Of a DNA stretch of 64,000 nucleotides, positions 1-64,000 are shown piece by piece. This stretch comes from Kushneria avicenniae. Its GTDB lineage: Bacteria > Pseudomonadota > Gammaproteobacteria > Pseudomonadales > Halomonadaceae. The DNA is taken from the NCBI RefSeq assembly GCF_900112585.1, contig NZ_FOLY01000003.1:248001-312000 (forward strand), read 5' to 3'. Below the pieces are notes generated by a model, which saw only the letters and a program-made list of their open reading frames with translations, made no database searches and was not told the origin of the DNA. Position numbers and translations under genes: made by a program. Each line of letters begins with the position of its first letter. Within the stretch, counting starts at the first letter, position 1.

Positions 1-266
1 AGCACTCACTGACGCGACAGCAAAGCGCAGAGCTGCCCAGCGAGGGAACCGTCACCGGCGCGCTGCAGGTACCGGCCAGCGGTCAGCCAGTGCTGTTTCT
101 GGCTGACCACCCATTGACCGGCGGCTATCCGGTAATCGCCTGCGTGGCCGATCACCATCTGGACCTCGCCGGGCAGATTCCGCCCGGCGCCACCGTTCGC
201 TTTCACCCGATTACCCGTTTTGCACCGCTGGCCGGTGGCAACGCATCGCACGAGGTCACCTCATGA
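1..266 (+). CDS. pxpC: 5-oxoprolinase subunit C / KipA-like biotin-dependent carboxyltransferase family protein, C-terminal part
   Basis: The gene is cut by the left edge; the readable frame starts at base 3 and gives the last 87 residues. The segment with GGYPVIACVADHHLDLAGQ followed by PPGATVRF matches the C-terminus of the PxpC/KipA family. That family forms 5-oxoprolinase with PxpA and PxpB, or the carboxyltransferase part of urea carboxylase-type enzymes. The stop overlaps the next start (ATGA at 263-266), so it is translationally coupled to the biotin carboxylase. The partner PxpB is expected upstream, outside the window. The family call is good; whether the substrate is 5-oxoproline is open. 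Confidence 0.75.
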   Translation, partial: HSLTRQQSAELPSEGTVTGALQVPASGQPVLFLADHPLTGGYPVIACVADHHLDLAGQIPPGATVRFHPITRFAPLAGGNASHEVTS

Positions 267-2038
267 ACGTTCCCGATACACAGCCCCCGTTGAAAAACAG
301 CCTGCGCCCGCTGAAAAGGGTCTTGATTGCCAATCGCGGCGAGATCGCCGTGCGCCTTATCAACGCCTGCCGCGACTACAATGTCGCCTCGATCGCCGTG
401 TACGCCGAGGGCGATCTGGACGCCCTGCATGTCCAGCTGGCCGATGAGGCCTTCGCACTGGGCGGCGAACGTGCGAGCGAGAGCTATCTGTCGATCGAAC
501 GACTGCTGGACGTGGCCCGCCGTGCCGGCGCCGATGCCATCCATCCGGGCTACGGCTTTCTCTCCGAGCGTGCCGACTTCGCCCGCGCCGTACAGGAAGC
601 CGGCATGGTCTGGATCGGCCCGAACCCGGAGACCATCGACGTGCTGGGCGACAAGGTCAAGGCGCGCCGGCTGGCACTCGAAGTGGGCGCGCCGCTGGCG
701 CGCGGCACCGAAAGCCCGGTGGACAGCGCCGAGGAGGTCGTGGCCTTTGCCGACGAGGTCGGCCTGCCGATCGCCATCAAGGCGGCCTTCGGCGGCGGCG
801 GACGCGGGCTCAAGGTCGCCTGGCGCATGGATGAAGTCACCGAGTGCTATCACTCGGCGGTGCGCGAGGCCGAGGCTGCCTTCGGGCGGGGCGAGTGCTT
901 TGTCGAGCAGTATCTGGATCGTCCACGCCACATCGAGGCCCAGATCATCGGTGATCATCACGGCAACGTGGTGGTGGTCGGCACCCGGGACTGCTCGCTG
1001 CAGCGGCGCAACCAGAAGCTCGTCGAGGAGGCGCCAGCGCCCTTTTTGAGCGACGAGCAGCGCCGCCGGATCCACCAGGCCGCCCACGACATCGGCACCC
1101 GGGCGAACTATGTCAGCGCCGGCACGGTGGAATTTCTGCTGGGCAGCGACGACACCCTGTCGTTTCTGGAGGTCAACACGCGACTGCAGGTCGAGCACCC
1201 GGTCACCGAGGAGACCGCCGGCGTGGATCTCGTCATCGAGCAGCTGCGCGTTGCCGAAGGCCATCCGCTCTCCTTTACCGAGAGCCCGACGCCGCGCGGC
1301 CACAGCTTCGAGTTTCGCATCAACGCCGAGGACCCCGCCAAGGGCTTTCTGCCCACGCCGGGGCCGGTCGAGACGTTCAGGGCGCCCACCGGTGCCGGCG
1401 TGCGGCTGGATACCGGTGTAGAAGGCGGCGGTCACGTCTCCGGCCATTTCGACTCATTGATGGCCAAGCTGATTGTCACCGGCGCGAGTCGCGAACAGGC
1501 CATTGCCCGGGCCCGGCGCGCGCTGGCGCATTTCGAGATCGAGGGCGTGGCCTCAACGCTGCCCTTCCATCGCGCGGTCATGGCCCATCCGGATTTCACC
1601 GGGAAGCAGATGTTCAACGTCCATACGCGCTGGATCGAGACCGACTTTCAGGACAACCTCGAGTGGGCGCCCCGCCAGAAACCGGCCGCCGAGCCCGGCA
1701 TGCTGCACGCCATGATCGACATCGACGGCAAACGCCACCGCATCGGTCTGCCTGCCGCGCTGCTGGCGCATCTGGCCCCGAGCGCGGCGGCACCAGCGCC
1801 TGAACAGACACCTGATGAAGGTGACGGCAGCGTCACATCGCCCATCAGCGGCACGCTGCTGGCCTGGCAGGTCGAGGATGGTGCCCGTGTCAGTGAAGGA
1901 GAGGTGATCGCCATCATGGAGGCGATGAAGATGGAAACGCAGATCACTGCCGAAACCGGGGGCCGGCTTGTTCATCGTGCCGAGACCGGAGCGACGCTCG
2001 AGGCCGGCCATGTCATCGCCGAGATCACGCCGGAGTAA
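263..2038 (+). CDS. Biotin carboxylase with fused C-terminal biotinyl domain
   Basis: The protein has 591 residues. The N-terminal biotin carboxylase domain starts at KRVLIANRGEIAVRL near residue 18. The ATP-grasp glycine loop is GGGGRG, and the substrate segment FLEVNTRLQVEHPVTE is intact. The C-terminal 75 residues form a biotinyl domain with EAMKMET, the biotinylated lysine being near residue 556. This is the domain order of acyl-CoA carboxylase alpha subunits. Here the coupled neighbour is a KipA-like protein rather than an acyl-CoA carboxyltransferase, so the pair resembles a split urea-carboxylase-type enzyme. The substrate is unknown. Confidence 0.85.
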   Translation: MNVPDTQPPLKNSLRPLKRVLIANRGEIAVRLINACRDYNVASIAVYAEGDLDALHVQLADEAFALGGERASESYLSIERLLDVARRAGADAIHPGYGFLSERADFARAVQEAGMVWIGPNPETIDVLGDKVKARRLALEVGAPLARGTESPVDSAEEVVAFADEVGLPIAIKAAFGGGGRGLKVAWRMDEVTECYHSAVREAEAAFGRGECFVEQYLDRPRHIEAQIIGDHHGNVVVVGTRDCSLQRRNQKLVEEAPAPFLSDEQRRRIHQAAHDIGTRANYVSAGTVEFLLGSDDTLSFLEVNTRLQVEHPVTEETAGVDLVIEQLRVAEGHPLSFTESPTPRGHSFEFRINAEDPAKGFLPTPGPVETFRAPTGAGVRLDTGVEGGGHVSGHFDSLMAKLIVTGASREQAIARARRALAHFEIEGVASTLPFHRAVMAHPDFTGKQMFNVHTRWIETDFQDNLEWAPRQKPAAEPGMLHAMIDIDGKRHRIGLPAALLAHLAPSAAAPAPEQTPDEGDGSVTSPISGTLLAWQVEDGARVSEGEVIAIMEAMKMETQITAETGGRLVHRAETGATLEAGHVIAEITPE

Positions 2039-2060
2039 CAGCGCGATTGCTGCGAGAAGC

Positions 2061-2089
2061 ACAGGGGCGCTGCGGCGCCCCTGTTCGGT
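2061..2089 (+). terminator. Hairpin after the biotin carboxylase gene
   Basis: A perfect 10-bp stem (2061-2070 with 2075-2084) and a 4-base loop lie 22 bases after the stop. The following tract is only mildly T-rich, so the terminator may be weak. Confidence 0.5.
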
Positions 2090-2356
2090 GTCTGTTATTG
2101 CCTGACGATGCAAAATCGCAAAAGGCCCAAAAACGACGCCAAAAGGTCGCAAAAGGACAACAAACGCTGTGATATATCCTGCTTATACCAAAGATAACAA
2201 TAAAGCGTTCGCTAACGGCCACTGACCTGCCAGATTGAAGGATGCCCCTGCTCAATGTTCGCTACCGCTTGTGATGAGGCCACGTCAGGGCGACGCTGCC
2301 GCCGGGTGGACGACGCCGGTCAGGGCCCATCCGGATACGCTACAGGAGTACATGTC
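2090..2356. other. Intergenic region with short AAAAGG-containing repeats
   Basis: No gene is visible. TCGCAAAAGG occurs at 2116-2125 and 2147-2156, and CGCCAAAAGG lies directly before the second copy at 2137-2146. The tract is more AT-rich than its surroundings and presumably carries the promoter of the stress-protein gene. The repeats may be chance; no regulator is suggested. Confidence 0.35.
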
Positions 2357-2872
2357 ATGGAAGAACAGCTTGTTGTTGCCGTATATGACACCGAAGCCAA
2401 TGCTGACGCCGCCATGCAGGACCTGCGCGATGCCGGCATCCCCGAAGAGGCCATCAACCGTCACGCGCAGACGCATCACGACAGCGCCACGGCCCATGAG
2501 GCGCACGACAAGAAGGAAAAGCCGAGCATCTGGCAGCGCATCTTCGGCAAGCACGATGAAGACACCAGCGCCTATGACCGCAACCTGGAACGTGGCGCCA
2601 CCGTGATTGCCGTCAGAGCCCCGTCCGCCGAGCTGGATAATATCGAGTCCATCCTGGAACGACACGATCCGATCGATATCGATGAACAGCACGTCGAAGG
2701 CAGCGACGGGCTGGCAACCGGCACCAGCATGGGAACAGGCTCCGCGCCGAACATGCCCCCCGACACTGCCGATCGGGACACGCCGCCTCGCGTACGTCGC
2801 CACACGGTCAACCGCCCGGAAGATGACGGCACGTCCCTGCGCGACGATCCGCTTGATCCCGACAGACGCTGA
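2357..2872 (+). CDS. General stress protein 17M (YflT)-like domain protein
   Basis: The protein has 171 residues. The start at 2357 is chosen because AGGAG at 2344-2348 lies 8 bases upstream; the open frame extends further 5' without a better signal. The N-terminal 30 residues (VVAVYDTEANADAAMQDL) match the YflT/GS17M fold found in bacterial stress proteins. The C-terminal third is acidic, rich in Asp, Pro and Arg, and probably disordered, which is common in halophiles. Molecular function is unknown. It appears monocistronic, with its own terminator. Confidence 0.7.
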   Translation: MEEQLVVAVYDTEANADAAMQDLRDAGIPEEAINRHAQTHHDSATAHEAHDKKEKPSIWQRIFGKHDEDTSAYDRNLERGATVIAVRAPSAELDNIESILERHDPIDIDEQHVEGSDGLATGTSMGTGSAPNMPPDTADRDTPPRVRRHTVNRPEDDGTSLRDDPLDPDRR

Positions 2873-2890
2873 GCTTGCCATCCTCATCAA

Positions 2891-2918
2891 AAACCCGGTG
2901 TATGGCACCGGGTTTTTT
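2891..2918 (+). terminator. Intrinsic terminator after the stress-protein gene
   Basis: A 10-bp perfect stem AAACCCGGTG/CACCGGGTTT (2891-2900 and 2906-2915) with a 5-base loop ends in six T. The 230 bases from here to 3152 hold nothing I can name. Confidence 0.9.
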
Positions 2919-3151
2919 AACGTCCGATATTGAGTGTTCATACTGCGCTCAAGGGCGATCCTGGGCCGGAGAACAGCGGCCCGAGCTTCTCGACAATGAG
3001 CCAGTGTCGTGACAGCGCCATCAGCGCGGTGAGAAAGTGCTCGGTCAGGTCGATCGTCGACGCGGTGACTGACCCCAGAGGCAGTAGAAGCCATTGCCCT
3101 GACGTCAAAACGCCCTTTTTCACGACATGGACAGCACGGCCTGCGACGAGG

Positions 3152-4483
3152 TCACATCATCTCGGGCTGTCGAATGCGGCTGCCACGGGCAAAGCGATCA
3201 AGCCGATAGGGCGCCGGATCCACCATCGGCGTGGCGCCGGTCACGATATCCGCCGTCAATTGCCCGGCCGCCGGACCGATGCCAAAACCGTGACCGGAAA
3301 AGCCCGAGGCAATGACCAGTCCCGGAAGGGCCTCGACCGGCGAGATGATCGGCACCATGTCCGGCGTGGTATCGATCATGCCGCCCCAGGCGCGGGCAAT
3401 ATGAACGCCCCTGAGTGCGGGGTATTCGCTGTGAAGCGCGGCCAGTGTGGCCCGGGCCTGCGCCATGTCGGGCATGGGATCAAGAATGCGCTGCCGCTCG
3501 AACGGAGAGATCTGATCAAACTGCCAGCTGCCAGCGGCCTCCGGTCCGTGAAAGAAGGAGCGACCCAGGCGCACCTGCAGCTTCTTGGCCAGCTTGCTGC
3601 GGTAGGCACCGTAGAATTTCGTGGCGTAGCGAAGCCCCTGCGGGCTGATCTCGACCCGCCCCAGGCCCGGCATGGCCAGCGTATAGCCGCCATCCAGCCG
3701 CCGTCGCAGGGCAATTGTCGGCGTGGTGAGACAGCCCGGCGTCACCTGGTCGCCCGGGGTGGTCTGAAGCGTGGTGCCCATGATGTTGGCCGCGGGCAGC
3801 TCGACTCCGTGGCGACGACAGAAGCGCGAACTCCAGGCGCCGCCGGCGCACACCACGCTTGAGGTGCGGATCAGACCGCGCTCGGTCCATACGCCGCTGA
3901 CGTGGCCGCCGGCAAGCTCCAGCCCGCGCACCGCACAGTTCTGATGGACAAATGCGCCGCGCTTGCGGGCGCCGTGGGCGATCGCCGGACAGGCCATCGA
4001 GGGTTCGGCGTGGCCATCGGTCGGTGAGAAGATGCCGCCGAGCCAGCGCGAGGTCGTCCCCGGTGCCCGCTCGTGCGCCTGCTCGGCCGTGAGCACATGG
4101 CTGACAAAACCGTGGGCGCGCGCCTTCTCGCCCCACGCCTCCCATTTGGCCAGGCTTTCGGGGTTGTCGGTGGTATAGACGATGCCGCTGCGGCGAAAGC
4201 CCACGTCGCGCCCGATCTCCCCGGACAGGGCCTCCCAGCGATTCAGGCTGTGCATGGCCAGCGGCAGCTCGAACATGTCACGGTTCTGCTGGCGCACCCA
4301 GCCCCAGTTGCGACTCGACTGTTCGCCACCGATCAGCCCCTTTTCCAGCAGCGCCACTGACACGCCCCGACACGCCAGCTCATGGGCCGTGGTGGTGCCC
4401 ACGATGCCGCCACCGATGACCACGACATCCACCTGCTCGGGAAAATCAGCGCTGTCGTGCACGGTATCCACATTGACGAACAT
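3152..4483 (-). CDS. FAD-dependent oxidoreductase of the DAO/GlpD amine oxidase type
   Basis: The protein has 443 residues. A Rossmann FAD site VVVIGGGIVGTTTAHEL lies near residues 20-36, followed by an ELLEKG-like beta2 end (ALLEKGLIGGEQSS). The GEQSSRNWGW segment is typical of D-amino-acid/glycine/sarcosine oxidase-like flavoproteins. The C-terminus SGFSGHGFGIGPAAGQL is the second FAD-contact region of this fold. Amine or amino-acid substrates are likely, but the substrate cannot be read from sequence. It is transcribed divergently from the GNAT gene across a 360-bp gap. Confidence 0.8.
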   Translation of the reverse strand: MFVNVDTVHDSADFPEQVDVVVIGGGIVGTTTAHELACRGVSVALLEKGLIGGEQSSRNWGWVRQQNRDMFELPLAMHSLNRWEALSGEIGRDVGFRRSGIVYTTDNPESLAKWEAWGEKARAHGFVSHVLTAEQAHERAPGTTSRWLGGIFSPTDGHAEPSMACPAIAHGARKRGAFVHQNCAVRGLELAGGHVSGVWTERGLIRTSSVVCAGGAWSSRFCRRHGVELPAANIMGTTLQTTPGDQVTPGCLTTPTIALRRRLDGGYTLAMPGLGRVEISPQGLRYATKFYGAYRSKLAKKLQVRLGRSFFHGPEAAGSWQFDQISPFERQRILDPMPDMAQARATLAALHSEYPALRGVHIARAWGGMIDTTPDMVPIISPVEALPGLVIASGFSGHGFGIGPAAGQLTADIVTGATPMVDPAPYRLDRFARGSRIRQPEMM

Positions 4484-4844
4484 GTTCGAAAACCTCTTGT
4501 TGCTGGTGTCCCCGGCCGGGCCCCTGTGCCCGACAGGATACGGGCACGCTGGAGTGTCGGCATCTGCTGTCAGCGGCCCGGGTATTCAGATCGATCAGCA
4601 CGCGCTCGTGATGCAGACTGGTCTCGAGCGCGGCGCGCACAGCATCCGACCGCTATCGACCGTGTATTGCCCGGCGGTCGGGCGAACAAGCGTTATCGCG
4701 GCGCAGTTGATGCGCCAAAGCCCCATTGATTCGGCTGGATCTGCCGAATTGCCTCTCAGGCCCTCAATGATATGGCACACATCATTGGCGGCGTGCGACA
4801 GTCAGCAGCATTGTCTGCTGATACCTCCATGGGAACCTGCTGTC
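4484..4844. promoter_or_regulatory. Divergent promoter region between FAD oxidoreductase and GNAT genes
   Basis: A 361-bp non-coding gap. It contains two short inverted repeats: TTCGGC/GCCGAA arms at 4730-4748 and TCAGCA/TGCTGA arms at 4802-4821. Either could bind a regulator, but none is encoded alongside. A longer open frame upstream of 4845 is not supported by any start signal. Confidence 0.35.
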
Positions 4845-5696
4845 ATGACCTCATCCTCATCGCTGCATCCAGCCGATACCTCCGAACTCTGCTGGCGCCC
4901 GCTGCACGATACCGATCTCGCGCGGGCCCACGCACTGTCACGGCAGCTGGGCTGGCCCCATCGCCCAGAGGACTGGACCATGGCGCTCGAGCTTGGCCAC
5001 GGCACGGCACTGGAAGACGCCGAGGGCGCGCTGATCGGCACCGGTTTCTGCCTGCCCCAGGGGCGCACCGCCACGCTGGGACTGGTCATCATCAGTGGTG
5101 ACTGGCAGGGCAAGGGACTCGGACGCCTGATGATGAACCGCCTGATGGCACTGGCCGGGTACCGCACCCAGCTGCTGGTGGCCACGGTGGCCGGCGCCCC
5201 GCTCTATCAAAAGCTGGGCTTCACGCCGTGCAATACGGTTTGCCAGTATCAGGGCACGGTGGCCCCGATCGTGCCGACCGGCGCGACCGTCGATGGGCTG
5301 CGCCCGCTGGCCGCTCACGACCTGGACGCCGCCTTGGCGCTCTCATCCGACAATCCGGTTCATGCCGCCGCAGTGCGTCAGGCCACGGACGGCGCCGTCA
5401 TCGAGCGCGACGGGCAACTGGTGGGGCTGGCCCTGCGCCGCCCCTTCGGCCGCGGCGAGCAGATCGGCCCTGTCATGGCCGAAACGCCGGAACAGGCCCG
5501 AACGCTGGTGACCTCGCTGCTGGCGCGCGCCGAAGGCGCCTTCATGCGTCTGGATCTGGTCGACCCGAAAGATGACGACTGGCTGAGCGCCGCGGGGCTG
5601 GCCTGTGTGGACCGGGTAGTGCGCATGCGCCGCGGCCCGAAGGTAGAAGAAGGCCCTCTGGTGCGGTTTGGCCTGATCACCCAGGCCATGGGCTAG
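4845..5696 (+). CDS. GNAT-family N-acetyltransferase with two acetyltransferase-fold domains
   Basis: The protein has 283 residues from the ATG at 4845. The first domain (about 15-140) is a canonical GNAT fold with the acetyl-CoA loop GDWQGKGLGRLMM and the beta-strand/turn YQKLGF. The second (about 150-283) resembles the YitI-type C-terminal Acetyltransf_18 domain. This architecture occurs in GNAT proteins acting on small molecules or amines. The substrate is not evident. There is no strong ribosome site, and the frame is open much further upstream, so the start is uncertain by tens of codons. Confidence 0.75.
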   Translation: MTSSSSLHPADTSELCWRPLHDTDLARAHALSRQLGWPHRPEDWTMALELGHGTALEDAEGALIGTGFCLPQGRTATLGLVIISGDWQGKGLGRLMMNRLMALAGYRTQLLVATVAGAPLYQKLGFTPCNTVCQYQGTVAPIVPTGATVDGLRPLAAHDLDAALALSSDNPVHAAAVRQATDGAVIERDGQLVGLALRRPFGRGEQIGPVMAETPEQARTLVTSLLARAEGAFMRLDLVDPKDDDWLSAAGLACVDRVVRMRRGPKVEEGPLVRFGLITQAMG

Positions 5697-5724
5697 GCCA
5701 TCGATCGATCATGAAAAGGGGCCA

Positions 5725-5740
5725 TGTTTCACGTGAAACA
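5725..5740. promoter_or_regulatory. parS: parS centromere-like site (perfect consensus)
   Basis: TGTTTCACGTGAAACA is identical to the consensus chromosomal ParB-binding site. It sits at the centre of a perfect 30-bp palindrome (5718-5747), between the GNAT stop and the convergent aldo/keto reductase stop. ParB-CTP nucleates on such sites and spreads for origin segregation. Confidence 0.92.
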
Positions 5741-5779
5741 TGGCCCCCGAACCTTTCAAAGGGCCACCGCCCCTGAATC

Positions 5780-6919
5780 TCAGCGCTGCACCGGCACGGG
5801 CGCGTCCTCCTCGATCAGGCCTTCCGATTTCAGGGCGGTCCAGAAATCCGCTGGAATGTCGGCGGTCATCGAGGCGTCATTTTCTCTGGCATGCTCAGCC
5901 GTGCGCGCGCCCGGGATGGTCGCACCGACCACGTCGGGAGCGGCCGTGAACTGCAGCGCTGCGGTGCGCAGATCGGTGCCGTGTGCTTCCGCGATGGCGC
6001 TGATGCGATCACGTTTCTGCTCAAGGCCCTCGGGGATGCTGGTGTCATACATCCAGTGGGTACTGCCGGCCAGAAAGCCCGATCCCAGCGGCGCACCGAT
6101 CACCAGCGGTACGTTATGCCTTCGACACGCCGGGAACAGCCGATCCAGCGCATCACGATGATTGAGCAGGGTGTACTGCGTGGCCTGCAGAATGACATCG
6201 GGGTCGCCGGCCTCCATGGCAGCCAGACTCGGTTCGATGTCGTTGACGCCCATGCCCCACCCGCCAATGATGCCCTCGTCACGCAGACGCTCAAGCTCCG
6301 GGATGGCGCCCTTTCGGGCGATCTCGAAATAATCCTTCCACTTCTCGCCCATGTCCTCGTTGCTCGGCGCCAGATCATGGATGTAAACCAGATCAATCTT
6401 GGACACGCCCATGCGCTGCAGGCTGTCCTCGATCGAGCGACGCACGCCGTCGGCGGAGTAGTCATAGCGATAGTCGGTACGCAGGTGGCCCTTCCACATG
6501 CCGACGCTTTCCACCGAGGCGTCGGGCGTCAGCAGCCGCCCGACCTTGGTCGAGAGCAGATACTGGCTCGGGTCCCGGTCGAACAGGAAATGGCCGAGCC
6601 GGCGCTCCGAGAGCCCGAGGCCGTACCAGGGAGAGGTATCAAAGTAGCGCGCGCCGCCCTCCCACGCGGCCGCCAGCATGGCCCGGGCCTCCTCGTCGGA
6701 GGTGACCCGGTACATGTTGCCCATTTGCGTACCGCCCACCCCGTATTTGTGTTCGGGAGGGAAGCGGTCCATGGTCAGCGGCGGATTGTTCGGCAATGCC
6801 TCGTCACGCCGACCCTGATCACTATCGCTGCCCTTCTCTGCCGCCATGAGTCGCGGTGCGGCCATGCCTGCAGCGGCGGCCACGGCACTCAGGGCCAGAA
6901 AATCGCGTCGTGATGCCAT
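5780..6919 (-). CDS. Tat-exported aldo/keto reductase
   Basis: The protein has 379 residues. The N-terminus MASRRDFLALSAVAAAAGM is a twin-arginine signal followed by a hydrophobic stretch and an AEK region, so export in folded form to the periplasm is likely. The rest is an AKR barrel: KYGVGGTQMGN near residue 60, RYFDTSPWYG, the catalytic-lysine strand LLSTKVG, and IDLVYIHDL. It resembles pyridoxal/L-fucose dehydrogenase-type AKRs. An exported NAD(P)-linked AKR is unusual, since cofactor would have to be bound before export. It is convergent with the GNAT gene across parS. Confidence 0.8.
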   Translation of the reverse strand: MASRRDFLALSAVAAAAGMAAPRLMAAEKGSDSDQGRRDEALPNNPPLTMDRFPPEHKYGVGGTQMGNMYRVTSDEEARAMLAAAWEGGARYFDTSPWYGLGLSERRLGHFLFDRDPSQYLLSTKVGRLLTPDASVESVGMWKGHLRTDYRYDYSADGVRRSIEDSLQRMGVSKIDLVYIHDLAPSNEDMGEKWKDYFEIARKGAIPELERLRDEGIIGGWGMGVNDIEPSLAAMEAGDPDVILQATQYTLLNHRDALDRLFPACRRHNVPLVIGAPLGSGFLAGSTHWMYDTSIPEGLEQKRDRISAIAEAHGTDLRTAALQFTAAPDVVGATIPGARTAEHARENDASMTADIPADFWTALKSEGLIEEDAPVPVQR

Positions 6920-7016
6920 GTATCGCTCCCTATGATGACGTCAATGCCCCTCAAGCCTGGTTCAGCACTGCCGGCCCCTCCAGTCCTCTACCCATGCCAT
7001 CAGTCCCCTTTCAGAC

Positions 7017-7052
7017 AGAAAAACGCCCGCTCGGCAATGCCGGGCGGGCGTT
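7017..7052 (-). terminator. Intrinsic terminator of the dehydrogenase-isomerase-permease operon
   Basis: A 9-bp stem AACGCCCGC/GCGGGCGTT (7022-7030 and 7044-7052) is followed on the minus strand by a five-T run. It lies 24 bases downstream of the 7076 stop. Confidence 0.85.
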
Positions 7053-7075
7053 GACAGTCGATTCACGTTATCCGC

Positions 7076-8026
7076 TTATTTCATCGGCGGCGGCCCGAGC
7101 TCCTTCATCAGCTCGGAGAGCTTCACGTAGGCCCGGTTTCGCCAGGCGATCAGATCGGGGATACGCTCGGCCGGCACGTCGGTGAAACCGCCACCGCTCT
7201 TGGTGCCCATCTTGCCCTGCTCGATCAGCGAGCTCAGCACTTCGGGCGTGGCAAAGCGTTCGGGGAAGTCGGTCTGCAGCGACTGATAGCAGAAGTTGTA
7301 GACATCAAGACCGGCCATGTCGGCGATCGCGAACGGGCCGAAAAACGGCAGGCGGAAGCCAAAGGTGGTGCGCACCAGGGTATCGATGTCCTCGGCGCTG
7401 GCCACGCCCTCTTCCAGCAGCTGGGTCGCCTCGTGAAACAGCGCGTACTGCAGGCGGTTGAGCACGAAGCCGGTCACGTCCTTGACCGTAGCGGTCTCCT
7501 TGCCGGTTTCATGAACGATGGTGCAGGCGCGCTCGACAACGTCCGGGGCGGTGCCTTCATGCGGGATGATCTCCACGCCCGGCACGAACGGCGACGGGTT
7601 GGAGAAATGCACGCCGAGAAAACGCTCGGGATTGGTCACGGCCTCGGAGAGCTTCGCAATCGAGATGGTCGAGGTGTTGGTGGCAATGATGGCATCCGGT
7701 CGCGCGGCAGCACTGACGCGCTTGAAGATGTCGTGCTTGATGTCGATCTTCTCGGGCACCGCTTCCTCAATGAAGTCGGCGTCACGCACCGCATCCTCGA
7801 TCGATTCGGCCACCTTGACCTGACGTTCGATGCGCTCGACGGCGTCACTCGGGAACAGGCCGTCGGCGACAAACCTGCGGGTTTCCTCGATCAGTCGTTC
7901 GCGGTTGGCCTGAGTGACCTCAAGCGACACATCGCTGATCAGTACCTCGGCGCCGGCCAGCGCCATGACCTGGGCGATACCGCCGCCCATGTAACCTGAA
8001 CCGACAATGGCAATCCTGCGTGTCAT
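7076..8026 (-). CDS. 3-hydroxyacyl-CoA dehydrogenase-family NAD-dependent dehydrogenase
   Basis: The protein has 316 residues. The N-terminal NAD site is IAIVGSGYMGGGIA. The catalytic region HFSNPSPFVPGVEIIP replaces the usual HFFNP of 3-hydroxybutyryl-CoA dehydrogenases. The C-terminal helical domain carries GFVLNRLQYALFHEA and FGPFAIADMAGLDVY. The same fold includes L-gulonate 3-dehydrogenase. The neighbours are a GntP permease and a sugar isomerase-like protein, so a sugar-acid or other hydroxyacid substrate is as likely as an acyl-CoA. It is the third gene of the operon, 50 bases after the isomerase. Confidence 0.8.
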   Translation of the reverse strand: MTRRIAIVGSGYMGGGIAQVMALAGAEVLISDVSLEVTQANRERLIEETRRFVADGLFPSDAVERIERQVKVAESIEDAVRDADFIEEAVPEKIDIKHDIFKRVSAAARPDAIIATNTSTISIAKLSEAVTNPERFLGVHFSNPSPFVPGVEIIPHEGTAPDVVERACTIVHETGKETATVKDVTGFVLNRLQYALFHEATQLLEEGVASAEDIDTLVRTTFGFRLPFFGPFAIADMAGLDVYNFCYQSLQTDFPERFATPEVLSSLIEQGKMGTKSGGGFTDVPAERIPDLIAWRNRAYVKLSELMKELGPPPMK

Positions 8027-8076
8027 GAAACATTACTCCCTGTACTCATGGGGTCGTCATATCGCGTCACGGGCCT

Positions 8077-9045
8077 TCAGCCCTGACGAACCTGGCTCTT
8101 GCCGAGGGCATAATCGGAGGTGCGTGGCAGAATTTTTTCGCGCAGATAGCGCTGGTTGCTGCTGGACACGCTCAGGCCATCACCGCCGTAGTGCTCGGTG
8201 CAGATGATGCCCTGGAAGCCGTTGGCAAGGGCGATCTCGAACGCCTTGCGGTAGCTGATCAGCCCCGACTCCAGCGGTGCAGGCATGGCCACGTAGTAGT
8301 CACGCGCCACGTCCTCGTCGCGGATGTAGTTCTTGACATGCCAGTAGTTGGCATACGGCATGGTCTTTTCCATGATCTCGAGCCACGGCTCGATCGGGCG
8401 ATGCAGGCGGACCAGGTTGCCCACGTCCGGATTGATGCCGACGTTATCCAGCCCGATGTCCTTGACCAGCGCCACGGAGGAATCGGCGGTGCCCAGATAG
8501 GTGTCCTCATACATCTCGAGCGACATCAGAAGGCCCAGATCGTCGGCATGACGGCCCAGCTCCTGCAGGCGCTTGACGGCCAGATTCCACATATCGCGAT
8601 CGGCCTTCGGGTCCTTGTGGCCTTCCACGGTCCAGAACCACAGCTGCTTCTGCTGTTCAGGCGTCAGGGCCTGATGCAGCCCGAAGGAGACCACGCGACA
8701 GCCCAGCGCGGCGGCGGCTTCCAGCGTGCGGTGGCTGTAGGCCAGATTGTCCTCGCCGTGCTCGGCGTCGATGACGCTGCGGCGAATGGCCGACACCGAC
8801 GGCAGACCGATGCCGACCTCTTTTGCCGCGCCGCCGAGCGCTTCCAGCCGATCGCGCGAAAGGTCACCGGGCTTGATCCAGCTGTCGAACAGGTCGGCGT
8901 TGTCAAAACCGGCATCGCGGACTTCCTCGAACACGCGGCGCCAGTGCGAGGGGTCGGCATCGTTGACGGCCCGCCCCTGGGCATCCACTCCGGAAAACTG
9001 CAGCAGCGCGGCCGTGATCGGCCAGTCATCAGCGGTATAGGGCAT
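8077..9045 (-). CDS. Sugar phosphate isomerase/epimerase-like TIM-barrel protein
   Basis: The protein has 322 residues. The ATG at 9045 is chosen because AAGGAG precedes it by about 9 bases on the minus strand; a longer frame exists upstream. The sequence fits the AP-endonuclease-2 TIM barrel: MSLEMYEDTYLGTADSSVALV and NVGINPDVGNLVR, with the late metal-ligand strand GIICTEHYGGDG. Such enzymes isomerise or epimerise sugars, or cleave or decarboxylate 3-oxo acids. It lies between a GntP permease gene and a dehydrogenase gene, all one strand, which suggests sugar-acid catabolism. Confidence 0.75.
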   Translation of the reverse strand: MPYTADDWPITAALLQFSGVDAQGRAVNDADPSHWRRVFEEVRDAGFDNADLFDSWIKPGDLSRDRLEALGGAAKEVGIGLPSVSAIRRSVIDAEHGEDNLAYSHRTLEAAAALGCRVVSFGLHQALTPEQQKQLWFWTVEGHKDPKADRDMWNLAVKRLQELGRHADDLGLLMSLEMYEDTYLGTADSSVALVKDIGLDNVGINPDVGNLVRLHRPIEPWLEIMEKTMPYANYWHVKNYIRDEDVARDYYVAMPAPLESGLISYRKAFEIALANGFQGIICTEHYGGDGLSVSSSNQRYLREKILPRTSDYALGKSQVRQG

Positions 9046-9130
9046 GAGTACATCTCCTTGTGAGGGCTTGCAGGGACTTGCTTCAGGGCCCGGCAATCTG
9101 GCGCGGGCCCGCGGATCATGTGCCTGTGCG

Positions 9131-10522
9131 TCAGGCCACCAGCGCGAACAGCACCCAGGCCAGACCAAAGGCCATCAGGGAAATACCGGTCGACATCACA
9201 CTCCAGGTACGCAGCATGGTGCGGGTCTCGACCTGCAGGAACCGGCCGACCAGCCAGAAGCCCGAATCATTGACGTGGGAGTAGCCGATGGCACCGGCCA
9301 CGATCGCCGTGGTGATACAGGCCGCCGGCATGCCGGCCAGTTCCGGCTGCGCCAGTACCGCTGGCGCCATGATGCCGGCGGCCGTGGTACCGGCCACGGT
9401 GGCCGAGCCCTGGGCGATACGAATGACCGAAGCGATGAGATAGCCGGCCAGAATCAGCGGCATGCCGATCGCATCAAGGCTTGCCGCCAGCGCATTGCCG
9501 ATACCGCTGGCGGTGAGCACGCCACCGAACATGCCGCCGGCCCCGGTGATCAGGATGATGGTGCACACCGGCGCCAGGGCCTTCTCGATGATGTCGTTGA
9601 TGGCATCCATCGGCGACGTGATGCCGCGTCGAAAGATCAAAAGCCACATCGCGACACAGGTGCTGATCAACAGCGCAATCGGGGTTTCGCCGATCACGAT
9701 GAAGGCCTCCAGCAGCGCGTTGTCTTCCGGCAGAATGCCGGCCGACATCAGCGTCGAGATACCGGTATTGAGAAAGATCAGCACTAGCGGCAGCAGCAGC
9801 ACCAGCAGCACGGTGCCAAAGGCAGGCGCTGGCGCACCGTCGTCTTCCTCCCCGCCCATCACATCGGGCACCGGCTGAAACGGTGTCCTGTTGGCCAGCC
9901 ATACGGCGAGGCGATAGCCCATGACATACCAGGTGGGCAGTCCGACCAGAAGCCCCACGAACAGCACCAGCCCGATGTCGGCGTGCAGAAAGACGGCGGC
10001 GGCTACCGGCCCCGGATGCGGCGGCATCAGGGCGTGCATGACCAGCGCCGAACCCGCCACCGGCAGCCCGTAGAGCAGCAGCGAGCCCTTGAGCTCGCGG
10101 GCAACGGCAAAGATGATCGGCAGCATCACCACGTAGGCGGCGTCCAGAAAGATCGGGAAGCAGAACAACAGCGCGGCGATCGACAGCCCCAGCGGCGCGC
10201 GTTTACGCCCGCAGATGCGGATCAGAGTGTCAGACAGCACCCGCGCCCCGCCGGAGACGGCCACAATCCGCCCGAGCACGGCACCGAAGCCGATCAGCAT
10301 GGCCACGTTGCCCAGCGTCTTGCCAAAGCCGCCGGTCAGGGTGCTGACCAGATCACTGACGCCGATGCCGGTCGCCAGTGCCGTACCGATACTGACGATG
10401 ACCAGCGCAAAGAAGGGATGTAAACGGATACGAATGATCAGCAGCAGCAAAATGGCGATCGCCAGTGCCGAGATCGAAAGCAGAAGAGGTGTGGATAAGG
10501 CGGCTTCAGGGGCGCTGGGCAT
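9131..10522 (-). CDS. GntP-family gluconate:H+ symporter-like permease
   Basis: The protein has 463 residues from the ATG at 10522, close to the usual length of about 450; the open frame extends 73 codons further but gives a non-hydrophobic leader. About 12-14 membrane segments are visible. GntP-type signatures include GFGKTLGNVAMLIGFGAVLG, MPPHPGPVAAA, QGSATVAG and SHVNDSGFWLVGRF. It should import gluconate or a related aldonate. It is the first gene of a three-gene operon divergent from a LysR regulator. Confidence 0.88.
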   Translation of the reverse strand: MPSAPEAALSTPLLLSISALAIAILLLLIIRIRLHPFFALVIVSIGTALATGIGVSDLVSTLTGGFGKTLGNVAMLIGFGAVLGRIVAVSGGARVLSDTLIRICGRKRAPLGLSIAALLFCFPIFLDAAYVVMLPIIFAVARELKGSLLLYGLPVAGSALVMHALMPPHPGPVAAAVFLHADIGLVLFVGLLVGLPTWYVMGYRLAVWLANRTPFQPVPDVMGGEEDDGAPAPAFGTVLLVLLLPLVLIFLNTGISTLMSAGILPEDNALLEAFIVIGETPIALLISTCVAMWLLIFRRGITSPMDAINDIIEKALAPVCTIILITGAGGMFGGVLTASGIGNALAASLDAIGMPLILAGYLIASVIRIAQGSATVAGTTAAGIMAPAVLAQPELAGMPAACITTAIVAGAIGYSHVNDSGFWLVGRFLQVETRTMLRTWSVMSTGISLMAFGLAWVLFALVA

Positions 10523-10661
10523 AACCGGCTCCGGGACAGGCCATGGCGCTCGATCATTCGATACGCCATTGGTCGCAAAATGCCTTACATCGCTGTAAGT
10601 CCGATAGCGCAGACGATATCTTCCCCGGGCAATACCCGACCAATGCCGGTCATGCCGGAAA

Positions 10662-10692
10662 TTGATAACACTTTTGATATTAATTTGATAAC
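10662..10692. promoter_or_regulatory. Helically phased TTGATA repeats in the lysR-gntP divergent promoter
   Basis: TTGATAAC (10662), TTGATAT (10674) and TTGATAAC (10685) repeat at 12- and 11-bp intervals, just upstream of the lysR start. The spacing puts them on one face of the helix. They may be an operator for the LysR protein or another regulator. Confidence 0.45.
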
Positions 10693-10704
10693 GAGCCGCA
10701 CGAC

Positions 10705-11649
10705 ATGGGGACTCTGCCGGAAGACTGGTTTTTCCGATCAAGACTAAAGTTGCGTCACCTGCAACTCTTTGTGGCCCTTGGCGAGCAGGGCAACCTGCAT
10801 CGCAGCGCCGAAGTACTGGGCATCAGTCAGCCGGCGGCCTCCCGGCTTCTGATCGAACTCGAGGAGCGTCTGGGCACCCCGCTGTTCGAGCGCCACGGTC
10901 GGGGCCTGTCGCCCAATCTCTATGGCGAACTGATGATCCGCCGCGCCCGGACCATCATCGACGAGCTCGAGCGCGCCGGGGAGGAGTTCAACGCCATCCG
11001 CGCCGGGCACGCAGGTCTGGTCCGGGTCGGCACGGTGATGGAGCCTGCCGTGGCCCTGCTGACCCGCGCCATCGAACAGATGCACGGCGAGCGACCGGGA
11101 CTTCGTATCAACGTCCACGTGGACGTCAGCCGCGCCCTGATCTCCGGACTGCTAGACGGTCATTACAATTTTGTAATCTCTCGCATTCCGGCCGGCTTCT
11201 CGGGCGAGCACTTCGTGTTCGAGGAGATCGGCGAGGAGGAGATCTGCTTCGTCTGCAGCCGAAGCCATCCGCTGGCCGAGCAGCCGGTGCCGGATCTCTC
11301 CGCCATGGTCGACTATCCCTGGGCGCTGCAGCCCCCCGGTACCCTGATGCGCCAGCGCGTCGATGACCTGGTCCGCCACCGCGGTCTGGAACCGCCCCAC
11401 TGGATCGTCGATACCTCGGATCTGACCACCTCTCTGGCGCTGGTCAACGCCTCGTCGTTTCTGACCGTGGCGACCCGCGGCGTGGCGGAACTCTTGTGCG
11501 ATCCGCAGCGCTTTCGCATCATCGCACTGTCCAAACGTCTGAGCGTGCAGCCCTACGGACTGGTCAGTCTGCGCCGTCAGCAGCTGCCACCGGGCGTGGC
11601 CGCCATGATGCGCCTGCTGCGTCAGCTGATTCGCCAGACCCCGACCTGA
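10705..11649 (+). CDS. LysR-family transcriptional regulator
   Basis: The protein has 314 residues. The N-terminal helix-turn-helix runs LKLRHLQLFVALGEQGNLHRSAEVLGISQPAASRLL near residues 14-50, followed by LEERLGTPLFERHGRGL. The C-terminal ligand-binding domain starts around residue 95. It is divergent from gntP, so it probably activates the permease-isomerase-dehydrogenase operon in response to its substrate or an intermediate. No strong ribosome site precedes the start. Confidence 0.88.
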   Translation: MGTLPEDWFFRSRLKLRHLQLFVALGEQGNLHRSAEVLGISQPAASRLLIELEERLGTPLFERHGRGLSPNLYGELMIRRARTIIDELERAGEEFNAIRAGHAGLVRVGTVMEPAVALLTRAIEQMHGERPGLRINVHVDVSRALISGLLDGHYNFVISRIPAGFSGEHFVFEEIGEEEICFVCSRSHPLAEQPVPDLSAMVDYPWALQPPGTLMRQRVDDLVRHRGLEPPHWIVDTSDLTTSLALVNASSFLTVATRGVAELLCDPQRFRIIALSKRLSVQPYGLVSLRRQQLPPGVAAMMRLLRQLIRQTPT

Positions 11650-11723
11650 TTGGCGCGCCGTGGTCGCTTGCGGTCAAAGCCGTTACTCTGGTGAACTCTC
11701 TCCTGCTGACCGGAACGCCGATC

Positions 11724-12944
11724 ATGACCACGCTTGCTCGCCGCATGGGGACGATTGCCCCTTCGGCCACCATTGAAATCTCGCGCCGCGCCGCCGAACT
11801 GCGCCGGGAAGGGCTCGATATCATCTCGCTTTCACAGGGCGAACCCGATTTCGACACGCCCACGCACATCGCCCAGGCCGGCAAGCGCGCCATTGACGAG
11901 GGCCATACCCGTTATACCGATGTCGATGGCACGCCCGAGCTCAAGCAGGCGGTGGTGGCGAAGTTCGAGCGGGACAATGGCCTGCACTACGCCACCGATC
12001 AGATCTCGGTGGGCACCGGCGGCAAGCAGGTCATCTTCAACGCGCTGTTCGCCCTGATCGACCCGGATGATGAAGTCATCATTCCAGCGCCGTACTGGGT
12101 CTCCTATCCGGACATGGTGCGCCTGGCCGGCGGCATGCCGGTCTGTGTCGAGTGCGGCGACGACCAGGGCTTCAAGCTCACCCCCGAGCAGCTCGAAGCC
12201 GCCATCACTCCGAAGACCAAATGTCTGATCCTCAACTCCCCCGGCAACCCGACCGGCGCCGGCTATCACCGCGAAGAGCTTGTCGCACTGGGCGAGGTAC
12301 TGAAGCGCCACCCCGGCGTGTTCGTGATCAGCGACGACATCTATGAGTATCTCGCCTACGACGACTGGGCCTTTGCCACCCTGGCCGCCGTAGTCCCCGA
12401 GCTGTTTGAGCGCGTGTTGACCGTCAATGGTGTGTCCAAGGGCTACGCCATGACCGGATGGCGCATCGGCTTTGGCGGAGGCCCGAAGGATCTTATTCGC
12501 GCCATGGCGATGCTGCAGGGTCAGATGACCACCAACCCGAGTGCGGTCTCGCAGGCCGCGGCCGTGGAAGCCCTCAATGGCCCCCGCGACTTTCTAACGG
12601 AGCATCTCGAAATCTTCCGCCAGCGCCGCGACATGTGCACCGAGGCCATCAATGCCATTGACGGTCTGTCGTGTCGCGCCCCTGAAGGTGCGTTCTATCT
12701 CTTTATCAGCTGTCAGGGACTGCTCGGTCGCCAGACCCCCGAGGGAGACGTGCTCGAAAGTGATGTGGACGTGGCGCAGTTTCTGCTCGAGCAGGCCCAT
12801 GTGGCGGTGGTTCCGGGCACGGCCTTTGGTCTGGCCCCCTGGTGTCGCATCTCCTTTGCCGCCGCCACCGAACGTCTGGGGGAAGCCTGTGCGCGCATCG
12901 ACCAGGCCTGCCGTACGCTGACAGCACCTGCCGTGAACGACTGA
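11724..12944 (+). CDS. Class I/II pyridoxal-phosphate aminotransferase (aspartate aminotransferase-like)
   Basis: The protein has 406 residues from the ATG at 11724. The hallmarks of the AspC/AspAT-Ib group are LSQGEPDFDTP, YTDVDGTPELKQAV, NSPGNPTGAGY, ISDDIYEYLAYD and the Schiff-base lysine in VNGVSKGYAMTGWRIGF. It should transfer amino groups between an amino acid and 2-oxoglutarate or oxaloacetate. It follows the LysR gene on the same strand by 74 bases, but there is no functional link that I can show. Confidence 0.88.
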   Translation: MTTLARRMGTIAPSATIEISRRAAELRREGLDIISLSQGEPDFDTPTHIAQAGKRAIDEGHTRYTDVDGTPELKQAVVAKFERDNGLHYATDQISVGTGGKQVIFNALFALIDPDDEVIIPAPYWVSYPDMVRLAGGMPVCVECGDDQGFKLTPEQLEAAITPKTKCLILNSPGNPTGAGYHREELVALGEVLKRHPGVFVISDDIYEYLAYDDWAFATLAAVVPELFERVLTVNGVSKGYAMTGWRIGFGGGPKDLIRAMAMLQGQMTTNPSAVSQAAAVEALNGPRDFLTEHLEIFRQRRDMCTEAINAIDGLSCRAPEGAFYLFISCQGLLGRQTPEGDVLESDVDVAQFLLEQAHVAVVPGTAFGLAPWCRISFAAATERLGEACARIDQACRTLTAPAVND

Positions 12945-12993
12945 ACCCGCGCTCGCCGGTCGCCTCTTCGGGGCGGCCGGCCGGCGGCGCGTT

Positions 12994-13012
12994 GATAATG
13001 TTTCTCATGTCG
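12994..13012 (+). promoter_or_regulatory. Candidate Fur box upstream of the Bcr/CflA exporter
   Basis: GATAATGTTTCTCATGTCG matches the 19-bp Fur consensus at about 12 positions, mostly in the left half. It lies 50 bases before the exporter start and upstream of an iron-type importer cluster. Support is modest. Confidence 0.3.
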
Positions 13013-13061
13013 CCATAATGACGGCTTCACTTCCCCGATCGATTTCAGGCAGACACCCTTC

Positions 13062-14258
13062 ATGGCATCCAGAACCCCTTCTCACCTCTCGCTGGCCGTC
13101 GTGCTGGCGCTGACGGCCGCCATCGGCCCCTTTTCGCTTGACGCCTATCTGCCTGCCTTTCCTGCCATGGCCGAATCGCTGGGCGTGTCGATCAGCGATG
13201 TCTCCCTGAGCGTATCGGTCTATATCTTCACGATGTCGATCGGTCAGCTCGTGGGCGGACCGCTGTCCGATCAGCTCGGACGTCAAAGGATCATGTTTTC
13301 CGGGCTGATCCTCTATAGCGTGGCCAGCCTTCTGATCTGGCAAAGCGAGCAGATTGAAAGCCTGCTGGCCTTTCGCGCCCTGCAGGCCTTTGCCGCCGGC
13401 TGGACGCTGGTGTCGGTGCCGGCGCTGGTGCGTGACCGTGTTCAGGGTGTCGAGGCCGCGCGTCTTTTCAGCCTGATCGGCCTGATCATGGTGGTGGCCC
13501 CGGGGATCGCGCCCACCGTGGGTGGGGCATTGCTGAGTCTGGGCGGCTGGTCGTTCATCTTTTTGTTTCTGGCGCTTTATGCCCTGCTGGTCATTCCGCT
13601 GCTGAAAATGGTGGCTTTCAAGGCGACCGACGCGGCACCCAAAGCGGCGCCGGGGCCGAAGGTCAATATCATCAGGCGCTACGCTCAGGTGCTGGCGACC
13701 CGTCAGGCACTGCCCTTTCTGTTCTGGCAGGCCGCCTCGTTTTCAGTGCTGATGATCTTTGTTACCCACGCCTCCTTTGTCTATCAGACCCACTTTGGCG
13801 CCAATGAGCACACCTTCGGGTTGCTGTTTGGCGCCAACGTGATCGTCATGCTGGCCGCCAATCTGACCAACCGCTCCCTGCTGGAGCGTTTCGGCTCACG
13901 GCGCATCCTGCGCGTGGCGACCTGCATTCAGGCCGCAGCCGTTGTCGCAGCGCTGCTGGCAAGTGTCTTCGAGGCACCGCTGTATCTCTTTTTGCCGACC
14001 ATGATGGTCAGCATCGGCATGGTCGGCGCGATTGCCCCCAACATCCAGGCCTCGTTCATCGAGTACTTCGGGGTTAACAGCGGCACCGCCGCGGCGCTGC
14101 TGGGCGCCTCGCAGTTCGGCATTGCCGGCATGGTCAGCGCCCTGTCTTCCCGACTGCCGGAATCGGTAACCGCCGTGGTGCTGGCCATGGCGGCCAGTTC
14201 AGCGGTGTGTCTGTGGATGCTGGTGCTGTCACTGCGTCAGGAGCGCTCATGGACCTGA
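13062..14258 (+). CDS. Bcr/CflA-family MFS multidrug exporter
   Basis: The protein has 398 residues and about 12 transmembrane helices. Typical Bcr/CflA segments are SLDAYLPAFPAMAESLG, GQLVGGPLSDQLGRQ (the MFS loop 2-3 motif), and RALQAFAAGWTLVSVPALVRD. The family exports bicyclomycin, sulfonamides, dipeptides or siderophore-like molecules. It lies upstream of an iron-siderophore-type ABC importer on the same strand, so a role in siderophore export is possible but unproven. Confidence 0.87.
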   Translation: MASRTPSHLSLAVVLALTAAIGPFSLDAYLPAFPAMAESLGVSISDVSLSVSVYIFTMSIGQLVGGPLSDQLGRQRIMFSGLILYSVASLLIWQSEQIESLLAFRALQAFAAGWTLVSVPALVRDRVQGVEAARLFSLIGLIMVVAPGIAPTVGGALLSLGGWSFIFLFLALYALLVIPLLKMVAFKATDAAPKAAPGPKVNIIRRYAQVLATRQALPFLFWQAASFSVLMIFVTHASFVYQTHFGANEHTFGLLFGANVIVMLAANLTNRSLLERFGSRRILRVATCIQAAAVVAALLASVFEAPLYLFLPTMMVSIGMVGAIAPNIQASFIEYFGVNSGTAAALLGASQFGIAGMVSALSSRLPESVTAVVLAMAASSAVCLWMLVLSLRQERSWT

Positions 14259-14400
14259 GCCTCATGTTCTAAACAACAGGGCCCGAGCCGCCTGCATGAA
14301 TAATGCGCCATGCCCGGCTGAATCCTGCTCGCTTTTGTCGGCCGGGTTCGTCGGGTATGTTCACGGCTTGATCCACCGCCTGCTCACCGGACACCCTCTG

Positions 14401-15456
14401 ATGCTCTCCGCTCTATTTCGCCCTGCGTTGCTGGTCCTGCTGCTCATGACGCCCACCCTTCAAGCGCATGCCAGCGACAGTGACGATCACTACCCGGTCA
14501 CGCTGGACAACTGCGGCCGGCAGATCACGTTCGAAGCGCCGCCGCAGCGGGCGGTCAGCATCGGTCAGAACACCACCGAGATCCTGCTTTCGCTGGGGCT
14601 TGCCGATCACATGGCCGCCAGCGCCGTGTGGATCGGTGAGGTGCCGGACACGCTCAGAGCCGCCAACGATCGCGTACCGCGACTCTCCAGCACCGTTCCC
14701 GGGTTCGAAAGCGTATTGGGGCAAGATCCTGATCTGGTGGCGGCGCAGTTCGAAACCGATGTCGGCCCCCGGGGACGTGTGGCGAGCCGCGAGCAATTCG
14801 CCTCGCTTGGCGTGCCGACCTATCTCTCCCCGACCGACTGCGTGGGGCGGGTCTACGGCGGTGACGCCAATAGCGATGGCGCCCGCACGAAGGCGTTTGA
14901 CATGGCGCTGGTCTACCGCGAAATCGAGGAGCTTGCCGACATTTTCGACGTGAGCAATCGCGGTAATGAGCTGATAAACACGCTGCAGGCGCGTGAGACC
15001 CGGGCGGTCTCTGAAGCCGCCGGCATGCCTCAGGATCTTTCCATGGTGTGGTGGTTTTCCAGTGCCGAACTCACGGGCGATGCCTGGGTGGCCGGAACAC
15101 TGGGCGCGCCGGGCTATATCATGAAGACGCTGGGCGCGCACAACGTGATCGATAGCCATGAGGAGTGGCCGGCGGTGAGCTGGGAGCGCATCGCATCGAT
15201 GGACCCGGACGTGATCGTGCTGGGCGAAATGAATCGTCGCAATTTTCCGGCCGACGATATCAGCCAAAAGATCGACTTTCTCGAGCATGACCCGGTCACC
15301 CGCGAGATGAGCGCGGTACGTCATCATCGCTTCATCGTGCTGGATGCCCAGGCGATGAACCCGACCCTGCGCACCGTCGAAGGCCTCGAAACCGTGGCCG
15401 AAGGTCTGAAGGGGCTGGGCCTGACCGATACCGACGCATCGAACGAAACCCCATGA
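14401..15456 (+). CDS. Periplasmic substrate-binding protein of an iron-siderophore/cobalamin-type ABC importer
   Basis: The protein has 351 residues. The ATG at 14401 is preferred because it gives a clean signal peptide (MLSALFRPALLVLLLMT...AHAS); an ATG at 14296 would put 35 non-signal residues in front. The mature part is a class III binding protein (Peripla_BP_2): VTLDNCGRQITF, AVSIGQNTTEILLSLGL, and DPDVIVLGEMN. It delivers ferric siderophore or a similar chelate to the downstream permease. Its stop overlaps the permease start (ATGA). Confidence 0.82.
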   Translation: MLSALFRPALLVLLLMTPTLQAHASDSDDHYPVTLDNCGRQITFEAPPQRAVSIGQNTTEILLSLGLADHMAASAVWIGEVPDTLRAANDRVPRLSSTVPGFESVLGQDPDLVAAQFETDVGPRGRVASREQFASLGVPTYLSPTDCVGRVYGGDANSDGARTKAFDMALVYREIEELADIFDVSNRGNELINTLQARETRAVSEAAGMPQDLSMVWWFSSAELTGDAWVAGTLGAPGYIMKTLGAHNVIDSHEEWPAVSWERIASMDPDVIVLGEMNRRNFPADDISQKIDFLEHDPVTREMSAVRHHRFIVLDAQAMNPTLRTVEGLETVAEGLKGLGLTDTDASNETP

Positions 15457-16505
15457 GCCTGATCCCGGCCCGGTTTGCCCGCACCGGACACCGTCAGGGC
15501 CTGCATCTGGGCCTGATCGTGCTGGCGCTGGCCATTCTGACGCTGTCCATGGCGCTGGCCGTGTCGATCGGCGAGATCCATATTCCACTGATCACGACTT
15601 TCAAGGCACTGGGTAACGCGCTTGGGGTAAGTGAGTACCCACTTGATCGCATCCATGAGAGCATCATTCGCGAATATCGTCTGAGCCGGGCACTGGTGGC
15701 GGCCTGCTGCGGTGCCGGGCTGTCGCTGTGCGGGGCCATTTTGCAGGCGCTGCTGCGCAATCCGCTGGCCGAGCCCTATGTGCTGGGCATTTCGGCCGGC
15801 GCCTCGACCGGCGCAGTGGCCATTATGGTGCTCGGCGCGGGCGGCGGCGCGGTGGGTCTGTCGCTTGGGGCCTTTCTGGGGGCACTGGGGGCCTTCGCGG
15901 TCGTGCTGGCACTGTCCCGCGGCGCTTCGAGCAGCCCCAACCGAATCATTCTGGCCGGCGTTGCCGGCTCTCAGCTGTTCAACGCGCTCACGGCCTGGGT
16001 GATCAGCACCTCGGCGAGTGCCGAACAGGTGCGCGGCATCATGTTCTGGCTGCTGGGCAATCTGGGCGGGGTACGCTGGCCGGATGTGACGCTGGCGCTG
16101 TCGGTGGTGCTACCGGGCTTTGTGATCTGTCTGCTGTTTGCACGGGCGCTGGACGCCTTTACCTTCGGTCAGGACGCCGCCGCCGCACTGGGCATTCCGG
16201 TCGGCGCCGTACGACTGATCCTGTTTGCCATCACAGCGCTGATGACCGCCACCATGGTCAGCATGGTCGGGGCCATCGGCTTTGTGGGCCTGGTCATTCC
16301 TCACGCCGCACGCTTTATTGTCGGCACGGCGCACGTGCGTCTGCTGCCGGCCTCACTGTTGATCGGCGCGATCTTCATGGTACTGGCCGATATCGTCTCA
16401 CGAGTGATTCTGCCGCATCAGAGCCTGCCCATTGGCGTAGTGACGGCACTGGTGGGGGCGCCGGTCTTTGCCCTCATCCTCTACCGCGCCAGACCGCCGC
16501 TATGA
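15453..16505 (+). CDS. FecCD/BtuC-type ABC permease
   Basis: The protein has 350 residues with about 9-10 membrane helices. FecCD hallmarks are GAGLSLCGAILQALLRNPLAEPYVLG and GAIGFVGLVIPHAARFIVG, the latter including the coupling-helix region that contacts the ATPase. It acts as a homodimer in the inner membrane. It is translationally coupled to the binding-protein gene by a 4-base overlap. Confidence 0.9.
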   Translation: MSLIPARFARTGHRQGLHLGLIVLALAILTLSMALAVSIGEIHIPLITTFKALGNALGVSEYPLDRIHESIIREYRLSRALVAACCGAGLSLCGAILQALLRNPLAEPYVLGISAGASTGAVAIMVLGAGGGAVGLSLGAFLGALGAFAVVLALSRGASSSPNRIILAGVAGSQLFNALTAWVISTSASAEQVRGIMFWLLGNLGGVRWPDVTLALSVVLPGFVICLLFARALDAFTFGQDAAAALGIPVGAVRLILFAITALMTATMVSMVGAIGFVGLVIPHAARFIVGTAHVRLLPASLLIGAIFMVLADIVSRVILPHQSLPIGVVTALVGAPVFALILYRARPPL

Positions 16506-16541
16506 CAAAAGCGATTACTTACTTACCCGGGGAGGCGTGAG

Positions 16542-17345
16542 ATGTCGATCCAGGCCCACGGGGTGAGCTGGTCCACGGCCGGCCGCCTGATTGTCGATGA
16601 CGTCAGCCTTGCCATCACCCCCGGCGAAACCGTCGGGCTGCTCGGCCCCAACGGCTCGGGGAAGTCGTCGCTGTTGCGACTGCTTTGCGGCCTGCGTCGC
16701 GCGACCGAAGGCGTCGTGACCTTTGACGATGCCCCGCTTGAACAGCTGAGCCGACGCGAGATCGCACGGCGGCTGGCGCTGGTAGAGCAGAACGCCACCA
16801 CCGATGCCGATGTCACCGTACTGGATGTGGTGCGCCTTGGCCGCACTCCATGGCGCTCGATCCTCAGCGGCTGGCACGAGGAGGACAGCGCCGCCGTCGA
16901 GCAGGCGCTTGCTCAGGTCGGGATGACCACGAGGCGTCATCAGAGCTGGCACACGCTGTCCGGCGGCGAGCGCCAGCGTGTCCACATTGCCCGAGCGCTC
17001 GCCCAGCGCCCGCAGGAACTGCTGCTCGACGAGCCCACCAACCATCTGGATATTCAGCACCAGCTGGAAATTCTCGCCCTCGTTCGGCGCCTGTCCACCA
17101 CCTGCGTCATGGCACTGCACGATCTCAATCTGGCGGCCATGTTCTGCGACCAGCTGGTGCTTTTAAAGGAAGGCCGCCTGGCCGCAGCCGGCAAACCGGA
17201 GTCAGTACTGACTTCGCAGCGCATTCTTGAGGTCTATGGCGTGGAGACCGTGATCGAGCGCTCTCCCCATCACGGCTGCCTGCACGTGCACTATCTGCCG
17301 CGACGGGACACGAGCACCCAGGCACCCCTCACACCATATGCCTGA
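16542..17345 (+). CDS. FecE/FepC-type ABC importer ATPase
   Basis: The protein has 267 residues. Walker A is GLLGPNGSGKSSLLRLL, the Q-loop is ALVEQNA, the signature is LSGGERQRVHIARAL, Walker B is ELLLDEPTNHLD, and the switch histidine is in MALHDLNLAAMFCD. GGAGG precedes the start by 6 bases. It powers the preceding permease. The last 17 bases overlap the convergent GntR gene. Substrate is probably an iron chelate; heme or cobalamin cannot be excluded. Confidence 0.9.
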   Translation: MSIQAHGVSWSTAGRLIVDDVSLAITPGETVGLLGPNGSGKSSLLRLLCGLRRATEGVVTFDDAPLEQLSRREIARRLALVEQNATTDADVTVLDVVRLGRTPWRSILSGWHEEDSAAVEQALAQVGMTTRRHQSWHTLSGGERQRVHIARALAQRPQELLLDEPTNHLDIQHQLEILALVRRLSTTCVMALHDLNLAAMFCDQLVLLKEGRLAAAGKPESVLTSQRILEVYGVETVIERSPHHGCLHVHYLPRRDTSTQAPLTPYA

Positions 17346-18003
17346 CCCGCTGCCAGGCATAACCCAGATGCTCTCCCAGTGCGGCCACCAAAGCGTTTTC
17401 GTCGCGACGCTCAAGCGCTGCCATGATCAGCTCGTGCTCCTGCACTGCCGCGGCCCATTTTTCAGGGCCGTCATGGCCGATAAACCGGATACGCTTGAGC
17501 TTTGACTGCAGGGAAGCATGCATCTGTACCAGCGGTTCATTGTGGGAAAGCGCCACGATGGCGGTGTGAATCTGCTGATTTGTCTTGTAATAATCGAGCC
17601 GATTTCCCGAATGATAATGGGTGATCATGTCATCATGCAGCGCTCGCACCTCAATGATCTCTTCCTGTGTGGCACGCTCACAGGCCAGCCGTGCCGCCAG
17701 CTCCTCCAGTGAACGAATCAGCACCAGCATGTCCTCGACATCCCGCGCTGAAAACTGACGCACGCGGGCCCCACGCTGGGGCACTAGCTCGACCAGCCCT
17801 TCACTGGCCAGAAAGCGCAGTGCCTCTCGCAGCGGCGTACGCGACACCCCCAGCGTTTCGCACAGGGGCCCTTCATAAATCCGCTCACCCTGCTCCAGCT
17901 CGCCCTCAATGATCATGTCGCGCAGGTGACTGGTAATCGCATCGTGCAGCGAATGCCGGGAAATGGCACCAGCAGCGTCACGAAGGTCCCGTGTCTTTGT
18001 CAT
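17329..18003 (-). CDS. GntR-family regulator with FCD ligand domain
   Basis: The protein has 224 residues from the ATG at 18003 (GAGAGGAT upstream). The winged helix is HDAITSHLRDMIIEGEL followed by YEGPLCETLGVSRTPLREAL and a PQRGARV wing. The FCD domain that follows has metal/acid-ligand histidines (DYYKTNQQIHTAIVALSHN; HEL). It is divergent from the PdxA-TctCBA genes, with a GTATAC-centred palindrome between them. It probably represses that operon until an organic acid binds. Confidence 0.85.
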   Translation of the reverse strand: MTKTRDLRDAAGAISRHSLHDAITSHLRDMIIEGELEQGERIYEGPLCETLGVSRTPLREALRFLASEGLVELVPQRGARVRQFSARDVEDMLVLIRSLEELAARLACERATQEEIIEVRALHDDMITHYHSGNRLDYYKTNQQIHTAIVALSHNEPLVQMHASLQSKLKRIRFIGHDGPEKWAAAVQEHELIMAALERRDENALVAALGEHLGYAWQRVRHMV

Positions 18004-18183
18004 CTCGTATCCTCTCGCCCGGCGGTTGAATCGGTAAGCCCGGGCCTTTCCATATAGTCTGACAGGACATGGCTGCCAGACGCTCGTCGATTTCCCGAAG
18101 GCGTACGGCATCATTTCAGGGAAGGCGATAAAACGAACCACGACTTATGACCAGGACCAGAACCATGTTTCTGGGACCAACGT

Positions 18184-18199
18184 ATAATGTATACATTAT
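18184..18199. promoter_or_regulatory. GntR/FCD operator candidate
   Basis: ATAATGTATACATTAT is a perfect 16-bp palindrome centred on GTATAC, the usual core of FCD-type GntR operators. It lies in the divergent gap between gntR and the pdxA-family gene, about 48 bases before the latter's start. Confidence 0.7.
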
Positions 18200-18247
18200 G
18201 CATTAAGGCGCACGCTCATCGTCAAGCTGCTTTCCTGTTCGTTCACG

Positions 18248-19300
18248 ATGAGACACGACATGACCAACACGCCACACGCCTCTGAAACGCACCGTCCCCT
18301 GATTGCACTTGCCATGGGGGATCCTGCCGGTATCAGTCCGGAACTGACGGCCCGCCTGGCCGCCGATGAGCAGGTCAATGCCGCCGCCAGACTGGTTATC
18401 ATCGGTGACCGACGCATATTTGATGAAGGCGCCCGTGCAGCAGGACTTTCCCCGGAACTGGTCGACACTACCCTTGAGGCGTTGAAGGGCAGTGCACCGG
18501 ATAAGGTCGCCTTCGTGGATCTTGGCCACCTGACGCCTGAAGAGATCGAGCAGGGCGTTCCATCGCTGGCAGGCGGCACGTTCTGCTCACGCAATTTCAA
18601 TGAAGCACTGGCACTGGCCGGCGACGGCCATGTCGAAGCGGTCTGCTTTACGCCGTTCAACAAGCAGGCCATGCGCTATGCCAACCCCGACTACGACGAC
18701 GAGATTCGATTTGTAACTCGCGCCATTGGCTTCGAGGGCAAGGCACGTGAATTCAACATTCTGGACAACATCTGGAATGCGCGGGTGACCTCGCATATCC
18801 CGCTGGCAAAGGTGGCCGAATCGCTGAGCCCGGGCGCCATCCTCGAGGAGCTGGCGCTGACCGATCAGTGTCTGCGCCAGTCCGGGATCGAGTCGCCGCG
18901 CATCGCCGTGGCAGGGCTCAACCCTCACGCCGGTGACGGTGGCAATTTCGGCAGCGAAGAGGAAGAGATCATTGCCCCCGCCGTTGAACAGGCCGCCGAA
19001 CGCGGCATCGAAGCCGTCGGCCCCTTTCCCGCCGACACCGTCTTTCTTCGGGCGCCACGCGAGGGTTACCACGCGGTGCTGACCATGTATCACGACCAGG
19101 GCCAGATCGCGATGAAGCTGATGGGCTTTGACAGCGGCGTCACCATGCTGGGCGGCTTCCCGTTCCCGGTCTGCACGCCCGCGCATGGCACCGCCTATGA
19201 CATCGCCGGTCGCGGCATTGCCGATATTGGCGCCTCGCGCCAGGCCCTGCTGCTGGCCGCAAAAATGGCCTCACGCCTTCAGCAACAAGCGACCGCCTGA
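18248..19300 (+). CDS. PdxA-family NAD-dependent dehydrogenase with an altered metal site
   Basis: The protein has 350 residues (an ATG at 18260 is an alternative start). PdxA-family features are IALAMGDPAGISPEL, CFTPFNKQA, GLNPHAGDGGNFG and MYHDQGQ. Two of the three metal ligands are present (His183 in VTSHIPL, His282 in MYHDQG). The expected GHTE at about 149-152 reads YDDE, so the first ligand histidine is missing. This is therefore unlikely to be the vitamin B6 enzyme. PdxA relatives act on 4-phospho-D-threonate/erythronate or, as TphB, on aromatic cis-dihydrodiols. It sits with a TTT transporter. Confidence 0.8.
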   Translation: MRHDMTNTPHASETHRPLIALAMGDPAGISPELTARLAADEQVNAAARLVIIGDRRIFDEGARAAGLSPELVDTTLEALKGSAPDKVAFVDLGHLTPEEIEQGVPSLAGGTFCSRNFNEALALAGDGHVEAVCFTPFNKQAMRYANPDYDDEIRFVTRAIGFEGKAREFNILDNIWNARVTSHIPLAKVAESLSPGAILEELALTDQCLRQSGIESPRIAVAGLNPHAGDGGNFGSEEEEIIAPAVEQAAERGIEAVGPFPADTVFLRAPREGYHAVLTMYHDQGQIAMKLMGFDSGVTMLGGFPFPVCTPAHGTAYDIAGRGIADIGASRQALLLAAKMASRLQQQATA

Positions 19301-19400
19301 AAGGCGATCATTCACGCTTCAAGCAGCGCGCTGTCCTGATCAGACAACGACCGATACAGGCAGCGTCCGATAATGCAGTGACGCTCACCGGGAGAAGCAC

Positions 19401-20354
19401 ATGAAAGTTTCCGTACTGGCGGCCGGCATGGTCGCACTGGGTCTGGCAGCACATGGACAGGCCTCGGAGTTCCCGAACGATACGATCGAGGTGGTCACCC
19501 ACTCCGGCGCCGGCGGCGGCACCGACCTGACCGCGCGTGCCATGATGCGCTCGGTTGAACCGCTAATGGAGACCGATATGGTCATCGTCAACAAACCCGG
19601 CGGCGCAGGTGATGCGTCACTGAAATATCTTGGTCAGCGCCCGGCAGATGGCTATACCGTCCTGACCTGGACCACCGGCCACGCCGTGCGTCAGGCCAAA
19701 AATGGCGAGACCGAGGCCACCGGACTGATCCCGATTGCACGTGCCACCAACGACCCTCAGGTGCTGATGACCAAATGCGGCGCCTATGAAGACGCCAAGT
19801 CGTTCATTGATGCCCAGAAGGACAAGGCGCTGCGCTATGGCGTCACCCATGTGGCCAACATTGACGATGTCTCTGCCTTCATGTTCGGCAGAGCGGCCGA
19901 TATCGCTCAGCCCAATATCGTCTCCTTCAAGGGGGGTGGCGAGCTGCAGACCAACCTGGTCGGCGGCAATATCGACGTAGCGGTCATGAACTACGGCGAA
20001 GCCTCGTCACAGATCGAGGCCGGTACCATCTGCCCGATGGTGGTCATGTCCGACGAGCCGCTGGCAGAAGCCCCGGATGTGGCCACCACCGAGCAGTTGG
20101 GCATCGATGCCAATTATTCGACCGTGCGCGGTTTCGCAGTACGTGAGGGTACCCCCGACGCCGTGGTCGAAAAACTGCGTACCGTCATGATGGAAGGCAT
20201 GCAGGACGAAGAGTTCGGTAAATTCCTGACCAGCACCATGGGGCTGGATCCGAAGACGTCCGTCGCCGGCGCTGAAGTCTGGGGAGAACAGATGGACAGT
20301 TCTGTGGCCCGAATGAATCAGGCGCTGATCGAGCTTGGGTATATCAAGCCCTGA
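19401..20354 (+). CDS. tctC: Tripartite tricarboxylate transporter substrate-binding protein (TctC/Bug family)
   Basis: The protein has 317 residues. The signal peptide is MKVSVLAAGMVALGLAAHGQ, and GGGAG at 19391 is the ribosome site. Bug-family features are IEVVTHSGAGGGTDLTARAM and NKPGGAGDASLKYL near residues 30-75. It captures a carboxylate in the periplasm for TctAB. Its place after the PdxA-like gene suggests that its ligand is the precursor of that enzyme's substrate. Confidence 0.88.
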   Translation: MKVSVLAAGMVALGLAAHGQASEFPNDTIEVVTHSGAGGGTDLTARAMMRSVEPLMETDMVIVNKPGGAGDASLKYLGQRPADGYTVLTWTTGHAVRQAKNGETEATGLIPIARATNDPQVLMTKCGAYEDAKSFIDAQKDKALRYGVTHVANIDDVSAFMFGRAADIAQPNIVSFKGGGELQTNLVGGNIDVAVMNYGEASSQIEAGTICPMVVMSDEPLAEAPDVATTEQLGIDANYSTVRGFAVREGTPDAVVEKLRTVMMEGMQDEEFGKFLTSTMGLDPKTSVAGAEVWGEQMDSSVARMNQALIELGYIKP

Positions 20355-20443
20355 GGCATGCAGTAGATGACAGGCAGGAGGACGGGTGGTCGTACTGACC
20401 ACCTGCCCATTACTGACATCCCTTTCATGTGATCGAGGTCTTC

Positions 20444-20917
20444 ATGCGAAGTACCTTTACCCTGCGCGCTGCCATCCCCCTGGCGGTTGTCACGCTGGTG
20501 GCTCTGCTGGCCATACTGCGCGCCTTCAGCTTTGACGAGGTGCCAGCCATTCTGGCGCGCGGCATGCAGCCGGCCACCTTTCCGCAGTTGGTCGCCGGTC
20601 TGACCGTGGCCCTGGCGCTCATCGCTTTCCTGCAGGATCTGCGTCACCCGCCGGCGCCGCAAACCGCACTGCCACGCATCTACTATCTCACCTTGATCCT
20701 GATGGCGCTGTTTGCCGCTTTGCTGGTGCTCAATCTTTTTCTGGTGGCGCTGATCGCTGTAACGCTTGGGGCCGCCCTGATGTGGGGTGAACGTCGGCCG
20801 CTGATGCTGATCATCATGGCGCTGGCACCGCTGGCGGCGATCGTGCTGTTCGATATGGTCTTTGAGGTTCGCTTCCCGCGTAGTCCGCTCATGAATCTTT
20901 ATTATCAATGGAGCTGA
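20444..20917 (+). CDS. tctB: Tripartite tricarboxylate transporter small membrane subunit (TctB)
   Basis: The protein has 157 residues and four hydrophobic helices. The ATG at 20444 with GAGG just upstream is preferred to a GTG at 20429. Low sequence conservation is normal for TctB; identity rests on size, topology and position between tctC and tctA. It ends 3 bases before the tctA start. Confidence 0.8.
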   Translation: MRSTFTLRAAIPLAVVTLVALLAILRAFSFDEVPAILARGMQPATFPQLVAGLTVALALIAFLQDLRHPPAPQTALPRIYYLTLILMALFAALLVLNLFLVALIAVTLGAALMWGERRPLMLIIMALAPLAAIVLFDMVFEVRFPRSPLMNLYYQWS

Positions 20918-20920
20918 GCC

Positions 20921-22432
20921 ATGGATCTGATTCTCTCCGGATTTGGCGCGCTGGCCGACCCCGATCTGCTCCTGCTGATCGTGATTACCACCCTGGCAGG
21001 AACCGTGATCGGCGTGCTGCCCGGGCTCAGCGGCACCACCGGTGCCGCGCTGGTACTGCCTTTCACCCTGACCATGGACCCCATCTCGGCGGTCGTGGTG
21101 CTGGCCACCATTTATGGCTCCTCAACGTTTGCCGGCTGTATCACGGCGATACTGATCAATACCCCCGGGACCTCCGCCTCGGCCACCACCTGCCTGGACG
21201 GCTACCCACTGGCCCGCAAGGGCGAAGCAGGCCGGGCCATCGGCATTGCAACACTGTCCTCAAGCTTCGGGGGCGTGATCAGTGTGCTCTTTCTGCTGTT
21301 TGCCGCTCCGCTTCTGGCCGGCATCGCCTATCAGTTCGGTCCGCCCGAGTACTTTGCGCTGACCATCTTCGGTCTGTCGATGCTGGCCACCATTGGCGGC
21401 GGGTCACCGGCCAAAAACCTGATCGCCGGCGCGCTGGGCGTGCTGATCGCCACCGTCGGCGTGCATCTGGCCACCGGCATCGAGCGCTACACCTTTGGCA
21501 GCGACGCGCTCTACGACGGTATCGGTTTCGTACCGATCATGATCGGCCTTTTCGGCATTGCCGAATTTCTGCGTCAGTCCACCGAGCTGGGGGTCAAGCG
21601 CGAAGTCATTGGCATGAGCGCCACACGACTGCCCTCCTGGGCCGATATCCGACGCATCAGGAATACCGTCCTGCGCTCTACCGGCATCGGTACCTTCATC
21701 GGTGTCCTGCCGGCAGAAGGGGCGACCATCGCTTCGATGATCAGCTACAACGAGGCGCGGCGTACTTCCAAAAACCGGGAGGAGTTCGGCCATGGCGCCA
21801 TCGAAGGCGTCGCGGCGTCCGAAGCGGCCAATAATTCGGCGGTCGGCGGCTCGCTGGTGCCGACCCTGGCGCTCGGCATTCCCGGCAGCCCTACCGCCGC
21901 CATCATCCTGGCCGGCCTGCTGGCACAGGGCGTACAGCCCGGACCCACTCTCTTCAACGAGCAAACCAATCTTTTAAGCGCGCTTTTTGCCGCGCTGTTG
22001 CTGGGCAATATCCTGTTCATTGGCGTAGGTCTTGGCGGTGCCAGAATCTATGCCCGCATCACTCAGATGCCGATACCGATCCTGTGGCCGCTGGTGTTCA
22101 TGTTCTCGGTACTCGGTGCCTACGCTATTCGCCAGTCGGTGTTTGATATCTACATTACGCTGGCCTTCGGGGTGATCGGGTTTCTGATGCAGCGCTACGG
22201 CTTTTCAGTGGTATCGCTGGCCATTGGCCTGGTGCTGGGCGCCATGGTGGAACAGCGTCTGGACCAGAGTGTCGCGATGTATGACGGCAACTGGCTGTTG
22301 ATGTTCACCCGCCCCATCGCACTGGCGTTTTTTGCCCTGACGCTTCTGACCCTTTGTGCGCCGCTGCTCGCCCGATGGCGACAGAAAAGAAAGGCCCATC
22401 ATGGCGGATTTGAACAGCGAGCACGCTCCTGA
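20921..22432 (+). CDS. tctA: Tripartite tricarboxylate transporter large permease subunit (TctA)
   Basis: The protein has 503 residues with about 12 membrane segments. TctA signatures are GTVIGVLPGLSGTTGAALVLP, YGSSTFAGCITAILINTPGT and the mirrored second half EGVAASEAANNSAVGGSLVPTLALGIPGSPTAA. It forms the sodium- or proton-driven channel with TctB. It is the last gene of the pdxA-tctCBA operon and is followed by a terminator. Confidence 0.92.
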   Translation: MDLILSGFGALADPDLLLLIVITTLAGTVIGVLPGLSGTTGAALVLPFTLTMDPISAVVVLATIYGSSTFAGCITAILINTPGTSASATTCLDGYPLARKGEAGRAIGIATLSSSFGGVISVLFLLFAAPLLAGIAYQFGPPEYFALTIFGLSMLATIGGGSPAKNLIAGALGVLIATVGVHLATGIERYTFGSDALYDGIGFVPIMIGLFGIAEFLRQSTELGVKREVIGMSATRLPSWADIRRIRNTVLRSTGIGTFIGVLPAEGATIASMISYNEARRTSKNREEFGHGAIEGVAASEAANNSAVGGSLVPTLALGIPGSPTAAIILAGLLAQGVQPGPTLFNEQTNLLSALFAALLLGNILFIGVGLGGARIYARITQMPIPILWPLVFMFSVLGAYAIRQSVFDIYITLAFGVIGFLMQRYGFSVVSLAIGLVLGAMVEQRLDQSVAMYDGNWLLMFTRPIALAFFALTLLTLCAPLLARWRQKRKAHHGGFEQRARS

Positions 22433-22462
22433 AGTCCGCGTGCCGATCATGGTCTGCTACTG

Positions 22463-22486
22463 CCCGACGCTTGCCGTCGGGTTTTT
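22463..22486 (+). terminator. Intrinsic terminator after tctA
   Basis: A CCCGACG/CGTCGGG stem (22463-22469 and 22475-22481) with a CTTGC loop is followed by five T. It separates the TTT operon from the ATP-grasp gene and rules out the longer open frame that begins inside tctA. Confidence 0.88.
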
Positions 22487-22679
22487 ATATCCCTCTCAAT
22501 CAGCGCTGACTGCAAATGGGCGCAAGCCGCTCAAACCTCTCCTTCAGGGTCTCTTAAGCCCGAAACAGGTCTTTTCCAGCACAGTGACGTCTAGAAGCAG
22601 AATGTCACATGACGAAATCCAGAATAATCAATCGATGAGGACGAAGCATTTCTCCTCTGAAAGCAAGGGATTATGGGGC

Positions 22680-23663
22680 ATGAGCGGCACATCATCCGAC
22701 GACAGAGGGCGGACAACGCTCGGCGTGCTGTCCGGTGCACTGGCCAGAAAGGCACGCAGATCCGTAACATCACGCGTCAATGACAAACTGTATATCTCAC
22801 TCGTTTATCGGCGTGAATTCGGCCGGTTTCCGAATCTGAACAACCCGCAGACCTTCAATGAGAAGATCTGTTGCCGGCGTTTTGATCCCGAACCGGTCTA
22901 TACGATCCTGAGCGACAAGCATGCGGTGCGTGACTATGTGGCGGCCACCGTGGGTGACGAATATCTGATTCCGTGTCATGGCCATACCACCGAGCTGACC
23001 CCGGAGCTGTATCAGGCGCTACCGGAAAGCTTTGTCATGAAGGGCAACCACGGCTCGGGCTTCAATCTGCTGGTGCGCGACAAGCACACCTACTCCTGCC
23101 AGCAGCTGGCAGGCATCGGCCGACACTGGCTGGCCGCCGATTACTATCTCGTGAGCCGCGAGTCTCATTACCGCAGGATTCAGCCCCGGCTGTTGTTTGA
23201 AAAGCTGCTGCTGGATGAATACGACCGTCCGCCTATGGACTTCAAGTTCTACTGTTTTCGACGCCCAGACCGGCGCGACCCCGAGATCTATATCGAAGTG
23301 GTGCAGGACCGCTTCACCGACTTTGCCGTGGATTACTATGACGTCGACTGGAACCTGGTAGAGGTCGTTCAGGAGAAGTTCACCACCGGGCGGCGTCTCC
23401 CGAAGCCTGAAAAGCTTGATGAGGCCATTGAGGTGGCCAAAAGACTCTCGGAAGGGTTTGACTTTGCCCGGGTCGATCTTTATCTGACGGCCGGGCACGT
23501 CTACTTTGGCGAGATCACCTTCACCCCGACCGGGGGGCTCAAGAACTTCAGAACGCCCGCACATGATCGATGGTGGGGCCAGCTGATGCAGCCACTGAGA
23601 AAACCCTTCACACCAATGCCATATCCCGAGACGGTCGACATGCCCTGGCCCGACATCGAATAA
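22680..23663 (+). CDS. TupA-like ATP-grasp fold protein
   Basis: The protein has 327 residues from the ATG at 22680, preceded by AAGGGA at 22665; ATGs at 22602 and 22635 lie in a more AT-rich, non-coding-looking stretch. The TupA/glycosyltransferase-associated ATP-grasp family is shown by FPNLNNPQTFNEKI, LSDKHAVRDYVAATVG, FVMKGNHGSGFNLLV, LLFEKLLLDE, DFKFYCF and the metal-binding FARVDLYL...VYFGEITFTPTGG. Relatives modify polysaccharides or teichuronopeptides by ATP-dependent ligation. The gene stands alone here, so its acceptor is unknown. Confidence 0.78.
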   Translation: MSGTSSDDRGRTTLGVLSGALARKARRSVTSRVNDKLYISLVYRREFGRFPNLNNPQTFNEKICCRRFDPEPVYTILSDKHAVRDYVAATVGDEYLIPCHGHTTELTPELYQALPESFVMKGNHGSGFNLLVRDKHTYSCQQLAGIGRHWLAADYYLVSRESHYRRIQPRLLFEKLLLDEYDRPPMDFKFYCFRRPDRRDPEIYIEVVQDRFTDFAVDYYDVDWNLVEVVQEKFTTGRRLPKPEKLDEAIEVAKRLSEGFDFARVDLYLTAGHVYFGEITFTPTGGLKNFRTPAHDRWWGQLMQPLRKPFTPMPYPETVDMPWPDIE

Positions 23664-23667
23664 CGCT

Positions 23668-24291
23668 TCACGCCCGCCAGGTCGCCAGAAGCCCGGCCAC
23701 GAACACGAAAAGCCCACCAAACAGGCGATTGAGCAGGCGCTGCTGGCGCGGTGAGCGCAGCCAGCGCGCCACCAGGGTGGCCAGACCGGCAAAGCCGCAC
23801 ATCACCAGAATATCGATCCCGATCATGGTCGCCCCCATGACGGTCAACTGCGTCACCCGCGACAGCGCCGGGTCAAGAAACTGCGGCAGCAGCGCGATCA
23901 TGAAAATGGTGGCCTTGGGGTTGGTCACATTGACCAGCACGCTTTTCCAGAAGCGCGTGAGCGCCGCCTCACGAGGCGCATCACCTGAGGAGGCCTCGAT
24001 ATCCATGGCCTTCTCGCGCCATTTGCTGATACCCAGATAGATCAGATACGCCACGCCCACCCATTTGATCACCATGAAGGCAAGCTCTGACGAGGCCAGC
24101 AGCGCCCCCAGACCGGCCCCCACCACCAGAATCTGGATGCCAAGCCCCACCTGAAGACCCAGAATGGCCGGCAGGGTTCGCTTGAGCCCATAGCGCAGAC
24201 CGTTGGACATGGTGTTGATGGCGCCCGCCCCGGGAGTAATGCTGATCAGAATGGAGGCGGCCAGAAAGGCCCAGAAGAGTTCAGCGGACAT
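23668..24291 (-). CDS. LysE/RhtB-family amino acid exporter
   Basis: The protein has 207 residues and about six hydrophobic helices. Family motifs are ISITPGAGAINTMSNGLRYGLKRTLPAILGLQVG and VTNPKATIFMIALLPQF. It exports amino acids or derivatives such as homoserine, threonine or lysine. Its stop lies 5 bases from the convergent ATP-grasp stop. Confidence 0.87.
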   Translation of the reverse strand: MSAELFWAFLAASILISITPGAGAINTMSNGLRYGLKRTLPAILGLQVGLGIQILVVGAGLGALLASSELAFMVIKWVGVAYLIYLGISKWREKAMDIEASSGDAPREAALTRFWKSVLVNVTNPKATIFMIALLPQFLDPALSRVTQLTVMGATMIGIDILVMCGFAGLATLVARWLRSPRQQRLLNRLFGGLFVFVAGLLATWRA

Positions 24292-24409
24292 GACGGCATT
24301 CCCAGGGCAGGAGACAGGAGGGGCCTATATTACGCCGATGCCTTCGATGGAGAAATATCGCCCATCGACTCTGACAGGCTTCATCACCGTGTTTTGGTGC
24401 CTTCCGGCA

Positions 24410-25105
24410 TCACGTCCGGCACAGCTCGGTCATCAGCGCCGCCAGCGTTTCAAGCCTTGAGGCCGGCATGCGCACGCTCGGCCCGGCGATGCCAAAGCCG
24501 GCCCGCAGCTCGCCCTCTTCCAGCCAGGGAACGGCCACGGCATTGAGCCCCGGCAGATAGTTTTCCTCATCCACGGCATAGCCGCGCTCGGCGATGCGAT
24601 CGATCTCACCGGCAACATCAGGGCCGATTCGACTGGCATGCAATGACAACAGCTGCTGTCTGAGTATCGGCATGAAAGCCAGAAACAGCAGACCAATGGC
24701 CGAGCCTTCCATCGGTGTGCGCTCCCCCTGCTGACTGGAAGCGCGCAGGGTTTCAGGGCTTTCGATGGCATCCAGAAAGAACACCTCATCGCCGGAGGGC
24801 ACCGCCATAAACACCGTCTCACCGCTGGCCTCGGCCATGGCTTCAAGGCGTGGGCGCAGCCGTCGACGCAATCCGCTGTCATCACCGGCAATGCGCGCGA
24901 GATTAAGAATACGGTCCCCCAGATAGTAACGGGTGTCGTTCGGCCGACGGCGCACGTATCCGAGCGCCCCCAGCGTCTTGAGAATGTTGTGCGCTGTTGT
25001 GGTCTTGAGTTCGGTGGCCTCGGCAATCTGCTGCAGGCGCAGGTTACCGCCGGCATGGGCAATGCATTCCAGAATATGGAGTGCCCGCTCAATGGACTGG
25101 ATCAT
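24410..25105 (-). CDS. IclR-family transcriptional regulator
   Basis: The protein has 231 residues from the ATG at 25105, with GGAAGG about 10 bases upstream; an in-frame TTG lies two codons earlier. The winged helix is SIERALHILECIAHAGG then LQQIAEATELKTTTAHNILKTLGALGYV. The IclR effector domain follows (RLEAMAEASGETVFMA; GRAC-like AEGP region around the C-terminal third). It is divergent from the ABM-VOC/EthD genes across an AT-rich palindrome and probably controls them. Confidence 0.87.
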   Translation of the reverse strand: MIQSIERALHILECIAHAGGNLRLQQIAEATELKTTTAHNILKTLGALGYVRRRPNDTRYYLGDRILNLARIAGDDSGLRRRLRPRLEAMAEASGETVFMAVPSGDEVFFLDAIESPETLRASSQQGERTPMEGSAIGLLFLAFMPILRQQLLSLHASRIGPDVAGEIDRIAERGYAVDEENYLPGLNAVAVPWLEEGELRAGFGIAGPSVRMPASRLETLAALMTELCRT

Positions 25106-25121
25106 GGACAAAAACCTTCCG

Positions 25122-25146
25122 AAATATTCACTATTATTGAATATTT
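25122..25146. promoter_or_regulatory. Candidate IclR operator
   Basis: Perfect 9-bp inverted repeats AAATATTCA and TGAATATTT are separated by 7 bases. They lie between the iclR start and the divergent ABM-VOC gene, in an island far more AT-rich than its surroundings. Confidence 0.6.
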
Positions 25147-25256
25147 ATAACTTATTTGAAAAATATTTCTTTGATACTAAATTTAACGTTATTCACACTT
25201 GGATAAAGGATCGCCTTTTTCATCGCCGCACGCGGCAATCCAGAAGGGAGTTCAAC

Positions 25257-26099
25257 ATGACACGTTCCATGATGGCTCGCATTACGCCTGTCGAGGGTCA
25301 AACGTCGCAGGTCAGGCATCACGTTGAAGCGCTGGCCCGCCGGGTACGCCGGGAGGCCGGCAATATCCGCTTCGAAACCCACGAGGCCAGCGACGCCTCG
25401 GGTTTTGTCATCATCGAGGAGTACCGCGACGACGACGCCTTCCAGCGCCATCTGGCCATGCCACATACGCAGCAGTTCAATGCGGCGCTCGAGTCGCTTG
25501 CCGAAGGCGGCGCTTCCAGTGTTACCGAGCTTGCGCCACTCGGCGAGCCGGACGATTCACCTGCCGACATTCGCGCCATTGATCACGTCGGCCTGACCGT
25601 GCCGGATGTCCAGGCTGCGTCGCTCTTTTTTGCCGACGCCTTCGGCGCCCGTCGCGTGTATGACGTGCTACCGCGCGATGGCGACGACATGGCGGGCGAA
25701 GGTCCGGAAAAGGAGCTCGGCCTGAGCGCCGGCACCCGCATCGTGCACATGCGGTTGATGCGCATCGGCAACGGTCCCTGTCTCGAAATCTTCCAGATGG
25801 AAGATGGCGAGCAGCAGGCACCACCACGACTGCAGGATATCGGCCTGACCCACTTTGGCCTCTATGTCGATGACATCAAGACTGCCGTACAGCGTTTTGA
25901 GGCTGCCGGCGGCGAGCTGCTGTCGCCGACCCACCCGCTTGCCGGCGTGGAGAACGGGCCCCGTAACGCCGGCGTCTATGGCCGTACCCCCTGGGGAATG
26001 CTGGTCGAACTGCTGAGCTACCCGGACGGCATCGACTATTCGAACACGCCCGGCAACGCCGACGAGGCCAAAACCCTGCGCTGGACCCCACACCCCTGA
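25257..26099 (+). CDS. Fusion of an ABM-type monooxygenase domain and a VOC (glyoxalase/dioxygenase-fold) domain
   Basis: The protein has 280 residues; the ATG at 25257 follows AAGGGAG at 25243. Residues 1-90 look like an antibiotic-biosynthesis-monooxygenase ferredoxin-like fold (ARITPVEGQTSQVRHHVEAL; FVIIEEYRDDDAFQRHLAMPH). Residues 105-270 are a VOC domain (IDHVGLTVPDVQAASLFFADAFGARRVYDV; LTHFGLYVDDIKTAV; TPWGMLVELLSYP) with the usual His/Glu metal ligands. The fusion suggests consecutive oxygenation and ring or isomerase steps on one small molecule. It is followed 11 bases later by an EthD protein. Confidence 0.8.
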   Translation: MTRSMMARITPVEGQTSQVRHHVEALARRVRREAGNIRFETHEASDASGFVIIEEYRDDDAFQRHLAMPHTQQFNAALESLAEGGASSVTELAPLGEPDDSPADIRAIDHVGLTVPDVQAASLFFADAFGARRVYDVLPRDGDDMAGEGPEKELGLSAGTRIVHMRLMRIGNGPCLEIFQMEDGEQQAPPRLQDIGLTHFGLYVDDIKTAVQRFEAAGGELLSPTHPLAGVENGPRNAGVYGRTPWGMLVELLSYPDGIDYSNTPGNADEAKTLRWTPHP

Positions 26100-26110
26100 G
26101 GTATTTCGCC

Positions 26111-26455
26111 ATGATCAAGATGACCATGCTGCTCAAACGCCACCCCGATATCAGCCATGCCGAGTTCGTGCGCCACCATATCGAGACCCACGGCCCGCTG
26201 TTTCGCTCCATTCCGGAAGCCGCGCAGCATGTGCTGCGCTATATCCAGACCCATCCGTCGGAGGGGGATTTTCCCGTACCGCAGGCCGACTTCGACGGCA
26301 CCGCCGAGCTCTGGTTCGACAGCATTGAAGGCATGCAGGCCGTACTGGGCTCAAAAACCTACAAGGAGAAGGTCTTCCCTGACGAGCAGACCTTTCTCGA
26401 TCACGACAACACCCTGATTCTGGTCGGCGAACAGACCGAAATCATCGCCTCTTGA
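26111..26455 (+). CDS. EthD-domain protein
   Basis: The protein has 114 residues. MIKMTMLLKRHPDISHAEFVRHHIETHGPLF is the EthD start, and the end has DHDNTLILVGEQTEI. EthD proteins are small dimeric alpha+beta barrel proteins tied to ether or aromatic degradation and polyketide-type cyclisation. It is almost certainly co-transcribed with the ABM-VOC gene (11-base gap). Its catalytic role is unclear. Confidence 0.8.
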   Translation: MIKMTMLLKRHPDISHAEFVRHHIETHGPLFRSIPEAAQHVLRYIQTHPSEGDFPVPQADFDGTAELWFDSIEGMQAVLGSKTYKEKVFPDEQTFLDHDNTLILVGEQTEIIAS

Positions 26456-26518
26456 ACACCGATGGAGCCCCGGCTCTACACTCTTTTTTCATCAAACCAT
26501 CACGCAAGGAGTGGCCCC

Positions 26519-27382
26519 ATGGTCAGCAAAACCGAGATTCATGCCCAGCAGCAGGAACTGCCCGGCAAGGAAGGGCTGATGCAGCCGCCCGCCGAGTTCA
26601 TCCGCCCGGGCTATCGCGGCAGCGGCAAGCTGGAAGGCAAAATTGCCCTGATTACCGGTGCCGACAGTGGCATCGGTCGCTCAGCGGCGATCCACTTCGC
26701 CCGTGAGGGCGCCGATGTGGCCGTGATGTATCTCAGCGAGGAAGACGATGCTGAAGAGACAAAGCGGCTGGTGGAAGCCGAGGGTCAGCGCTGCCTGCTG
26801 ATCGCGGGTGATCTTCGTGATGCCGCCTTTTGCCGGGCATCACTGCAGAAAGTGATCGATCACTTCGGTGGACTCAACATCCTGGTCAATAACGCCGGCA
26901 CCCAACAGGTCAGCACCAGTCTGACCGAGCTGAGCGACGAGCAGTGGGAGCAGACCTTTGCCACCAACATGCACGGCATGTTCTACCTGACCAAGGCCGC
27001 GCTGCCGTATCTGGGCGAAGACGATGCGATCATCAATACCGCCTCGGTGAACGCCTATATCGGTCCCGACTTTCTGGTCGACTATAGTGCCACCAAGGGC
27101 GCGATCATCAGCTTCACCCGCTCGCTCTCCAACCAGGTCGTGGGTCGCGGCATTCGGGTCAACGCGATCGCCCCCGGGCCGGTCTGGACGCCGCTTCAGC
27201 CGGCCACGCTGGGCGCCCACGACCCGCAGATGCTGGAAGATTTCGGCTCGGAGACACCCATGGGCCGCGCTGCCCAGCCCTGGGAGCTGGGGCCATGCTA
27301 TGTGTTTCTGGCCTCGCTGGACGCCGCTTTCATGAGCGGCCAGACGCTGCATCCCAACGGGGGTGTCGTGGTCAACGGCTGA
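26519..27382 (+). CDS. Short-chain dehydrogenase/reductase of the YghA/GspA type
   Basis: The protein has 287 residues; AAGGAG precedes the ATG at 26519. An N-terminal extension of about 45 residues with a PGYRGSGKLEGK lead-in is typical of this SDR group. The NAD(P) site is ALITGADSGIGRSAAIHFA, followed by LVNNAG, and the catalytic Tyr and Lys are in DYSATKGAI. Members are often general-stress NAD(P)-dependent reductases. It may belong to the ABM-VOC/EthD operon (63-base gap). Confidence 0.87.
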   Translation: MVSKTEIHAQQQELPGKEGLMQPPAEFIRPGYRGSGKLEGKIALITGADSGIGRSAAIHFAREGADVAVMYLSEEDDAEETKRLVEAEGQRCLLIAGDLRDAAFCRASLQKVIDHFGGLNILVNNAGTQQVSTSLTELSDEQWEQTFATNMHGMFYLTKAALPYLGEDDAIINTASVNAYIGPDFLVDYSATKGAIISFTRSLSNQVVGRGIRVNAIAPGPVWTPLQPATLGAHDPQMLEDFGSETPMGRAAQPWELGPCYVFLASLDAAFMSGQTLHPNGGVVVNG

Positions 27383-27398
27383 TCCCTGCCGGCCGGAA

Positions 27399-27430
27399 GA
27401 CCGGGGAGTGCCCGCAGGCACCCTCCGGTC
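27399..27430 (+). terminator. Imperfect hairpin after the SDR gene
   Basis: Arms GACCGGGGAGTGCC and GGCACCCTCCGGTC pair with two mismatches around a CGCA loop, 17 bases after the stop. There is no T run, so it is at most a weak or Rho-assisted terminator. Confidence 0.35.
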
Positions 27431-27519
27431 GACCAGGGTGGCATGGACATTTGTGTGCTCCGGCCTCATCAATGGTGGCCGACATCTCACTACCCGGGGC
27501 GAAGGAGGCCCTGCCCGAT

Positions 27520-28782
27520 ATGCCCGGAACAACATCGAACCTTCCCCCGCATCAGAACAGCTGGCTGGATCGCCCCTCGCATCATCACTGGCTCGAGGCC
27601 GAGGGTGAGCGCCTGCTGGCCTTCTACCGTGCCTCTCGCCATCCCGAATGCGGCTTCGCGGCGCTGGATGACCAGGGGCGCCTGCCCGACGGCGCGCGCC
27701 CCGACACCATGATCACGGCGCGCATGACCCACTGCTACGCACTGGCGGCCATGCGCGGTGAACCAGGCGCCATGCCACTGGTAGCGCACGGCGTGGTGGC
27801 ACTGCGGGGTGCCCTGCACGACAGCGAACACGGTGGCTGGTATGGCGCGCTACCACGCGAGGGCGAGACACAGACCAAGCAGGCCTATATCCATGCTTTT
27901 GTGGCACTGGCCGCCGCCAGCGCCTGGCAGGCCGGCCACGAAGAGGCCGGCCCGCTGCTTGATGACATCATCGATATCCTCGAGACGCACTTCTGGGATG
28001 AACACGAAGGGCGGCTGCGTGAAGGCTTTTCTCGTGACTGGTCCGAGGATGAGGCCTATCGTGGCGGCAACAGCAACATGCACGCCACCGAAGCCTTTTT
28101 GCAGCTCGCCGACGTGCTTGAGGACGCCAAATGGCGTCAGCGTGCCCTGTCGATCATCGAAAGGATCATCCACGCCCATGCCCGGCCCAACGATTATCGC
28201 GTGGTCGAGCACTTCGACAGCCACTGGCAGGAGTGGCGCGACTACAACCAGGACAAGCCCGGCGACCCGTTCCGCCCTTATGGTGCCACGCCGGGCCACG
28301 CCTTCGAGTGGGCACGACTGCTGCTGCACCTGGAAGGCAGCCTGCTGCGCCATGGTGAGCCCGCCCCGGGCTGGCTGATCGAGGACGCCCGTGGTCTGTT
28401 TCACAGCGCCACCGAACTGGCCTGGCACGTCGATGGCGAGCCCGGGCTGATCTATACCCACGACTGGGACAATCAGCCGGTGGTGCACGAGCGCATGCAC
28501 TGGGTCGTGGCCGAAGCATCCTCCACCGCCGCCATGCTGCTCAAGCGCACCGGCGATGAGGGCTACGAGCGCTGGTATCGCTGCTTCTGGGACTACATCG
28601 ACCGCTTCATGATCGATCGCGAGCATGGCAGCTGGGCGCAGGAAGTTGACCGCCACAACCGCCCTTCGAGCAGCGTCTGGTCCGGCAAGCCGGATCTCTA
28701 TCACGCCTATCAGGCCACGCTGCTGCCACGCCTGCCGCTGGCGCCTACCCTGGCGCGGGCGATCGCTGACGGCGCCCTCTAG
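27520..28782 (+). CDS. AGE-family sugar isomerase (mannose isomerase/YihS-like)
   Basis: The protein has 420 residues from the ATG at 27520, with AAGGAGG at 27502; an ATG at 27472 is also in frame. The (alpha/alpha)6-barrel family is indicated by MITARMTHCYALA, DSEHGGWYGAL, KQAYIHAFVALA, GGNSNMHATEAFLQLAD, ATPGHAFEWARLLLHLE and HWVVAEASSTAAML, which carry the catalytic and substrate-binding histidines. It should interconvert aldose and ketose sugars such as mannose and fructose. Confidence 0.85.
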   Translation: MPGTTSNLPPHQNSWLDRPSHHHWLEAEGERLLAFYRASRHPECGFAALDDQGRLPDGARPDTMITARMTHCYALAAMRGEPGAMPLVAHGVVALRGALHDSEHGGWYGALPREGETQTKQAYIHAFVALAAASAWQAGHEEAGPLLDDIIDILETHFWDEHEGRLREGFSRDWSEDEAYRGGNSNMHATEAFLQLADVLEDAKWRQRALSIIERIIHAHARPNDYRVVEHFDSHWQEWRDYNQDKPGDPFRPYGATPGHAFEWARLLLHLEGSLLRHGEPAPGWLIEDARGLFHSATELAWHVDGEPGLIYTHDWDNQPVVHERMHWVVAEASSTAAMLLKRTGDEGYERWYRCFWDYIDRFMIDREHGSWAQEVDRHNRPSSSVWSGKPDLYHAYQATLLPRLPLAPTLARAIADGAL

Positions 28783-28900
28783 CCCGGAGATGAGGTCCCG
28801 GCCCTTTGGCTTGAGCCCTGGCTGAAGGCGCCGGGCATCGACACGACAGACGTGCGAGGCTGGATCGATCCCAACCCTATCGATTCAGCCCTTCGGGAGA

Positions 28901-30106
28901 ATGCCCATGCGTATCGCGCCGTTGCTGTCGCCTGTCGTTGCCCTGATGCTCACCTCGCCGGTCATGGCCGAGCCGGTCCCTGTCGGTCCGCCCAACGCCC
29001 CTGATCAGACGCCAGCCTTCGAGGGCCAGACCCGCGCGCCGCAGCTGGAGGGCACGGTCCGCCTCGATACGCAGACCGTGGCCGACGGTCTCGAACATCC
29101 CTGGGGGATGGCCTTTCTTCCCGATGGCAACATGCTGGTGACCGAACGCCCCGGGCGCCTGCGCCTGATCACACCCGAGGGTGATATATCAGAGCCGATC
29201 AAGGGCCTGCCCGAGGTGGATGCCAGAGGCCAGGGTGGACTGCTGGATGTCAGTCTCGGCCCCGATTTCGACACCGAGCGATGGGTCTATCTGAGCTACG
29301 CCGAGCCACGTGGCAACGCCGAAAACGCCACCGCCGTAGCACGCGGCAGGCTCAACGAAGACAGCACACGCCTGACCGATGTCGAGACGATCTTCCAGCA
29401 GCAGCCGGCCTGGGCGTCCACCAAACACTTTGGCTCCAGGCTGGTCTGGGGCACCAACGGCATGCTCTGGATCACGGTCGGTGAGCGCTCACTTGTCGAG
29501 CCACGCCAGCTGGCGCAGACACTGGACAACACGATCGGCAAGGTGGTCAGGATCAACGCCGACGGCTCGATGCCCGACGATAACCCCTTCGTGGGTCGCG
29601 ATGAGGCGCGGGATGACATCTGGTCGCTTGGTCACCGTAACGTGCAGGGTGCCGCCCGCCATCCACAGACCGGCGAGCTCTGGACCATCGAACACGGCCC
29701 GAAGGGCGGCGACGAACTCAATCGTCCCGAACCCGGCCTCAACTACGGCTGGCCGGTGATCACCTACGGCGAGGATTATTCCGGTGCGCCCATCGGCCAG
29801 GGCATCACCCAACAGGACGGCATGGAGCAGCCGGTCTATTATTGGGACCCGGTCATCGCGCCCGGTGACATGACCTTCTATACCGGCGACCGCTTTGACG
29901 GATGGCAGAACAATATCCTGATCGCCTCCCTCGAACCGGGAGGCATTGTGCGCCTTACGCTGGAAGAGGGCCGGGTGACCGGCGAGGCGCGCTATCTGGA
30001 AGAACTGGGACGCGTACGCGATGTCGATCAGGGGCCGGACGGGGCGCTGTGGGTGCTCACCGATAAAGGCGATGGCGCACTGATTCGCGTCGTACCAAAG
30101 GAGTAA
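28901..30106 (+). CDS. Periplasmic PQQ-dependent sugar dehydrogenase (YliI/Asd-like)
   Basis: The protein has 401 residues. The signal peptide is MPMRIAPLLSPVVALMLTSPVMA. The soluble glucose-dehydrogenase beta-propeller is recognised by EHPWGMAFLPDGNMLVTERPGRLRL, GQGGLLDVSLGPDF, TKHFGSRLVWG, and GHRNVQGAARHPQTGELW followed by EHGPKGGDELN. It oxidises aldoses in the periplasm with PQQ. No PQQ synthesis genes are in the window. The stop is followed directly by a decayed hydrolase gene on the other strand. Confidence 0.87.
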   Translation: MPMRIAPLLSPVVALMLTSPVMAEPVPVGPPNAPDQTPAFEGQTRAPQLEGTVRLDTQTVADGLEHPWGMAFLPDGNMLVTERPGRLRLITPEGDISEPIKGLPEVDARGQGGLLDVSLGPDFDTERWVYLSYAEPRGNAENATAVARGRLNEDSTRLTDVETIFQQQPAWASTKHFGSRLVWGTNGMLWITVGERSLVEPRQLAQTLDNTIGKVVRINADGSMPDDNPFVGRDEARDDIWSLGHRNVQGAARHPQTGELWTIEHGPKGGDELNRPEPGLNYGWPVITYGEDYSGAPIGQGITQQDGMEQPVYYWDPVIAPGDMTFYTGDRFDGWQNNILIASLEPGGIVRLTLEEGRVTGEARYLEELGRVRDVDQGPDGALWVLTDKGDGALIRVVPKE

Positions 30107-30454
30107 CCACTTACCCACCGATGACAGCGCCCGCGTGATCAACCACCGCGCGGGTGCTGTCGTCCATCAGGTGATGCAGTCCCACATTACGTTGCCGTGG
30201 GGCGTCTGCAGCAAGAGTGCCCGCTGGCCGATGCCGAATCCTGGCGTGCTGAGAAGGCTCAAAAGCCCGGGAACGAGCTGCTCGAACACGTTGGCATGCT
30301 GTGCCAGAAGTGCCTAGGGGCGGGTCCAGCGCTGCCCGTCAGCCGGCACGTACTGACGCTCGTCCTCACAGACAGGGCAGCTTGTAGGTGGGTGCTCACT
30401 ATCAATGTACTGCACGCCACAGGTAGTGCATAGAAACCCTGGCGCTATCATCAT
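30107..30454 (-). pseudogene. Remnant of an MBL-fold metallo-hydrolase with N-terminal zinc ribbon
   Basis: Reading the minus strand from the ATG at 30454 gives a zinc-ribbon start (CTTCGVQY ... CPVCEDERQYV ... GQRWTRP). An in-frame TAG at 30314-30316 follows, and then the frame continues with LLAQHANVFEQLVPGLLS and GFGIGQRALLLQTPHGNVM, WDCIT, ending at TGA 30167-30169. A one-base shift there restores LMDDSTRAVVDHAGAV. The order matches the first 100 or so residues of a metallo-beta-lactamase-fold hydrolase family. Its catalytic HxHxDH part and C-terminus are absent; the remnant ends against the sugar dehydrogenase stop. Nonsense, frameshift and truncation together mark it as decayed. Confidence 0.75.
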
Positions 30455-30534
30455 GCCCGTCTCCCGAGACCAGAGCCCGTTGCTGCGATTCAGGGCAGGG
30501 ATGACACCGTTTACCCTGAACTGCTGCCCGGCGC

Positions 30535-30567
30535 ATAAAAATACCCCCGGCTTTCACTGGGGGTATT
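30535..30567 (-). terminator. Intrinsic terminator of the GH15 gene
   Basis: AATACCCCC/GGGGGTATT arms (30540-30548 and 30559-30567) are followed on the minus strand by a T-rich tract. It lies 26 bases after the GH15 stop. Confidence 0.85.
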
Positions 30568-30592
30568 CAACGAATCGGCGACTCTTTCAGGG

Positions 30593-32416
30593 CTAGTAGC
30601 CCGAATCTTCCACAACCCGACCCGACAGGGCATTGGCCGCGCAGATCTGGGCCAGATGGCTGAGCCCCTGAGGCACATTGCCCAGATGCTCACCGGTGGA
30701 AGGATCGACCATCTCGGTCAAAAGCCCCAGGTTGCCGTTGGTGGCCTCGAGCGCCTCGTCCATCAGTTCGCGGGCCTCCTCCTTCTCGCCCAGCGCTGCC
30801 AGCGCCTCGACCATCCAGAAGGAGCAGGCGACAAAGGCCCCTTCTTCCTCGTGCGCGCCGGAGTAGCGATAGATCAGCGCGCCGCGACCCAGCTCCTGGC
30901 GGATGGCACGATAGGTCGAGAGCATGCGCTCGCGATTGACCTCGGCGCCGAAGCGATGGGTCAGACACAGGGCCGCATCCAGCCCTTCCACACCTTCATG
31001 AAAGACATAGGCGCCGCGCGCTTCCGACCAGCAGTGCGCTTCGATCCACTCGGCGATGCGATGGCGCTCGCGCTCCCAGCGATCTTTCCAGGTAATTTCG
31101 ATGTGGCCCTGTTCGGCCAGCTGTACCGCATGAGTGAGTGCCAGCCAACAGGCCATCTTGGAGTGCGTATAGTGCTGATAGTCGCCGGGCAGCTCCCAGA
31201 TGCCTGCATCGCGCACGCGCCAGCGATCGGCACACTGATTGGCCAGATCCTCCAGCAGCCGGGCCGTCTTGATATCGATGATGTGGCCGGCATCGATAAA
31301 CAGCGACGCCGTGGCCAGCATGTCGCCGTACATGCCCAGCTGGATCTGGTCGCGGGCGTTGTTGCCGACCCGCACCGGCTGAGAGTGCTTGTAGCCGGTC
31401 ATCATCGGATAGGTTTCGGCCGGAATCAGCTCCCCCTGGAGCGTATAGCACACCCGCATATCCGGTCCGTGACGACGAATCGTCTGGGTCAGCCACGAAA
31501 AGGCCGCCTGCGACTCCTCGATGGCCCCGGCATGTACAAAGGCCTTGATGACCATGCAGGCGTCGCGCACCCAGGCGTAGCGATAGTCATAGTTCTTGTC
31601 ACCACCGAGACGCTCCGGTAGCGAGGTGGTCGCCGCCGCGGCGATCGCACCGCTGGGCGAATAAAGCAGGAACTTCAGCGCCAGCGCCGAGCGGTAGACC
31701 CACTCGGGATATTCACCGTTGAAGTTCAGCTTGTCGATCCAGTCACGCCAGGCGAAATCGCTGACCTCGATACGCTCATCAATGCTGTCGATCGAGGGCA
31801 CCGCCAGCGGCTGTCCCTCGGCGGCAAGCAGCGCCACCATCGAGCGGTGCCCCTCGCGGGCGGTGAGCGTGCCCCGGGCGTAGCGGTCACAGCACTCGCT
31901 GATCTCCACGTCATCGGAGCAGCGCAGCATCGCCATCAGATGGCCAATGTTGTAGACCCGTCCAATGGTGGTCTCCTGCAGCCAGGGGCTGACCGTTTCA
32001 GTGCGGGTGCCAGCGTGAAAGCAGATATCGAACGCCACCTCGCCCTCGAGCCCTTCCACGCGACGGGCCAGCTCGCACCAGGGCAGACGCCCGGCGGTGT
32101 TGCTGTTGATCGATTCGGTGACCCGCGCCTTGCCGCCCTCGGTGACGAAGGTGGTTTCCAGCACGTTGCTGTTGTTGCGATAGTGACGCTCGACGCGGTA
32201 GTCATCGCGCGGGGTGAGCGAGAAGTAACCGCCCACTTCGGGTTCGAGCAGCCGGTCGAAAAGCGGCGGATCATCCATGCTCGGCGCACACCACCAGTCA
32301 ATGGCGCCATCCAGGGCGATCAGGGCTACCGAACGCCCTTCACCAATGGCGGCATAATCACCCAGCGGGGCAAAGCCATCTTCCCGGGCAGGATTGGCAA
32401 CCTGTCTTTTGGTCAT
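30593..32416 (-). CDS. Glycoside hydrolase family 15 protein (glucoamylase/trehalase-like)
   Basis: The protein has 607 residues from the ATG at 32416 (AAGGA upstream on the minus strand). The N-terminal beta domain contains GDYAAIGEGRSVALIALDGAIDWWCAPSMD. The (alpha/alpha)6 barrel begins about residue 230, with LPERLGGDKNYDYRYAWVRDA, the general-acid region GIWELPGDYQHYTHSKMACW and the base region YSGAHEEEGAFVACSFW. No signal peptide is visible, so it is cytoplasmic. Related bacterial enzymes hydrolyse trehalose or short maltooligosaccharides, which could fit compatible-solute turnover in a halophile. Confidence 0.88.
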   Translation of the reverse strand: MTKRQVANPAREDGFAPLGDYAAIGEGRSVALIALDGAIDWWCAPSMDDPPLFDRLLEPEVGGYFSLTPRDDYRVERHYRNNSNVLETTFVTEGGKARVTESINSNTAGRLPWCELARRVEGLEGEVAFDICFHAGTRTETVSPWLQETTIGRVYNIGHLMAMLRCSDDVEISECCDRYARGTLTAREGHRSMVALLAAEGQPLAVPSIDSIDERIEVSDFAWRDWIDKLNFNGEYPEWVYRSALALKFLLYSPSGAIAAAATTSLPERLGGDKNYDYRYAWVRDACMVIKAFVHAGAIEESQAAFSWLTQTIRRHGPDMRVCYTLQGELIPAETYPMMTGYKHSQPVRVGNNARDQIQLGMYGDMLATASLFIDAGHIIDIKTARLLEDLANQCADRWRVRDAGIWELPGDYQHYTHSKMACWLALTHAVQLAEQGHIEITWKDRWERERHRIAEWIEAHCWSEARGAYVFHEGVEGLDAALCLTHRFGAEVNRERMLSTYRAIRQELGRGALIYRYSGAHEEEGAFVACSFWMVEALAALGEKEEARELMDEALEATNGNLGLLTEMVDPSTGEHLGNVPQGLSHLAQICAANALSGRVVEDSGY

Positions 32417-32700
32417 CGACACACATTCCTTGATTTCAAACGCCACACCTCATGTGCAGCCGATGGATCACGAGTGCGCCGACCGGCCACCGTGCAGGGC
32501 GGATTTCCGGCGCGCATCGCAGTAATAGATATGGATTAACCTTTACTGTGGACGCCCGGTCGCCATGACGCCAATGTCATCACGCTGCGTTAAGCTGAAG
32601 ACCCCGGCCCACGGGCGCTTGTTCAACGCTACCCGGGGTGCCATGCCGGTGGCTGAACCGGTTCGGCCCGGCTTTCTCGCACGACGACTCTGGACATCGC

Positions 32701-33522
32701 ATGATCTTTCTTCTTTATCTCGCACTCGGCATCGTGGCCGGCATTCTGGCGGGGCTCTTTGGTGTGGGCGGCGGCCTGATCATCGTCCCGGTGCTGATCT
32801 ACAGCTTTACCCTGCAGGGCGTCGACCCCGGCGTGATGACGCATCTGGCGGTGGGCACCTCACTGGCTACCATCGTGTTCACCTCGATCAACTCGATTTA
32901 CGGCCATCATCAAAAGGGCGCCACACGCTGGCCGCTGGTGGGCTGGATGAGCATCGGCATCGTGGTCGGCTGTGCGCTGGGGGCGCTGACCGCTTCCTGG
33001 ATTCCGGGCAACGACCTGCAGATGGTGATCGGCGTTTTTGCCATCGCCATGTCGATCCAGATCGCCTTCAACCTGCGACCAAAAGGCGGCGGTAGCGACT
33101 ATCGACCGCCGGGCAGGCCATGGCTGATCGGCGGCGGGACGATCATCGGCTGGGCCTCGGCCATCTTTGGCATCGGCGGCGGCTCGCTCACCGTGCCGTT
33201 TCTTTTGTGGCGCAACCTGCCGGCCCAGCAGGCGGTGGGCACCTCGGCGGCCTGCGGCCTGCCGATCGCCATTGCCGGTGCGCTCTCTTTCATGTGGTTC
33301 GGCCATGGCCATACCGACCTGCCCCCGTGGAGCATCGGCTACGTCTATCTTCCAGGCATGCTGGGCATTGCGCTGACCAGCATGGTCTCGGCGCGCCTGG
33401 GCGTACGCCTGGCGCATCGGCTCTCGCCGACGCTTTTGAAGCGGCTCTTTGCTGCGCTGCTGCTGGTGATCGGCATCAACTTTCTGCTCCAAGGCGTGCC
33501 ACATTCGCTGAATCACGGCTGA
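32701..33522 (+). CDS. TSUP (TauE/SafE) family membrane permease
   Basis: The protein has 273 residues and about eight helices. The two family repeats are GIVAGILAGLFGVGGGLIIVPVL and GWASAIFGIGGGSLTVPFLLW, with THLAVGTSLATIVFTSINSIYGHH after the first. The ATG at 32701 places the first helix at residue 2. The family exports or imports sulfite, sulfoacetate or related organosulfur anions. No sulfur gene is adjacent, so the substrate is unknown. Confidence 0.87.
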   Translation: MIFLLYLALGIVAGILAGLFGVGGGLIIVPVLIYSFTLQGVDPGVMTHLAVGTSLATIVFTSINSIYGHHQKGATRWPLVGWMSIGIVVGCALGALTASWIPGNDLQMVIGVFAIAMSIQIAFNLRPKGGGSDYRPPGRPWLIGGGTIIGWASAIFGIGGGSLTVPFLLWRNLPAQQAVGTSAACGLPIAIAGALSFMWFGHGHTDLPPWSIGYVYLPGMLGIALTSMVSARLGVRLAHRLSPTLLKRLFAALLLVIGINFLLQGVPHSLNHG

Positions 33523-33606
33523 AGGGTCCACACTGGACGATGGACGCTGCCCGAGCCGGGCACGCACTGCCTGTTCGATCCGTTGCAGGAACACAAGGAG
33601 GTTATC

Positions 33607-34674
33607 GTGGAATATCGCAATCTGGGCCAGTCGGGCCTGCGCGTTTCGACCATGACACTGGGCACCATGACGTTCGGCGGCGAAGGCCGAATGGCCAGTC
33701 TCGGTAATACCGATGTCGAGGGCGCGCGCCGCCAGATCGACATGTGTATCGATCGCGGCGTGAATTTTTTCGATACCGCCAACATGTACTCGGCCGGCGC
33801 CTCGGAAAGGATTCTGGGCGAGGCGATCAAGGGCCGGCGCGATGACCTGCTGCTGACCACCAAGGTGCGCTTTGCGATGGGCAACGGCCCCAACGACAGC
33901 GGGCTGTCGCGCCACCATATCCTGCGCCAGCTCCATGACAGCCTTGAGCGGCTGCAGACCGACTACATCGACCTTTACCAGCTGCACGAATGGGACGGCC
34001 TGACACCGCTGGAAGAGACGCTGGCCACCATGGATCAGCTGGTGCGTGACGGCAAGATTCGCTACTACGGCGTCTCCAACTTCACCGGCTGGCAGATCTC
34101 GAAGGCTCTGCTGCTGTGCGAGCGTTACGGCTTTACCCGCCCGATCAGCCAGCAGATCCACTACACCTCCCAGGCGCGCGACGCCGAATACGAGCTGATG
34201 CCAATGGCGGTTGATCAGGGACTGGGCACCATGATCTGGAGCCCGCTGGCCGGCGGTCTACTGTCGGGCAAGTATCGCCGCGGCCAGAAGAATCCGGACG
34301 GCACCCGCTTCAGCCAGGGTTGGACCGAACCGCCCATTCGCGATGAGGAGCAGCTTTACACCCTCATCGACACCCTGGTCGAGGTCGGCAAGGCCCACGG
34401 CGTCTCCGCCGCCCGGGTGGCGCTTTCGTGGATTCTGGGTCGGCGCGGAGTCACCACTGCCGTGATCGGTGCGCGCAGAAACGAGCAGCTCGAGGACAAC
34501 CTGGCCGGCGCTGAACTCCAGCTTGCCGATGACGAGATTCGCGCCATCGAAAAGGCCGGCCGCCCCCCGCTGATCTATCCCTACTGGCATCAGCAGCGTA
34601 CCGCCTCCGCGCGATTCAATGATGTGGACCGCCTCCTGCAGCAGCCGTGGCTGGATGAGCAGCACGGGGCGTGA
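33607..34674 (+). CDS. Aldo/keto reductase
   Basis: The protein has 355 residues with a GTG start at 33607, chosen for AAGGAGG 5 bases upstream. AKR features are YRNLGQSGLRVSTMTLGTMTFGG, FDTANMYSAGASERILG with the catalytic Tyr, LLTTKV with the catalytic Lys, IDLYQLHEWD, and the C-terminal NADPH site AVIGARRNEQLEDNL. It is cytoplasmic and probably NADPH-dependent on sugars or aldehydes. It follows the TSUP gene by 84 bases. Confidence 0.87.
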   Translation: MEYRNLGQSGLRVSTMTLGTMTFGGEGRMASLGNTDVEGARRQIDMCIDRGVNFFDTANMYSAGASERILGEAIKGRRDDLLLTTKVRFAMGNGPNDSGLSRHHILRQLHDSLERLQTDYIDLYQLHEWDGLTPLEETLATMDQLVRDGKIRYYGVSNFTGWQISKALLLCERYGFTRPISQQIHYTSQARDAEYELMPMAVDQGLGTMIWSPLAGGLLSGKYRRGQKNPDGTRFSQGWTEPPIRDEEQLYTLIDTLVEVGKAHGVSAARVALSWILGRRGVTTAVIGARRNEQLEDNLAGAELQLADDEIRAIEKAGRPPLIYPYWHQQRTASARFNDVDRLLQQPWLDEQHGA

Positions 34675-34817
34675 TCAACCCTTTGGACGGCGGATACGAC
34701 CTGCCGCTGAACGCACCTACTTTCGTCTGATGGCCGGTTGTGAAACTATCGGAACATGGGGCCGCCTGGTCAGGAAGGTGGTCCCGATGTCCAATCAACA
34801 ACAACGAGCCATTCATC

Positions 34818-36260
34818 ATGCCACAGGATCCTTCACGGCCCGCCTCACCACGCACCTCAAGGAAACGTTCGTTTCAGATTCCGCATATTTACGCCATCCT
34901 TTTCATTTTCATCCTGCTGGCCGGCCTGGCCACCTGGCTGATCCCGGCGGGTGTCTATGACACCATCCCCGGTCCCAATGGCCGCACCACTATCGATGCC
35001 GATTCCTTCCACTGGGTGACCCCCAGCCCGGCCGGGCCGACCGAACTGTTGCTGGCCATCCCGCGCGGACTGCTCAGCGCCGGTGAAGTGGTGTTCTTTA
35101 CCCTGTTGATCGGCGGCATGTTTGCGGTGCTGCGGCGTACCGGCATCATCGAGCTGGGCGTTGATCACCTGACCCGCCATTTTGCCGGTCGCAGCCTGTG
35201 GGTGATCCCGGTGCTGATGGTGCTCTTTGCCGTGCTGGCCACCATTATCGGTACCCAGGAGCTGTCGCTGGTTTATGTACCGGTGATCCTGCCGCTGTTG
35301 ATCGCCCTGCGCTTTGACTCGGTGACCGCCGCCGCCATCGCCCTGTGTGCCACCACGGCAGGCTTTGCTGCCGGCGTCATCAACCCGATCAATACAGGCC
35401 TGGCGCAGCAGCTGGCCAATCTGCCGCTCTATTCCGGTTTCGGGCTGCGCCTGGTCGCGCTGATCGCCATGCTGGTCGTCGCCGTGTTCTGGGTCATTCG
35501 CTATGCCCGGCGCGTTCGGGACAACCCCGAGGCGAGCCTGATGAATGACGAACCGGACGAGCAGCAAAAGCGTGCGCGCTATCAGCATGCCTTCAATGAA
35601 GCGTCAGCCCCCGCCACCGGACGCCAGAAGCTCTGCATCGTGGCCACGCTCGCGCTGTTCGGCGTGCTGGTGTACGGCGTGCTGGGCCGCGGCTGGTTCA
35701 TGTCGGAAATGGCCGGGCTCTTTATCGTCATGGGCGTGGTCGCCGGTCTGATTGCGGGGCTGAAGATCGACGAGATCTGCGAAGGTTTCAACGAAGGCTT
35801 TCGGGACGTGCTGATGGGCGCCATGATCGCCGGCATCGCCCGCGCCGTAGCGGTGGTGCTCGAGGACGGTCAGGTGCTCGACACCATGGTCCACGGTCTG
35901 GGGCATCTGGTCGGCGGGCTGCCCTCGGCGCTGTCGGCACTGGGCATGTACCTGGCACAGCTCGGCTTCAATTTCGTGGTGCCTTCGGGCAGTGGCCAGG
36001 CGCTGGTCACCATGCCGATCATGGCACCGCTGGCCGATGTGGTCGGCGTGACGCGTCAAACGGCCGTACTGGCCTATCAGCTCGGCGACGGCATCGGCAA
36101 TATTCTCTACCCCACCTCGGGCTATTTCATGGCAACGCTGGCGCTGGCCGGCGTCCCCTGGCAGAAGTGGGTGCGCTTTTTCCTGCCGCTGTTCGGCCTG
36201 TGGGTGCTGATCGCCTTCGCGCTTTTGATCGTCGCCCAGGCAAGCGGCTGGCACGGCTGA
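34818..36260 (+). CDS. YfcC-family (C4-dicarboxylate/arginine-like) membrane permease
   Basis: The protein has 480 residues from the ATG at 34818 and about 12-13 helices. The start PHIYAILFIFILLAGLATWLIPAGVYD and the later TLLIGGMFAVLRRTGIIELG, NPINTGLAQQLANLPLYSG and NFVVPSGSGQALVTMPIMAPLADVVG match the YfcC/DcuC-like group. Several members sit with arginine or peptide catabolism, but the substrate here is open. It is convergent with lldR across a strong shared hairpin. Confidence 0.8.
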   Translation: MPQDPSRPASPRTSRKRSFQIPHIYAILFIFILLAGLATWLIPAGVYDTIPGPNGRTTIDADSFHWVTPSPAGPTELLLAIPRGLLSAGEVVFFTLLIGGMFAVLRRTGIIELGVDHLTRHFAGRSLWVIPVLMVLFAVLATIIGTQELSLVYVPVILPLLIALRFDSVTAAAIALCATTAGFAAGVINPINTGLAQQLANLPLYSGFGLRLVALIAMLVVAVFWVIRYARRVRDNPEASLMNDEPDEQQKRARYQHAFNEASAPATGRQKLCIVATLALFGVLVYGVLGRGWFMSEMAGLFIVMGVVAGLIAGLKIDEICEGFNEGFRDVLMGAMIAGIARAVAVVLEDGQVLDTMVHGLGHLVGGLPSALSALGMYLAQLGFNFVVPSGSGQALVTMPIMAPLADVVGVTRQTAVLAYQLGDGIGNILYPTSGYFMATLALAGVPWQKWVRFFLPLFGLWVLIAFALLIVAQASGWHG

Positions 36261-36296
36261 TATCGGGACGATGCCTGATACGTTCAGGCCGTGTGA

Positions 36297-36336
36297 CATG
36301 ATAAAGGGCGACCTCTCGGGGTCGCCCTTTATCATG
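36297..36336. terminator. Bidirectional terminator between the YfcC-type permease and lldR
   Basis: A perfect 17-bp stem (36297-36313 with 36320-36336) and a 6-base loop lie between two convergent stops. A GGGCGACC core is flanked by an AT-rich ATAAA/TTTAT base, so it can work in both directions. Confidence 0.88.
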
Positions 36337-36378
36337 GTGAGCAGCCACGAAGCGGCGCAAACCTTCCAGGATGCCGAT

Positions 36379-37140
36379 TCAGCCTCTGCGTCTGGAACGG
36401 GCCATGCGCTCTTTCTCGGCCTGCACTTCCGACAGGACTTCCTGTACGTAGTGGATATGGCGCTGAGCAATCTCGCGTGCGGCCTCGGGCTGTCGGTTCA
36501 TGATTGCCTCAAACAGCTCACGATGCTGATCCGTGAGGATCTTGCGGGTCTCGACGCGCTGGGCATACATCCCGCCAATATTGGTCACCACGTTACGCTT
36601 GAGCAGATCAAACAGGCCGCGAATCGTCTGCAGCAGCACGCCGTTATGGCTGGCTTCGGCAATCGCCAGATGAAAGCCGGCATCTGCCGCCCCTTCATCG
36701 GCCTGTGTGGTCGGGCCTGCGTTGTCATAGCACTGCTGAAGTCGGTCAAAGGCCGTCTGCAGCCGCTCTCGATCCGGTTCAGTGGCGCGCTGTGCAGCGT
36801 AAAACGCACAGGCCCCCTCCAGCGTGTGGCGAAACTCGAGGAGATCGCGCTGGGCATCGGGGCTGTTTTCCAGCAGCAACAGCATCGGGTCACTGAAGGT
36901 AGTGCCCAGCGAAGGCGTCACGTAGGTGCCGCCACCCTGCCGGCTGCTGAGCAGACCATTGGCTGTCAGGCGCTGAATGGCCTCGCGTAGCGAGGGTCGG
37001 GATACCCCGAACTGCTCGGCCAGCACGCGCTCGGCCGGCAGCCGCTCGCCCGGCTTGAGGGTGCCTTCAAGAATCATCGACTGCAGCTGCTCGACGATGC
37101 CATCCGCCAGCCGGCGATGACGTATCTGACCGACTTCCAT
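36379..37140 (-). CDS. lldR: LldR-type GntR/FCD regulator of L-lactate utilisation
   Basis: The protein has 253 residues. The winged helix is LADGIVEQLQSMILEGTLKPGERLPAERVLAEQFGVSRPSLREAI with wing SRQGGGTYV, and the FCD domain follows from about residue 90. It is divergent from lldP-lldD with two PdhR/LldR-type operators in the gap. By analogy with E. coli LldR it should repress (or switch) the lactate genes and itself until L-lactate binds. The closely related PdhR is unlikely, as no pyruvate dehydrogenase genes are nearby. Confidence 0.85.
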   Translation of the reverse strand: MEVGQIRHRRLADGIVEQLQSMILEGTLKPGERLPAERVLAEQFGVSRPSLREAIQRLTANGLLSSRQGGGTYVTPSLGTTFSDPMLLLLENSPDAQRDLLEFRHTLEGACAFYAAQRATEPDRERLQTAFDRLQQCYDNAGPTTQADEGAADAGFHLAIAEASHNGVLLQTIRGLFDLLKRNVVTNIGGMYAQRVETRKILTDQHRELFEAIMNRQPEAAREIAQRHIHYVQEVLSEVQAEKERMARSRRRG

Positions 37141-37151
37141 ACCTGCTCCTT

Positions 37152-37168
37152 TATTGGTATTACCAATT
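37152..37168. promoter_or_regulatory. LldR operator O1 candidate (lldR-proximal)
   Basis: TATTGGTATTACCAATT matches the PdhR/LldR consensus AATTGGTnnnACCAATT with one mismatch. It lies 12 bases before the lldR start, fitting autorepression. Confidence 0.8.
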
Positions 37169-37291
37169 ATTCATTAGGCACGAAATGGCAATGGTCCGGC
37201 AATCACCATGAACCAAAGTAGCAGTATCGTTTCGTTGACCCTTTTATTGAAAGCCCCTTACTCTCCACTGCCTGCGCATTAGCAAAAGTTA

Positions 37292-37308
37292 AATTGGTAA
37301 AACCAATT
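37292..37308. promoter_or_regulatory. LldR operator O2 candidate (lldP-proximal)
   Basis: AATTGGTAAAACCAATT is a perfect match to AATTGGTnnnACCAATT. It is centred 140 bp from O1 and about 110 bp before the lldP start, a spacing that allows looping as reported for E. coli lldPRD. Confidence 0.85.
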
Positions 37309-37415
37309 ATCTGGCAAGCCTAAAAAGACGTGGAGCAATGCTCATGACCCACCAGCCTGCCGCGATATTCCTGCCCCATACATACGCTGCCCTTGACCAC
37401 TGAGAGGGAATGAAC

Positions 37416-39110
37416 ATGACACCCGGTCTGCTTGCCCTGCTCGCCATTGCCCCCATTATCGTTGCCGGCCTGCTGCTGATCGGCCTGCGCTGGCCCGCCA
37501 GCCGCGCCATGCCGGTGGTCTATCTGCTCAGCGTGCTGATTGCCCTTTCTGGCTGGAGCATGAGCTTCGAGCGCGTCGTCGCCTCCACACTGCAGGGACT
37601 GATCATCACCATCGGCGTGCTGTGGATCATTTTCGGCGCCATTCTGCTGCTCAATACGCTGCAGCACTCGGGGGCGATCCGGGCGATTCATGCCGGCTTC
37701 ACCACCATCAGCCCGGACCGTCGCGTACAGGCCATCATCATCGCCTGGCTGTTTGGCAGTTTCATTGAAGGCGCTTCCGGCTTTGGGACCACAGCCGCCA
37801 TTGCCGCCCCACTGCTGGTAGCCATGGGCTTTCCTGCCATGGCGGCCGTGCTGATGGGCATGCTGGTACAGAGCACGCCGGTCTCCTTTGGCGCTGTGGG
37901 CACCCCGATCGTCATCGGCGTCACCACCGGGCTGGACAGCGTGACTCTGGCGGACCGGCTGGCCTCTCAGGGCTCGAGCTGGGACATCTTTTTGCAGCAG
38001 ATCACCAACGGCACCGCGATCACTCATGCCATTGTCGGCACCATCATGCCGCTGATCATGGTACTGATGCTGACGCGCTTTTTCGGCGAGCAGAAAAGCT
38101 GGAAGGCCGGTTTCGAGATTTTACCCTTTGCGCTGTTTGCAGGGCTTGCGCTGACCCTGCCCTATCTTGCGACCGGTATTTTCCTCGGGCCGGAATTTCC
38201 CTCTCTGCTGGGCGGCCTGGTCGGGCTGGTCATCGTCGTGACCGCCGCTCGTCTGCGCTTTTTAACGCCAAAAACGGTCTGGGATTTTGCCGATCGCAAG
38301 GACTGGCCGGCCGAATGGGTCGGTACGCTGCAGGTCAGAAGGGAGGATCTCACCGCCAGGCCCATGGGCCAGTGGCTGGCCTGGCTGCCCTACGTGCTGG
38401 TGGGCGCATTATTGGTCGTCAGCCGCGTCTTCCCGGAAGTGACGGCAGCGCTAAAATCGCTGAGTTTCGGCATGACCAACATTCTGGGTGAAGAGGGCAT
38501 CAATGCCAGCGTCGAGCCGCTGTTTCTGCCCGGCGGTATTCTGGTGTTCGTGGCGCTTTTGACCGTGGGGCTTCATCGCATGCGTCTGCGCGAGCTCGGC
38601 GCGGCGGCCAGCGAGTCCGGCCAGGTGCTGCTCAAGGCCGGCTTCGTGCTGCTGTTCACCGTGCCCATGGTGCGCATCCTGATCAATTCGGGCATCAATG
38701 CCGCCGACCTTCCCAGCATGCCGATTGCGATGGCGCGCTACGTGGCCGATAGCGTCGGCGGCATCTATCCCCTGATGGCGCCCACTGTAGGGGCAATGGG
38801 CGCGTTTCTGGCCGGCTCCAACACCGTCAGCAACATGATGTTCAGCCAGTTCCAGTTTGGTGTGGCCGAAACGCTGGGCATCTCCGGGGCCTTTATCGTG
38901 TCCATTCAGGCCGTGGGCGCGGCGGCCGGCAACATGATCGCGATCCACAATATCGTGGCGGCCTCGGCAACGGTCGGCCTGATCGGACGTGAGGGCATTA
39001 CCCTTCGCAAGACGATCTGGCCCACCCTCTATTACGTGCTGTTTACCGGCGTCATCGGGCTTGTGGCCTGCTACGCACTTGGTATCAGGGACCCGCTCAT
39101 GGGCAGTTAG
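37416..39110 (+). CDS. lldP: L-lactate permease
   Basis: The protein has 564 residues. The ATG at 37416 has GAGAGG at a proper distance; an ATG at 37410 is too close to it. About 13 helices carry LctP-family features: [82 protein letters not shown] and [17 protein letters not shown]. It imports L-lactate with protons. It is the first gene of the lldPD operon under the LldR operators. Confidence 0.93.
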
Positions 39111-39162
39111 CGCCGGACACCCGGCGATATCCAACGTCACCCTTACGGACTCAGGGCCCAAC

Positions 39163-40317
39163 ATGATCATTTCAGCATCCACCGATTACCGCTCGGCTGC
39201 CAGACGCCGGCTGCCGCCCTTTCTGTTTCACTATCTCGACGGCGGTGCATACGCCGAATACACCATGCGGCGCAACGTGGATGATCTCGGCAGTGTTGCC
39301 CTGCGTCAGCGCGTGTTGAGAAACATGTCCGAGCTGAGCCTTGAAACCGAGCTGTTCGGTGAGCGTCTGGCGATGCCGGTGGCGCTGGCCCCTGTCGGGC
39401 TGTGCGGCATGTACGCCCGTCGCGGTGAAGTTCAGGCCGCCACGGCGGCGGCAGAAAAAGGCATTCCCTTTACCCTGTCGACCGTCTCGGTGTGCTCGAT
39501 CGAGGAGGTCACCGCCGAGCTTTCCCGACCCATGTGGTTTCAGCTCTACGTGCTCAAGGATCGGGGGTTCATGAAAAACGCTCTCGAGCGCGCCTGGGCA
39601 GCAGGCGTTCGCACGCTGGTCTTTACCGTTGACATGCCTACCCCCGGGGCCCGCTATCGTGACGCGCACTCCGGGATGAGCGGCAGACATGCCGATCTTC
39701 GTCGCATGTGGCAGGCGTTTACCCACCCATTCTGGACCTGGGATGTCGGACTGCATGGCCGGCCGCACGATCTGGGCAACATTTCTGCCTACCGCGGTCA
39801 TCCGACCGGCCTTGAGGACTACATGGGCTGGCTGGCCAAAAACTTCGACCCGTCCATTTCCTGGCAGGACCTGGAATGGATTCGCGATTTCTGGAAAGGC
39901 GCCATGATTATCAAGGGCATTCTCGATCCGGAAGACGCCCGCGACGCCGTGCGCTTTGGTGCCGATGGCATTGTGGTGTCCAACCACGGCGGGCGACAGC
40001 TGGACGGCGTGCTCTCCAGCGCCCGCGCAATGCCGGAGATCGCCAGTGCGGTCAGGGGGAAACTCAAGATTCTTGCCGACTCGGGGATTCGCAGCAGCCT
40101 GGATGTGGTGCGCATGATCGCGCTGGGCGCGGACACCGTGCTGCTGGGCCGCGCCTTCATCTATGCGCTGGCGACCCACGGCCGGGCCGGCGTGGTGAAC
40201 CTGCTCGAGCTGATTGAAAAGGAGATGCGCGTGGCCATGACGCTGACCGGTGCCGGCACCATCAGCGACATCACCCGCGATGTGATGGTGCCGCAGTCCG
40301 GCTCGGTCATCGACTGA
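39163..40317 (+). CDS. lldD: FMN-dependent L-lactate dehydrogenase
   Basis: The protein has 384 residues. The family signature with the catalytic histidine is [11 protein letters not shown] near residue 275. Other FMN contacts are [37 protein letters not shown] and [28 protein letters not shown]. It oxidises L-lactate to pyruvate at the inner membrane and passes electrons to quinone. It starts 52 bases after lldP, with a strong terminator behind it. Confidence 0.93.
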
Positions 40318-40338
40318 GTCGACACGTGTCCTGTCATC

Positions 40339-40369
40339 AAAAAGGCGACCCCACGGGGTCGCCTTTTTT
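40339..40369 (+). terminator. Intrinsic terminator after lldD
   Basis: Perfect arms AAAAAGGCGACCCC and GGGGTCGCCTTTTT with a two-base gap are followed by a further T. The A-rich left arm lets it also stop the convergent lipoprotein gene. Confidence 0.92.
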
Positions 40370-40386
40370 GGTGATCAATGCCGCGA

Positions 40387-40989
40387 TTATTCGGCAAAGC
40401 GCCGCTCGGTCTGCCATCCCTTGTTGGTCTGGATCATCATGGCGCGCTTGTGCATTGTCTCGTCAAGACCTTCAAGCCCACCCTTGTAGGCCTTGCGCAG
40501 GCTGTCGTTCTCGGCCCAGCCTGGAATATCACGTACCTTGTAGCTGTAGCGTACGTGCGACACCGTGAAGCCGCCGTCGATGGCCTGTGCGGGCGTGAAG
40601 TTATCAACGCTTTCGATACGCACCTTGCCAAAGCAAAAGCCGCCCTGCTCGAGCCCCCTGGCGCGGGCATAGCTCTCACGGCCCTCATCGGTGAGGCTGT
40701 AGCGCTGGCGACCGTCACTGATGTTCTCACGCTCAAGCAGACCCGCCTCGACCAGGGCATTGGCGCGTCTGGCGCGATCGGCCATCTCGGGGTTCTGACT
40801 GATCACGCGCTGGTGCATTACAAACGGCATACGCGGCGCCGGTGACTCCAGACAGATGGCCGGGCCCATGTTACCCACGTCATCCTCCAGCGCCGAGCGG
40901 AAGTTGCTCTCACTGGCGGCCTGATGGTCACCGCAGGCGCTCAACAGGGCGACCAGCGGTAAAAGGCCCAACATGCGATACGATGTCAT
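40387..40989 (-). CDS. Putative lipoprotein of unknown function
   Basis: The protein has 200 residues from the ATG at 40989 (CAGGAG upstream on the minus strand). The signal MTSYRMLGLLPLVALLSAC ends in a lipobox LLSAC, followed by Gly-Asp, so it is probably a lipoprotein. Residues 75-125 (RRANALVEAGLLERENISDGRQRYSLTDEGRESY) read like a winged-helix segment, which is odd for an exported protein. The C-terminus carries a repetitive Lys/Arg pattern. I do not recognise the family beyond this. Confidence 0.65.
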   Translation of the reverse strand: MTSYRMLGLLPLVALLSACGDHQAASESNFRSALEDDVGNMGPAICLESPAPRMPFVMHQRVISQNPEMADRARRANALVEAGLLERENISDGRQRYSLTDEGRESYARARGLEQGGFCFGKVRIESVDNFTPAQAIDGGFTVSHVRYSYKVRDIPGWAENDSLRKAYKGGLEGLDETMHKRAMMIQTNKGWQTERRFAE

Positions 40990-41117
40990 CCACATTACTC
41001 CTGATTCAATGAGCATTTGCCAAGACTGATCACCAGCGTAGCTGTTTTATCCAGGATGCGACCCGGCCCATCTGATCATGTACAAACTGTTACCCAGCAC
41101 GGAGGCCGGGCAACGAC

Positions 41118-42074
41118 TCAGAGTCCGGCGCGAAATCCAGCGATCGCCCGGATGTCCTCGGGGGTGGTGCGACAGCAACCGCCGATCAGACGCGCGCCGC
41201 GCGCGTACCACTGCGCGGCCTGCTCGCCAAAGCCGGCACCGTGCGCGACACTACAGCCACCCTGCCAGGTCTTGCTGTTCGCATCATAGGTTTCGCCCGA
41301 GTTGGGATAGACAATCAGCGGCTTGTCGGTGGCGGCGGCCATCTGCTCCAGCAGCGACGGAATGTGCTCAAGCGCGGTGCAGTTGACGCCGAGTGCCGCC
41401 ACCTGCGGCTGCTCATCGAGCCAGCGAGCGCATTCGGCGATCGGCGTGCCTTCACTGATGTGTTCGCCGTCCTGCGCCGTGAAGGTGATCCAGGCACTCA
41501 TGTCGGGGAATTCACGCAGTACCGTGACCAGCGCCTTCGCCTCGATCAGCGATGGCAGTGTTTCACAGGCCAGCACGTCGGCCCCGGCAGCGACCAGGGC
41601 CGCCATGCGGGCACGATGAAACGCCACCAGACCGGCCTCATCGATCTCGTAGTGGCCGCGATATTCCGAGCCGTCGGCCAGATACGCCCCGTAAGGACCG
41701 ACCGAGGCCGCGACCGATGGCTTTGGCCGGCCCTCATGGTCCGTTTCCTTCCAGAAGGTATCGCGCGCCTCGACGGCAAGGCTGACCGAGCGCGTGATCA
41801 GCGCAAGTGCCTCGGCCTCGCTCATGCCACGGGCCATGTAGCCCTCGAGGGTAGCCTGATAGCTCGAGGTGATGGCGATATCGGCACCGGCGCGGAAGTA
41901 GTCCAGATGCACCTCGCGGATCAGCTCGGGGCGCTCGGCCAGTACACGTGCCGACCAGAGGCTGTCGTTGAGATCGCAGCCGCGCGCTTCCAGCTCGGTG
42001 GCCAGCGCGCCGTCCACGACCAGCAGCGGATGATCGAGCAGGGATCGGGCGATGGGGTCAAGGGTCGTGGTCAT
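41118..42074 (-). CDS. mmuM: Homocysteine S-methyltransferase
   Basis: The protein has 318 residues. Zinc ligands are the Cys of GVNC near residue 227 and the pair in [13 protein letters not shown] near 300. The N-terminus [19 protein letters not shown] is also typical. It transfers a methyl group from S-methylmethionine (or SAM) to homocysteine, giving methionine. Its start overlaps the mmuP stop by three bases, so the two are translationally coupled. Confidence 0.9.
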
Positions 42075-43513
42075 GAGTTCTCCGTCACGGCAGATGAATC
42101 AGCACCGGCCTTGCGGCGCGGGTCGGTCAGATAAAAGGCCAGATAGCACACCACAATGAAGGGAATGCCGCAGTAGAGCGCGATGCGCTGGGTGGGATCA
42201 AAGGCGATGCCGACAAAGCAGAGCAGGCAGGCGATAAAAGCACCCAGCGGCACCCAGGGGTAGAATGGCGTGCGATAGCCGAGCGTGGCCGGGTCGCCAC
42301 CGCCACGCACGAACTGGCGCCGAAAGCACAGCTGGCTGACGGCGATGCTCATCCACACTGCCACCACGGCAAAGCCTGAGATCGAGACCAGTATCAGATA
42401 CAGCGTGTCCGGGGCGAACACACTGGAAAGCAGGGCCAGAAGCCCGCCCAGCATGCTGAACAGCAGCGCATTGAGCGGAATACCGCCGCGAGTCACCCGG
42501 GCAAAGATCGAGGGCAGGGTGCGCTGCTCGCCCAGCGACCACAGCATGCGCGAGGCGGCGTAGAGCCCTGAATTGGCTGCCGACAGCAGCGCCGTGATGA
42601 TGACGACATTCATGATGTCATCGGCATGCGGAATGCCGGTCATGGCAAAGACCGTCACGAACGGGCTCTCGACCAGCCCGGCCTTTTCACGCGGCAACAT
42701 GGCTGCAATCACGATGATGGTGCCGACAAAAAAGACCACCAGCCGCCAGAGCGTCGCGCGAATGGCACGCGGCACGTTCTTTTCCGGGTCTTCGGTTTCC
42801 CCGGCGGCAATGCCGATCAGCTCGGTGCCGGAAAAGGCAAAGCTGACGGCCAGCATGGTGACCAGAATCGGCATGATACCAGTGGGAAAAAACCCTTCCC
42901 GCGTGATGTTGTGAAACATCGGTGCCGGCTGCCCTTCCGGCCCGGCTACACCAAAAATCGCCGCCGCACCCACGATGATGAAGATCACCACGGTGGCCAC
43001 CTTGATCAGTGAAAGCCAGAACTCGGTCTCGGCAAAGATTTTCGGTGTGAAGGCGTTGGTCAGAAAGACGATCAGTGCAAACAGCGCACTCCAGAGCCAG
43101 ACCGGCACGTCCGGAAACCATTTCGCCATCAGAAGACCCGAGGCGGTAAATTCGGAGCCCAGCGCGACGGTCCAGGTCAGCCAGTAGAGCCAGGCCACCG
43201 TGTAGCCGGTGCCTGGGCCGATATAGCGCGACGCATGAGCACTGAAGGCACCGGTTTCGGGCATGTGGACGGACAGCTCGCCCAGACACATCATCACCAG
43301 ATAGACCACCAGGCCACCGATCAGATAAGCCAGAATCGCCCCCATGGGGCCAGCCTGGTTGACGGTATAGCCCGAACTCAGGAAAAGTCCGGTGCCGATC
43401 ACGCCACCCAGTGACAACATCACCAGATGGCGGGACCGCATGGTGCGCTTGAAATCGCGGGACGTACCGCGGGGCTCGGGAGTGTCCGGGCCATCGTATG
43501 ACGCTTTACTCAT
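42071..43513 (-). CDS. mmuP: S-methylmethionine permease (APC amino acid permease)
   Basis: The protein has 480 residues and 12 helices. The APC start is [29 protein letters not shown], followed by [27 protein letters not shown] and [16 protein letters not shown]. General APC members look similar, but coupling to mmuM by an ATGA overlap makes S-methylmethionine the likely substrate, as in E. coli mmuPM. A terminator-like hairpin sits between a good promoter and the start. Confidence 0.85.
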
Positions 43514-43536
43514 GACGCTCTGCTATTGGTTGCCAT

Positions 43537-43567
43537 AAAAAAATGCCTTTCAATAAGCAAAAGGCAT
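43537..43567 (-). terminator. Intrinsic terminator/attenuator upstream of mmuP
   Basis: On the minus strand ATGCCTTT and AAAGGCAT (43567-43560 and 43550-43543) form a hairpin followed by seven T. It is 24 bases before the mmuP ATG. It may simply end phnA transcripts, or it may regulate mmuP from the promoter at 43578. Confidence 0.75.
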
Positions 43568-43577
43568 AAGAGTACGC

Positions 43578-43600
43578 ATTATACGGCTCATGAGCCCGGC
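43578..43600 (-). promoter_or_regulatory. Probable sigma-70 promoter for mmuP
   Basis: On the minus strand a perfect TATAAT (43583-43578) is preceded 16 bases upstream by GTGACG, a 4/6 match to the -35 box whose 5' end lies just outside the stated interval. The predicted start site, around 43571, puts the terminator hairpin at the very 5' end of the mmuP leader. Confidence 0.5.
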
Positions 43601-43630
43601 GTCACTCGGTCCCTGAATATCCCTCAAGCA

Positions 43631-43646
43631 TGTTTCACGTGAAACA
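43631..43646. promoter_or_regulatory. parS: parS centromere-like site (perfect consensus)
   Basis: TGTTTCACGTGAAACA is again an exact match to the ParB-binding consensus, here in the gap between phnA and mmuP. Unlike the first copy it is not extended into a longer palindrome. Confidence 0.92.
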
Positions 43647-43684
43647 TTGATCTCCCAGCGCAAGCTCGCCGGGCAACGTCTCGC

Positions 43685-44026
43685 TCAGGCCTTTTTGACG
43701 AACTCAGACTTGAGTTTCATCGCGCCGATGCCATCGATTTTGCAATCAATGTCATGATCGCCGTCGACCAGCCGGATATTCTTGACCCGTGTGCCGACCT
43801 TCACCACCAGCGATGATCCCTTGACCCTGAGATCCTTGATCACGGTGATGGTGTCGCCATCTCTGATCACGTTGCCATTGGCGTCGCGAACGCTTTTTTC
43901 CTCCTCTACCGACGTCTGCTCGCCGTCCCGGGGCCATTCATGGGCACACATGGGGCAGACGAACATGGCACCATCCTCATAGGTGTAATCGGCCTCGCAG
44001 GCGGGGCAGCCGGGCATTGCAGACAT
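43685..44026 (-). CDS. PhnA/YjdM-family zinc-ribbon protein
   Basis: The protein has 113 residues, matching the usual length of about 111. The start at 44026 follows AGGA; two upstream ATGs are less well placed. Two CxxC pairs (CPACEADY and CPMCAHEW) form a zinc ribbon near residues 6-30, and the PhnA SH3-like domain ([38 protein letters not shown]) follows. Despite the old name, it is not part of C-P lyase, and its role is unclear. Confidence 0.88.
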
Positions 44027-44318
44027 GAGCATTATCCTGTCATTGAACAAATGATCGTGTCCCCTTCAGGCAGGGGGCAAGGACGACATGGTAACCGCTT
44101 TAAGCACCACATGACGGCGACGTTGTTGACTGCGGTCGACCATTTGTAAATGGGGTAAATGAATTCCCCTTTTGGCAACAAGTGCATTCACGGTTTATAG
44201 ATATTTGTTTTTGTTGAATTTTTTAAAAATAATGGGCACTATCTCGCCTCACCGAGACCGATTCGCCCCGATCAAATCATTTCCTGACGACAAGCGGTTG
44301 CCACCGCTTCGGTATTTC
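44027..44318 (+). other. 292-bp leader/intergenic region before mntP
   Basis: No gene is seen. There is an AT-rich block at about 44180-44235 that probably holds the promoter. A perfect stem AAGCGGT/ACCGCTT (44292-44309) with a TGCC loop ends 9 bases before the mntP start, where a ribosome site would be expected. I looked for the yybP-ykoY manganese riboswitch and do not see its conserved GGGGAGUA loop. Confidence 0.35.
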
Positions 44319-44906
44319 ATGCGCCCAGCTGCCCTTGCCTTTCTTGCCCTCGCCATGTCCACCGATGCCTTTGCGGCCGCCCTTGGCAAGGGGGCCGGCA
44401 GCGCTCGTCCGAAGTTTGTGGAGGCGCTGCGGACCGGATTGCTGTTTGGCACCATCGAAGGCATTACTCCAGTCATCGGCTGGGGACTGGGGCTGGCCGC
44501 TGCCCGGATGATCTCCCAGTGGGACCACTGGATCGCCTTCATATTGCTGCTGGGACTTGGCGCGCGCATGGTCTGCGCTGGTCTGAGACGGGACAGTGAC
44601 ACGCAGACTGACTCGACGCGCCAGTCGCTGGGTATGCTGATGCTGACCGCACTGGCCACCAGCATCGATGCGCTGGTGATCGGTATCAGTCTGGCCTTTG
44701 TCGACGTCAATATCGCTCTGGCGGCGCTGGCTATCGGTATCACCACCGCCATCATGGTGACCATGGGAATGATGCTTGGCCATGTACTGGGCAGCGTCAT
44801 CGGCCAGCGCGCCGAAATCATCGGTGGCGTGCTGCTCATGGCACTGGGAGGCGCCATTCTGTATGAGCATCTTTACGCCCCGATACCGCTTCAGGCACTG
44901 CTGTAG
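44319..44906 (+). CDS. mntP: MntP-type manganese efflux pump
   Basis: The protein has 195 residues from the ATG at 44319, close to the usual 188, and six helices in two repeats. Family motifs are ALAMSTDAFAAALGKG and ALATSIDALVIGISLAFV, each with the conserved Asp that binds metal in the membrane, plus GTIEGITPVIGWGLG. It exports Mn2+. It has no clear ribosome-binding site; a small hairpin occupies that place. Confidence 0.87.
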   Translation: MRPAALAFLALAMSTDAFAAALGKGAGSARPKFVEALRTGLLFGTIEGITPVIGWGLGLAAARMISQWDHWIAFILLLGLGARMVCAGLRRDSDTQTDSTRQSLGMLMLTALATSIDALVIGISLAFVDVNIALAALAIGITTAIMVTMGMMLGHVLGSVIGQRAEIIGGVLLMALGGAILYEHLYAPIPLQALL

Positions 44907-44997
44907 CATCGCCTGAACGCTCATCCTGCGCTATAACGTAACTTAATGTTGCGGTATTGGCCGTGATTACCCCGGCTAAAGGAGCGCCCTTGTTGTC

Positions 44998-46158
44998 ATG
45001 ATCAGTACCACGCCCCCACCCGAGATCCATCCGCTCGTGCCGCTGGAGGACGTTGATGTCCCGGCCTGGCCCGAGCGTGCCGCGCTCAAGATGGCCGCAC
45101 TGCGCATCCGCACGCTGCTCACACGCAGCGACCAGCGTCCCTTTATAGCCGAAGATCGCCTTGATGACAGCGTCGATGTGTTCAGCGACATGGCAACGCC
45201 GGCATTCTGCGCGCCGCTGATGGCCGAGCTGGACGAGACGCTGGCCTCCTGGGCGACCAACCCGGCCCCAAAGCAGTGGATCAAACCCCTGGTGCTTCCC
45301 CCATGCGATGAGCAGGAGTTGCTGTCGCGCTGGGCCAATCGTCACCAGCATGAGGTGCTGGCCCCACCGACACGCGACGCGCTGCTGACCGACACATCCG
45401 AACAGCAGATTGATCTCTCCGGCGACGGCGTGCTGGTCATCCCGCAACTGGAGGCCTGGTTTTTGCGTCACCGCTGCGGGCTGGGTCTGATCCGTACGCT
45501 TTTGACCACGCTGGCCGGGCTTGAGCGCCACTGCGTCGTCGGCTGCAACAGCTGGGCGTGGGCGTTTTTATGCAAGGCCGTTGACGCGCACCTGATCCTG
45601 CCCGAACCACTCACTTTCGAGCCCTTCGATGAGCCGCGCCTTCGCCGCTGGCTGGCCGACATCGCCCGACAGCAGGCCGAGGAAGGCACCCGCTTTCGCC
45701 TGAGCCGCAACGGCGAGAACGTCTTTGCTCTTGACCGCAAGGGCCGACCGCGTCAGGCGTACTTTGAAACGCTGGCCGCCCGTAGCCGCGGGATTGCCTG
45801 GGTGGCCTGGCATCTCTGGCAGCACAGCCTCAAAAAAGCCAGTGAGGAAGTCGATAACGACTGCAGCGAAGACGATCAGCAAACCCTCTGGGTGGTCGCG
45901 CTCGAGGAGTTCTCACTGCCCGGCAGCGACGGTGCCCAGGCCCTGCTGATTCTGCAGGCTCTGTTGATTCACGGCAGCCTCAGTGCCCGCGAGCTCGAGC
46001 GCGTTCTACCCGACCCCGGTTTTCAGGGCATGCATCACGCGCTTCACCGCGCCGGCTTTATCGGCGAGCGGGATGGGCGCTATTACTGTCGGGCACGCGC
46101 CTACCCCGCCATTCGCGATGGGCTGGCCACGGCAGGCTTCCCGCTCGACGGCTATTGA
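44998..46158 (+). CDS. Uncharacterised protein, possibly a degenerate P-loop ATPase with a C-terminal winged helix
   Basis: The protein has 386 residues. I do not recognise a named family. Residues 140-165 (VLVIPQLEAWFLRHRCGLGLIRTLL) resemble an ATPase Walker B strand and helix, and VVGCNSWAWAFL resembles a sensor-1 strand. No Walker A (GxxxxGKT) is present. The last 70 residues (LLIHGSLSARELERVLPD, MHHALHRAGFIGERDGRYYC) look like a winged helix. The gene is followed after 34 bases by an MscS channel, probably in one operon, so it may gate or sense for the channel. Confidence 0.6.
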   Translation: MISTTPPPEIHPLVPLEDVDVPAWPERAALKMAALRIRTLLTRSDQRPFIAEDRLDDSVDVFSDMATPAFCAPLMAELDETLASWATNPAPKQWIKPLVLPPCDEQELLSRWANRHQHEVLAPPTRDALLTDTSEQQIDLSGDGVLVIPQLEAWFLRHRCGLGLIRTLLTTLAGLERHCVVGCNSWAWAFLCKAVDAHLILPEPLTFEPFDEPRLRRWLADIARQQAEEGTRFRLSRNGENVFALDRKGRPRQAYFETLAARSRGIAWVAWHLWQHSLKKASEEVDNDCSEDDQQTLWVVALEEFSLPGSDGAQALLILQALLIHGSLSARELERVLPDPGFQGMHHALHRAGFIGERDGRYYCRARAYPAIRDGLATAGFPLDGY

Positions 46159-46192
46159 TCCAGCCTCGTGTTCTACATCCCAAGGAGCTTTC

Positions 46193-47008
46193 ATGGCACA
46201 GCAGGCATCGACCTCTCCTGAAGCCGCTCAGATGATCCGCGACATCAGCGACATTCACTTTGTCTCCATCGCGCTGATCATCCTGGGCACCTGGTTTGCC
46301 GTCACGCTGGTCAAGCGAACCCTGCCCTGGATTGCCGAGCGTGGCCCCAATCGGCTGCGACTATGGCTGCTGGGGGCGGTACCGATCTTTCGTCTGGTGG
46401 CCACAGCGCTGGCCGTGGCCTGGATCATACCGCTGGTATTCAAGGTGACCGTGGAGAACTTTCTGGTCATTGCCGGCGCGATCGGTGTGGCCGTCGGCTT
46501 TGCCTTCAAGGACTACATCAGCAGTCTGATTGCCGGGGTCGTCGCTCAGTTTGAAACGCCCTGGCGTGCCGGCGACTGGGTGAAGATCGGCAGCGACTAC
46601 GGTGAAGTCCGCTCGGTCGGCATGCGCGCCATCAAACTTCGCACCCTGCACGATGACATCATCACGGTGCCGAACCTGAAGCTCTGGGACAGCAACGTTG
46701 CCAATTCCAACGATGGCGAGCGCACGCTGATGTGCGTGGCCGATTTTTATATCGCGCCCCACTTCGATACACAGCGCATGCGCGCTGCCCTGCGCGATGT
46801 TGCCCTCACCAGCGCCTGGCTGTGCTATGACAAGCCCATCATTGTTTTTGTCGAACAGACCGAGGTGGGCACGCACATTGAACTGCGCTGCTATCCGTTC
46901 GAGATGCGCGACCAGGGACACTTCATCAGTGACCTGACCGTGCGCGGCAAGGAGGCGATCCGGGCGCTGGGCGCCAGGGAAGTGGCCGCACCGGCGGCGG
47001 CGTCCTGA
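46193..47008 (+). CDS. MscS-family mechanosensitive channel
   Basis: The protein has 271 residues; AAGGAG lies 5 bases before the ATG at 46193. Three hydrophobic segments precede the pore helix/beta domain: IAGAIGVAVGFAFKDYISSLIAGVVAQFETPWRAGDWVKIGSDYGEV matches TM3 and the MscS beta domain. The C-terminal vestibule domain is shorter than in E. coli MscS. It should release solutes on osmotic downshock, which is important in a halophile. It is paired with the uncharacterised ATPase-like gene. Confidence 0.87.
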   Translation: MAQQASTSPEAAQMIRDISDIHFVSIALIILGTWFAVTLVKRTLPWIAERGPNRLRLWLLGAVPIFRLVATALAVAWIIPLVFKVTVENFLVIAGAIGVAVGFAFKDYISSLIAGVVAQFETPWRAGDWVKIGSDYGEVRSVGMRAIKLRTLHDDIITVPNLKLWDSNVANSNDGERTLMCVADFYIAPHFDTQRMRAALRDVALTSAWLCYDKPIIVFVEQTEVGTHIELRCYPFEMRDQGHFISDLTVRGKEAIRALGAREVAAPAAAS

Positions 47009-47045
47009 ACCATCGTCACCGCGGCACCGAAGGCAGGTTCCGGGG

Positions 47046-48431
47046 TCACGCCGGTCCGGCCGCGATGTCGGCTTTTTCCGGCGCTCCGCTGGCACGCGCC
47101 TGCAGCTGGCGACGAATGCGATCCATGTCGTCATCACCCAGCCCGAAGCGCCAGATAGCAACGTTCATGGCCACGCAGATGGCCGCCGGAATCAGGGTCA
47201 GCATCAGGGTGATCATCAAAAGCGCCGAGCTGCCCTGCTGCTCGAGACCGGCGTCATAGCCACCCCAGGAGAGCAGAAAGCCGATCAGACCACCACCGAA
47301 CGCCAGCCCCAGCTTGAGAAAGAACAGGTTGCCGGCAAAGGAGACCCCGGTCAGGCGATGACGGTGGCGCCATTCGCCGTAGTCCTCGGCATCAGCCATC
47401 AGTGCCCAGGAGATCGGCGTGCCGATACCATGGAAAAGGTTCACCAGTACGAACACGGTCGTGGCGACGACCAACAGGCTGCCCGGCACCACAAACAGCG
47501 CTATCGACGCCAGAATCAGTAAAGCGGTACTGGCCATGAATACGCTTCGCTTGCTGATGCGCCCGGTGATCAGAGGCGAAATCGCCGTACCCGCCATCTT
47601 GCCCACCACACCCAGCGTCACGAAGATAGAAATCCCGGTAGCGCCAAGGCCCAGCACCCAGTCGGCGTAATATACGGCGGCCCCCTGCCGCAGGAAGAAC
47701 TGCAGGGCCTGCAGAAAGGTAATGCTCAGGATGATGCGCCATTTGGGATTGGCCGCCAGGGTACGCAGGTCTCGCCAGGGATTGCGGCTCCCCTGTTCGG
47801 CCGGCACAACGCGCTCGCGCACGGTGGCAAAGCAGAAGCCGAACATGAACAGCGCCATCACGCACATCAGCCCCATGGCGATCTGAAAGCCGCGCGCCTC
47901 GTCGCCATCCCCGATCCACGCCACCAGCGGCAAAAGGCCACTGTTGAGAATCAGATAGGCCACGCCTACCAGAACGAAACGCCATGACTGACACGACACG
48001 CGCTCACGATGGTCATCGGTAATCACGCCGCCCAGCGCACAGTAGGGAATGTTGACGGCGGTGTAGAGCAGCGACATCACGCCATAGGTGACGAAGGCAT
48101 AGATAATCCTGCCCTGATCCGACCAGTCCGGCGTGGTAAACATCAATACGCAGGCAATCGCCAGTGGCACCGGAACGAACAGGATCCATGGGCGAAAACG
48201 GCCCCAGCGGCTTCGGGTGCGATCGGCAAGGGCGCCCATCAGCGGGTCGGTGACGGCATCCACGAAACGCATCGACAGAAAAATGGTGCCGACCATCGCC
48301 GGCGAAATGCCGTAAACGTCGGTATAGAAATACGACAGGTACATCACCACGGCGGCAAAGGTCATGTTGTTGCCGGCGTCGCCCATGCCAAAGCCGATTT
48401 TCTCGAGTGTGCTGATACTGCCCCTGGCCAT
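47046..48431 (-). CDS. GPH-family sugar:cation symporter (copy 1)
   Basis: The protein has 461 residues and 12 helices. The MelB/XynP group is shown by KIGFGMGDAGNNMTFAAVVMYLSYFYTDVYG, FVDAVTDPLMGALADRTRSRWGRFRPWIL and HRERVSCQSWRFV. It is strongly similar throughout to the second symporter at 50411. Position beside the GH51 arabinofuranosidase suggests uptake of arabinosides or pentose oligomers. It is downstream of the arabinofuranosidase on the same strand but has its own gap of 430 bp. Confidence 0.9.
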   Translation of the reverse strand: MARGSISTLEKIGFGMGDAGNNMTFAAVVMYLSYFYTDVYGISPAMVGTIFLSMRFVDAVTDPLMGALADRTRSRWGRFRPWILFVPVPLAIACVLMFTTPDWSDQGRIIYAFVTYGVMSLLYTAVNIPYCALGGVITDDHRERVSCQSWRFVLVGVAYLILNSGLLPLVAWIGDGDEARGFQIAMGLMCVMALFMFGFCFATVRERVVPAEQGSRNPWRDLRTLAANPKWRIILSITFLQALQFFLRQGAAVYYADWVLGLGATGISIFVTLGVVGKMAGTAISPLITGRISKRSVFMASTALLILASIALFVVPGSLLVVATTVFVLVNLFHGIGTPISWALMADAEDYGEWRHRHRLTGVSFAGNLFFLKLGLAFGGGLIGFLLSWGGYDAGLEQQGSSALLMITLMLTLIPAAICVAMNVAIWRFGLGDDDMDRIRRQLQARASGAPEKADIAAGPA

Positions 48432-48648
48432 CCCTCTCTCCCCGCAGGAATCGAATCACAGCGGCCCGAATTCATCAGACCGCCCATCGTTAGACCCTAT
48501 GAGGGCCACCACGCGGGGCACCAATGCACATACCAATAACAGCAATAACTGATATGTTATCGATCGAACAAGTCAGCTGATAAGACAGAATTTTTTGGCC
48601 GCATCCTTTTTCAGGGCCCACACAAAGGTTGTAGCGACCATCCGGAAT

Positions 48649-48657
48649 CATTGGTCG
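48649..48657. promoter_or_regulatory. CATTGGTCG motif upstream of symporter copy 1
   Basis: CATTGGTCG at 48649-48657 is the reverse complement of CGACCAATG, found twice upstream of symporter copy 2 (52011 and 52076). It may be a shared regulator site for arabinoside genes. A palindrome ATAACTGATATGTTAT lies nearer the start (about 48545-48560). Confidence 0.35.
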
Positions 48658-48713
48658 AAGACAACCGGACGGCCGCACGAATGCCCCAACCTGCCAGGCC
48701 CTCACGGTAGACA

Positions 48714-48729
48714 TGTTTCACATGAAACA
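48714..48729. promoter_or_regulatory. parS: parS-like site with one mismatch
   Basis: TGTTTCACATGAAACA differs from the parS consensus only at the central G (position 9). It lies in the non-coding gap between the arabinofuranosidase and symporter copy 1, 5.1 kb from the perfect site at 43631. Confidence 0.7.
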
Positions 48730-48780
48730 ACGTATCGGCACCTGACGATGCTTGCGCCCCTTCAATCTGTCGGCAGTATT

Positions 48781-48813
48781 AAAAAAACCGGCGCCGCCTC
48801 ATGGCGACGCCGG
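48781..48813 (-). terminator. Intrinsic terminator of the arabinofuranosidase gene
   Basis: On the minus strand a GC-rich hairpin (GCCGGCG core arms with one mismatch) is followed by seven T. It lies 50 bases after the arabinofuranosidase stop. Confidence 0.82.
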
Positions 48814-48862
48814 CCTGGCCAACGTGTCACATGTTTTACGCCGGCCCATCCAGCCCCGAGTA

Positions 48863-50377
48863 TCAGATGCCGACCGACAGGCGAATCACGTGATAGCTCA
48901 GCGGCGCCAGGCTGCCCTTGAGCGCGCCGTCTTCCACACCCACACCTTCGCCCTTCACCGGTCGCACCTGACCCGGCTGGCTGGCCGTGTTGACGACCTT
49001 CATCTGCGGATGATTCAGACACTGATGCTCAATCAGCCGAGCGCTGTCAAAGCCGTGCAGGGCCACATCGAGATTCAGCGCCTCCTTCTGATGGCGATTG
49101 ACAGCAAAGAGCGTCACGAATCCGCCCGCTTCATCGTGAACGGCCGCAATATCCAGACACGGCACCTCCTCCAGTTCACGGGTCTGATAGGTGGGGCCAT
49201 CGACGGTCAGCTGTAGCGCCCGGCCACGGCCGTAGCGCGAGGCAAACATCAGCGGATAAAAGATGGTCTGGCGCCAGGCATCGCCGCCGGTGTCGGTCAT
49301 GATCGGCGCAATCACATTGACCAGCTGGGCGATACAGGCAATGCGCACCCGATCGGAGCGGCGAATGAAGGTGTTGAGCACGCAGCCGATCAAAAGCGCA
49401 TCCTCGACGTTGTAGACGTCCTCGAGAATCGGCGGCGCGAACGGCCAGTCGGTGCCTTCCAGCACGCGGCGATCCTGCGCCACGCTGTGATACCAGACGT
49501 TCCACTCGTCAAAGCAGATGTGCACCTGATGGCGGGTGCGTTTTTTGGCCTTGATGTAGTCGATGACGCCGGCAATCGAGACGATATAGCGATCAAGCTG
49601 CTCGGCGATCGCCAGATAGTCGCCAAGCTGATCCTCGTGGTTGGTGAAATACATGTGCAGCGAGATGTAGTCCACCGTCTCGTAGCAGTGATCCAGCACG
49701 GTGGCTTCCCACTCCGGATAGCTCGCCATGCCCGGGTTGGACGAGCCGCAGGCTACCAGCTCCAGCGAGCGGTCATAGGCCTTGAGCGCCTTGCCGGTTT
49801 CGTTGGCGAGATGACCGTACTCCGCCGCGCTCTTGTGACCGATCTGCCAGGGGCCATCCATCTCGTTGCCCAGACACCACAGCCGCACATTCCAGGGATC
49901 CTTGCGGCCGTTTTTGATGCGCTCATCGCTCCAGGCGCTGCCGCCGGGATGGTTGACGTACTCCAGAAAATTGCGCGCCTCATCGATGCCGCGCGAGCCC
50001 AGATTGACTGCCAGCATCATCTCGATACCGGCCTGCTCGCACCAGTCGGCAAATTCATGAATGCCCACCTGGTTGGATTCGCGGCTGTGCCAGGCCAGAT
50101 CCAGCCGCACTGGACGCTCATCGCGCGGGCCAATGCCGTCCTCCCAGTTATACGCCGAGACAAAGTTGCCGCCCGGATAGCGCACCAGCGGCGGCGCCAG
50201 CTCGCGCACCAGTGACAGTACATCCTGGCGAAATCCCTGGGCATCGGCCTGAGGATGGCCGGGCTCATAAATACCGCCGTAGATGGCGCGGCCCATGTGC
50301 TCAAGAAAGGCACTGTAAAGGCGCCCATCGATAGTACTGGTGACAAAGTCGCGGTGCAGGGTCACGCGGGTCTGCAT
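48863..50377 (-). CDS. abfA: GH51 alpha-N-arabinofuranosidase
   Basis: The protein has 504 residues. The acid/base region is LWCLGNEMDGPWQIGHK and the nucleophile region VHICFDEWNVWY, as in GH51. RYPGGNFVSAYNWEDGIGPRDERPVRLDLAW is also characteristic. No signal peptide is present, so it works in the cytoplasm on imported arabinosides, releasing L-arabinose. Flanking GPH symporters on both sides, same strand, would supply the substrate. The symporter copy 2 stop is 34 bases upstream, so these two are probably one operon. Confidence 0.92.
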   Translation of the reverse strand: MQTRVTLHRDFVTSTIDGRLYSAFLEHMGRAIYGGIYEPGHPQADAQGFRQDVLSLVRELAPPLVRYPGGNFVSAYNWEDGIGPRDERPVRLDLAWHSRESNQVGIHEFADWCEQAGIEMMLAVNLGSRGIDEARNFLEYVNHPGGSAWSDERIKNGRKDPWNVRLWCLGNEMDGPWQIGHKSAAEYGHLANETGKALKAYDRSLELVACGSSNPGMASYPEWEATVLDHCYETVDYISLHMYFTNHEDQLGDYLAIAEQLDRYIVSIAGVIDYIKAKKRTRHQVHICFDEWNVWYHSVAQDRRVLEGTDWPFAPPILEDVYNVEDALLIGCVLNTFIRRSDRVRIACIAQLVNVIAPIMTDTGGDAWRQTIFYPLMFASRYGRGRALQLTVDGPTYQTRELEEVPCLDIAAVHDEAGGFVTLFAVNRHQKEALNLDVALHGFDSARLIEHQCLNHPQMKVVNTASQPGQVRPVKGEGVGVEDGALKGSLAPLSYHVIRLSVGI

Positions 50378-50410
50378 GGGGTTCTCCCGTTATAGAGATC
50401 GGTGTCGATA

Positions 50411-51832
50411 TCAGGTGGTCGCCGGACGAGCGGCACCACCGGCGTGATTGGAATCGGTCCGACTCGGATCTGTCTGGCTCGAACGGTCACCGGCCCGCGA
50501 TTCCAGATCGACGCGGATGCGATCCATTTCGGCGTCATCCAGTCCAAAGCGCCAGCCGGCCAGTGTCATCAGCGCACTGACCAGTGCCGGAATCAGGGTA
50601 AAGAGCAGCACGATCATGGTCAGCGCCGACTCGCTCTGGGCATCGGCACCACCCACATAGCCGCCCAGCGACAGCATGTAGCCGACCAGACCACCGGCGG
50701 CGGCCAGTCCCAGTTTCAAAAAGAAGAGATTGCCGGCAAAGGAGACGCCGGTATTGCGATAGCCGCTCTGCCACTCGCCATAGTCTTCGGCATCGGCCAT
50801 GAAGGCCCAGGCAATCGGTGTGCCGATGCCGTGGCAGATATTGATCACAAGCACCACGATCGCGGCCGGAATGACCTGATCCCCCGGTACGAAATAGAGC
50901 GCCACGCAGGCCGCGACCAGCGCGACGGAGCTTGCGATGAACACGCGCAGCTTGGTCGAACGCCGGGTCAGAAACGGCGAGATGGCCGTACCCGCCATGC
51001 CGCCGAATACCCCGGAGGTCACAAAGATCGAAATGCCGGCCGCCCCGAGCCCCAGCACCCAGGTGGCGTAGTAGATCGCTGCGCCCTGACGCAGAAAGAA
51101 CTGAAAGGCCTGCAAAAAGGTGATCGACAGCACCTGGCGCCACTTGGGGTTGGCCGCCAGCGTTTTAAGATCCTTGATCAGCCCGCTGGAGGTATTCTCC
51201 ACCGGCTGGACGCGCTCGCGCACGGTGGCAAAACAGAAGCCGAACATGAACAGCGCAATCACGCACATCAACCCCATGGTGATCTGAAAGCCACGGGCCT
51301 GATCACCCTCGCCGAACCACTCGACCAGCGGCATCAGCGTCGAGTTGAGAATCAGATAGGCCACGCCCACCAGCACGAAGCGCCACGACTGACACGACAC
51401 CCGCTCGCGGTGGTCGCTGGTCACGACCCCACCCAGTGCGCAGTAGGGAATGTTGACGGCGGTATAGAGCAGAGACATCACCGCATAGGTCACAAAGGCG
51501 TAAATCACCTTGCCCTGATCCGACCAGTCCGGCGTGGTGAACATCAGTACGCAGGCCACCGCCAGCGGCACCGGAATGAACAGAATCCAGGGACGAAAGC
51601 GACCCCAACGGCTGCGGGTGCGATCGGCAATGGCGCCCATGATCGGGTCGGTGATGGCATCGACGAAGCGCATTGACAGAAAAATGGTGCCGACCACGGC
51701 CGGCGAAATGCCGTAGACATCCGTATAGAAGTAGGAGAGATACATGACCACGGCGGCAAAGGTCATGTTGTTGCCGGCGTCCCCCATACCGAAGCCGATC
51801 TTCTCGACAACGCTGATGCTGCCCTTTTTCAT
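50411..51832 (-). CDS. GPH-family sugar:cation symporter (copy 2)
   Basis: The protein has 473 residues from the ATG at 51832 (AGGAG 6 bases upstream on the minus strand). It is a close paralogue of the 47046 symporter: the first 170 residues differ at only a few positions, while the C-terminal tail is longer and rich in Ser, Asp and Thr. It carries the same GPH motifs (FVDAITDPIMGAIADRTRSRWG). It is first in the symporter-arabinofuranosidase operon. Confidence 0.9.
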   Translation of the reverse strand: MKKGSISVVEKIGFGMGDAGNNMTFAAVVMYLSYFYTDVYGISPAVVGTIFLSMRFVDAITDPIMGAIADRTRSRWGRFRPWILFIPVPLAVACVLMFTTPDWSDQGKVIYAFVTYAVMSLLYTAVNIPYCALGGVVTSDHRERVSCQSWRFVLVGVAYLILNSTLMPLVEWFGEGDQARGFQITMGLMCVIALFMFGFCFATVRERVQPVENTSSGLIKDLKTLAANPKWRQVLSITFLQAFQFFLRQGAAIYYATWVLGLGAAGISIFVTSGVFGGMAGTAISPFLTRRSTKLRVFIASSVALVAACVALYFVPGDQVIPAAIVVLVINICHGIGTPIAWAFMADAEDYGEWQSGYRNTGVSFAGNLFFLKLGLAAAGGLVGYMLSLGGYVGGADAQSESALTMIVLLFTLIPALVSALMTLAGWRFGLDDAEMDRIRVDLESRAGDRSSQTDPSRTDSNHAGGAARPATT

Positions 51833-52009
51833 GTTGTTCTCCTGCGTGAGCGCGGCACACTTCGATCGCCACACAGAACGATCGTTTGGGCGGCGGACCG
51901 ATTGGTTCGGCAACCCGAGCATAAGGAGATGTGCAAGTGCTTCACTAATAGCCGCCCGACCATCAAGACATACCCATCCGGTTATGACTTTCATCAGGTG
52001 ATTGAAAAA

Positions 52010-52086
52010 ACGACCAATGTCGTCGTTACAGGGGCCGGCAAAGCTGCCAAAGTTGTAGACTCCAGCCATTGATTACGACCAATGGC
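52010..52086. promoter_or_regulatory. Candidate operators upstream of symporter copy 2
   Basis: Two inverted repeats lie here: ACGACCAATGTCGT (52010-52023, 5-bp arms) and GCCATTG/CAATGGC arms at 52065-52086. Both contain CGACCAATG (52011-52019 and 52076-52084), which recurs inverted before symporter copy 1. No local sugar regulator gene is present. Confidence 0.45.
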
Positions 52087-52123
52087 GAAGATCAGATGGT
52101 GTGAAACAGGAAAGGAGTCATTG

Positions 52124-52462
52124 GTGTCGACACTGAGCTGGGAAGAGTTTTCGAAAGTCGAGCTGCGCGTCGGGCGCATCACGCACGCCGAGGTCTTTGA
52201 AAAGGCACGCCGGCCGGCCTATGTGCTGCAGGTGGATTTCGGCCCCGAGATTGGCGTGCGCAAGTCCAGCGCCCAGATCACCGAGCTGTATGACCCCGAC
52301 GCCCTCGTGGGTCGCCTGGTCGTCGCGGTGACCAACTTCCCGCCCAAACAGATCGGCCCGATCATGTCGGAGTGCCTGGTCACCGGCTTTCACAACGAGG
52401 ATGGGGCCGTGGCGCTGTGCGTGCCGGATCAGGACGTACCGCTCGGCACCCGGCTGATGTAG
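52124..52462 (+). CDS. CsaA-like tRNA-binding-domain protein
   Basis: The protein has 112 residues with a GTG start at 52124, 6 bases after AAAGGAG (a TTG one codon earlier is possible). The OB-fold of the EMAP/Arc1p type is seen in FSKVELRVGRITHAEVFEKARRPAYVLQVDFG, GVRKSSAQIT and KQIGPIMSECLVTGF. CsaA proteins bind tRNA and were reported as export chaperones in Bacillus. It is followed after 10 bases by an HD hydrolase gene, probably as an operon. Confidence 0.85.
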   Translation: MSTLSWEEFSKVELRVGRITHAEVFEKARRPAYVLQVDFGPEIGVRKSSAQITELYDPDALVGRLVVAVTNFPPKQIGPIMSECLVTGFHNEDGAVALCVPDQDVPLGTRLM

Positions 52463-52472
52463 CCCGGACGCC

Positions 52473-53129
52473 ATGACCGCCCTCTTCTTTCCGCATCAGG
52501 CGCTGGCCGACACCCTGCTGGCCTGTCTGCCTGATGCCTTCGATGGCGCCCACGATCTCGCCCATCTCGAACGCGTATGGCGCAACGTGCAGTGCATTGC
52601 CGCCGAGGAAGGCGGCGACCGCGCGCTGCTGCTGGCCGCTACCGTCCTGCATGATGGCGTCCATGTAGCGAAAAACGACCCGCGCCGGGCGCAGGCCTCG
52701 CAACTGGCCGCCGATCAGGCGCGGGAAATTCTCTCGACGACTGGCTGGGAATCGCCCCGCATTGAAGCCGTGGCGCACGCCATCGAGGCACACAGCTTCT
52801 CGGCAGGCATCACTCCACAAACGCTGGAAGCCCGAATTCTGCAGGACGCCGACCGGCTCGATTCGCTGGGCGCACTGGGTGTAGCGCGCTGTTTCTACAC
52901 CGCCGGGCAGATGGGCGGCGCGCTGTATGATCCGTTCGATCCGCAGGCTGATGGGCGGGCGCTGGACGATCAACGCTTCACGCTGGATCACTTTCAGACC
53001 AAGCTTCTGACGCTCAAAGAGGGCTTTCAGACCGCCACCGGTCGGCGACTGGCAGCGCAGCGCCATGCACGACTTCTGGCCTTTCGGGACGCTCTGCTGG
53101 AAGAGATCGGCGAGACGCCTGCCCGGTAA
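52473..53129 (+). CDS. HD-domain phosphohydrolase
   Basis: The protein has 218 residues. Metal ligands of the HD fold are His in HDLAHLERVW near residue 28, His-Asp in TVLHDGVHV near 60, and Asp in ARILQDADRLDSLG near 125. It resembles the YedJ/YpgQ-type group that acts on nucleotides or similar phosphates. The stop of the convergent MocR gene lies 9 bases away. Confidence 0.85.
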   Translation: MTALFFPHQALADTLLACLPDAFDGAHDLAHLERVWRNVQCIAAEEGGDRALLLAATVLHDGVHVAKNDPRRAQASQLAADQAREILSTTGWESPRIEAVAHAIEAHSFSAGITPQTLEARILQDADRLDSLGALGVARCFYTAGQMGGALYDPFDPQADGRALDDQRFTLDHFQTKLLTLKEGFQTATGRRLAAQRHARLLAFRDALLEEIGETPAR

Positions 53130-53137
53130 TGCAGGCC

Positions 53138-54541
53138 TCAGTCGGCCGCGCCAGGATCAAACAGCGACGCCATTTCCGGGGTGAAATGTGCCACATTGAT
53201 GCGCAGCGCATCCTCACGGCGATTACCGACGGTGAACACCGACCCTGGCAGCAGCAGCACATCATGCTCGGCCAGCCGACGGATGAAGGCGTCCATGTCC
53301 CGAATGCCGGGATGACGTGCCCACAGGAACATGCCACCCTCGGGGATAATGTCAAAGGTCCAGCCGCGGTCTTCCAGCAGCTTGCGGGTCGATGCCTGCT
53401 GCGCCATCAGGTCTCGCTGCACCTTGCGCATGTGGCGCAGATAGGAGCCATCGGAGAGGATCGTGTTCACGAAACGCTCGCAGAAGCTCGGTACCGACAC
53501 CGAGGTCAACAGCTTCAGTTGTAACAGCGGTTCGATCATCTCGGCGCAGCAGGCGATATAGCCGATGCGCAGCGATGAGGAGAGCGACTTCGAGAAGCTG
53601 CCGATGTAGATCACGTGATCCAGATCATCCAGATCGGCGAAACTCTGATGATCACCGCTGGAAAAGTCACCATAGACGTCATCCTCGATGATCAGAAAAT
53701 CATGCGCGATGGCCAGACGCAGAAGGTCAAAGGCGTTGCGCGCCGAGAGGCTGCCGCCGGTCGGATTGTGAAAGGTGCTGTTGCAGACCAGCGCCCGAAC
53801 CCGACGGCGGGTGAGCAGCTCGGCAATAAAGGCCGTATCCGGCCCGGTGGGCGTACGCGGTACGCCGATCACTTCCCCCCCGCCCAGCGCAATCAGCTTG
53901 TTGAGATTGCCGTTGCCGGGTTCATCGACCAGCACCACATCGCCCGGGCGAATCAGCAGCCGAATGACCAGATCAAGGGCCTGAGTAGCCCCCAGCGTGG
54001 TGATGATCTGAGTGGGCGGCACGCTGGCGCGAGTCTTGTTCTGCAGGTGCCTGGACAGTTGCTGGCGCAGCGGCCGATAGCCCTGGATGTCGCCATATTC
54101 GACCAGTGCCCGCTGCTCCAGACGGGCCGTGCGGCGAATCGAGCGGGCCAGCAGCTCGGTGTTGCGCCATTCGGTCGGCAGCCAGCCGCCGCTGAGCTTG
54201 ATGGCCTCGGGGCGACTCTGCAGCAGGGCAAACATCGGGTCGGACGGGTGCATGGGCGACACTGCATCGCTGATCTCGCGCGCGGCAAGATCGGACAGCG
54301 TATCGGCCCGCTGCCCACCGCTACCCTGCCCGGCCAGATGCCCACTCACGAAATAGCCGCGACCCTGCTGCGCCTCGATCAGCCCTTCTGCTGCAAGCCG
54401 GTCATACGCACTGACAATGGCATGATGGCTGGTGCGGCTCTCGTTGATCTGATGACGAATGGAAGGCAGCCGCTGACCGGCCGACCACTCGCCTTTCAGC
54501 AAACGCTCCCGCATGCGCTGATAGAACATTTCACTGTTCAT
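53138..54541 (-). CDS. MocR-family regulator (GntR winged helix fused to an aminotransferase fold)
   Basis: The protein has 467 residues. The GntR winged helix (EMFYQRMRERLLKGEWSAGQRLPSIRHQ, RGYFVSG) occupies the first 70. A linker follows, then a PLP fold I domain with GDIQGYRPLRQQLSRHL, CNSTFHNPTGGSLSARN, IIEDDVYGDF and the lysine in YIGSFSKSLSSSLRIGYI. MocR proteins sense PLP-amino-acid adducts. It is divergent from the AlaX-MFS-PLP enzyme-SAT gene set and probably controls it in response to an amino acid or its adduct. Confidence 0.9.
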   Translation of the reverse strand: MNSEMFYQRMRERLLKGEWSAGQRLPSIRHQINESRTSHHAIVSAYDRLAAEGLIEAQQGRGYFVSGHLAGQGSGGQRADTLSDLAAREISDAVSPMHPSDPMFALLQSRPEAIKLSGGWLPTEWRNTELLARSIRRTARLEQRALVEYGDIQGYRPLRQQLSRHLQNKTRASVPPTQIITTLGATQALDLVIRLLIRPGDVVLVDEPGNGNLNKLIALGGGEVIGVPRTPTGPDTAFIAELLTRRRVRALVCNSTFHNPTGGSLSARNAFDLLRLAIAHDFLIIEDDVYGDFSSGDHQSFADLDDLDHVIYIGSFSKSLSSSLRIGYIACCAEMIEPLLQLKLLTSVSVPSFCERFVNTILSDGSYLRHMRKVQRDLMAQQASTRKLLEDRGWTFDIIPEGGMFLWARHPGIRDMDAFIRRLAEHDVLLLPGSVFTVGNRREDALRINVAHFTPEMASLFDPGAAD

Positions 54542-54654
54542 TCGACGGCTCTCCCGGGGCGCCGCTGATGCGATCCGATCACCTCTCCGGCTCGGAATCG
54601 GGCCGTACCGGCGCCCTGTTTATCCGAGGCTTTCAAATACTTCTCAACAATCTA

Positions 54655-54709
54655 TCACTGTTTGTTAAATCGCTCTAACAGTTCGCTGGAAATCTTTCTC
54701 ACTGTTTGT
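54655..54709. promoter_or_regulatory. Direct-repeat MocR operator candidate
   Basis: TCACTGTTTGT occurs at 54655-54665 and again at 54699-54709, a 44-bp (four-turn) spacing, with an inverted AACAGT at 54677-54682 between them. A degenerate copy, TCACTGTTCAT, covers the mocR start codon (54531-54541). Direct repeats are the usual MocR target form. Confidence 0.65.
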
Positions 54710-54810
54710 CCCGCAAGGCTTTAAACGTGTGAGCATCAGGACTGACGTTGCGACAACCGGTCCCTTTCATGTCCCTGTATCAGGCGTTTATCGACAGGAA
54801 GAAAAGTCAG

Positions 54811-55596
54811 ATGCGTACTACCGAAAAGCTCTATTACCACGACCAGTACCTGTGTCAGGCCAGCGCCCGAATTGCCGCGCTGCATGCTGAAGCCATCGAA
54901 CTCGATCGGACCGTGGCCTTTCCCGAGGGGGGCGGTCAGGAAGCCGATATCGGCACCATCGAGACGCCCGTCGGCACCTTTCGCTTTGTATGGACCAAAA
55001 AACTCTATGGCACGCCGCTCAACATCGAAGGCTTTACCGGCGTCAAGGCCGGCGGCGTGGTGCTGCATCTGATCCATCCGGACGATATCGAAGGGCTCGG
55101 GGCGCTCGAGATCGACATGCCCGTGACCATCCGTATCGATGTCGAGCGACGAGCGCGACTGACGCTGTCGCACACTGCCAGCCATTTCCTCTACGCCGCG
55201 GCCCTGAATCATCAGCCCGAGCTCAAGAGTCTGACCATCGGGTGTCACATCAAGGAAGACGGCGCCCGATTCGATTTTCTGGTCGATGAATCCTTCGATA
55301 CCGCCTGTGTCAGTGCCATCGAGTCGGAGGCCAACCGGCTGATGGCCGACAACCTGCCGATCATCACCGATCATCTGGACGCCCACTACGATGCACGCTT
55401 CTGGCAGTACGGCGATATCTACATCCCGTGCGGTGGAACGCATCTGGAATCGCCCGAAGCGGTTGGCACGATACAGGTCAGACGCAAGAACACCGGCAAA
55501 AGCAAGGAGCGTCTGATCTGTGCCTTCGAGAATGCCCGTATCGATACGAGCGCCTATCACATCGAACCCGAGCGATATGCGGAGACCGTCTCATGA
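54811..55596 (+). CDS. Free-standing alanyl-tRNA editing protein (AlaX-like)
   Basis: The protein has 261 residues from the ATG at 54811; an in-frame ATG at 54769 is an alternative. The AlaRS editing-domain signature is complete: FPEGGGQEADIG near residue 38, LSHTASHFLYAA with the HxxxH zinc ligands (121, 125), and IPCGGTHLESP with CxxxH (207, 211). AlaX proteins hydrolyse mischarged Ser-, Gly- or Ala-tRNA. It is the first gene of a set with exporter and PLP enzyme, which suggests self-protection by clearing a mischarged amino-acid analogue. It overlaps the next gene by 4 bases. Confidence 0.87.
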   Translation: MRTTEKLYYHDQYLCQASARIAALHAEAIELDRTVAFPEGGGQEADIGTIETPVGTFRFVWTKKLYGTPLNIEGFTGVKAGGVVLHLIHPDDIEGLGALEIDMPVTIRIDVERRARLTLSHTASHFLYAAALNHQPELKSLTIGCHIKEDGARFDFLVDESFDTACVSAIESEANRLMADNLPIITDHLDAHYDARFWQYGDIYIPCGGTHLESPEAVGTIQVRRKNTGKSKERLICAFENARIDTSAYHIEPERYAETVS

Positions 55597-56801
55597 GGAC
55601 GCCCCTGCCCTTTCGAACCTGGCTCTACTTTGGCGCCCAGTCCATCAATCTGACCACGGCCGTCATGTCAGTGACGATGGCGGCCATCGTGGGCGCCGAG
55701 ATTGCCGGCAATGAAACACTGGCTACCCTGCCCTACGGCTTTCAGTTTCTGACCCTGATGCTGGCCACCTATCCGGCCTCAAGGCTCATGAGCCAGCTGG
55801 GTCGGCGCAGCGGTTTTCTGATCGGCAACGCCTTTCTCGCCCTGTCAGGCGGTACAGGTTATCTGGCCGTACAGGGTGAGAGCTTTGTGCTGCTGACCCT
55901 CTCCCATGGCGCTCTGGGCATCTATATCGCGTTTGCCAACTTCAATCGCTTTGCGGCCACGGATGGCCTGCGAGACAGCCTGAAATCGCGCGCCATGTCG
56001 CTGGTCGTGGCGGGCGGTGTGCTGGCCGCCATCATCGGTCCGCTGGCCTCCGCCATGTTCCGGGACATCCCGGGATACAGTCACTTTGCCCTGAGCTACA
56101 GTCTCTTTATTCCACTGGCAATTTTGTCCAGCTGCATCGCGGTACTGCTGCCGGAAAGCACCTCTCATGCGCCGAGTGCCAAAACAACCGATACCGAACG
56201 CCCCGGCCGGATACTCGGCCAGCGTCGGGTGCTGCTGGCCATCGCCGTGTCGGCCCTTGGCTATGGCATCATGAATCTGCTGATGATTCAGGCCTCACTG
56301 CAGATGCACGCCCATGCCCCCCCCTTTGATGACGTCAACACGGCCATTCAGTGGCACGTGCTGGCCATGTTCATTCCTTCCTTCTTTACCGGACGCCTGA
56401 TCGATCGCTTCGGCCATCAGGCCATGATCTCGCTGGGCCTTGGGCTTCTAATCACGACAGCGCTTCTCAATGTGGCCACCCAGGGCTGGTTCAACATGAC
56501 CCTGGCCCTGATCGTCCTGGGGCTGGGGTGGAACTTTACTTATATCGGTGGCGGCGCTCTGCTGGCCAATACGGTCGGCGACAGCGCCCTGGCCATGCGA
56601 CTACAGGGGATCAACGATATGGCGATTGCGGTCATGGCCACACTGGGGGCCTTTCTGCCGGCCGTCCTGCAGACCACCATCGGCTGGCAGGGCACCAATC
56701 TGATCGCCTCGGCCCTGTGCATCATCATGCTGCTGGCGGTACTGATGGTGTTCTCTCGGCGCCGCCATGATGCCTTTGTCTCGGGAGCGGCGGGATCATG
56801 A
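55593..56801 (+). CDS. MFS transporter, probable exporter of the cluster product
   Basis: The protein has 402 residues and about 12 helices. The first half has QFLTLMLATYPASRLMSQLGRRSGFLIGNAF with the loop 2-3 motif, and the second half starts after a polar loop near residue 200. It belongs to a broad MFS group often annotated as drug or amino-acid exporters. Overlaps of 4 bases with both alaX and the PLP-enzyme gene (ATGA on each side) show tight co-expression. Confidence 0.85.
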   Translation: MRTPLPFRTWLYFGAQSINLTTAVMSVTMAAIVGAEIAGNETLATLPYGFQFLTLMLATYPASRLMSQLGRRSGFLIGNAFLALSGGTGYLAVQGESFVLLTLSHGALGIYIAFANFNRFAATDGLRDSLKSRAMSLVVAGGVLAAIIGPLASAMFRDIPGYSHFALSYSLFIPLAILSSCIAVLLPESTSHAPSAKTTDTERPGRILGQRRVLLAIAVSALGYGIMNLLMIQASLQMHAHAPPFDDVNTAIQWHVLAMFIPSFFTGRLIDRFGHQAMISLGLGLLITTALLNVATQGWFNMTLALIVLGLGWNFTYIGGGALLANTVGDSALAMRLQGINDMAIAVMATLGAFLPAVLQTTIGWQGTNLIASALCIIMLLAVLMVFSRRRHDAFVSGAAGS

Positions 56802-57697
56802 GCCGCCTGATCGACTGTGATGCCCGGCTGTCCATCAAGCTCGAGCTGGACAACCCCGGCGGCAGCCACAAGTTTCGTGCTGCCAGCCATATCGTGGAAC
56901 GCGCCATCGCCCGTGGCGACATGGTGCCCGGACAGACGACGGTGATCGAAAAGACCGGCGGCAACTTCGGCTTCGGCCTGCTGGCCGCCTGCCAGAAGCA
57001 TGGTATTGAAGTCGCGCTGGCCATCGGGCCGGGCTTCAGTCAGTACAAGCGCGATCTGCTCGAAGGGCTGGGTGCGGAGCTGATCGGCAAGGCGCAGTTG
57101 CAGGCGGGAGCGACCCCACGCGAGGTCATCGACTACCATCTCGCCCATCAGCACGCTCTGGGACGGCACTACTACTACACCGATCAGTTCAACAATCCCG
57201 GCAATGTTGACGCGCACCGCCGCTTTACCGGCGTCGATCTGGGCCGCCAGCTGATCAGTGCGGGCCATTCACGCCGTCTGCTTTTTGTCGGCTGTGCCGG
57301 TACCGGTGCCAGCTTTACTGGCGTGGTCCGGGCCCTGCGCGATCTGGACTTTGATGTCCGGGCCGTCATGGTCGAGCCGGAGGGATGCGACACGCTGGCC
57401 GCTCAATTCGTGGAACATCGTCTCGAAGGCATGTGTGTCGGGGTGACGCCCCCCTTTCTGGACTGGACGCTGGTCAATGAGGTCTTCAAGGCCAACCTTG
57501 ATGACGTGCTTGCCGCTCAGCGCCGCTTCTATTGCGACCAGGGGTTCCATGTCGGCAACACCACGGGCGCCTGCCTGGCCGTGGCTCACCAATTGCGCGA
57601 GCAGGCCACCCTCGAGGATCGTCACATTGTCACGCTCGGCTATGACGGCGGGCACTGGTACCCGGACCTGATGCAGGAGTCGCGCAACGCGGCATGA
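56798..57697 (+). CDS. Cysteine-synthase-like PLP enzyme (fold type II), diverged
   Basis: The protein has 299 residues. The PLP lysine is in NPGGSHKFRAASHIVERA (Lys25), the substrate loop is EKTGGNFGFGLL (normally TSGNTG), the phosphate-binding turn is VGCAGTGASFTGVVRAL, and the C-terminal loop is HVGNTTGACLAVA (normally VGISSGA). The N-terminus is about 15-20 residues shorter than in CysK. It should catalyse beta-replacement on O-acetylserine or a related amino acid, but the changed substrate loop points to a product other than cysteine. Confidence 0.82.
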   Translation: MSRLIDCDARLSIKLELDNPGGSHKFRAASHIVERAIARGDMVPGQTTVIEKTGGNFGFGLLAACQKHGIEVALAIGPGFSQYKRDLLEGLGAELIGKAQLQAGATPREVIDYHLAHQHALGRHYYYTDQFNNPGNVDAHRRFTGVDLGRQLISAGHSRRLLFVGCAGTGASFTGVVRALRDLDFDVRAVMVEPEGCDTLAAQFVEHRLEGMCVGVTPPFLDWTLVNEVFKANLDDVLAAQRRFYCDQGFHVGNTTGACLAVAHQLREQATLEDRHIVTLGYDGGHWYPDLMQESRNAA

Positions 57698-57808
57698 ACG
57701 TACGCGCCTGAAGCAAAACAACAACACAAGACAATAACGCCCCATACGCACAACATCCGTCCCTGCCTTCACGGCAGGCCTGATATGCCTTGATTCGGGA
57801 TCATCTGG
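57698..57808 (+). other. Gap between the PLP-enzyme and acetyltransferase genes
   Basis: A 111-base gap with an A-rich, CAA-rich stretch and a hairpin CCTGCC/GGCAGG (about 57763-57779) lacking a T run. It may hold a processing signal or a secondary promoter. Confidence 0.3.
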
Positions 57809-58456
57809 ATGCGGGAACAGCACATTTTTCACTATACCCTGGCGCGCCTGGCGCCCTTCCTTGAGCGTGCCACTCTGGAAGTGCTCAGCGAACGCGATTT
57901 CAGCACCGCCATGGGACTGGCCGGCGAGGACCTTGCCGCGCTGATCGAGAGCGATCCTTCCCACCGGGGGCTTGAGCAGTGCTATCTGGAGACCTGCTCC
58001 CCTTTTATCGCCGTGGCGACCTATCGTCTCGCGCATGCCTGCTGGCCATGCGAGCCCATGCTGGCGATGAAGCTTTGCCACGCCGCCCGGGTCGCCACCA
58101 GTGTCGAGATTCACCCGGGGGCCACCATCGGGCGGTGCTTCGTGGTCGATCACGGCACCGGTACCGTGATCGGCGAAACCACCGTGATTGGAAGGGACTG
58201 CACGATTCTCAATGCCGTCCTGCTCGGCTCAAGACGCATGAACGCCAACCAGCCGGGCAAGCGCCACCCGACTCTGGGAGATCGCGTCAGTGTCGGTGCC
58301 TATAGCCAGCTGCTGGGCAACATCATGATCGGCGATGACGTACGCATCCATCCATGGTCAGTGATTACCCGAGACATGCTGCCCTTCGAACGCGCCTGTG
58401 GCGTACCAATGAACCCGCTTCCCCAGGACATGCCCGGCAGTATCCTGACCCAGTAA
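57809..58456 (+). CDS. Serine O-acetyltransferase-like enzyme (CysE family, short form)
   Basis: The protein has 215 residues, shorter than E. coli CysE (273) because the N-terminal helical part is reduced. The left-handed beta-helix shows HPGATIGRCFVVDHGTGTVIGETTVIG with catalytic His115, KRHPTLGD with His153, and LGNIMIGDDVRIHPWSVITRDM. It would make O-acetylserine for the PLP enzyme just upstream. It lacks the usual GVPARIVG end, reading GVPMNPLPQDM. Confidence 0.85.
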   Translation: MREQHIFHYTLARLAPFLERATLEVLSERDFSTAMGLAGEDLAALIESDPSHRGLEQCYLETCSPFIAVATYRLAHACWPCEPMLAMKLCHAARVATSVEIHPGATIGRCFVVDHGTGTVIGETTVIGRDCTILNAVLLGSRRMNANQPGKRHPTLGDRVSVGAYSQLLGNIMIGDDVRIHPWSVITRDMLPFERACGVPMNPLPQDMPGSILTQ

Positions 58457-58579
58457 CCCTGCATGATTCGGGGCCCTTGAGGGGTCCCTTGCCCTCACGC
58501 CATTCGCCCAAGGCAGGATGGACAGCGCCCCGCCCCGGTTACAGCATGGCTGTCGTACGCCCTACAGAGGACATGGTCC

Positions 58580-58858
58580 ATGAGTGCTCCGTTTATCACT
58601 GATAGTCTGCTGATGCGCTGTCGCCGCGAACAGCGCATCCAGCATGAACGCAATCGCCAGAGCTTCGACCCCGCCGCCATCAACGACCGCAAGGAGCTCT
58701 CCCAGCTGGTCGAGCAGGCCCTGGCCGATGGTGAAGACTACGCCAGCATCGTTGCCCGCCATCAGGACATTGAACTCACCGAGGCGGAGCTGATCGAACT
58801 GATCGGCCCCGAGCAGGCCCTGCGTGATCGTATCGAGCGATTCGGCCAGCTACACTGA
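58580..58858 (+). CDS. Hypothetical small charged protein
   Basis: The protein has 92 residues; GAGGAC precedes the ATG by about 8 bases. It is rich in Arg, Glu and Gln and is predicted helical throughout (RREQRIQHERNRQSF; LTEAELIELIGPEQALRDRIERF). There are no cysteines, apart from one near residue 14, and no membrane segment. I do not recognise it. A strong terminator follows. Confidence 0.6.
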   Translation: MSAPFITDSLLMRCRREQRIQHERNRQSFDPAAINDRKELSQLVEQALADGEDYASIVARHQDIELTEAELIELIGPEQALRDRIERFGQLH

Positions 58859-58879
58859 AGTGCTCGCCCCGTGCCGAAG

Positions 58880-58914
58880 GCCCCGCCTGCGCAGCGCGCT
58901 GGCGGGGCTTTTTT
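58880..58914 (+). terminator. Intrinsic terminator after the small hypothetical gene
   Basis: GCCCCGCC/GGCGGGGC arms (58880-58887 and 58901-58908) with a 13-base loop are followed by six T. Confidence 0.9.
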
Positions 58915-58982
58915 GTGTCCGTCATGCCATGGCGCCTGACACGCACTCGGGCCCATTTGATCACCGTAAGGAGACCCAGGAC

Positions 58983-59618
58983 ATGTCACTGACCGATGCC
59001 CTTCACTGGCGCTACGCCGCCAAGCGTCTGAACGGCGAGCAGGTTCCCGAGGAGACCCTCGAGCGAATCATGGACGCCGCCCGGCTGGCGCCCTCTTCCT
59101 TTGGCCTGCACCCCTGGTCGCTGGTGCATGTCAGAAGCCCGGAACTGCGCGCACGCTTGCATGAAACGGCCGCCCCGCAGCCTCAGGTGCTCGAATGCTC
59201 CGATCTGCTGGTCTTCGCCGTTCATGATCGCGACTTCAAGGCGCAGGTCGATGACCATGTGGCCCACATGGCCCGCACCCGGGAGGTCGATGAGAGCTCG
59301 CTGGACGGCTTTCGCAATATGATCAAGGCCGTGATGGACCAGAAAGGTACTCATGAGGCGTGTCTGGAATGGGCCGCGCGTCAGGCCTATATCGGTATGG
59401 GCGTGGCGCTGAGTGCGGCAGCGCTCGAGAAGGTCGATGCCTCTCCGATGGAGGGCTTCTATCCGGAGACACTGGATGAAGCGCTCGGCCTGCGTGACAA
59501 GGGGCTCAAAAGCGTGGTCATCATGGCGCTGGGCTATCGCGATACCGAACGCGACCAGGGGGCCGGGCGAGCGAAGGTGCGCCGTGCCGGAGAGGATTTT
59601 GTAGTGCGTCTGCCCTGA
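58983..59618 (+). CDS. Nitroreductase-family NAD(P)H-dependent flavoprotein
   Basis: The protein has 211 residues; AAGGAG lies about 10 bases before the ATG at 58983. NfsB-type features are ALHWRYAAKRLNGEQVPEETLERIMDAARLAPSSFGLHPW (FMN-binding start) and WAARQAYIGMGVALSAAA, with the C-terminal SVVIMALGYRD. It reduces nitroaromatics or quinones in the cytoplasm as a dimer. It stands alone, with the EF-hand gene convergent. Confidence 0.87.
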   Translation: MSLTDALHWRYAAKRLNGEQVPEETLERIMDAARLAPSSFGLHPWSLVHVRSPELRARLHETAAPQPQVLECSDLLVFAVHDRDFKAQVDDHVAHMARTREVDESSLDGFRNMIKAVMDQKGTHEACLEWAARQAYIGMGVALSAAALEKVDASPMEGFYPETLDEALGLRDKGLKSVVIMALGYRDTERDQGAGRAKVRRAGEDFVVRLP

Positions 59619-59688
59619 GCCTGTCCCGGAGGCTCGGGTGTGCGATTCCCGCACCTGCCAACACCAGGCCGACAGGACACGGACGCTG

Positions 59689-59713
59689 AAAAGGACCGGG
59701 AGATACCCGGTCC
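59689..59713 (-). terminator. Intrinsic terminator of the EF-hand gene
   Basis: Arms GGACCGGG and CCCGGTCC (59693-59700 and 59706-59713) are followed on the minus strand by TTTT. A second perfect hairpin (CTGCGACCC/GGGTCGCAG, about 59726-59757) lies between it and the stop. Confidence 0.78.
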
Positions 59714-59764
59714 CGTAGACCCCCTGCGACCCGACGAACACGCGCCAGGGTCGCAGACCGGAAC

Positions 59765-60151
59765 TTAAATGTCCCAGAGACCGGCGTCGCCGGCATCGTC
59801 CCAGTCAGACTGGTCCCAGTACCCATCGCCGTTGGCGTCATAGGAGGTATAAAGGCCGTCGTAAAACTCGCCCGAATTGAGGTGGCCGTCACCGTTGGCA
59901 TCCCAGGGGTCATAATCCCAGTCAACCCCCCAATCGGTGGCCAACGTGCTGAATTCATTGTCATCGATCAGCCCATCGTCATTGGTGTCCCAATCGGAAT
60001 AGGTGCCCCAATCACTGACCGAGCCATAGAACTCATCCTTGCTGATGCTGTTGTTGCCGTCGCTGTCCAGCGTGCTGAAGGTCGGGCTGGCGGCAAAGGC
60101 TGCCGTCGAGCTCAGCGCCAGAGCGATACCCAGTACAATGTCCTTGCGCAT
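59765..60151 (-). CDS. Secreted protein with four EF-hand calcium-binding loops
   Basis: The protein has 128 residues from the ATG at 60151 (AAGGAG upstream on the minus strand). The signal peptide MRKDIVLGIALALSSTAAFA is clear. Four 12-residue EF loops follow: 29-40 (DSDGNNSISKDE), 55-66 (DTNDDGLIDDNE), 84-95 (DANGDGHLNSGE) and 105-116 (DANGDGYWDQSD, ending in Asp). Mature pI must be very acidic. It probably binds Ca2+ in the periplasm or outside the cell. It is divergent from a two-component system. Confidence 0.88.
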   Translation of the reverse strand: MRKDIVLGIALALSSTAAFAASPTFSTLDSDGNNSISKDEFYGSVSDWGTYSDWDTNDDGLIDDNEFSTLATDWGVDWDYDPWDANGDGHLNSGEFYDGLYTSYDANGDGYWDQSDWDDAGDAGLWDI

Positions 60152-60241
60152 GTCGTGTTCTCCTTTCACATGAGTCGCGATTGACCGGTCTGCCTGAAGC
60201 CACTCCGGCAGCTCCGGTACGCACTACCCTGAGCAGAAGGC

Positions 60242-60258
60242 ATTAACCCGGCCTTAGT
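60242..60258 (+). promoter_or_regulatory. Candidate response-regulator box between the EF-hand gene and the two-component system
   Basis: ATTAAC and CTTAGT half-sites occur with an 11-bp repeat (N5 spacer), similar to the PmrA/QseB-type pattern YTTAAK-N5-YTTAAK with one or two mismatches per half. It lies in the 200-bp divergent gap. Confidence 0.35.
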
Positions 60259-60351
60259 GGCATGGCAGGTATTTGCATGATCGGGCCATGGCGCCAGCGG
60301 CAGGCTATCTTCATGGGGAACAACGGGTCATATCGCTGACAGGAGAGGCCG

Positions 60352-61008
60352 GTGCGTATTTTGATCGTGGAAGACGACATGATTCTGGGAGAAGGACTGT
60401 GCGAGGGGCTCAGACTGTCAGGCTACACCGTGGACTGGCTGACCTATGGCGAGGAGGCACTGCACGCTCTGGAGGCCGATGCCTTTGATGCTGTCATTCT
60501 GGATCTGGCCCTGCCCGGCTGTTCGGGACTTGAGGTACTGACGCACTGGCGTCGCAGTGGCCATTATACGCCCGTGCTGATACTGACCGCGCGCGAAGGC
60601 AATGACGAGTGTATTCGTGCGCTTGATCTGGGCGCTGACGAGCATGTGGTCAAGCCCGTGGATACTGAAGTGCTGGAAGCACGCCTGAGGGTGCTGCATC
60701 GTCGTGCCAACGGTCATCCCGATAATCGTCTGAGCTGTGGTGACATCAGTCTGGACCGCGGCGATCGCATGGTGTGGCTGGGCGACCGCGAACTGGCACT
60801 GTCTGCCTATGAATTTCTGGTGCTTGAAGCCCTGATGGAGCGTCCGGGCCGCTCTCTGTCCCGCGAACAGCTGGAGGCACGTCTTTACGGCTGGGAAGGC
60901 GGCCCGGAAAGCAACAGTCTGCAGGTGTTGATACACAAGCTGCGCAGCAAGCTGGGCGCTGAGCGCATCGTGACGGTACGCGGCATGGGCTATCGGCTGC
61001 ATGCATGA
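60352..61008 (+). CDS. OmpR-family response regulator (QseB/PmrA/TctD type)
   Basis: The protein has 218 residues with a GTG start at 60352 after AGGAG. The receiver domain has the acidic pair EDD (8-10), the phosphoacceptor Asp in VILDLALPG near residue 51, and Lys in VVKPVD near 101. The winged helix follows (LALSAYEFLVLEALMERPGRSLSREQLE, NSLQVLIHKLRSKLGAERIVTVRGMGYRL). It overlaps the kinase gene by 8 bases and probably controls the divergent EF-hand gene. Confidence 0.88.
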   Translation: MRILIVEDDMILGEGLCEGLRLSGYTVDWLTYGEEALHALEADAFDAVILDLALPGCSGLEVLTHWRRSGHYTPVLILTAREGNDECIRALDLGADEHVVKPVDTEVLEARLRVLHRRANGHPDNRLSCGDISLDRGDRMVWLGDRELALSAYEFLVLEALMERPGRSLSREQLEARLYGWEGGPESNSLQVLIHKLRSKLGAERIVTVRGMGYRLHA

Positions 61009-62434
61009 GCGCATGAAAAAGGGGATTTCTGTGTTGAAACGAAGCGGTTGCTCGCCGGGGCTTCATCAGCGCCTGCTGCTATGGCTGCTGATTCTGCTCG
61101 GTGCCCTCTGGGTGGTTCTATGGGCCAACCATTACGGCCAGGCTGAAAAAAGCGCCCGTCGGGATATCGATGACCGGCTGCGCAGTGCCGCCATGCTGAT
61201 CGTTCAGCTCCATAACGGCCAGAGTCAGAAGGCAATCGAAACTTCCCTGCCGAGCCCCCTGCCTGCGACCGCTCCCTCAGGCAGCGATGATGATCGCGCA
61301 CGCCTCTTTCCGCCCGCCTTCGAGCTTTTCGACCGCTCCCGACAGTTGATCGCGCGCTCCGACAACTTTCCCGATACGCCCATGACCGATACGGCCGGCT
61401 TCGAAAATCGTCAAATCGATGGCGAAACCTGGCGTCTTTATACCAGCCTCCACGCTCAGGGTGATCTGGTGCTTCGGGTCGCCTTCGCGCACCGGGCACA
61501 GGAGGCCACCTCTCGAATATTGACACGCGACTTCGGCTCGCCACTGTTGTGGCTATTGCCGGGGCTGGCACTGGCTGCGCTGTTGTCCGTCTGGCAGGGC
61601 CTGGCGCCACTGCGTCGGCTGACCGTTCGCATCAGCCGTGTCGACCCCGAAGATCCGAAACCGCTGGCCCCCGCCGAGCGCGAAGTGCCCCGCGAACTAC
61701 AGCCCCTGGTTCATACGCTGGATAATCTACTGACAAGGATGCGTAATATCTACGCGCGCCAGCGCGCTTTCACCGCCAGTGCCGCCCACGAACTCCGCAC
61801 GCCGCTGGCCGGCTGTCTGGCCCAGCTCAGGCTGGCGCAACTTGCACATGATGCCCCCCGGCGCACGCGTGCGCTGGAGCGCATGCGGGAAAGCCTCGGG
61901 CACATGACCCGGCTGATTCGCCGCATGCTGTTGCTGGCGCGACTGGACCGCTCCGGGGAAGGAATTGAAACGCAACCGGTGACGCTCCAGGCCTTGATCC
62001 AGGAAGTGATCGATCAGCATGAACAGACGGCCACCGAGGCAGGCGTTCGTTTTGAGACACGACTGCCTTCGGAGACCCTGACAATTGACGGCGAGCCGGC
62101 ACTGCTCAACGCCATGCTGACCAACCTGGTCGACAATGCGCTGCGCGTTTCCCCCCGGGATTCCAGCGTGGTGATGACACTCGAAACGGCAGCCCATGAC
62201 GCTCTGCTCACACTACGTGATCATGGCTGCGGCATCTCCCCGGAAGAGCGCGAACGGGTATTCGACCCTTTTCATCAGGGCAACCAGGGCTCCGACAGCG
62301 GTAGCGGGCTGGGACTGACCATCGCTCATGCCATCGTGGCGGCCCATCAGGGCAGCATCGACCTTGATACGGTCGATGGCGGCGGTACTGTCGTCAGGAT
62401 TCGCCTGCCGTGTCATTCAGCGTCCGACGAGTGA
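61001..62434 (+). CDS. Two-component sensor histidine kinase
   Basis: The protein has 477 residues. TM1 (LLLWLLILLGALWVVLWA) is near residues 25-45 and TM2 (LLWLLPGLALAALLSVW) near 180-198, enclosing a periplasmic domain of about 130 residues. A HAMP segment follows. The H-box is ASAAHELRTPLAGCLAQLRLAQL, the N-box NLVDNALRVS, and the G2-box GSGLGLTIAHAIVAAHQG. It phosphorylates the regulator encoded just upstream. The ligand is unknown; the neighbouring EF-hand gene makes divalent cations plausible. Confidence 0.88.
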   Translation: MHERMKKGISVLKRSGCSPGLHQRLLLWLLILLGALWVVLWANHYGQAEKSARRDIDDRLRSAAMLIVQLHNGQSQKAIETSLPSPLPATAPSGSDDDRARLFPPAFELFDRSRQLIARSDNFPDTPMTDTAGFENRQIDGETWRLYTSLHAQGDLVLRVAFAHRAQEATSRILTRDFGSPLLWLLPGLALAALLSVWQGLAPLRRLTVRISRVDPEDPKPLAPAEREVPRELQPLVHTLDNLLTRMRNIYARQRAFTASAAHELRTPLAGCLAQLRLAQLAHDAPRRTRALERMRESLGHMTRLIRRMLLLARLDRSGEGIETQPVTLQALIQEVIDQHEQTATEAGVRFETRLPSETLTIDGEPALLNAMLTNLVDNALRVSPRDSSVVMTLETAAHDALLTLRDHGCGISPEERERVFDPFHQGNQGSDSGSGLGLTIAHAIVAAHQGSIDLDTVDGGGTVVRIRLPCHSASDE

Positions 62435-62743
62435 TCCTGTCGGGCGCCGGCGCTGGCGGGCCAGCCGAAAAAGGCAGGGCCCATGGCTTCGAAACGCCAT
62501 AAAATGGCCCAAACTGATCATTTCTACCGGAACCTGATCAGAAGTCGAAACGATTTGGGGGGTATTGGATTGACCCTGCACTGCTGGTGTGACACGATGA
62601 ATCCAGTTGGTGAGCAAGATGCATATTGTCAGCAGTACTCGAGTCCTTCGATCGCCTGGTTTTATCCCCCTTGTTTTACCTGCTTCCTCTGGGGCAACAC
62701 CCGGTAATTTTTTATAGCGCACAAGCGCAAAGGAACTTCGAAA
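62435..62743 (+). promoter_or_regulatory. Leader/promoter region of the cold-shock gene
   Basis: No gene is seen in these 309 bases. TTGACC at about 62569 may be a -35 box with CACGAT 17 bases on. If so, the leader is about 150 bases long, as is common for CspA-type genes whose 5' UTR acts as a thermosensor. Inverted TGATCA copies occur near 62515 and 62537. Confidence 0.35.
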
Positions 62744-62947
62744 ATGGCAAACGGCACAGTCAAGTGGTTCAACGACGCTAAAGGTTTCGGCTTCATCTCT
62801 CCTTCCGACGGCGGCGACGACCTCTTCGTTCACTTCTCCGAAATCAAGGCTGAAGGTTTCAAGTCACTGCAGGAAGGCCAGCAGGTCTCCTTCGACGTGA
62901 CTCAGGGCAAGAAAGGCCTTCAGGCTGCAAACGTAGTAGCAGACTAA
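62744..62947 (+). CDS. CspA-family cold-shock protein
   Basis: The protein has 67 residues, the family's usual size. It contains RNP1 (KGFGFI) and RNP2 (LFVHFSEI) with the aromatic patch. [21 protein letters not shown] is the standard start. It binds single-stranded RNA and DNA and melts RNA structure. AAGGA precedes the start by about 9 bases. Monocistronic, with its own terminator. Confidence 0.95.
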
Positions 62948-62987
62948 CCTTCGGGTTATCTCTGCCTCGAGCCGCAAGGCTCCGAGC

Positions 62988-63021
62988 ACCGAAGCCCGCG
63001 CAAGCGGGCTTCGGTGTTTTT
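62988..63021 (+). terminator. Intrinsic terminator after the cold-shock gene
   Basis: A perfect 12-bp stem ACCGAAGCCCGC/GCGGGCTTCGGT closed by a GCAA tetraloop is followed by a GTTTTT tract. Confidence 0.95.
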
Positions 63022-63101
63022 GTATGTCAAATTCCTTCTTGCCCGTGACCAATCTTTCATGCAGGGCAACGCAGGCGACAAGCCAGCCTGCGTGTCTGCC
63101 A

Positions 63102-64000
63102 TCAGGCTATGGCCGTTTCCCTGATCCGGAAGGTTGCCACCAGTTTCTGCAGCTGCCCGGCCTGCTCTTCCAGCATGCTGGCGGCGGCCGTGGACTGCTC
63201 GACCATGGCCGCATTTTGTTGAGTGACCAGATCCATCTGGGCGATGGCCGTATTGACCTGGTCCACCCCGCCATCCTGCTCGCGTGAGGCCGTCGCAATA
63301 TCGTTGATCAGCGTGGCCAGCTGCTCGATGGCACCCCGGGTCTGTTCGATACTGCCACCACTGCGCTCCGCCTGGGCAACCCCGGAGGCGATCCGCTGGC
63401 TCATCTCTTCAAGGAGCTGGCGAATCTCGCCGGCAGACGTGGCACTGCGATTGGCCAGTGACCTGACTTCCGAAGCGACCACGGCAAAGCCACGGCCCTG
63501 TTCGCCGGCACGCGCCGCTTCCACCGAGGCGTTAAGTGCCAGAATATTGGTCTGAAACGAAATCGAATCGATGGTGGCCAGAATCTCGTTGACGCGCTGT
63601 GACTGGGTGGCGATTTCCTTCATCAACGACAGACTCTGTACCACATCCTCACGGCTGCTACGCACGTTACCAGTCGCCTCGATGGTCAGCGTATTGACCT
63701 GCTGAGTCGCCTCGGTGTTGTGTTTTACCGTAGAGGAAATCTCTTCCATGCTGGCCGCGGTTTCCTCAAGCGAGGCGGCCTGCTGCTCGGTACGTGCCGC
63801 CAGATCATGACTGGCATGCGACAGCTCACTGGCGCCGGCATGAACGCTTTGACAGGTCTCTCGAATCGAGCTGACCAGCGTCAGAAGCGAGGCATTCATC
63901 TTCTTCATGGCACCCAGCAGCTGGGCGGTTTCATCGCGGCCGGTCACCGTAATCTCCTGAGTAAGATCACCCTGCGCGACCTGCTCGGCGATATGCAGCG
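63102..64000 (-). CDS. Methyl-accepting chemotaxis protein, C-terminal part (runs off the window)
   Basis: The frame is open to the right edge, giving about 299 residues; the true start is beyond 64000. The first visible segment ([19 protein letters not shown]) is the end of a HAMP domain. The signalling domain has the conserved hairpin tip ([51 protein letters not shown]). It relays ligand binding to CheA/CheW. There is no C-terminal pentapeptide tether. The sensor domain is not in the window, so its ligand is unknown. Confidence 0.92.

What the first reader, a model, noticed from the sequence alone, without database searches (positions are those of the whole stretch)
54531..58456. Compact candidate pathway for a non-proteinogenic amino acid with tRNA-editing self-protection
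Seen: a MocR regulator diverges from AlaX-like editing protein, MFS transporter and cysteine-synthase-like enzyme genes joined by ATGA overlaps, followed by a short serine-acetyltransferase-like gene. Known: SAT plus fold-II PLP enzymes make beta-substituted alanines by way of O-acetylserine; AlaX proteins clear mischarged tRNAs. Inference: the set makes an alanine- or serine-like analogue, exports it, and uses the free-standing editing domain to stop its misincorporation. The altered substrate loop (TGGNFG instead of TSGNTG) argues against ordinary cysteine synthesis.
Basis: partly seen in the sequence, partly recalled or inferred. Interest (0 to 1): 0.88.

Follow-up and report, generated by a model that had tools for sequence, protein, structure and literature searches.

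The report
AlaX-guarded cysteine-synthase-like pathway module
A five-gene block in a salt-loving bacterium appears to make and export an unusual amino acid while an RNA-proofreading protein keeps that amino acid out of the cell's own proteins; relatives of the key enzyme sit beside the same kind of proofreader in several unrelated gene clusters.

Summary
The five genes are real and correctly placed: MocR, AlaX, MFS exporter, fold-II PLP enzyme, short SAT, with two ATGA overlaps. The genome is Kushneria-like. The block is a discrete module: whole in 4 of 10 genus genomes, reduced to MocR-AlaX in one, absent at the same site in another.

The PLP enzyme belongs to a supported clade (98/96) apart from the ordinary CysK-, CysM-, CBS- and SbnA-like rows tested. 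Its members carry [TS]GGN plus a "CD" motif (13 of 13, against 0 of 23). All 13 members reached through PLP queries have AlaX within 8 kb; 0 of 16 ordinary paralogues do within 100 kb. Partners vary: sulfur-carrier genes (JAMM/ThiS-like/MoeB); NRPS A domain, PCP, SyrB2-like halogenase and thioesterase; methyltransferase with an AzlC-family protein; a second ValRS.

Best reading: an O-acetylserine-derived amino-acid antimetabolite with export and trans-editing self-protection (0.6). No product or activity is shown. Cysteine overproduction is the main rival, since the Pseudomonas-like clusters resemble sulfur-carrier cysteine synthesis. The precedent, FthB/FthC for fluorothreonine, uses another deacylase family. 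My searches of the held library listed no paper tying AlaX to such clusters (some lists capped).

The parts
53138..54541 (-). MocR-type regulator (GntR domain + aminotransferase-like domain), divergent from the operon
   Evidence: PF00392 and PF00155; kept in all five Kushneria-type loci that have AlaX
54657..54709 (.). Candidate MocR operator: ACTGTTTGT 54657-54665, inverted AACAGT 54677-54682, ACTGTTTGT 54701-54709
   Evidence: positions; block conserved in five loci; binding not tested, and the likeness to MocR sites is recalled
54811..55596 (+). AlaX-type free-standing aminoacyl-tRNA editing protein (start may be ATG 54769)
   Evidence: NF040865 106.8 bits, below its cut-off; solved AlaX-M 2e1b E 1.3e-15; HTASH and CGGTH present
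55593..56801 (+). MFS transporter, presumed exporter
   Evidence: PF07690 69.7 bits; 48% identical counterpart in the same set in L011
56798..57697 (+). Fold-II PLP enzyme of the GGN/CD clade (K25, TGGNFG, EPEGCD)
   Evidence: PF00291 146.7 bits; cysKM 153 bits against cut-off 344; clade and signature
57809..58456 (+). Short serine-O-acetyltransferase-like hexapeptide protein
   Evidence: TIGR01172 136.4 bits, below cut-off 210.65; PF00132; motifs

Best explanation
The block is a compact amino-acid antimetabolite module. SAT acetylates serine (or a serine-like acceptor). The PLP enzyme, by way of an aminoacrylate-type intermediate, puts a nucleophile on the beta carbon, in the window's branch probably not sulfide. 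The MFS protein exports the product. AlaX hydrolyses tRNA mischarged with the product, so the producer does not build it into its own proteins. MocR controls the operon through the repeats between the two divergent genes. Shown: gene content, intact catalytic motifs, a separate PLP clade, steady company of AlaX and SAT, presence/absence as a unit, and AlaX kept where the other operon genes are lost in one genome. Inferred: every catalytic step, the product and its small Ala/Val/Ser-like size, export, regulation and deacylation.
For: The 13 AlaX-linked PLP enzymes form one side of a branch at 98/96 after the signature columns were removed, with GGN+CD in 13 of 13 linked and 0 of 23 unlinked rows. 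All 13 clade members reached by PLP queries have AlaX within 8 kb, against 0 of 16 ordinary paralogues in seven genomes within 100 kb. SAT and a transporter of a type known for amino-acid or drug export recur with it. The genome holds two ordinary TSGN paralogues, so the module is not needed for cysteine. L012 places PLP, SAT and AlaX among A domain, PCP, halogenase (TIGR01762 424.8 bits, cut-off 226.3) and thioesterase. Resistance-like remnants: G001 keeps only MocR-AlaX; a Cetobacterium plasmid has divergent MocR-AlaX and an Acinetobacter plasmid LysR-AlaX-LysE. Precedent in print for deacylase plus exporter: FthB/FthC (passages).
Against: No product, activity or expression data. In Pseudomonas-like genomes and G415 the partners are sulfur-carrier genes, which point to a sulfur nucleophile and perhaps plain cysteine. 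In L012 AlaX may serve the predicted chlorinated product, since a Salmonella plasmid has A domain-PCP-chlorinase-AlaX-transporter without PLP or SAT. The linked AlaX proteins are not one clade. G001's retained AlaX could also mean an independent housekeeping role. The tree carries long-branch warnings for the window group. Xenorhabdus was reached through a Salmonella PLP that had itself been found with AlaX as bait.
Confidence: 0.6

Rival explanations
1. The module overproduces and exports ordinary cysteine (or O-acetylserine) for redox or sulfur needs, and AlaX clears tRNAs mischarged with the surplus cysteine or serine.
For: Pseudomonas-like and G415 members sit with JAMM, a ThiS/MoaD-like carrier and MoeB, the kind of set described with cysteine synthase in PMC1779556 (passages). 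The L012 EamA gene is nearest to the O-acetylserine/cysteine exporter model (209.9 bits, cut-off 472). The Xenorhabdus plasmid carries ValRS and a serine-dehydratase-alpha-type protein; that ValRS mischarges cysteine is recalled.
Against: The window genome already has two ordinary paralogues. The window enzyme scores 153 bits on cysKM against a cut-off of 344 and sits on a long branch. No sulfur-supply gene was recognised among the window neighbours scanned. L012 is in a halogenase/NRPS setting.
Confidence: 0.22
2. The PLP enzyme and SAT make 2,3-diaminopropionate or a like building block for a siderophore or peptide assembled elsewhere; AlaX is incidental.
For: The SbnA model is among the better matches (124 bits). 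L012 and L093 have NRPS parts beside the PLP enzyme.
Against: Far below the SbnA cut-off of 350. SbnA works with SbnB on O-phosphoserine (recalled) and no SbnB-like gene was recognised beside it. AlaX recurs too steadily to be incidental. The SbnA-like loop rows (SSGN) lie outside the clade.
Confidence: 0.07
3. AlaX is plain translational quality control that happens to share a mobile or co-regulated block with an amino-acid metabolism set.
For: AlaX proteins are known to remove Ser and Gly from tRNA-Ala (PMC11295145 passages). Unlinked AlaX genes occur. G001 keeps MocR-AlaX without the enzymes.
Against: AlaX accompanies the clade in several lineages with different AlaX types, and 5 of 10 genus genomes lack this AlaX altogether.
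Confidence: 0.09

Closest known systems
FthB/FthC self-protection of 4-fluorothreonine producers (Streptomyces cattleya and MA37)
   Same: A free-standing aminoacyl-tRNA deacylase plus an exporter protect the maker of a toxic amino acid (PMC7408626 passages)
   Different: FthB is described as ProXp-ST1-related (PMC11295145 passages), not AlaX; the product route is unlike SAT + beta-replacement; here no activity is shown
SAT + fold-II PLP routes to beta-substituted alanines (SbnA, O-ureidoserine synthase, cyanoalanine synthase; routes recalled)
   Same: Same fold family (PF00291) and, in several, an O-acetylserine donor
   Different: TGGN/CD signature, separate clade against the rows tested, AlaX always close by in the members found; O-ureidoserine synthase 3x43 is only a distant match (E 2.3e-24)
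CytC/SyrB-type halogenated amino-acid clusters
   Same: L012 has A domain, PCP, SyrB2-like halogenase and thioesterase, with AlaX between halogenase and thioesterase
   Different: The Kushneria block has no halogenase, A domain or PCP
Sulfur-carrier cysteine operons (row 4c of Iyer et al. 2006, PMC1779556)
   Same: Pseudomonas-like and G415 clusters combine JAMM, carrier, MoeB and a cysteine-synthase-like enzyme
   Different: AlaX, SAT and exporter are added; the passages seen name no AlaX; the window's block has no carrier genes

Membership tests
Ordinary cysteine synthase (CysK/CysM) | Score above the curated cut-off of cysKM, cysK or cysM models | tested here: not met
   cysKM 153.4 of 344.15, cysK 144.7 of 350.95, cysM 108.3 of 394.2 bits
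Ordinary cysteine synthase (CysK/CysM) | Branches with CysK or CysM rows | tested here: not met
   13 linked rows apart from 23 others at 98/96; long-branch warning noted; reference set is paralogues of 7 genomes plus 7 plasmid rows
Ordinary cysteine synthase (CysK/CysM) | Makes cysteine from O-acetylserine and sulfide | not testable with these tools
   needs enzyme assay
SbnA-type diaminopropionate synthase | TIGR03945 cut-off | tested here: not met
   124.3 of 349.95 bits
AlaX editing proteins | Metal-binding HxxxH and CxxxH motifs of the editing site | tested here: met
   HTASH and CGGTH
AlaX editing proteins | AlaXM model cut-off | tested here: not met
   106.8 of 300 bits; a distant AlaX-like protein
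AlaX editing proteins | Deacylates mischarged tRNA | not testable with these tools
   needs tRNA assay
Serine O-acetyltransferase | cysE model cut-off | tested here: not met
   136.4 of 210.65 bits; hexapeptide fold and catalytic-type motifs present
Amino-acid antimetabolite cluster with trans-editing self-protection (FthB/FthC-like system) | Deacylase gene and exporter gene in one cluster with biosynthetic genes | tested here: met
   AlaX, MFS, PLP, SAT in one operon
Amino-acid antimetabolite cluster with trans-editing self-protection (FthB/FthC-like system) | Toxic amino-acid product and a deacylase that acts on product-charged tRNA | not testable with these tools
   needs metabolite and tRNA assays

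The most novel reading that the evidence does not exclude
A distinct clade of O-acetylserine-using PLP enzymes (GGN/CD type) is dedicated to toxic amino acids that mimic a small protein amino acid. AlaX-type editing proteins are their standing antidote, taken up more than once. AlaX beside such an enzyme would then be a genome-mining mark for unknown amino-acid antibiotics, and part of what is annotated as alanyl-tRNA editing would be self-resistance, not housekeeping.
Probability: 0.5. Interest if true: 0.82.

Novelty: new variant of a known kind. Interest (0 to 1): 0.68.

Why it matters
It would give a biological reason for orphan AlaX genes, define a subfamily inside an enzyme family usually annotated as cysteine synthase, and offer a simple mark (GGN/CD PLP enzyme + SAT + AlaX + exporter) for finding unknown amino-acid antimetabolites. 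It would also add a second deacylase type to the study of how producers avoid building their own product into protein.

Tried and rejected
Ordinary cysteine operon: rejected as first choice for the window (tree, scores, the genome's own paralogues), kept as the main rival. SbnA-type synthesis: low scores, no SbnB-like gene recognised. CsaA-type gene (52118-52462) as part of the module: rejected, because it stays where the module is absent (G005). Plasmid searches with the window PLP and the L012 PLP: no match. E. coli genomes with the Salmonella cluster DNA: no match. Vibrio, Legionella and Nostoc neighbourhoods, within the flanks shown: no such set. Streptantibioticus cattleyicolor megaplasmid AlaX: I asked whether it lies beside fluorothreonine genes; the ORF list did not show this, so nothing is claimed. 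Two high scorers (G633, G581) are TSGN enzymes with no AlaX-motif ORF on the stretch read (in G581 only 1.2 kb lies upstream). Comamonas AlaX: the annotated gene is shorter than the match; left alone.

Limits: genome draws are samples and overlap (own and G004 recur). The one genome-contig scan used a single-sequence query and found only close kin. Outside Pseudomonadota only plasmid records were seen. Solved SbnA and O-ureidoserine synthase sequences were not in the tree. A-domain codes were read by eye with positions recalled from memory. The AlaX tree and PLP tree leave out G415 (broken PLP gene) and Comamonas. An earlier count gave 14/16; the right numbers for one search are 13 linked and 17 unlinked (entry 4 corrects it).
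Full report
OBSERVATION. The window lies in an unnamed 3.6 Mb genome (G000:C10:248001-312000) whose named near relatives are Kushneria. The five genes are as described, with ATGA joints at 55593 and 56798. Domain matches are clear. PLP, SAT and AlaX score below the curated cut-offs of the NCBIfam models listed for them.

THE MODULE WITHIN THE GENUS. The PLP gene occurs in 4 of 10 genus genomes searched (own, G003, G004, G008, E 1e-40) and this AlaX in 5 of 10 (the same four plus G001, E 1e-20). The three other carriers keep MocR, AlaX, MFS, PLP and SAT in order between HD and u92, as in the window. G005 has CsaA, HD, u92 and NR with 118 bp between HD and u92, against 5,450 bp in the window. 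The other genomes without the gene were not resolved at this site: G009 has HD with a stop and no u92 on the stretch read, and G002, G006 and G007 gave no close HD hit or only a 48% one. G001 keeps MocR and AlaX but has lost MFS, PLP and SAT, with a short MFS remnant left. The MocR/AlaX spacer holds two direct ACTGTTTGT copies and an inverted AACAGT; the block is conserved, with small changes, in five loci. That layout fits a MocR operator (recalled; binding not tested).

OUTSIDE THE GENUS. With the PLP protein as query at E 1e-36: 3 of 390 genomes of the order (own, G004, G104) and 2 of 369 of the class (own, G690). G104 (L011) has SAT-AlaX-MFS-PLP in a row at 36, 40, 48 and 48% identity. G690 (L012) has SAT, an NRPS A domain, PLP, EamA and an Asd gene, then LysR on the other strand, then PCP, a SyrB2-like halogenase (2fct, E 2.4e-125), AlaX and a thioesterase, with a LysE/RhtB-type gene nearby. 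With a profile of six members: 7 of 398 genomes of the phylum (own, G004 and five of one genus, G096, G241, G280, G318, G334). In the two read at length (G318, G096) a divergent MocR-type gene and EamA precede; in G318 the next gene fuses JAMM, a MoaD/ThiS-like stretch, ThiF/MoeB and rhodanese (the carrier stretch is my reading, no Pfam model listed). With a profile of ten members: 5 of 369 of the class (own, G690, G415, and two TSGN enzymes, G633 and G581, without AlaX on the stretch read). G415 (L093) has JAMM, a carrier-like ORF, MoeB, PLP, SAT, AlaX and an NRPS C-A protein; its PLP gene is broken by a frameshift at the TGG codons and its second piece shows GCD. On plasmids: Salmonella serovar India (L017: AzlC-family, methyltransferase, SAT, PLP, divergent AlaX), found with AlaX as bait; and Xenorhabdus sp. 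TH1 (PLP, SAT, DMT, a serine-dehydratase-alpha-type protein, ValRS, and AlaX 7.4 kb from PLP; BrnQ and a decarboxylase across the record's start), found with the Salmonella PLP.

THE PLP CLADE. In 30 aligned rows, 13 AlaX-linked enzymes have [TS]GGN and CD; 17 unlinked have neither. Six further plasmid CysK-type rows also have neither. A tree without those columns puts the 13 on one side of a branch at 98/96, with long-branch warnings for the window group. Salmonella is among these 13; G415 is not in the tree because its gene is broken. Of 13 clade members reached by PLP queries (own, G003, G004, G008, G104, G690, five Pseudomonas-like, G415, Xenorhabdus) all 13 have AlaX within 8 kb. Of 16 ordinary paralogues in seven genomes, 0 have an AlaX or AlaRS-type hit at E 1e-5 within 100 kb, by the coordinates. 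The linked AlaX proteins are not one clade: L012's pairs with an unlinked AlaX of G318 (100/99, long branches), while Kushneria and G104 group with the Cetobacterium protein.

PRODUCT CLUES. The A domains of L012 and of a second Salmonella plasmid (L099: A domain, PCP, chlorinating enzyme at 446 bits, AlaX-like, DMT, hydrolase) read, by positions recalled from memory, as the threonine code, which suggests a chlorothreonine. This weakens L012 as proof for PLP-AlaX pairing, because AlaX there may serve the chlorinated product. It strengthens the wider point that AlaX-like proteins accompany clusters for odd amino acids. The L093 A domain reads by eye as valine-like; with ValRS, BrnQ and the AzlC-family protein (66 bits, cut-off 332) this hints at a small valine-like or alanine-like product, no more. 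In the Pseudomonas-like genomes and G415 the sulfur-carrier genes point to a sulfur nucleophile, so the nucleophile probably differs between branches.

KNOWN WORK. Deacylase plus exporter as self-protection is known for 4-fluorothreonine (FthB/FthC; PMC7408626, passages). PMC11295145 (passages) calls FthB ProXp-ST1-related and says AlaX removes Ser and Gly from tRNA-Ala, the short form lacking tRNA specificity. PMC11415595 (passages) notes that free-standing deacylases can have specificities not predicted by their kinship, and that naturally made amino acids, including a beta-substituted alanine, enter translation. PMC1779556 (passages) describes operons of carrier, E1-like, JAB and cysteine synthase. 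Paper searches: 6 of 6 listed, none holding AlaX; 0 papers with MocR and alanyl-tRNA editing; lists capped at 15 of 33, 20 of 384 and 20 of 33; none listed ties AlaX to such clusters. Searches, on chlorothreonine and ValRS self-resistance, listed nothing on point (10 of 15 and 3 of 3 shown).

VERDICT. Real, conserved as a unit, and part of a wider pattern. The antimetabolite reading is best supported (0.6); cysteine overproduction is the main rival (0.22).

Noticed in passing
L099 6212-11291 (NZ_CP030220.1, Salmonella enterica plasmid): A domain, PCP, chlorinating enzyme, an AlaX-like protein annotated hypothetical, DMT transporter and hydrolase in a row, with a phosphopantetheinyl transferase nearby: looks like a chlorinated-threonine cluster with its own editing protein.
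   Followed up: partly
L101 3420-5710 (NZ_CP065663.1, Acinetobacter johnsonii 15 kb plasmid): LysR, AlaX-like protein and LysE exporter alone: looks like a resistance-only cassette.
   Followed up: partly
L016 6452-8756 (NZ_CP092523.1, Cetobacterium somerae plasmid): A MocR-type gene divergent from an AlaX that groups with the Kushneria AlaX, with no PLP enzyme of this kind in the stretch shown.
   Followed up: partly
L019/L023/L024 (NZ_CP147736.1, Xenorhabdus sp. TH1 plasmid): A 40 kb plasmid carries PLP, SAT, AlaX, a whole ValRS, BrnQ, a serine-dehydratase-alpha-type protein and a PLP decarboxylase among transposases.
   Followed up: partly
L093 9609-10524 (G415): The clade PLP gene is split by a frameshift inside the TGG codons next to a run of G; sequencing slip or real loss is not known.
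   Followed up: no
L078 5333-5600 (G001): Deletion scar: MFS, PLP and SAT lost, MocR and AlaX kept, short MFS remnant left.
   Followed up: yes
window 52118-52462: CsaA-type tRNA-binding protein (NF007493 above its cut-off) two genes from MocR; present where the module is absent, so an ordinary neighbour.
   Followed up: yes
L098 12001-12669 (NC_016113.1, Streptantibioticus cattleyicolor megaplasmid): An AlaX-like stretch 39% identical to the L012 AlaX, with a LysE-type ORF 1.6 kb away, in the organism known for fluorothreonine; no link to those genes was seen.
   Followed up: partly
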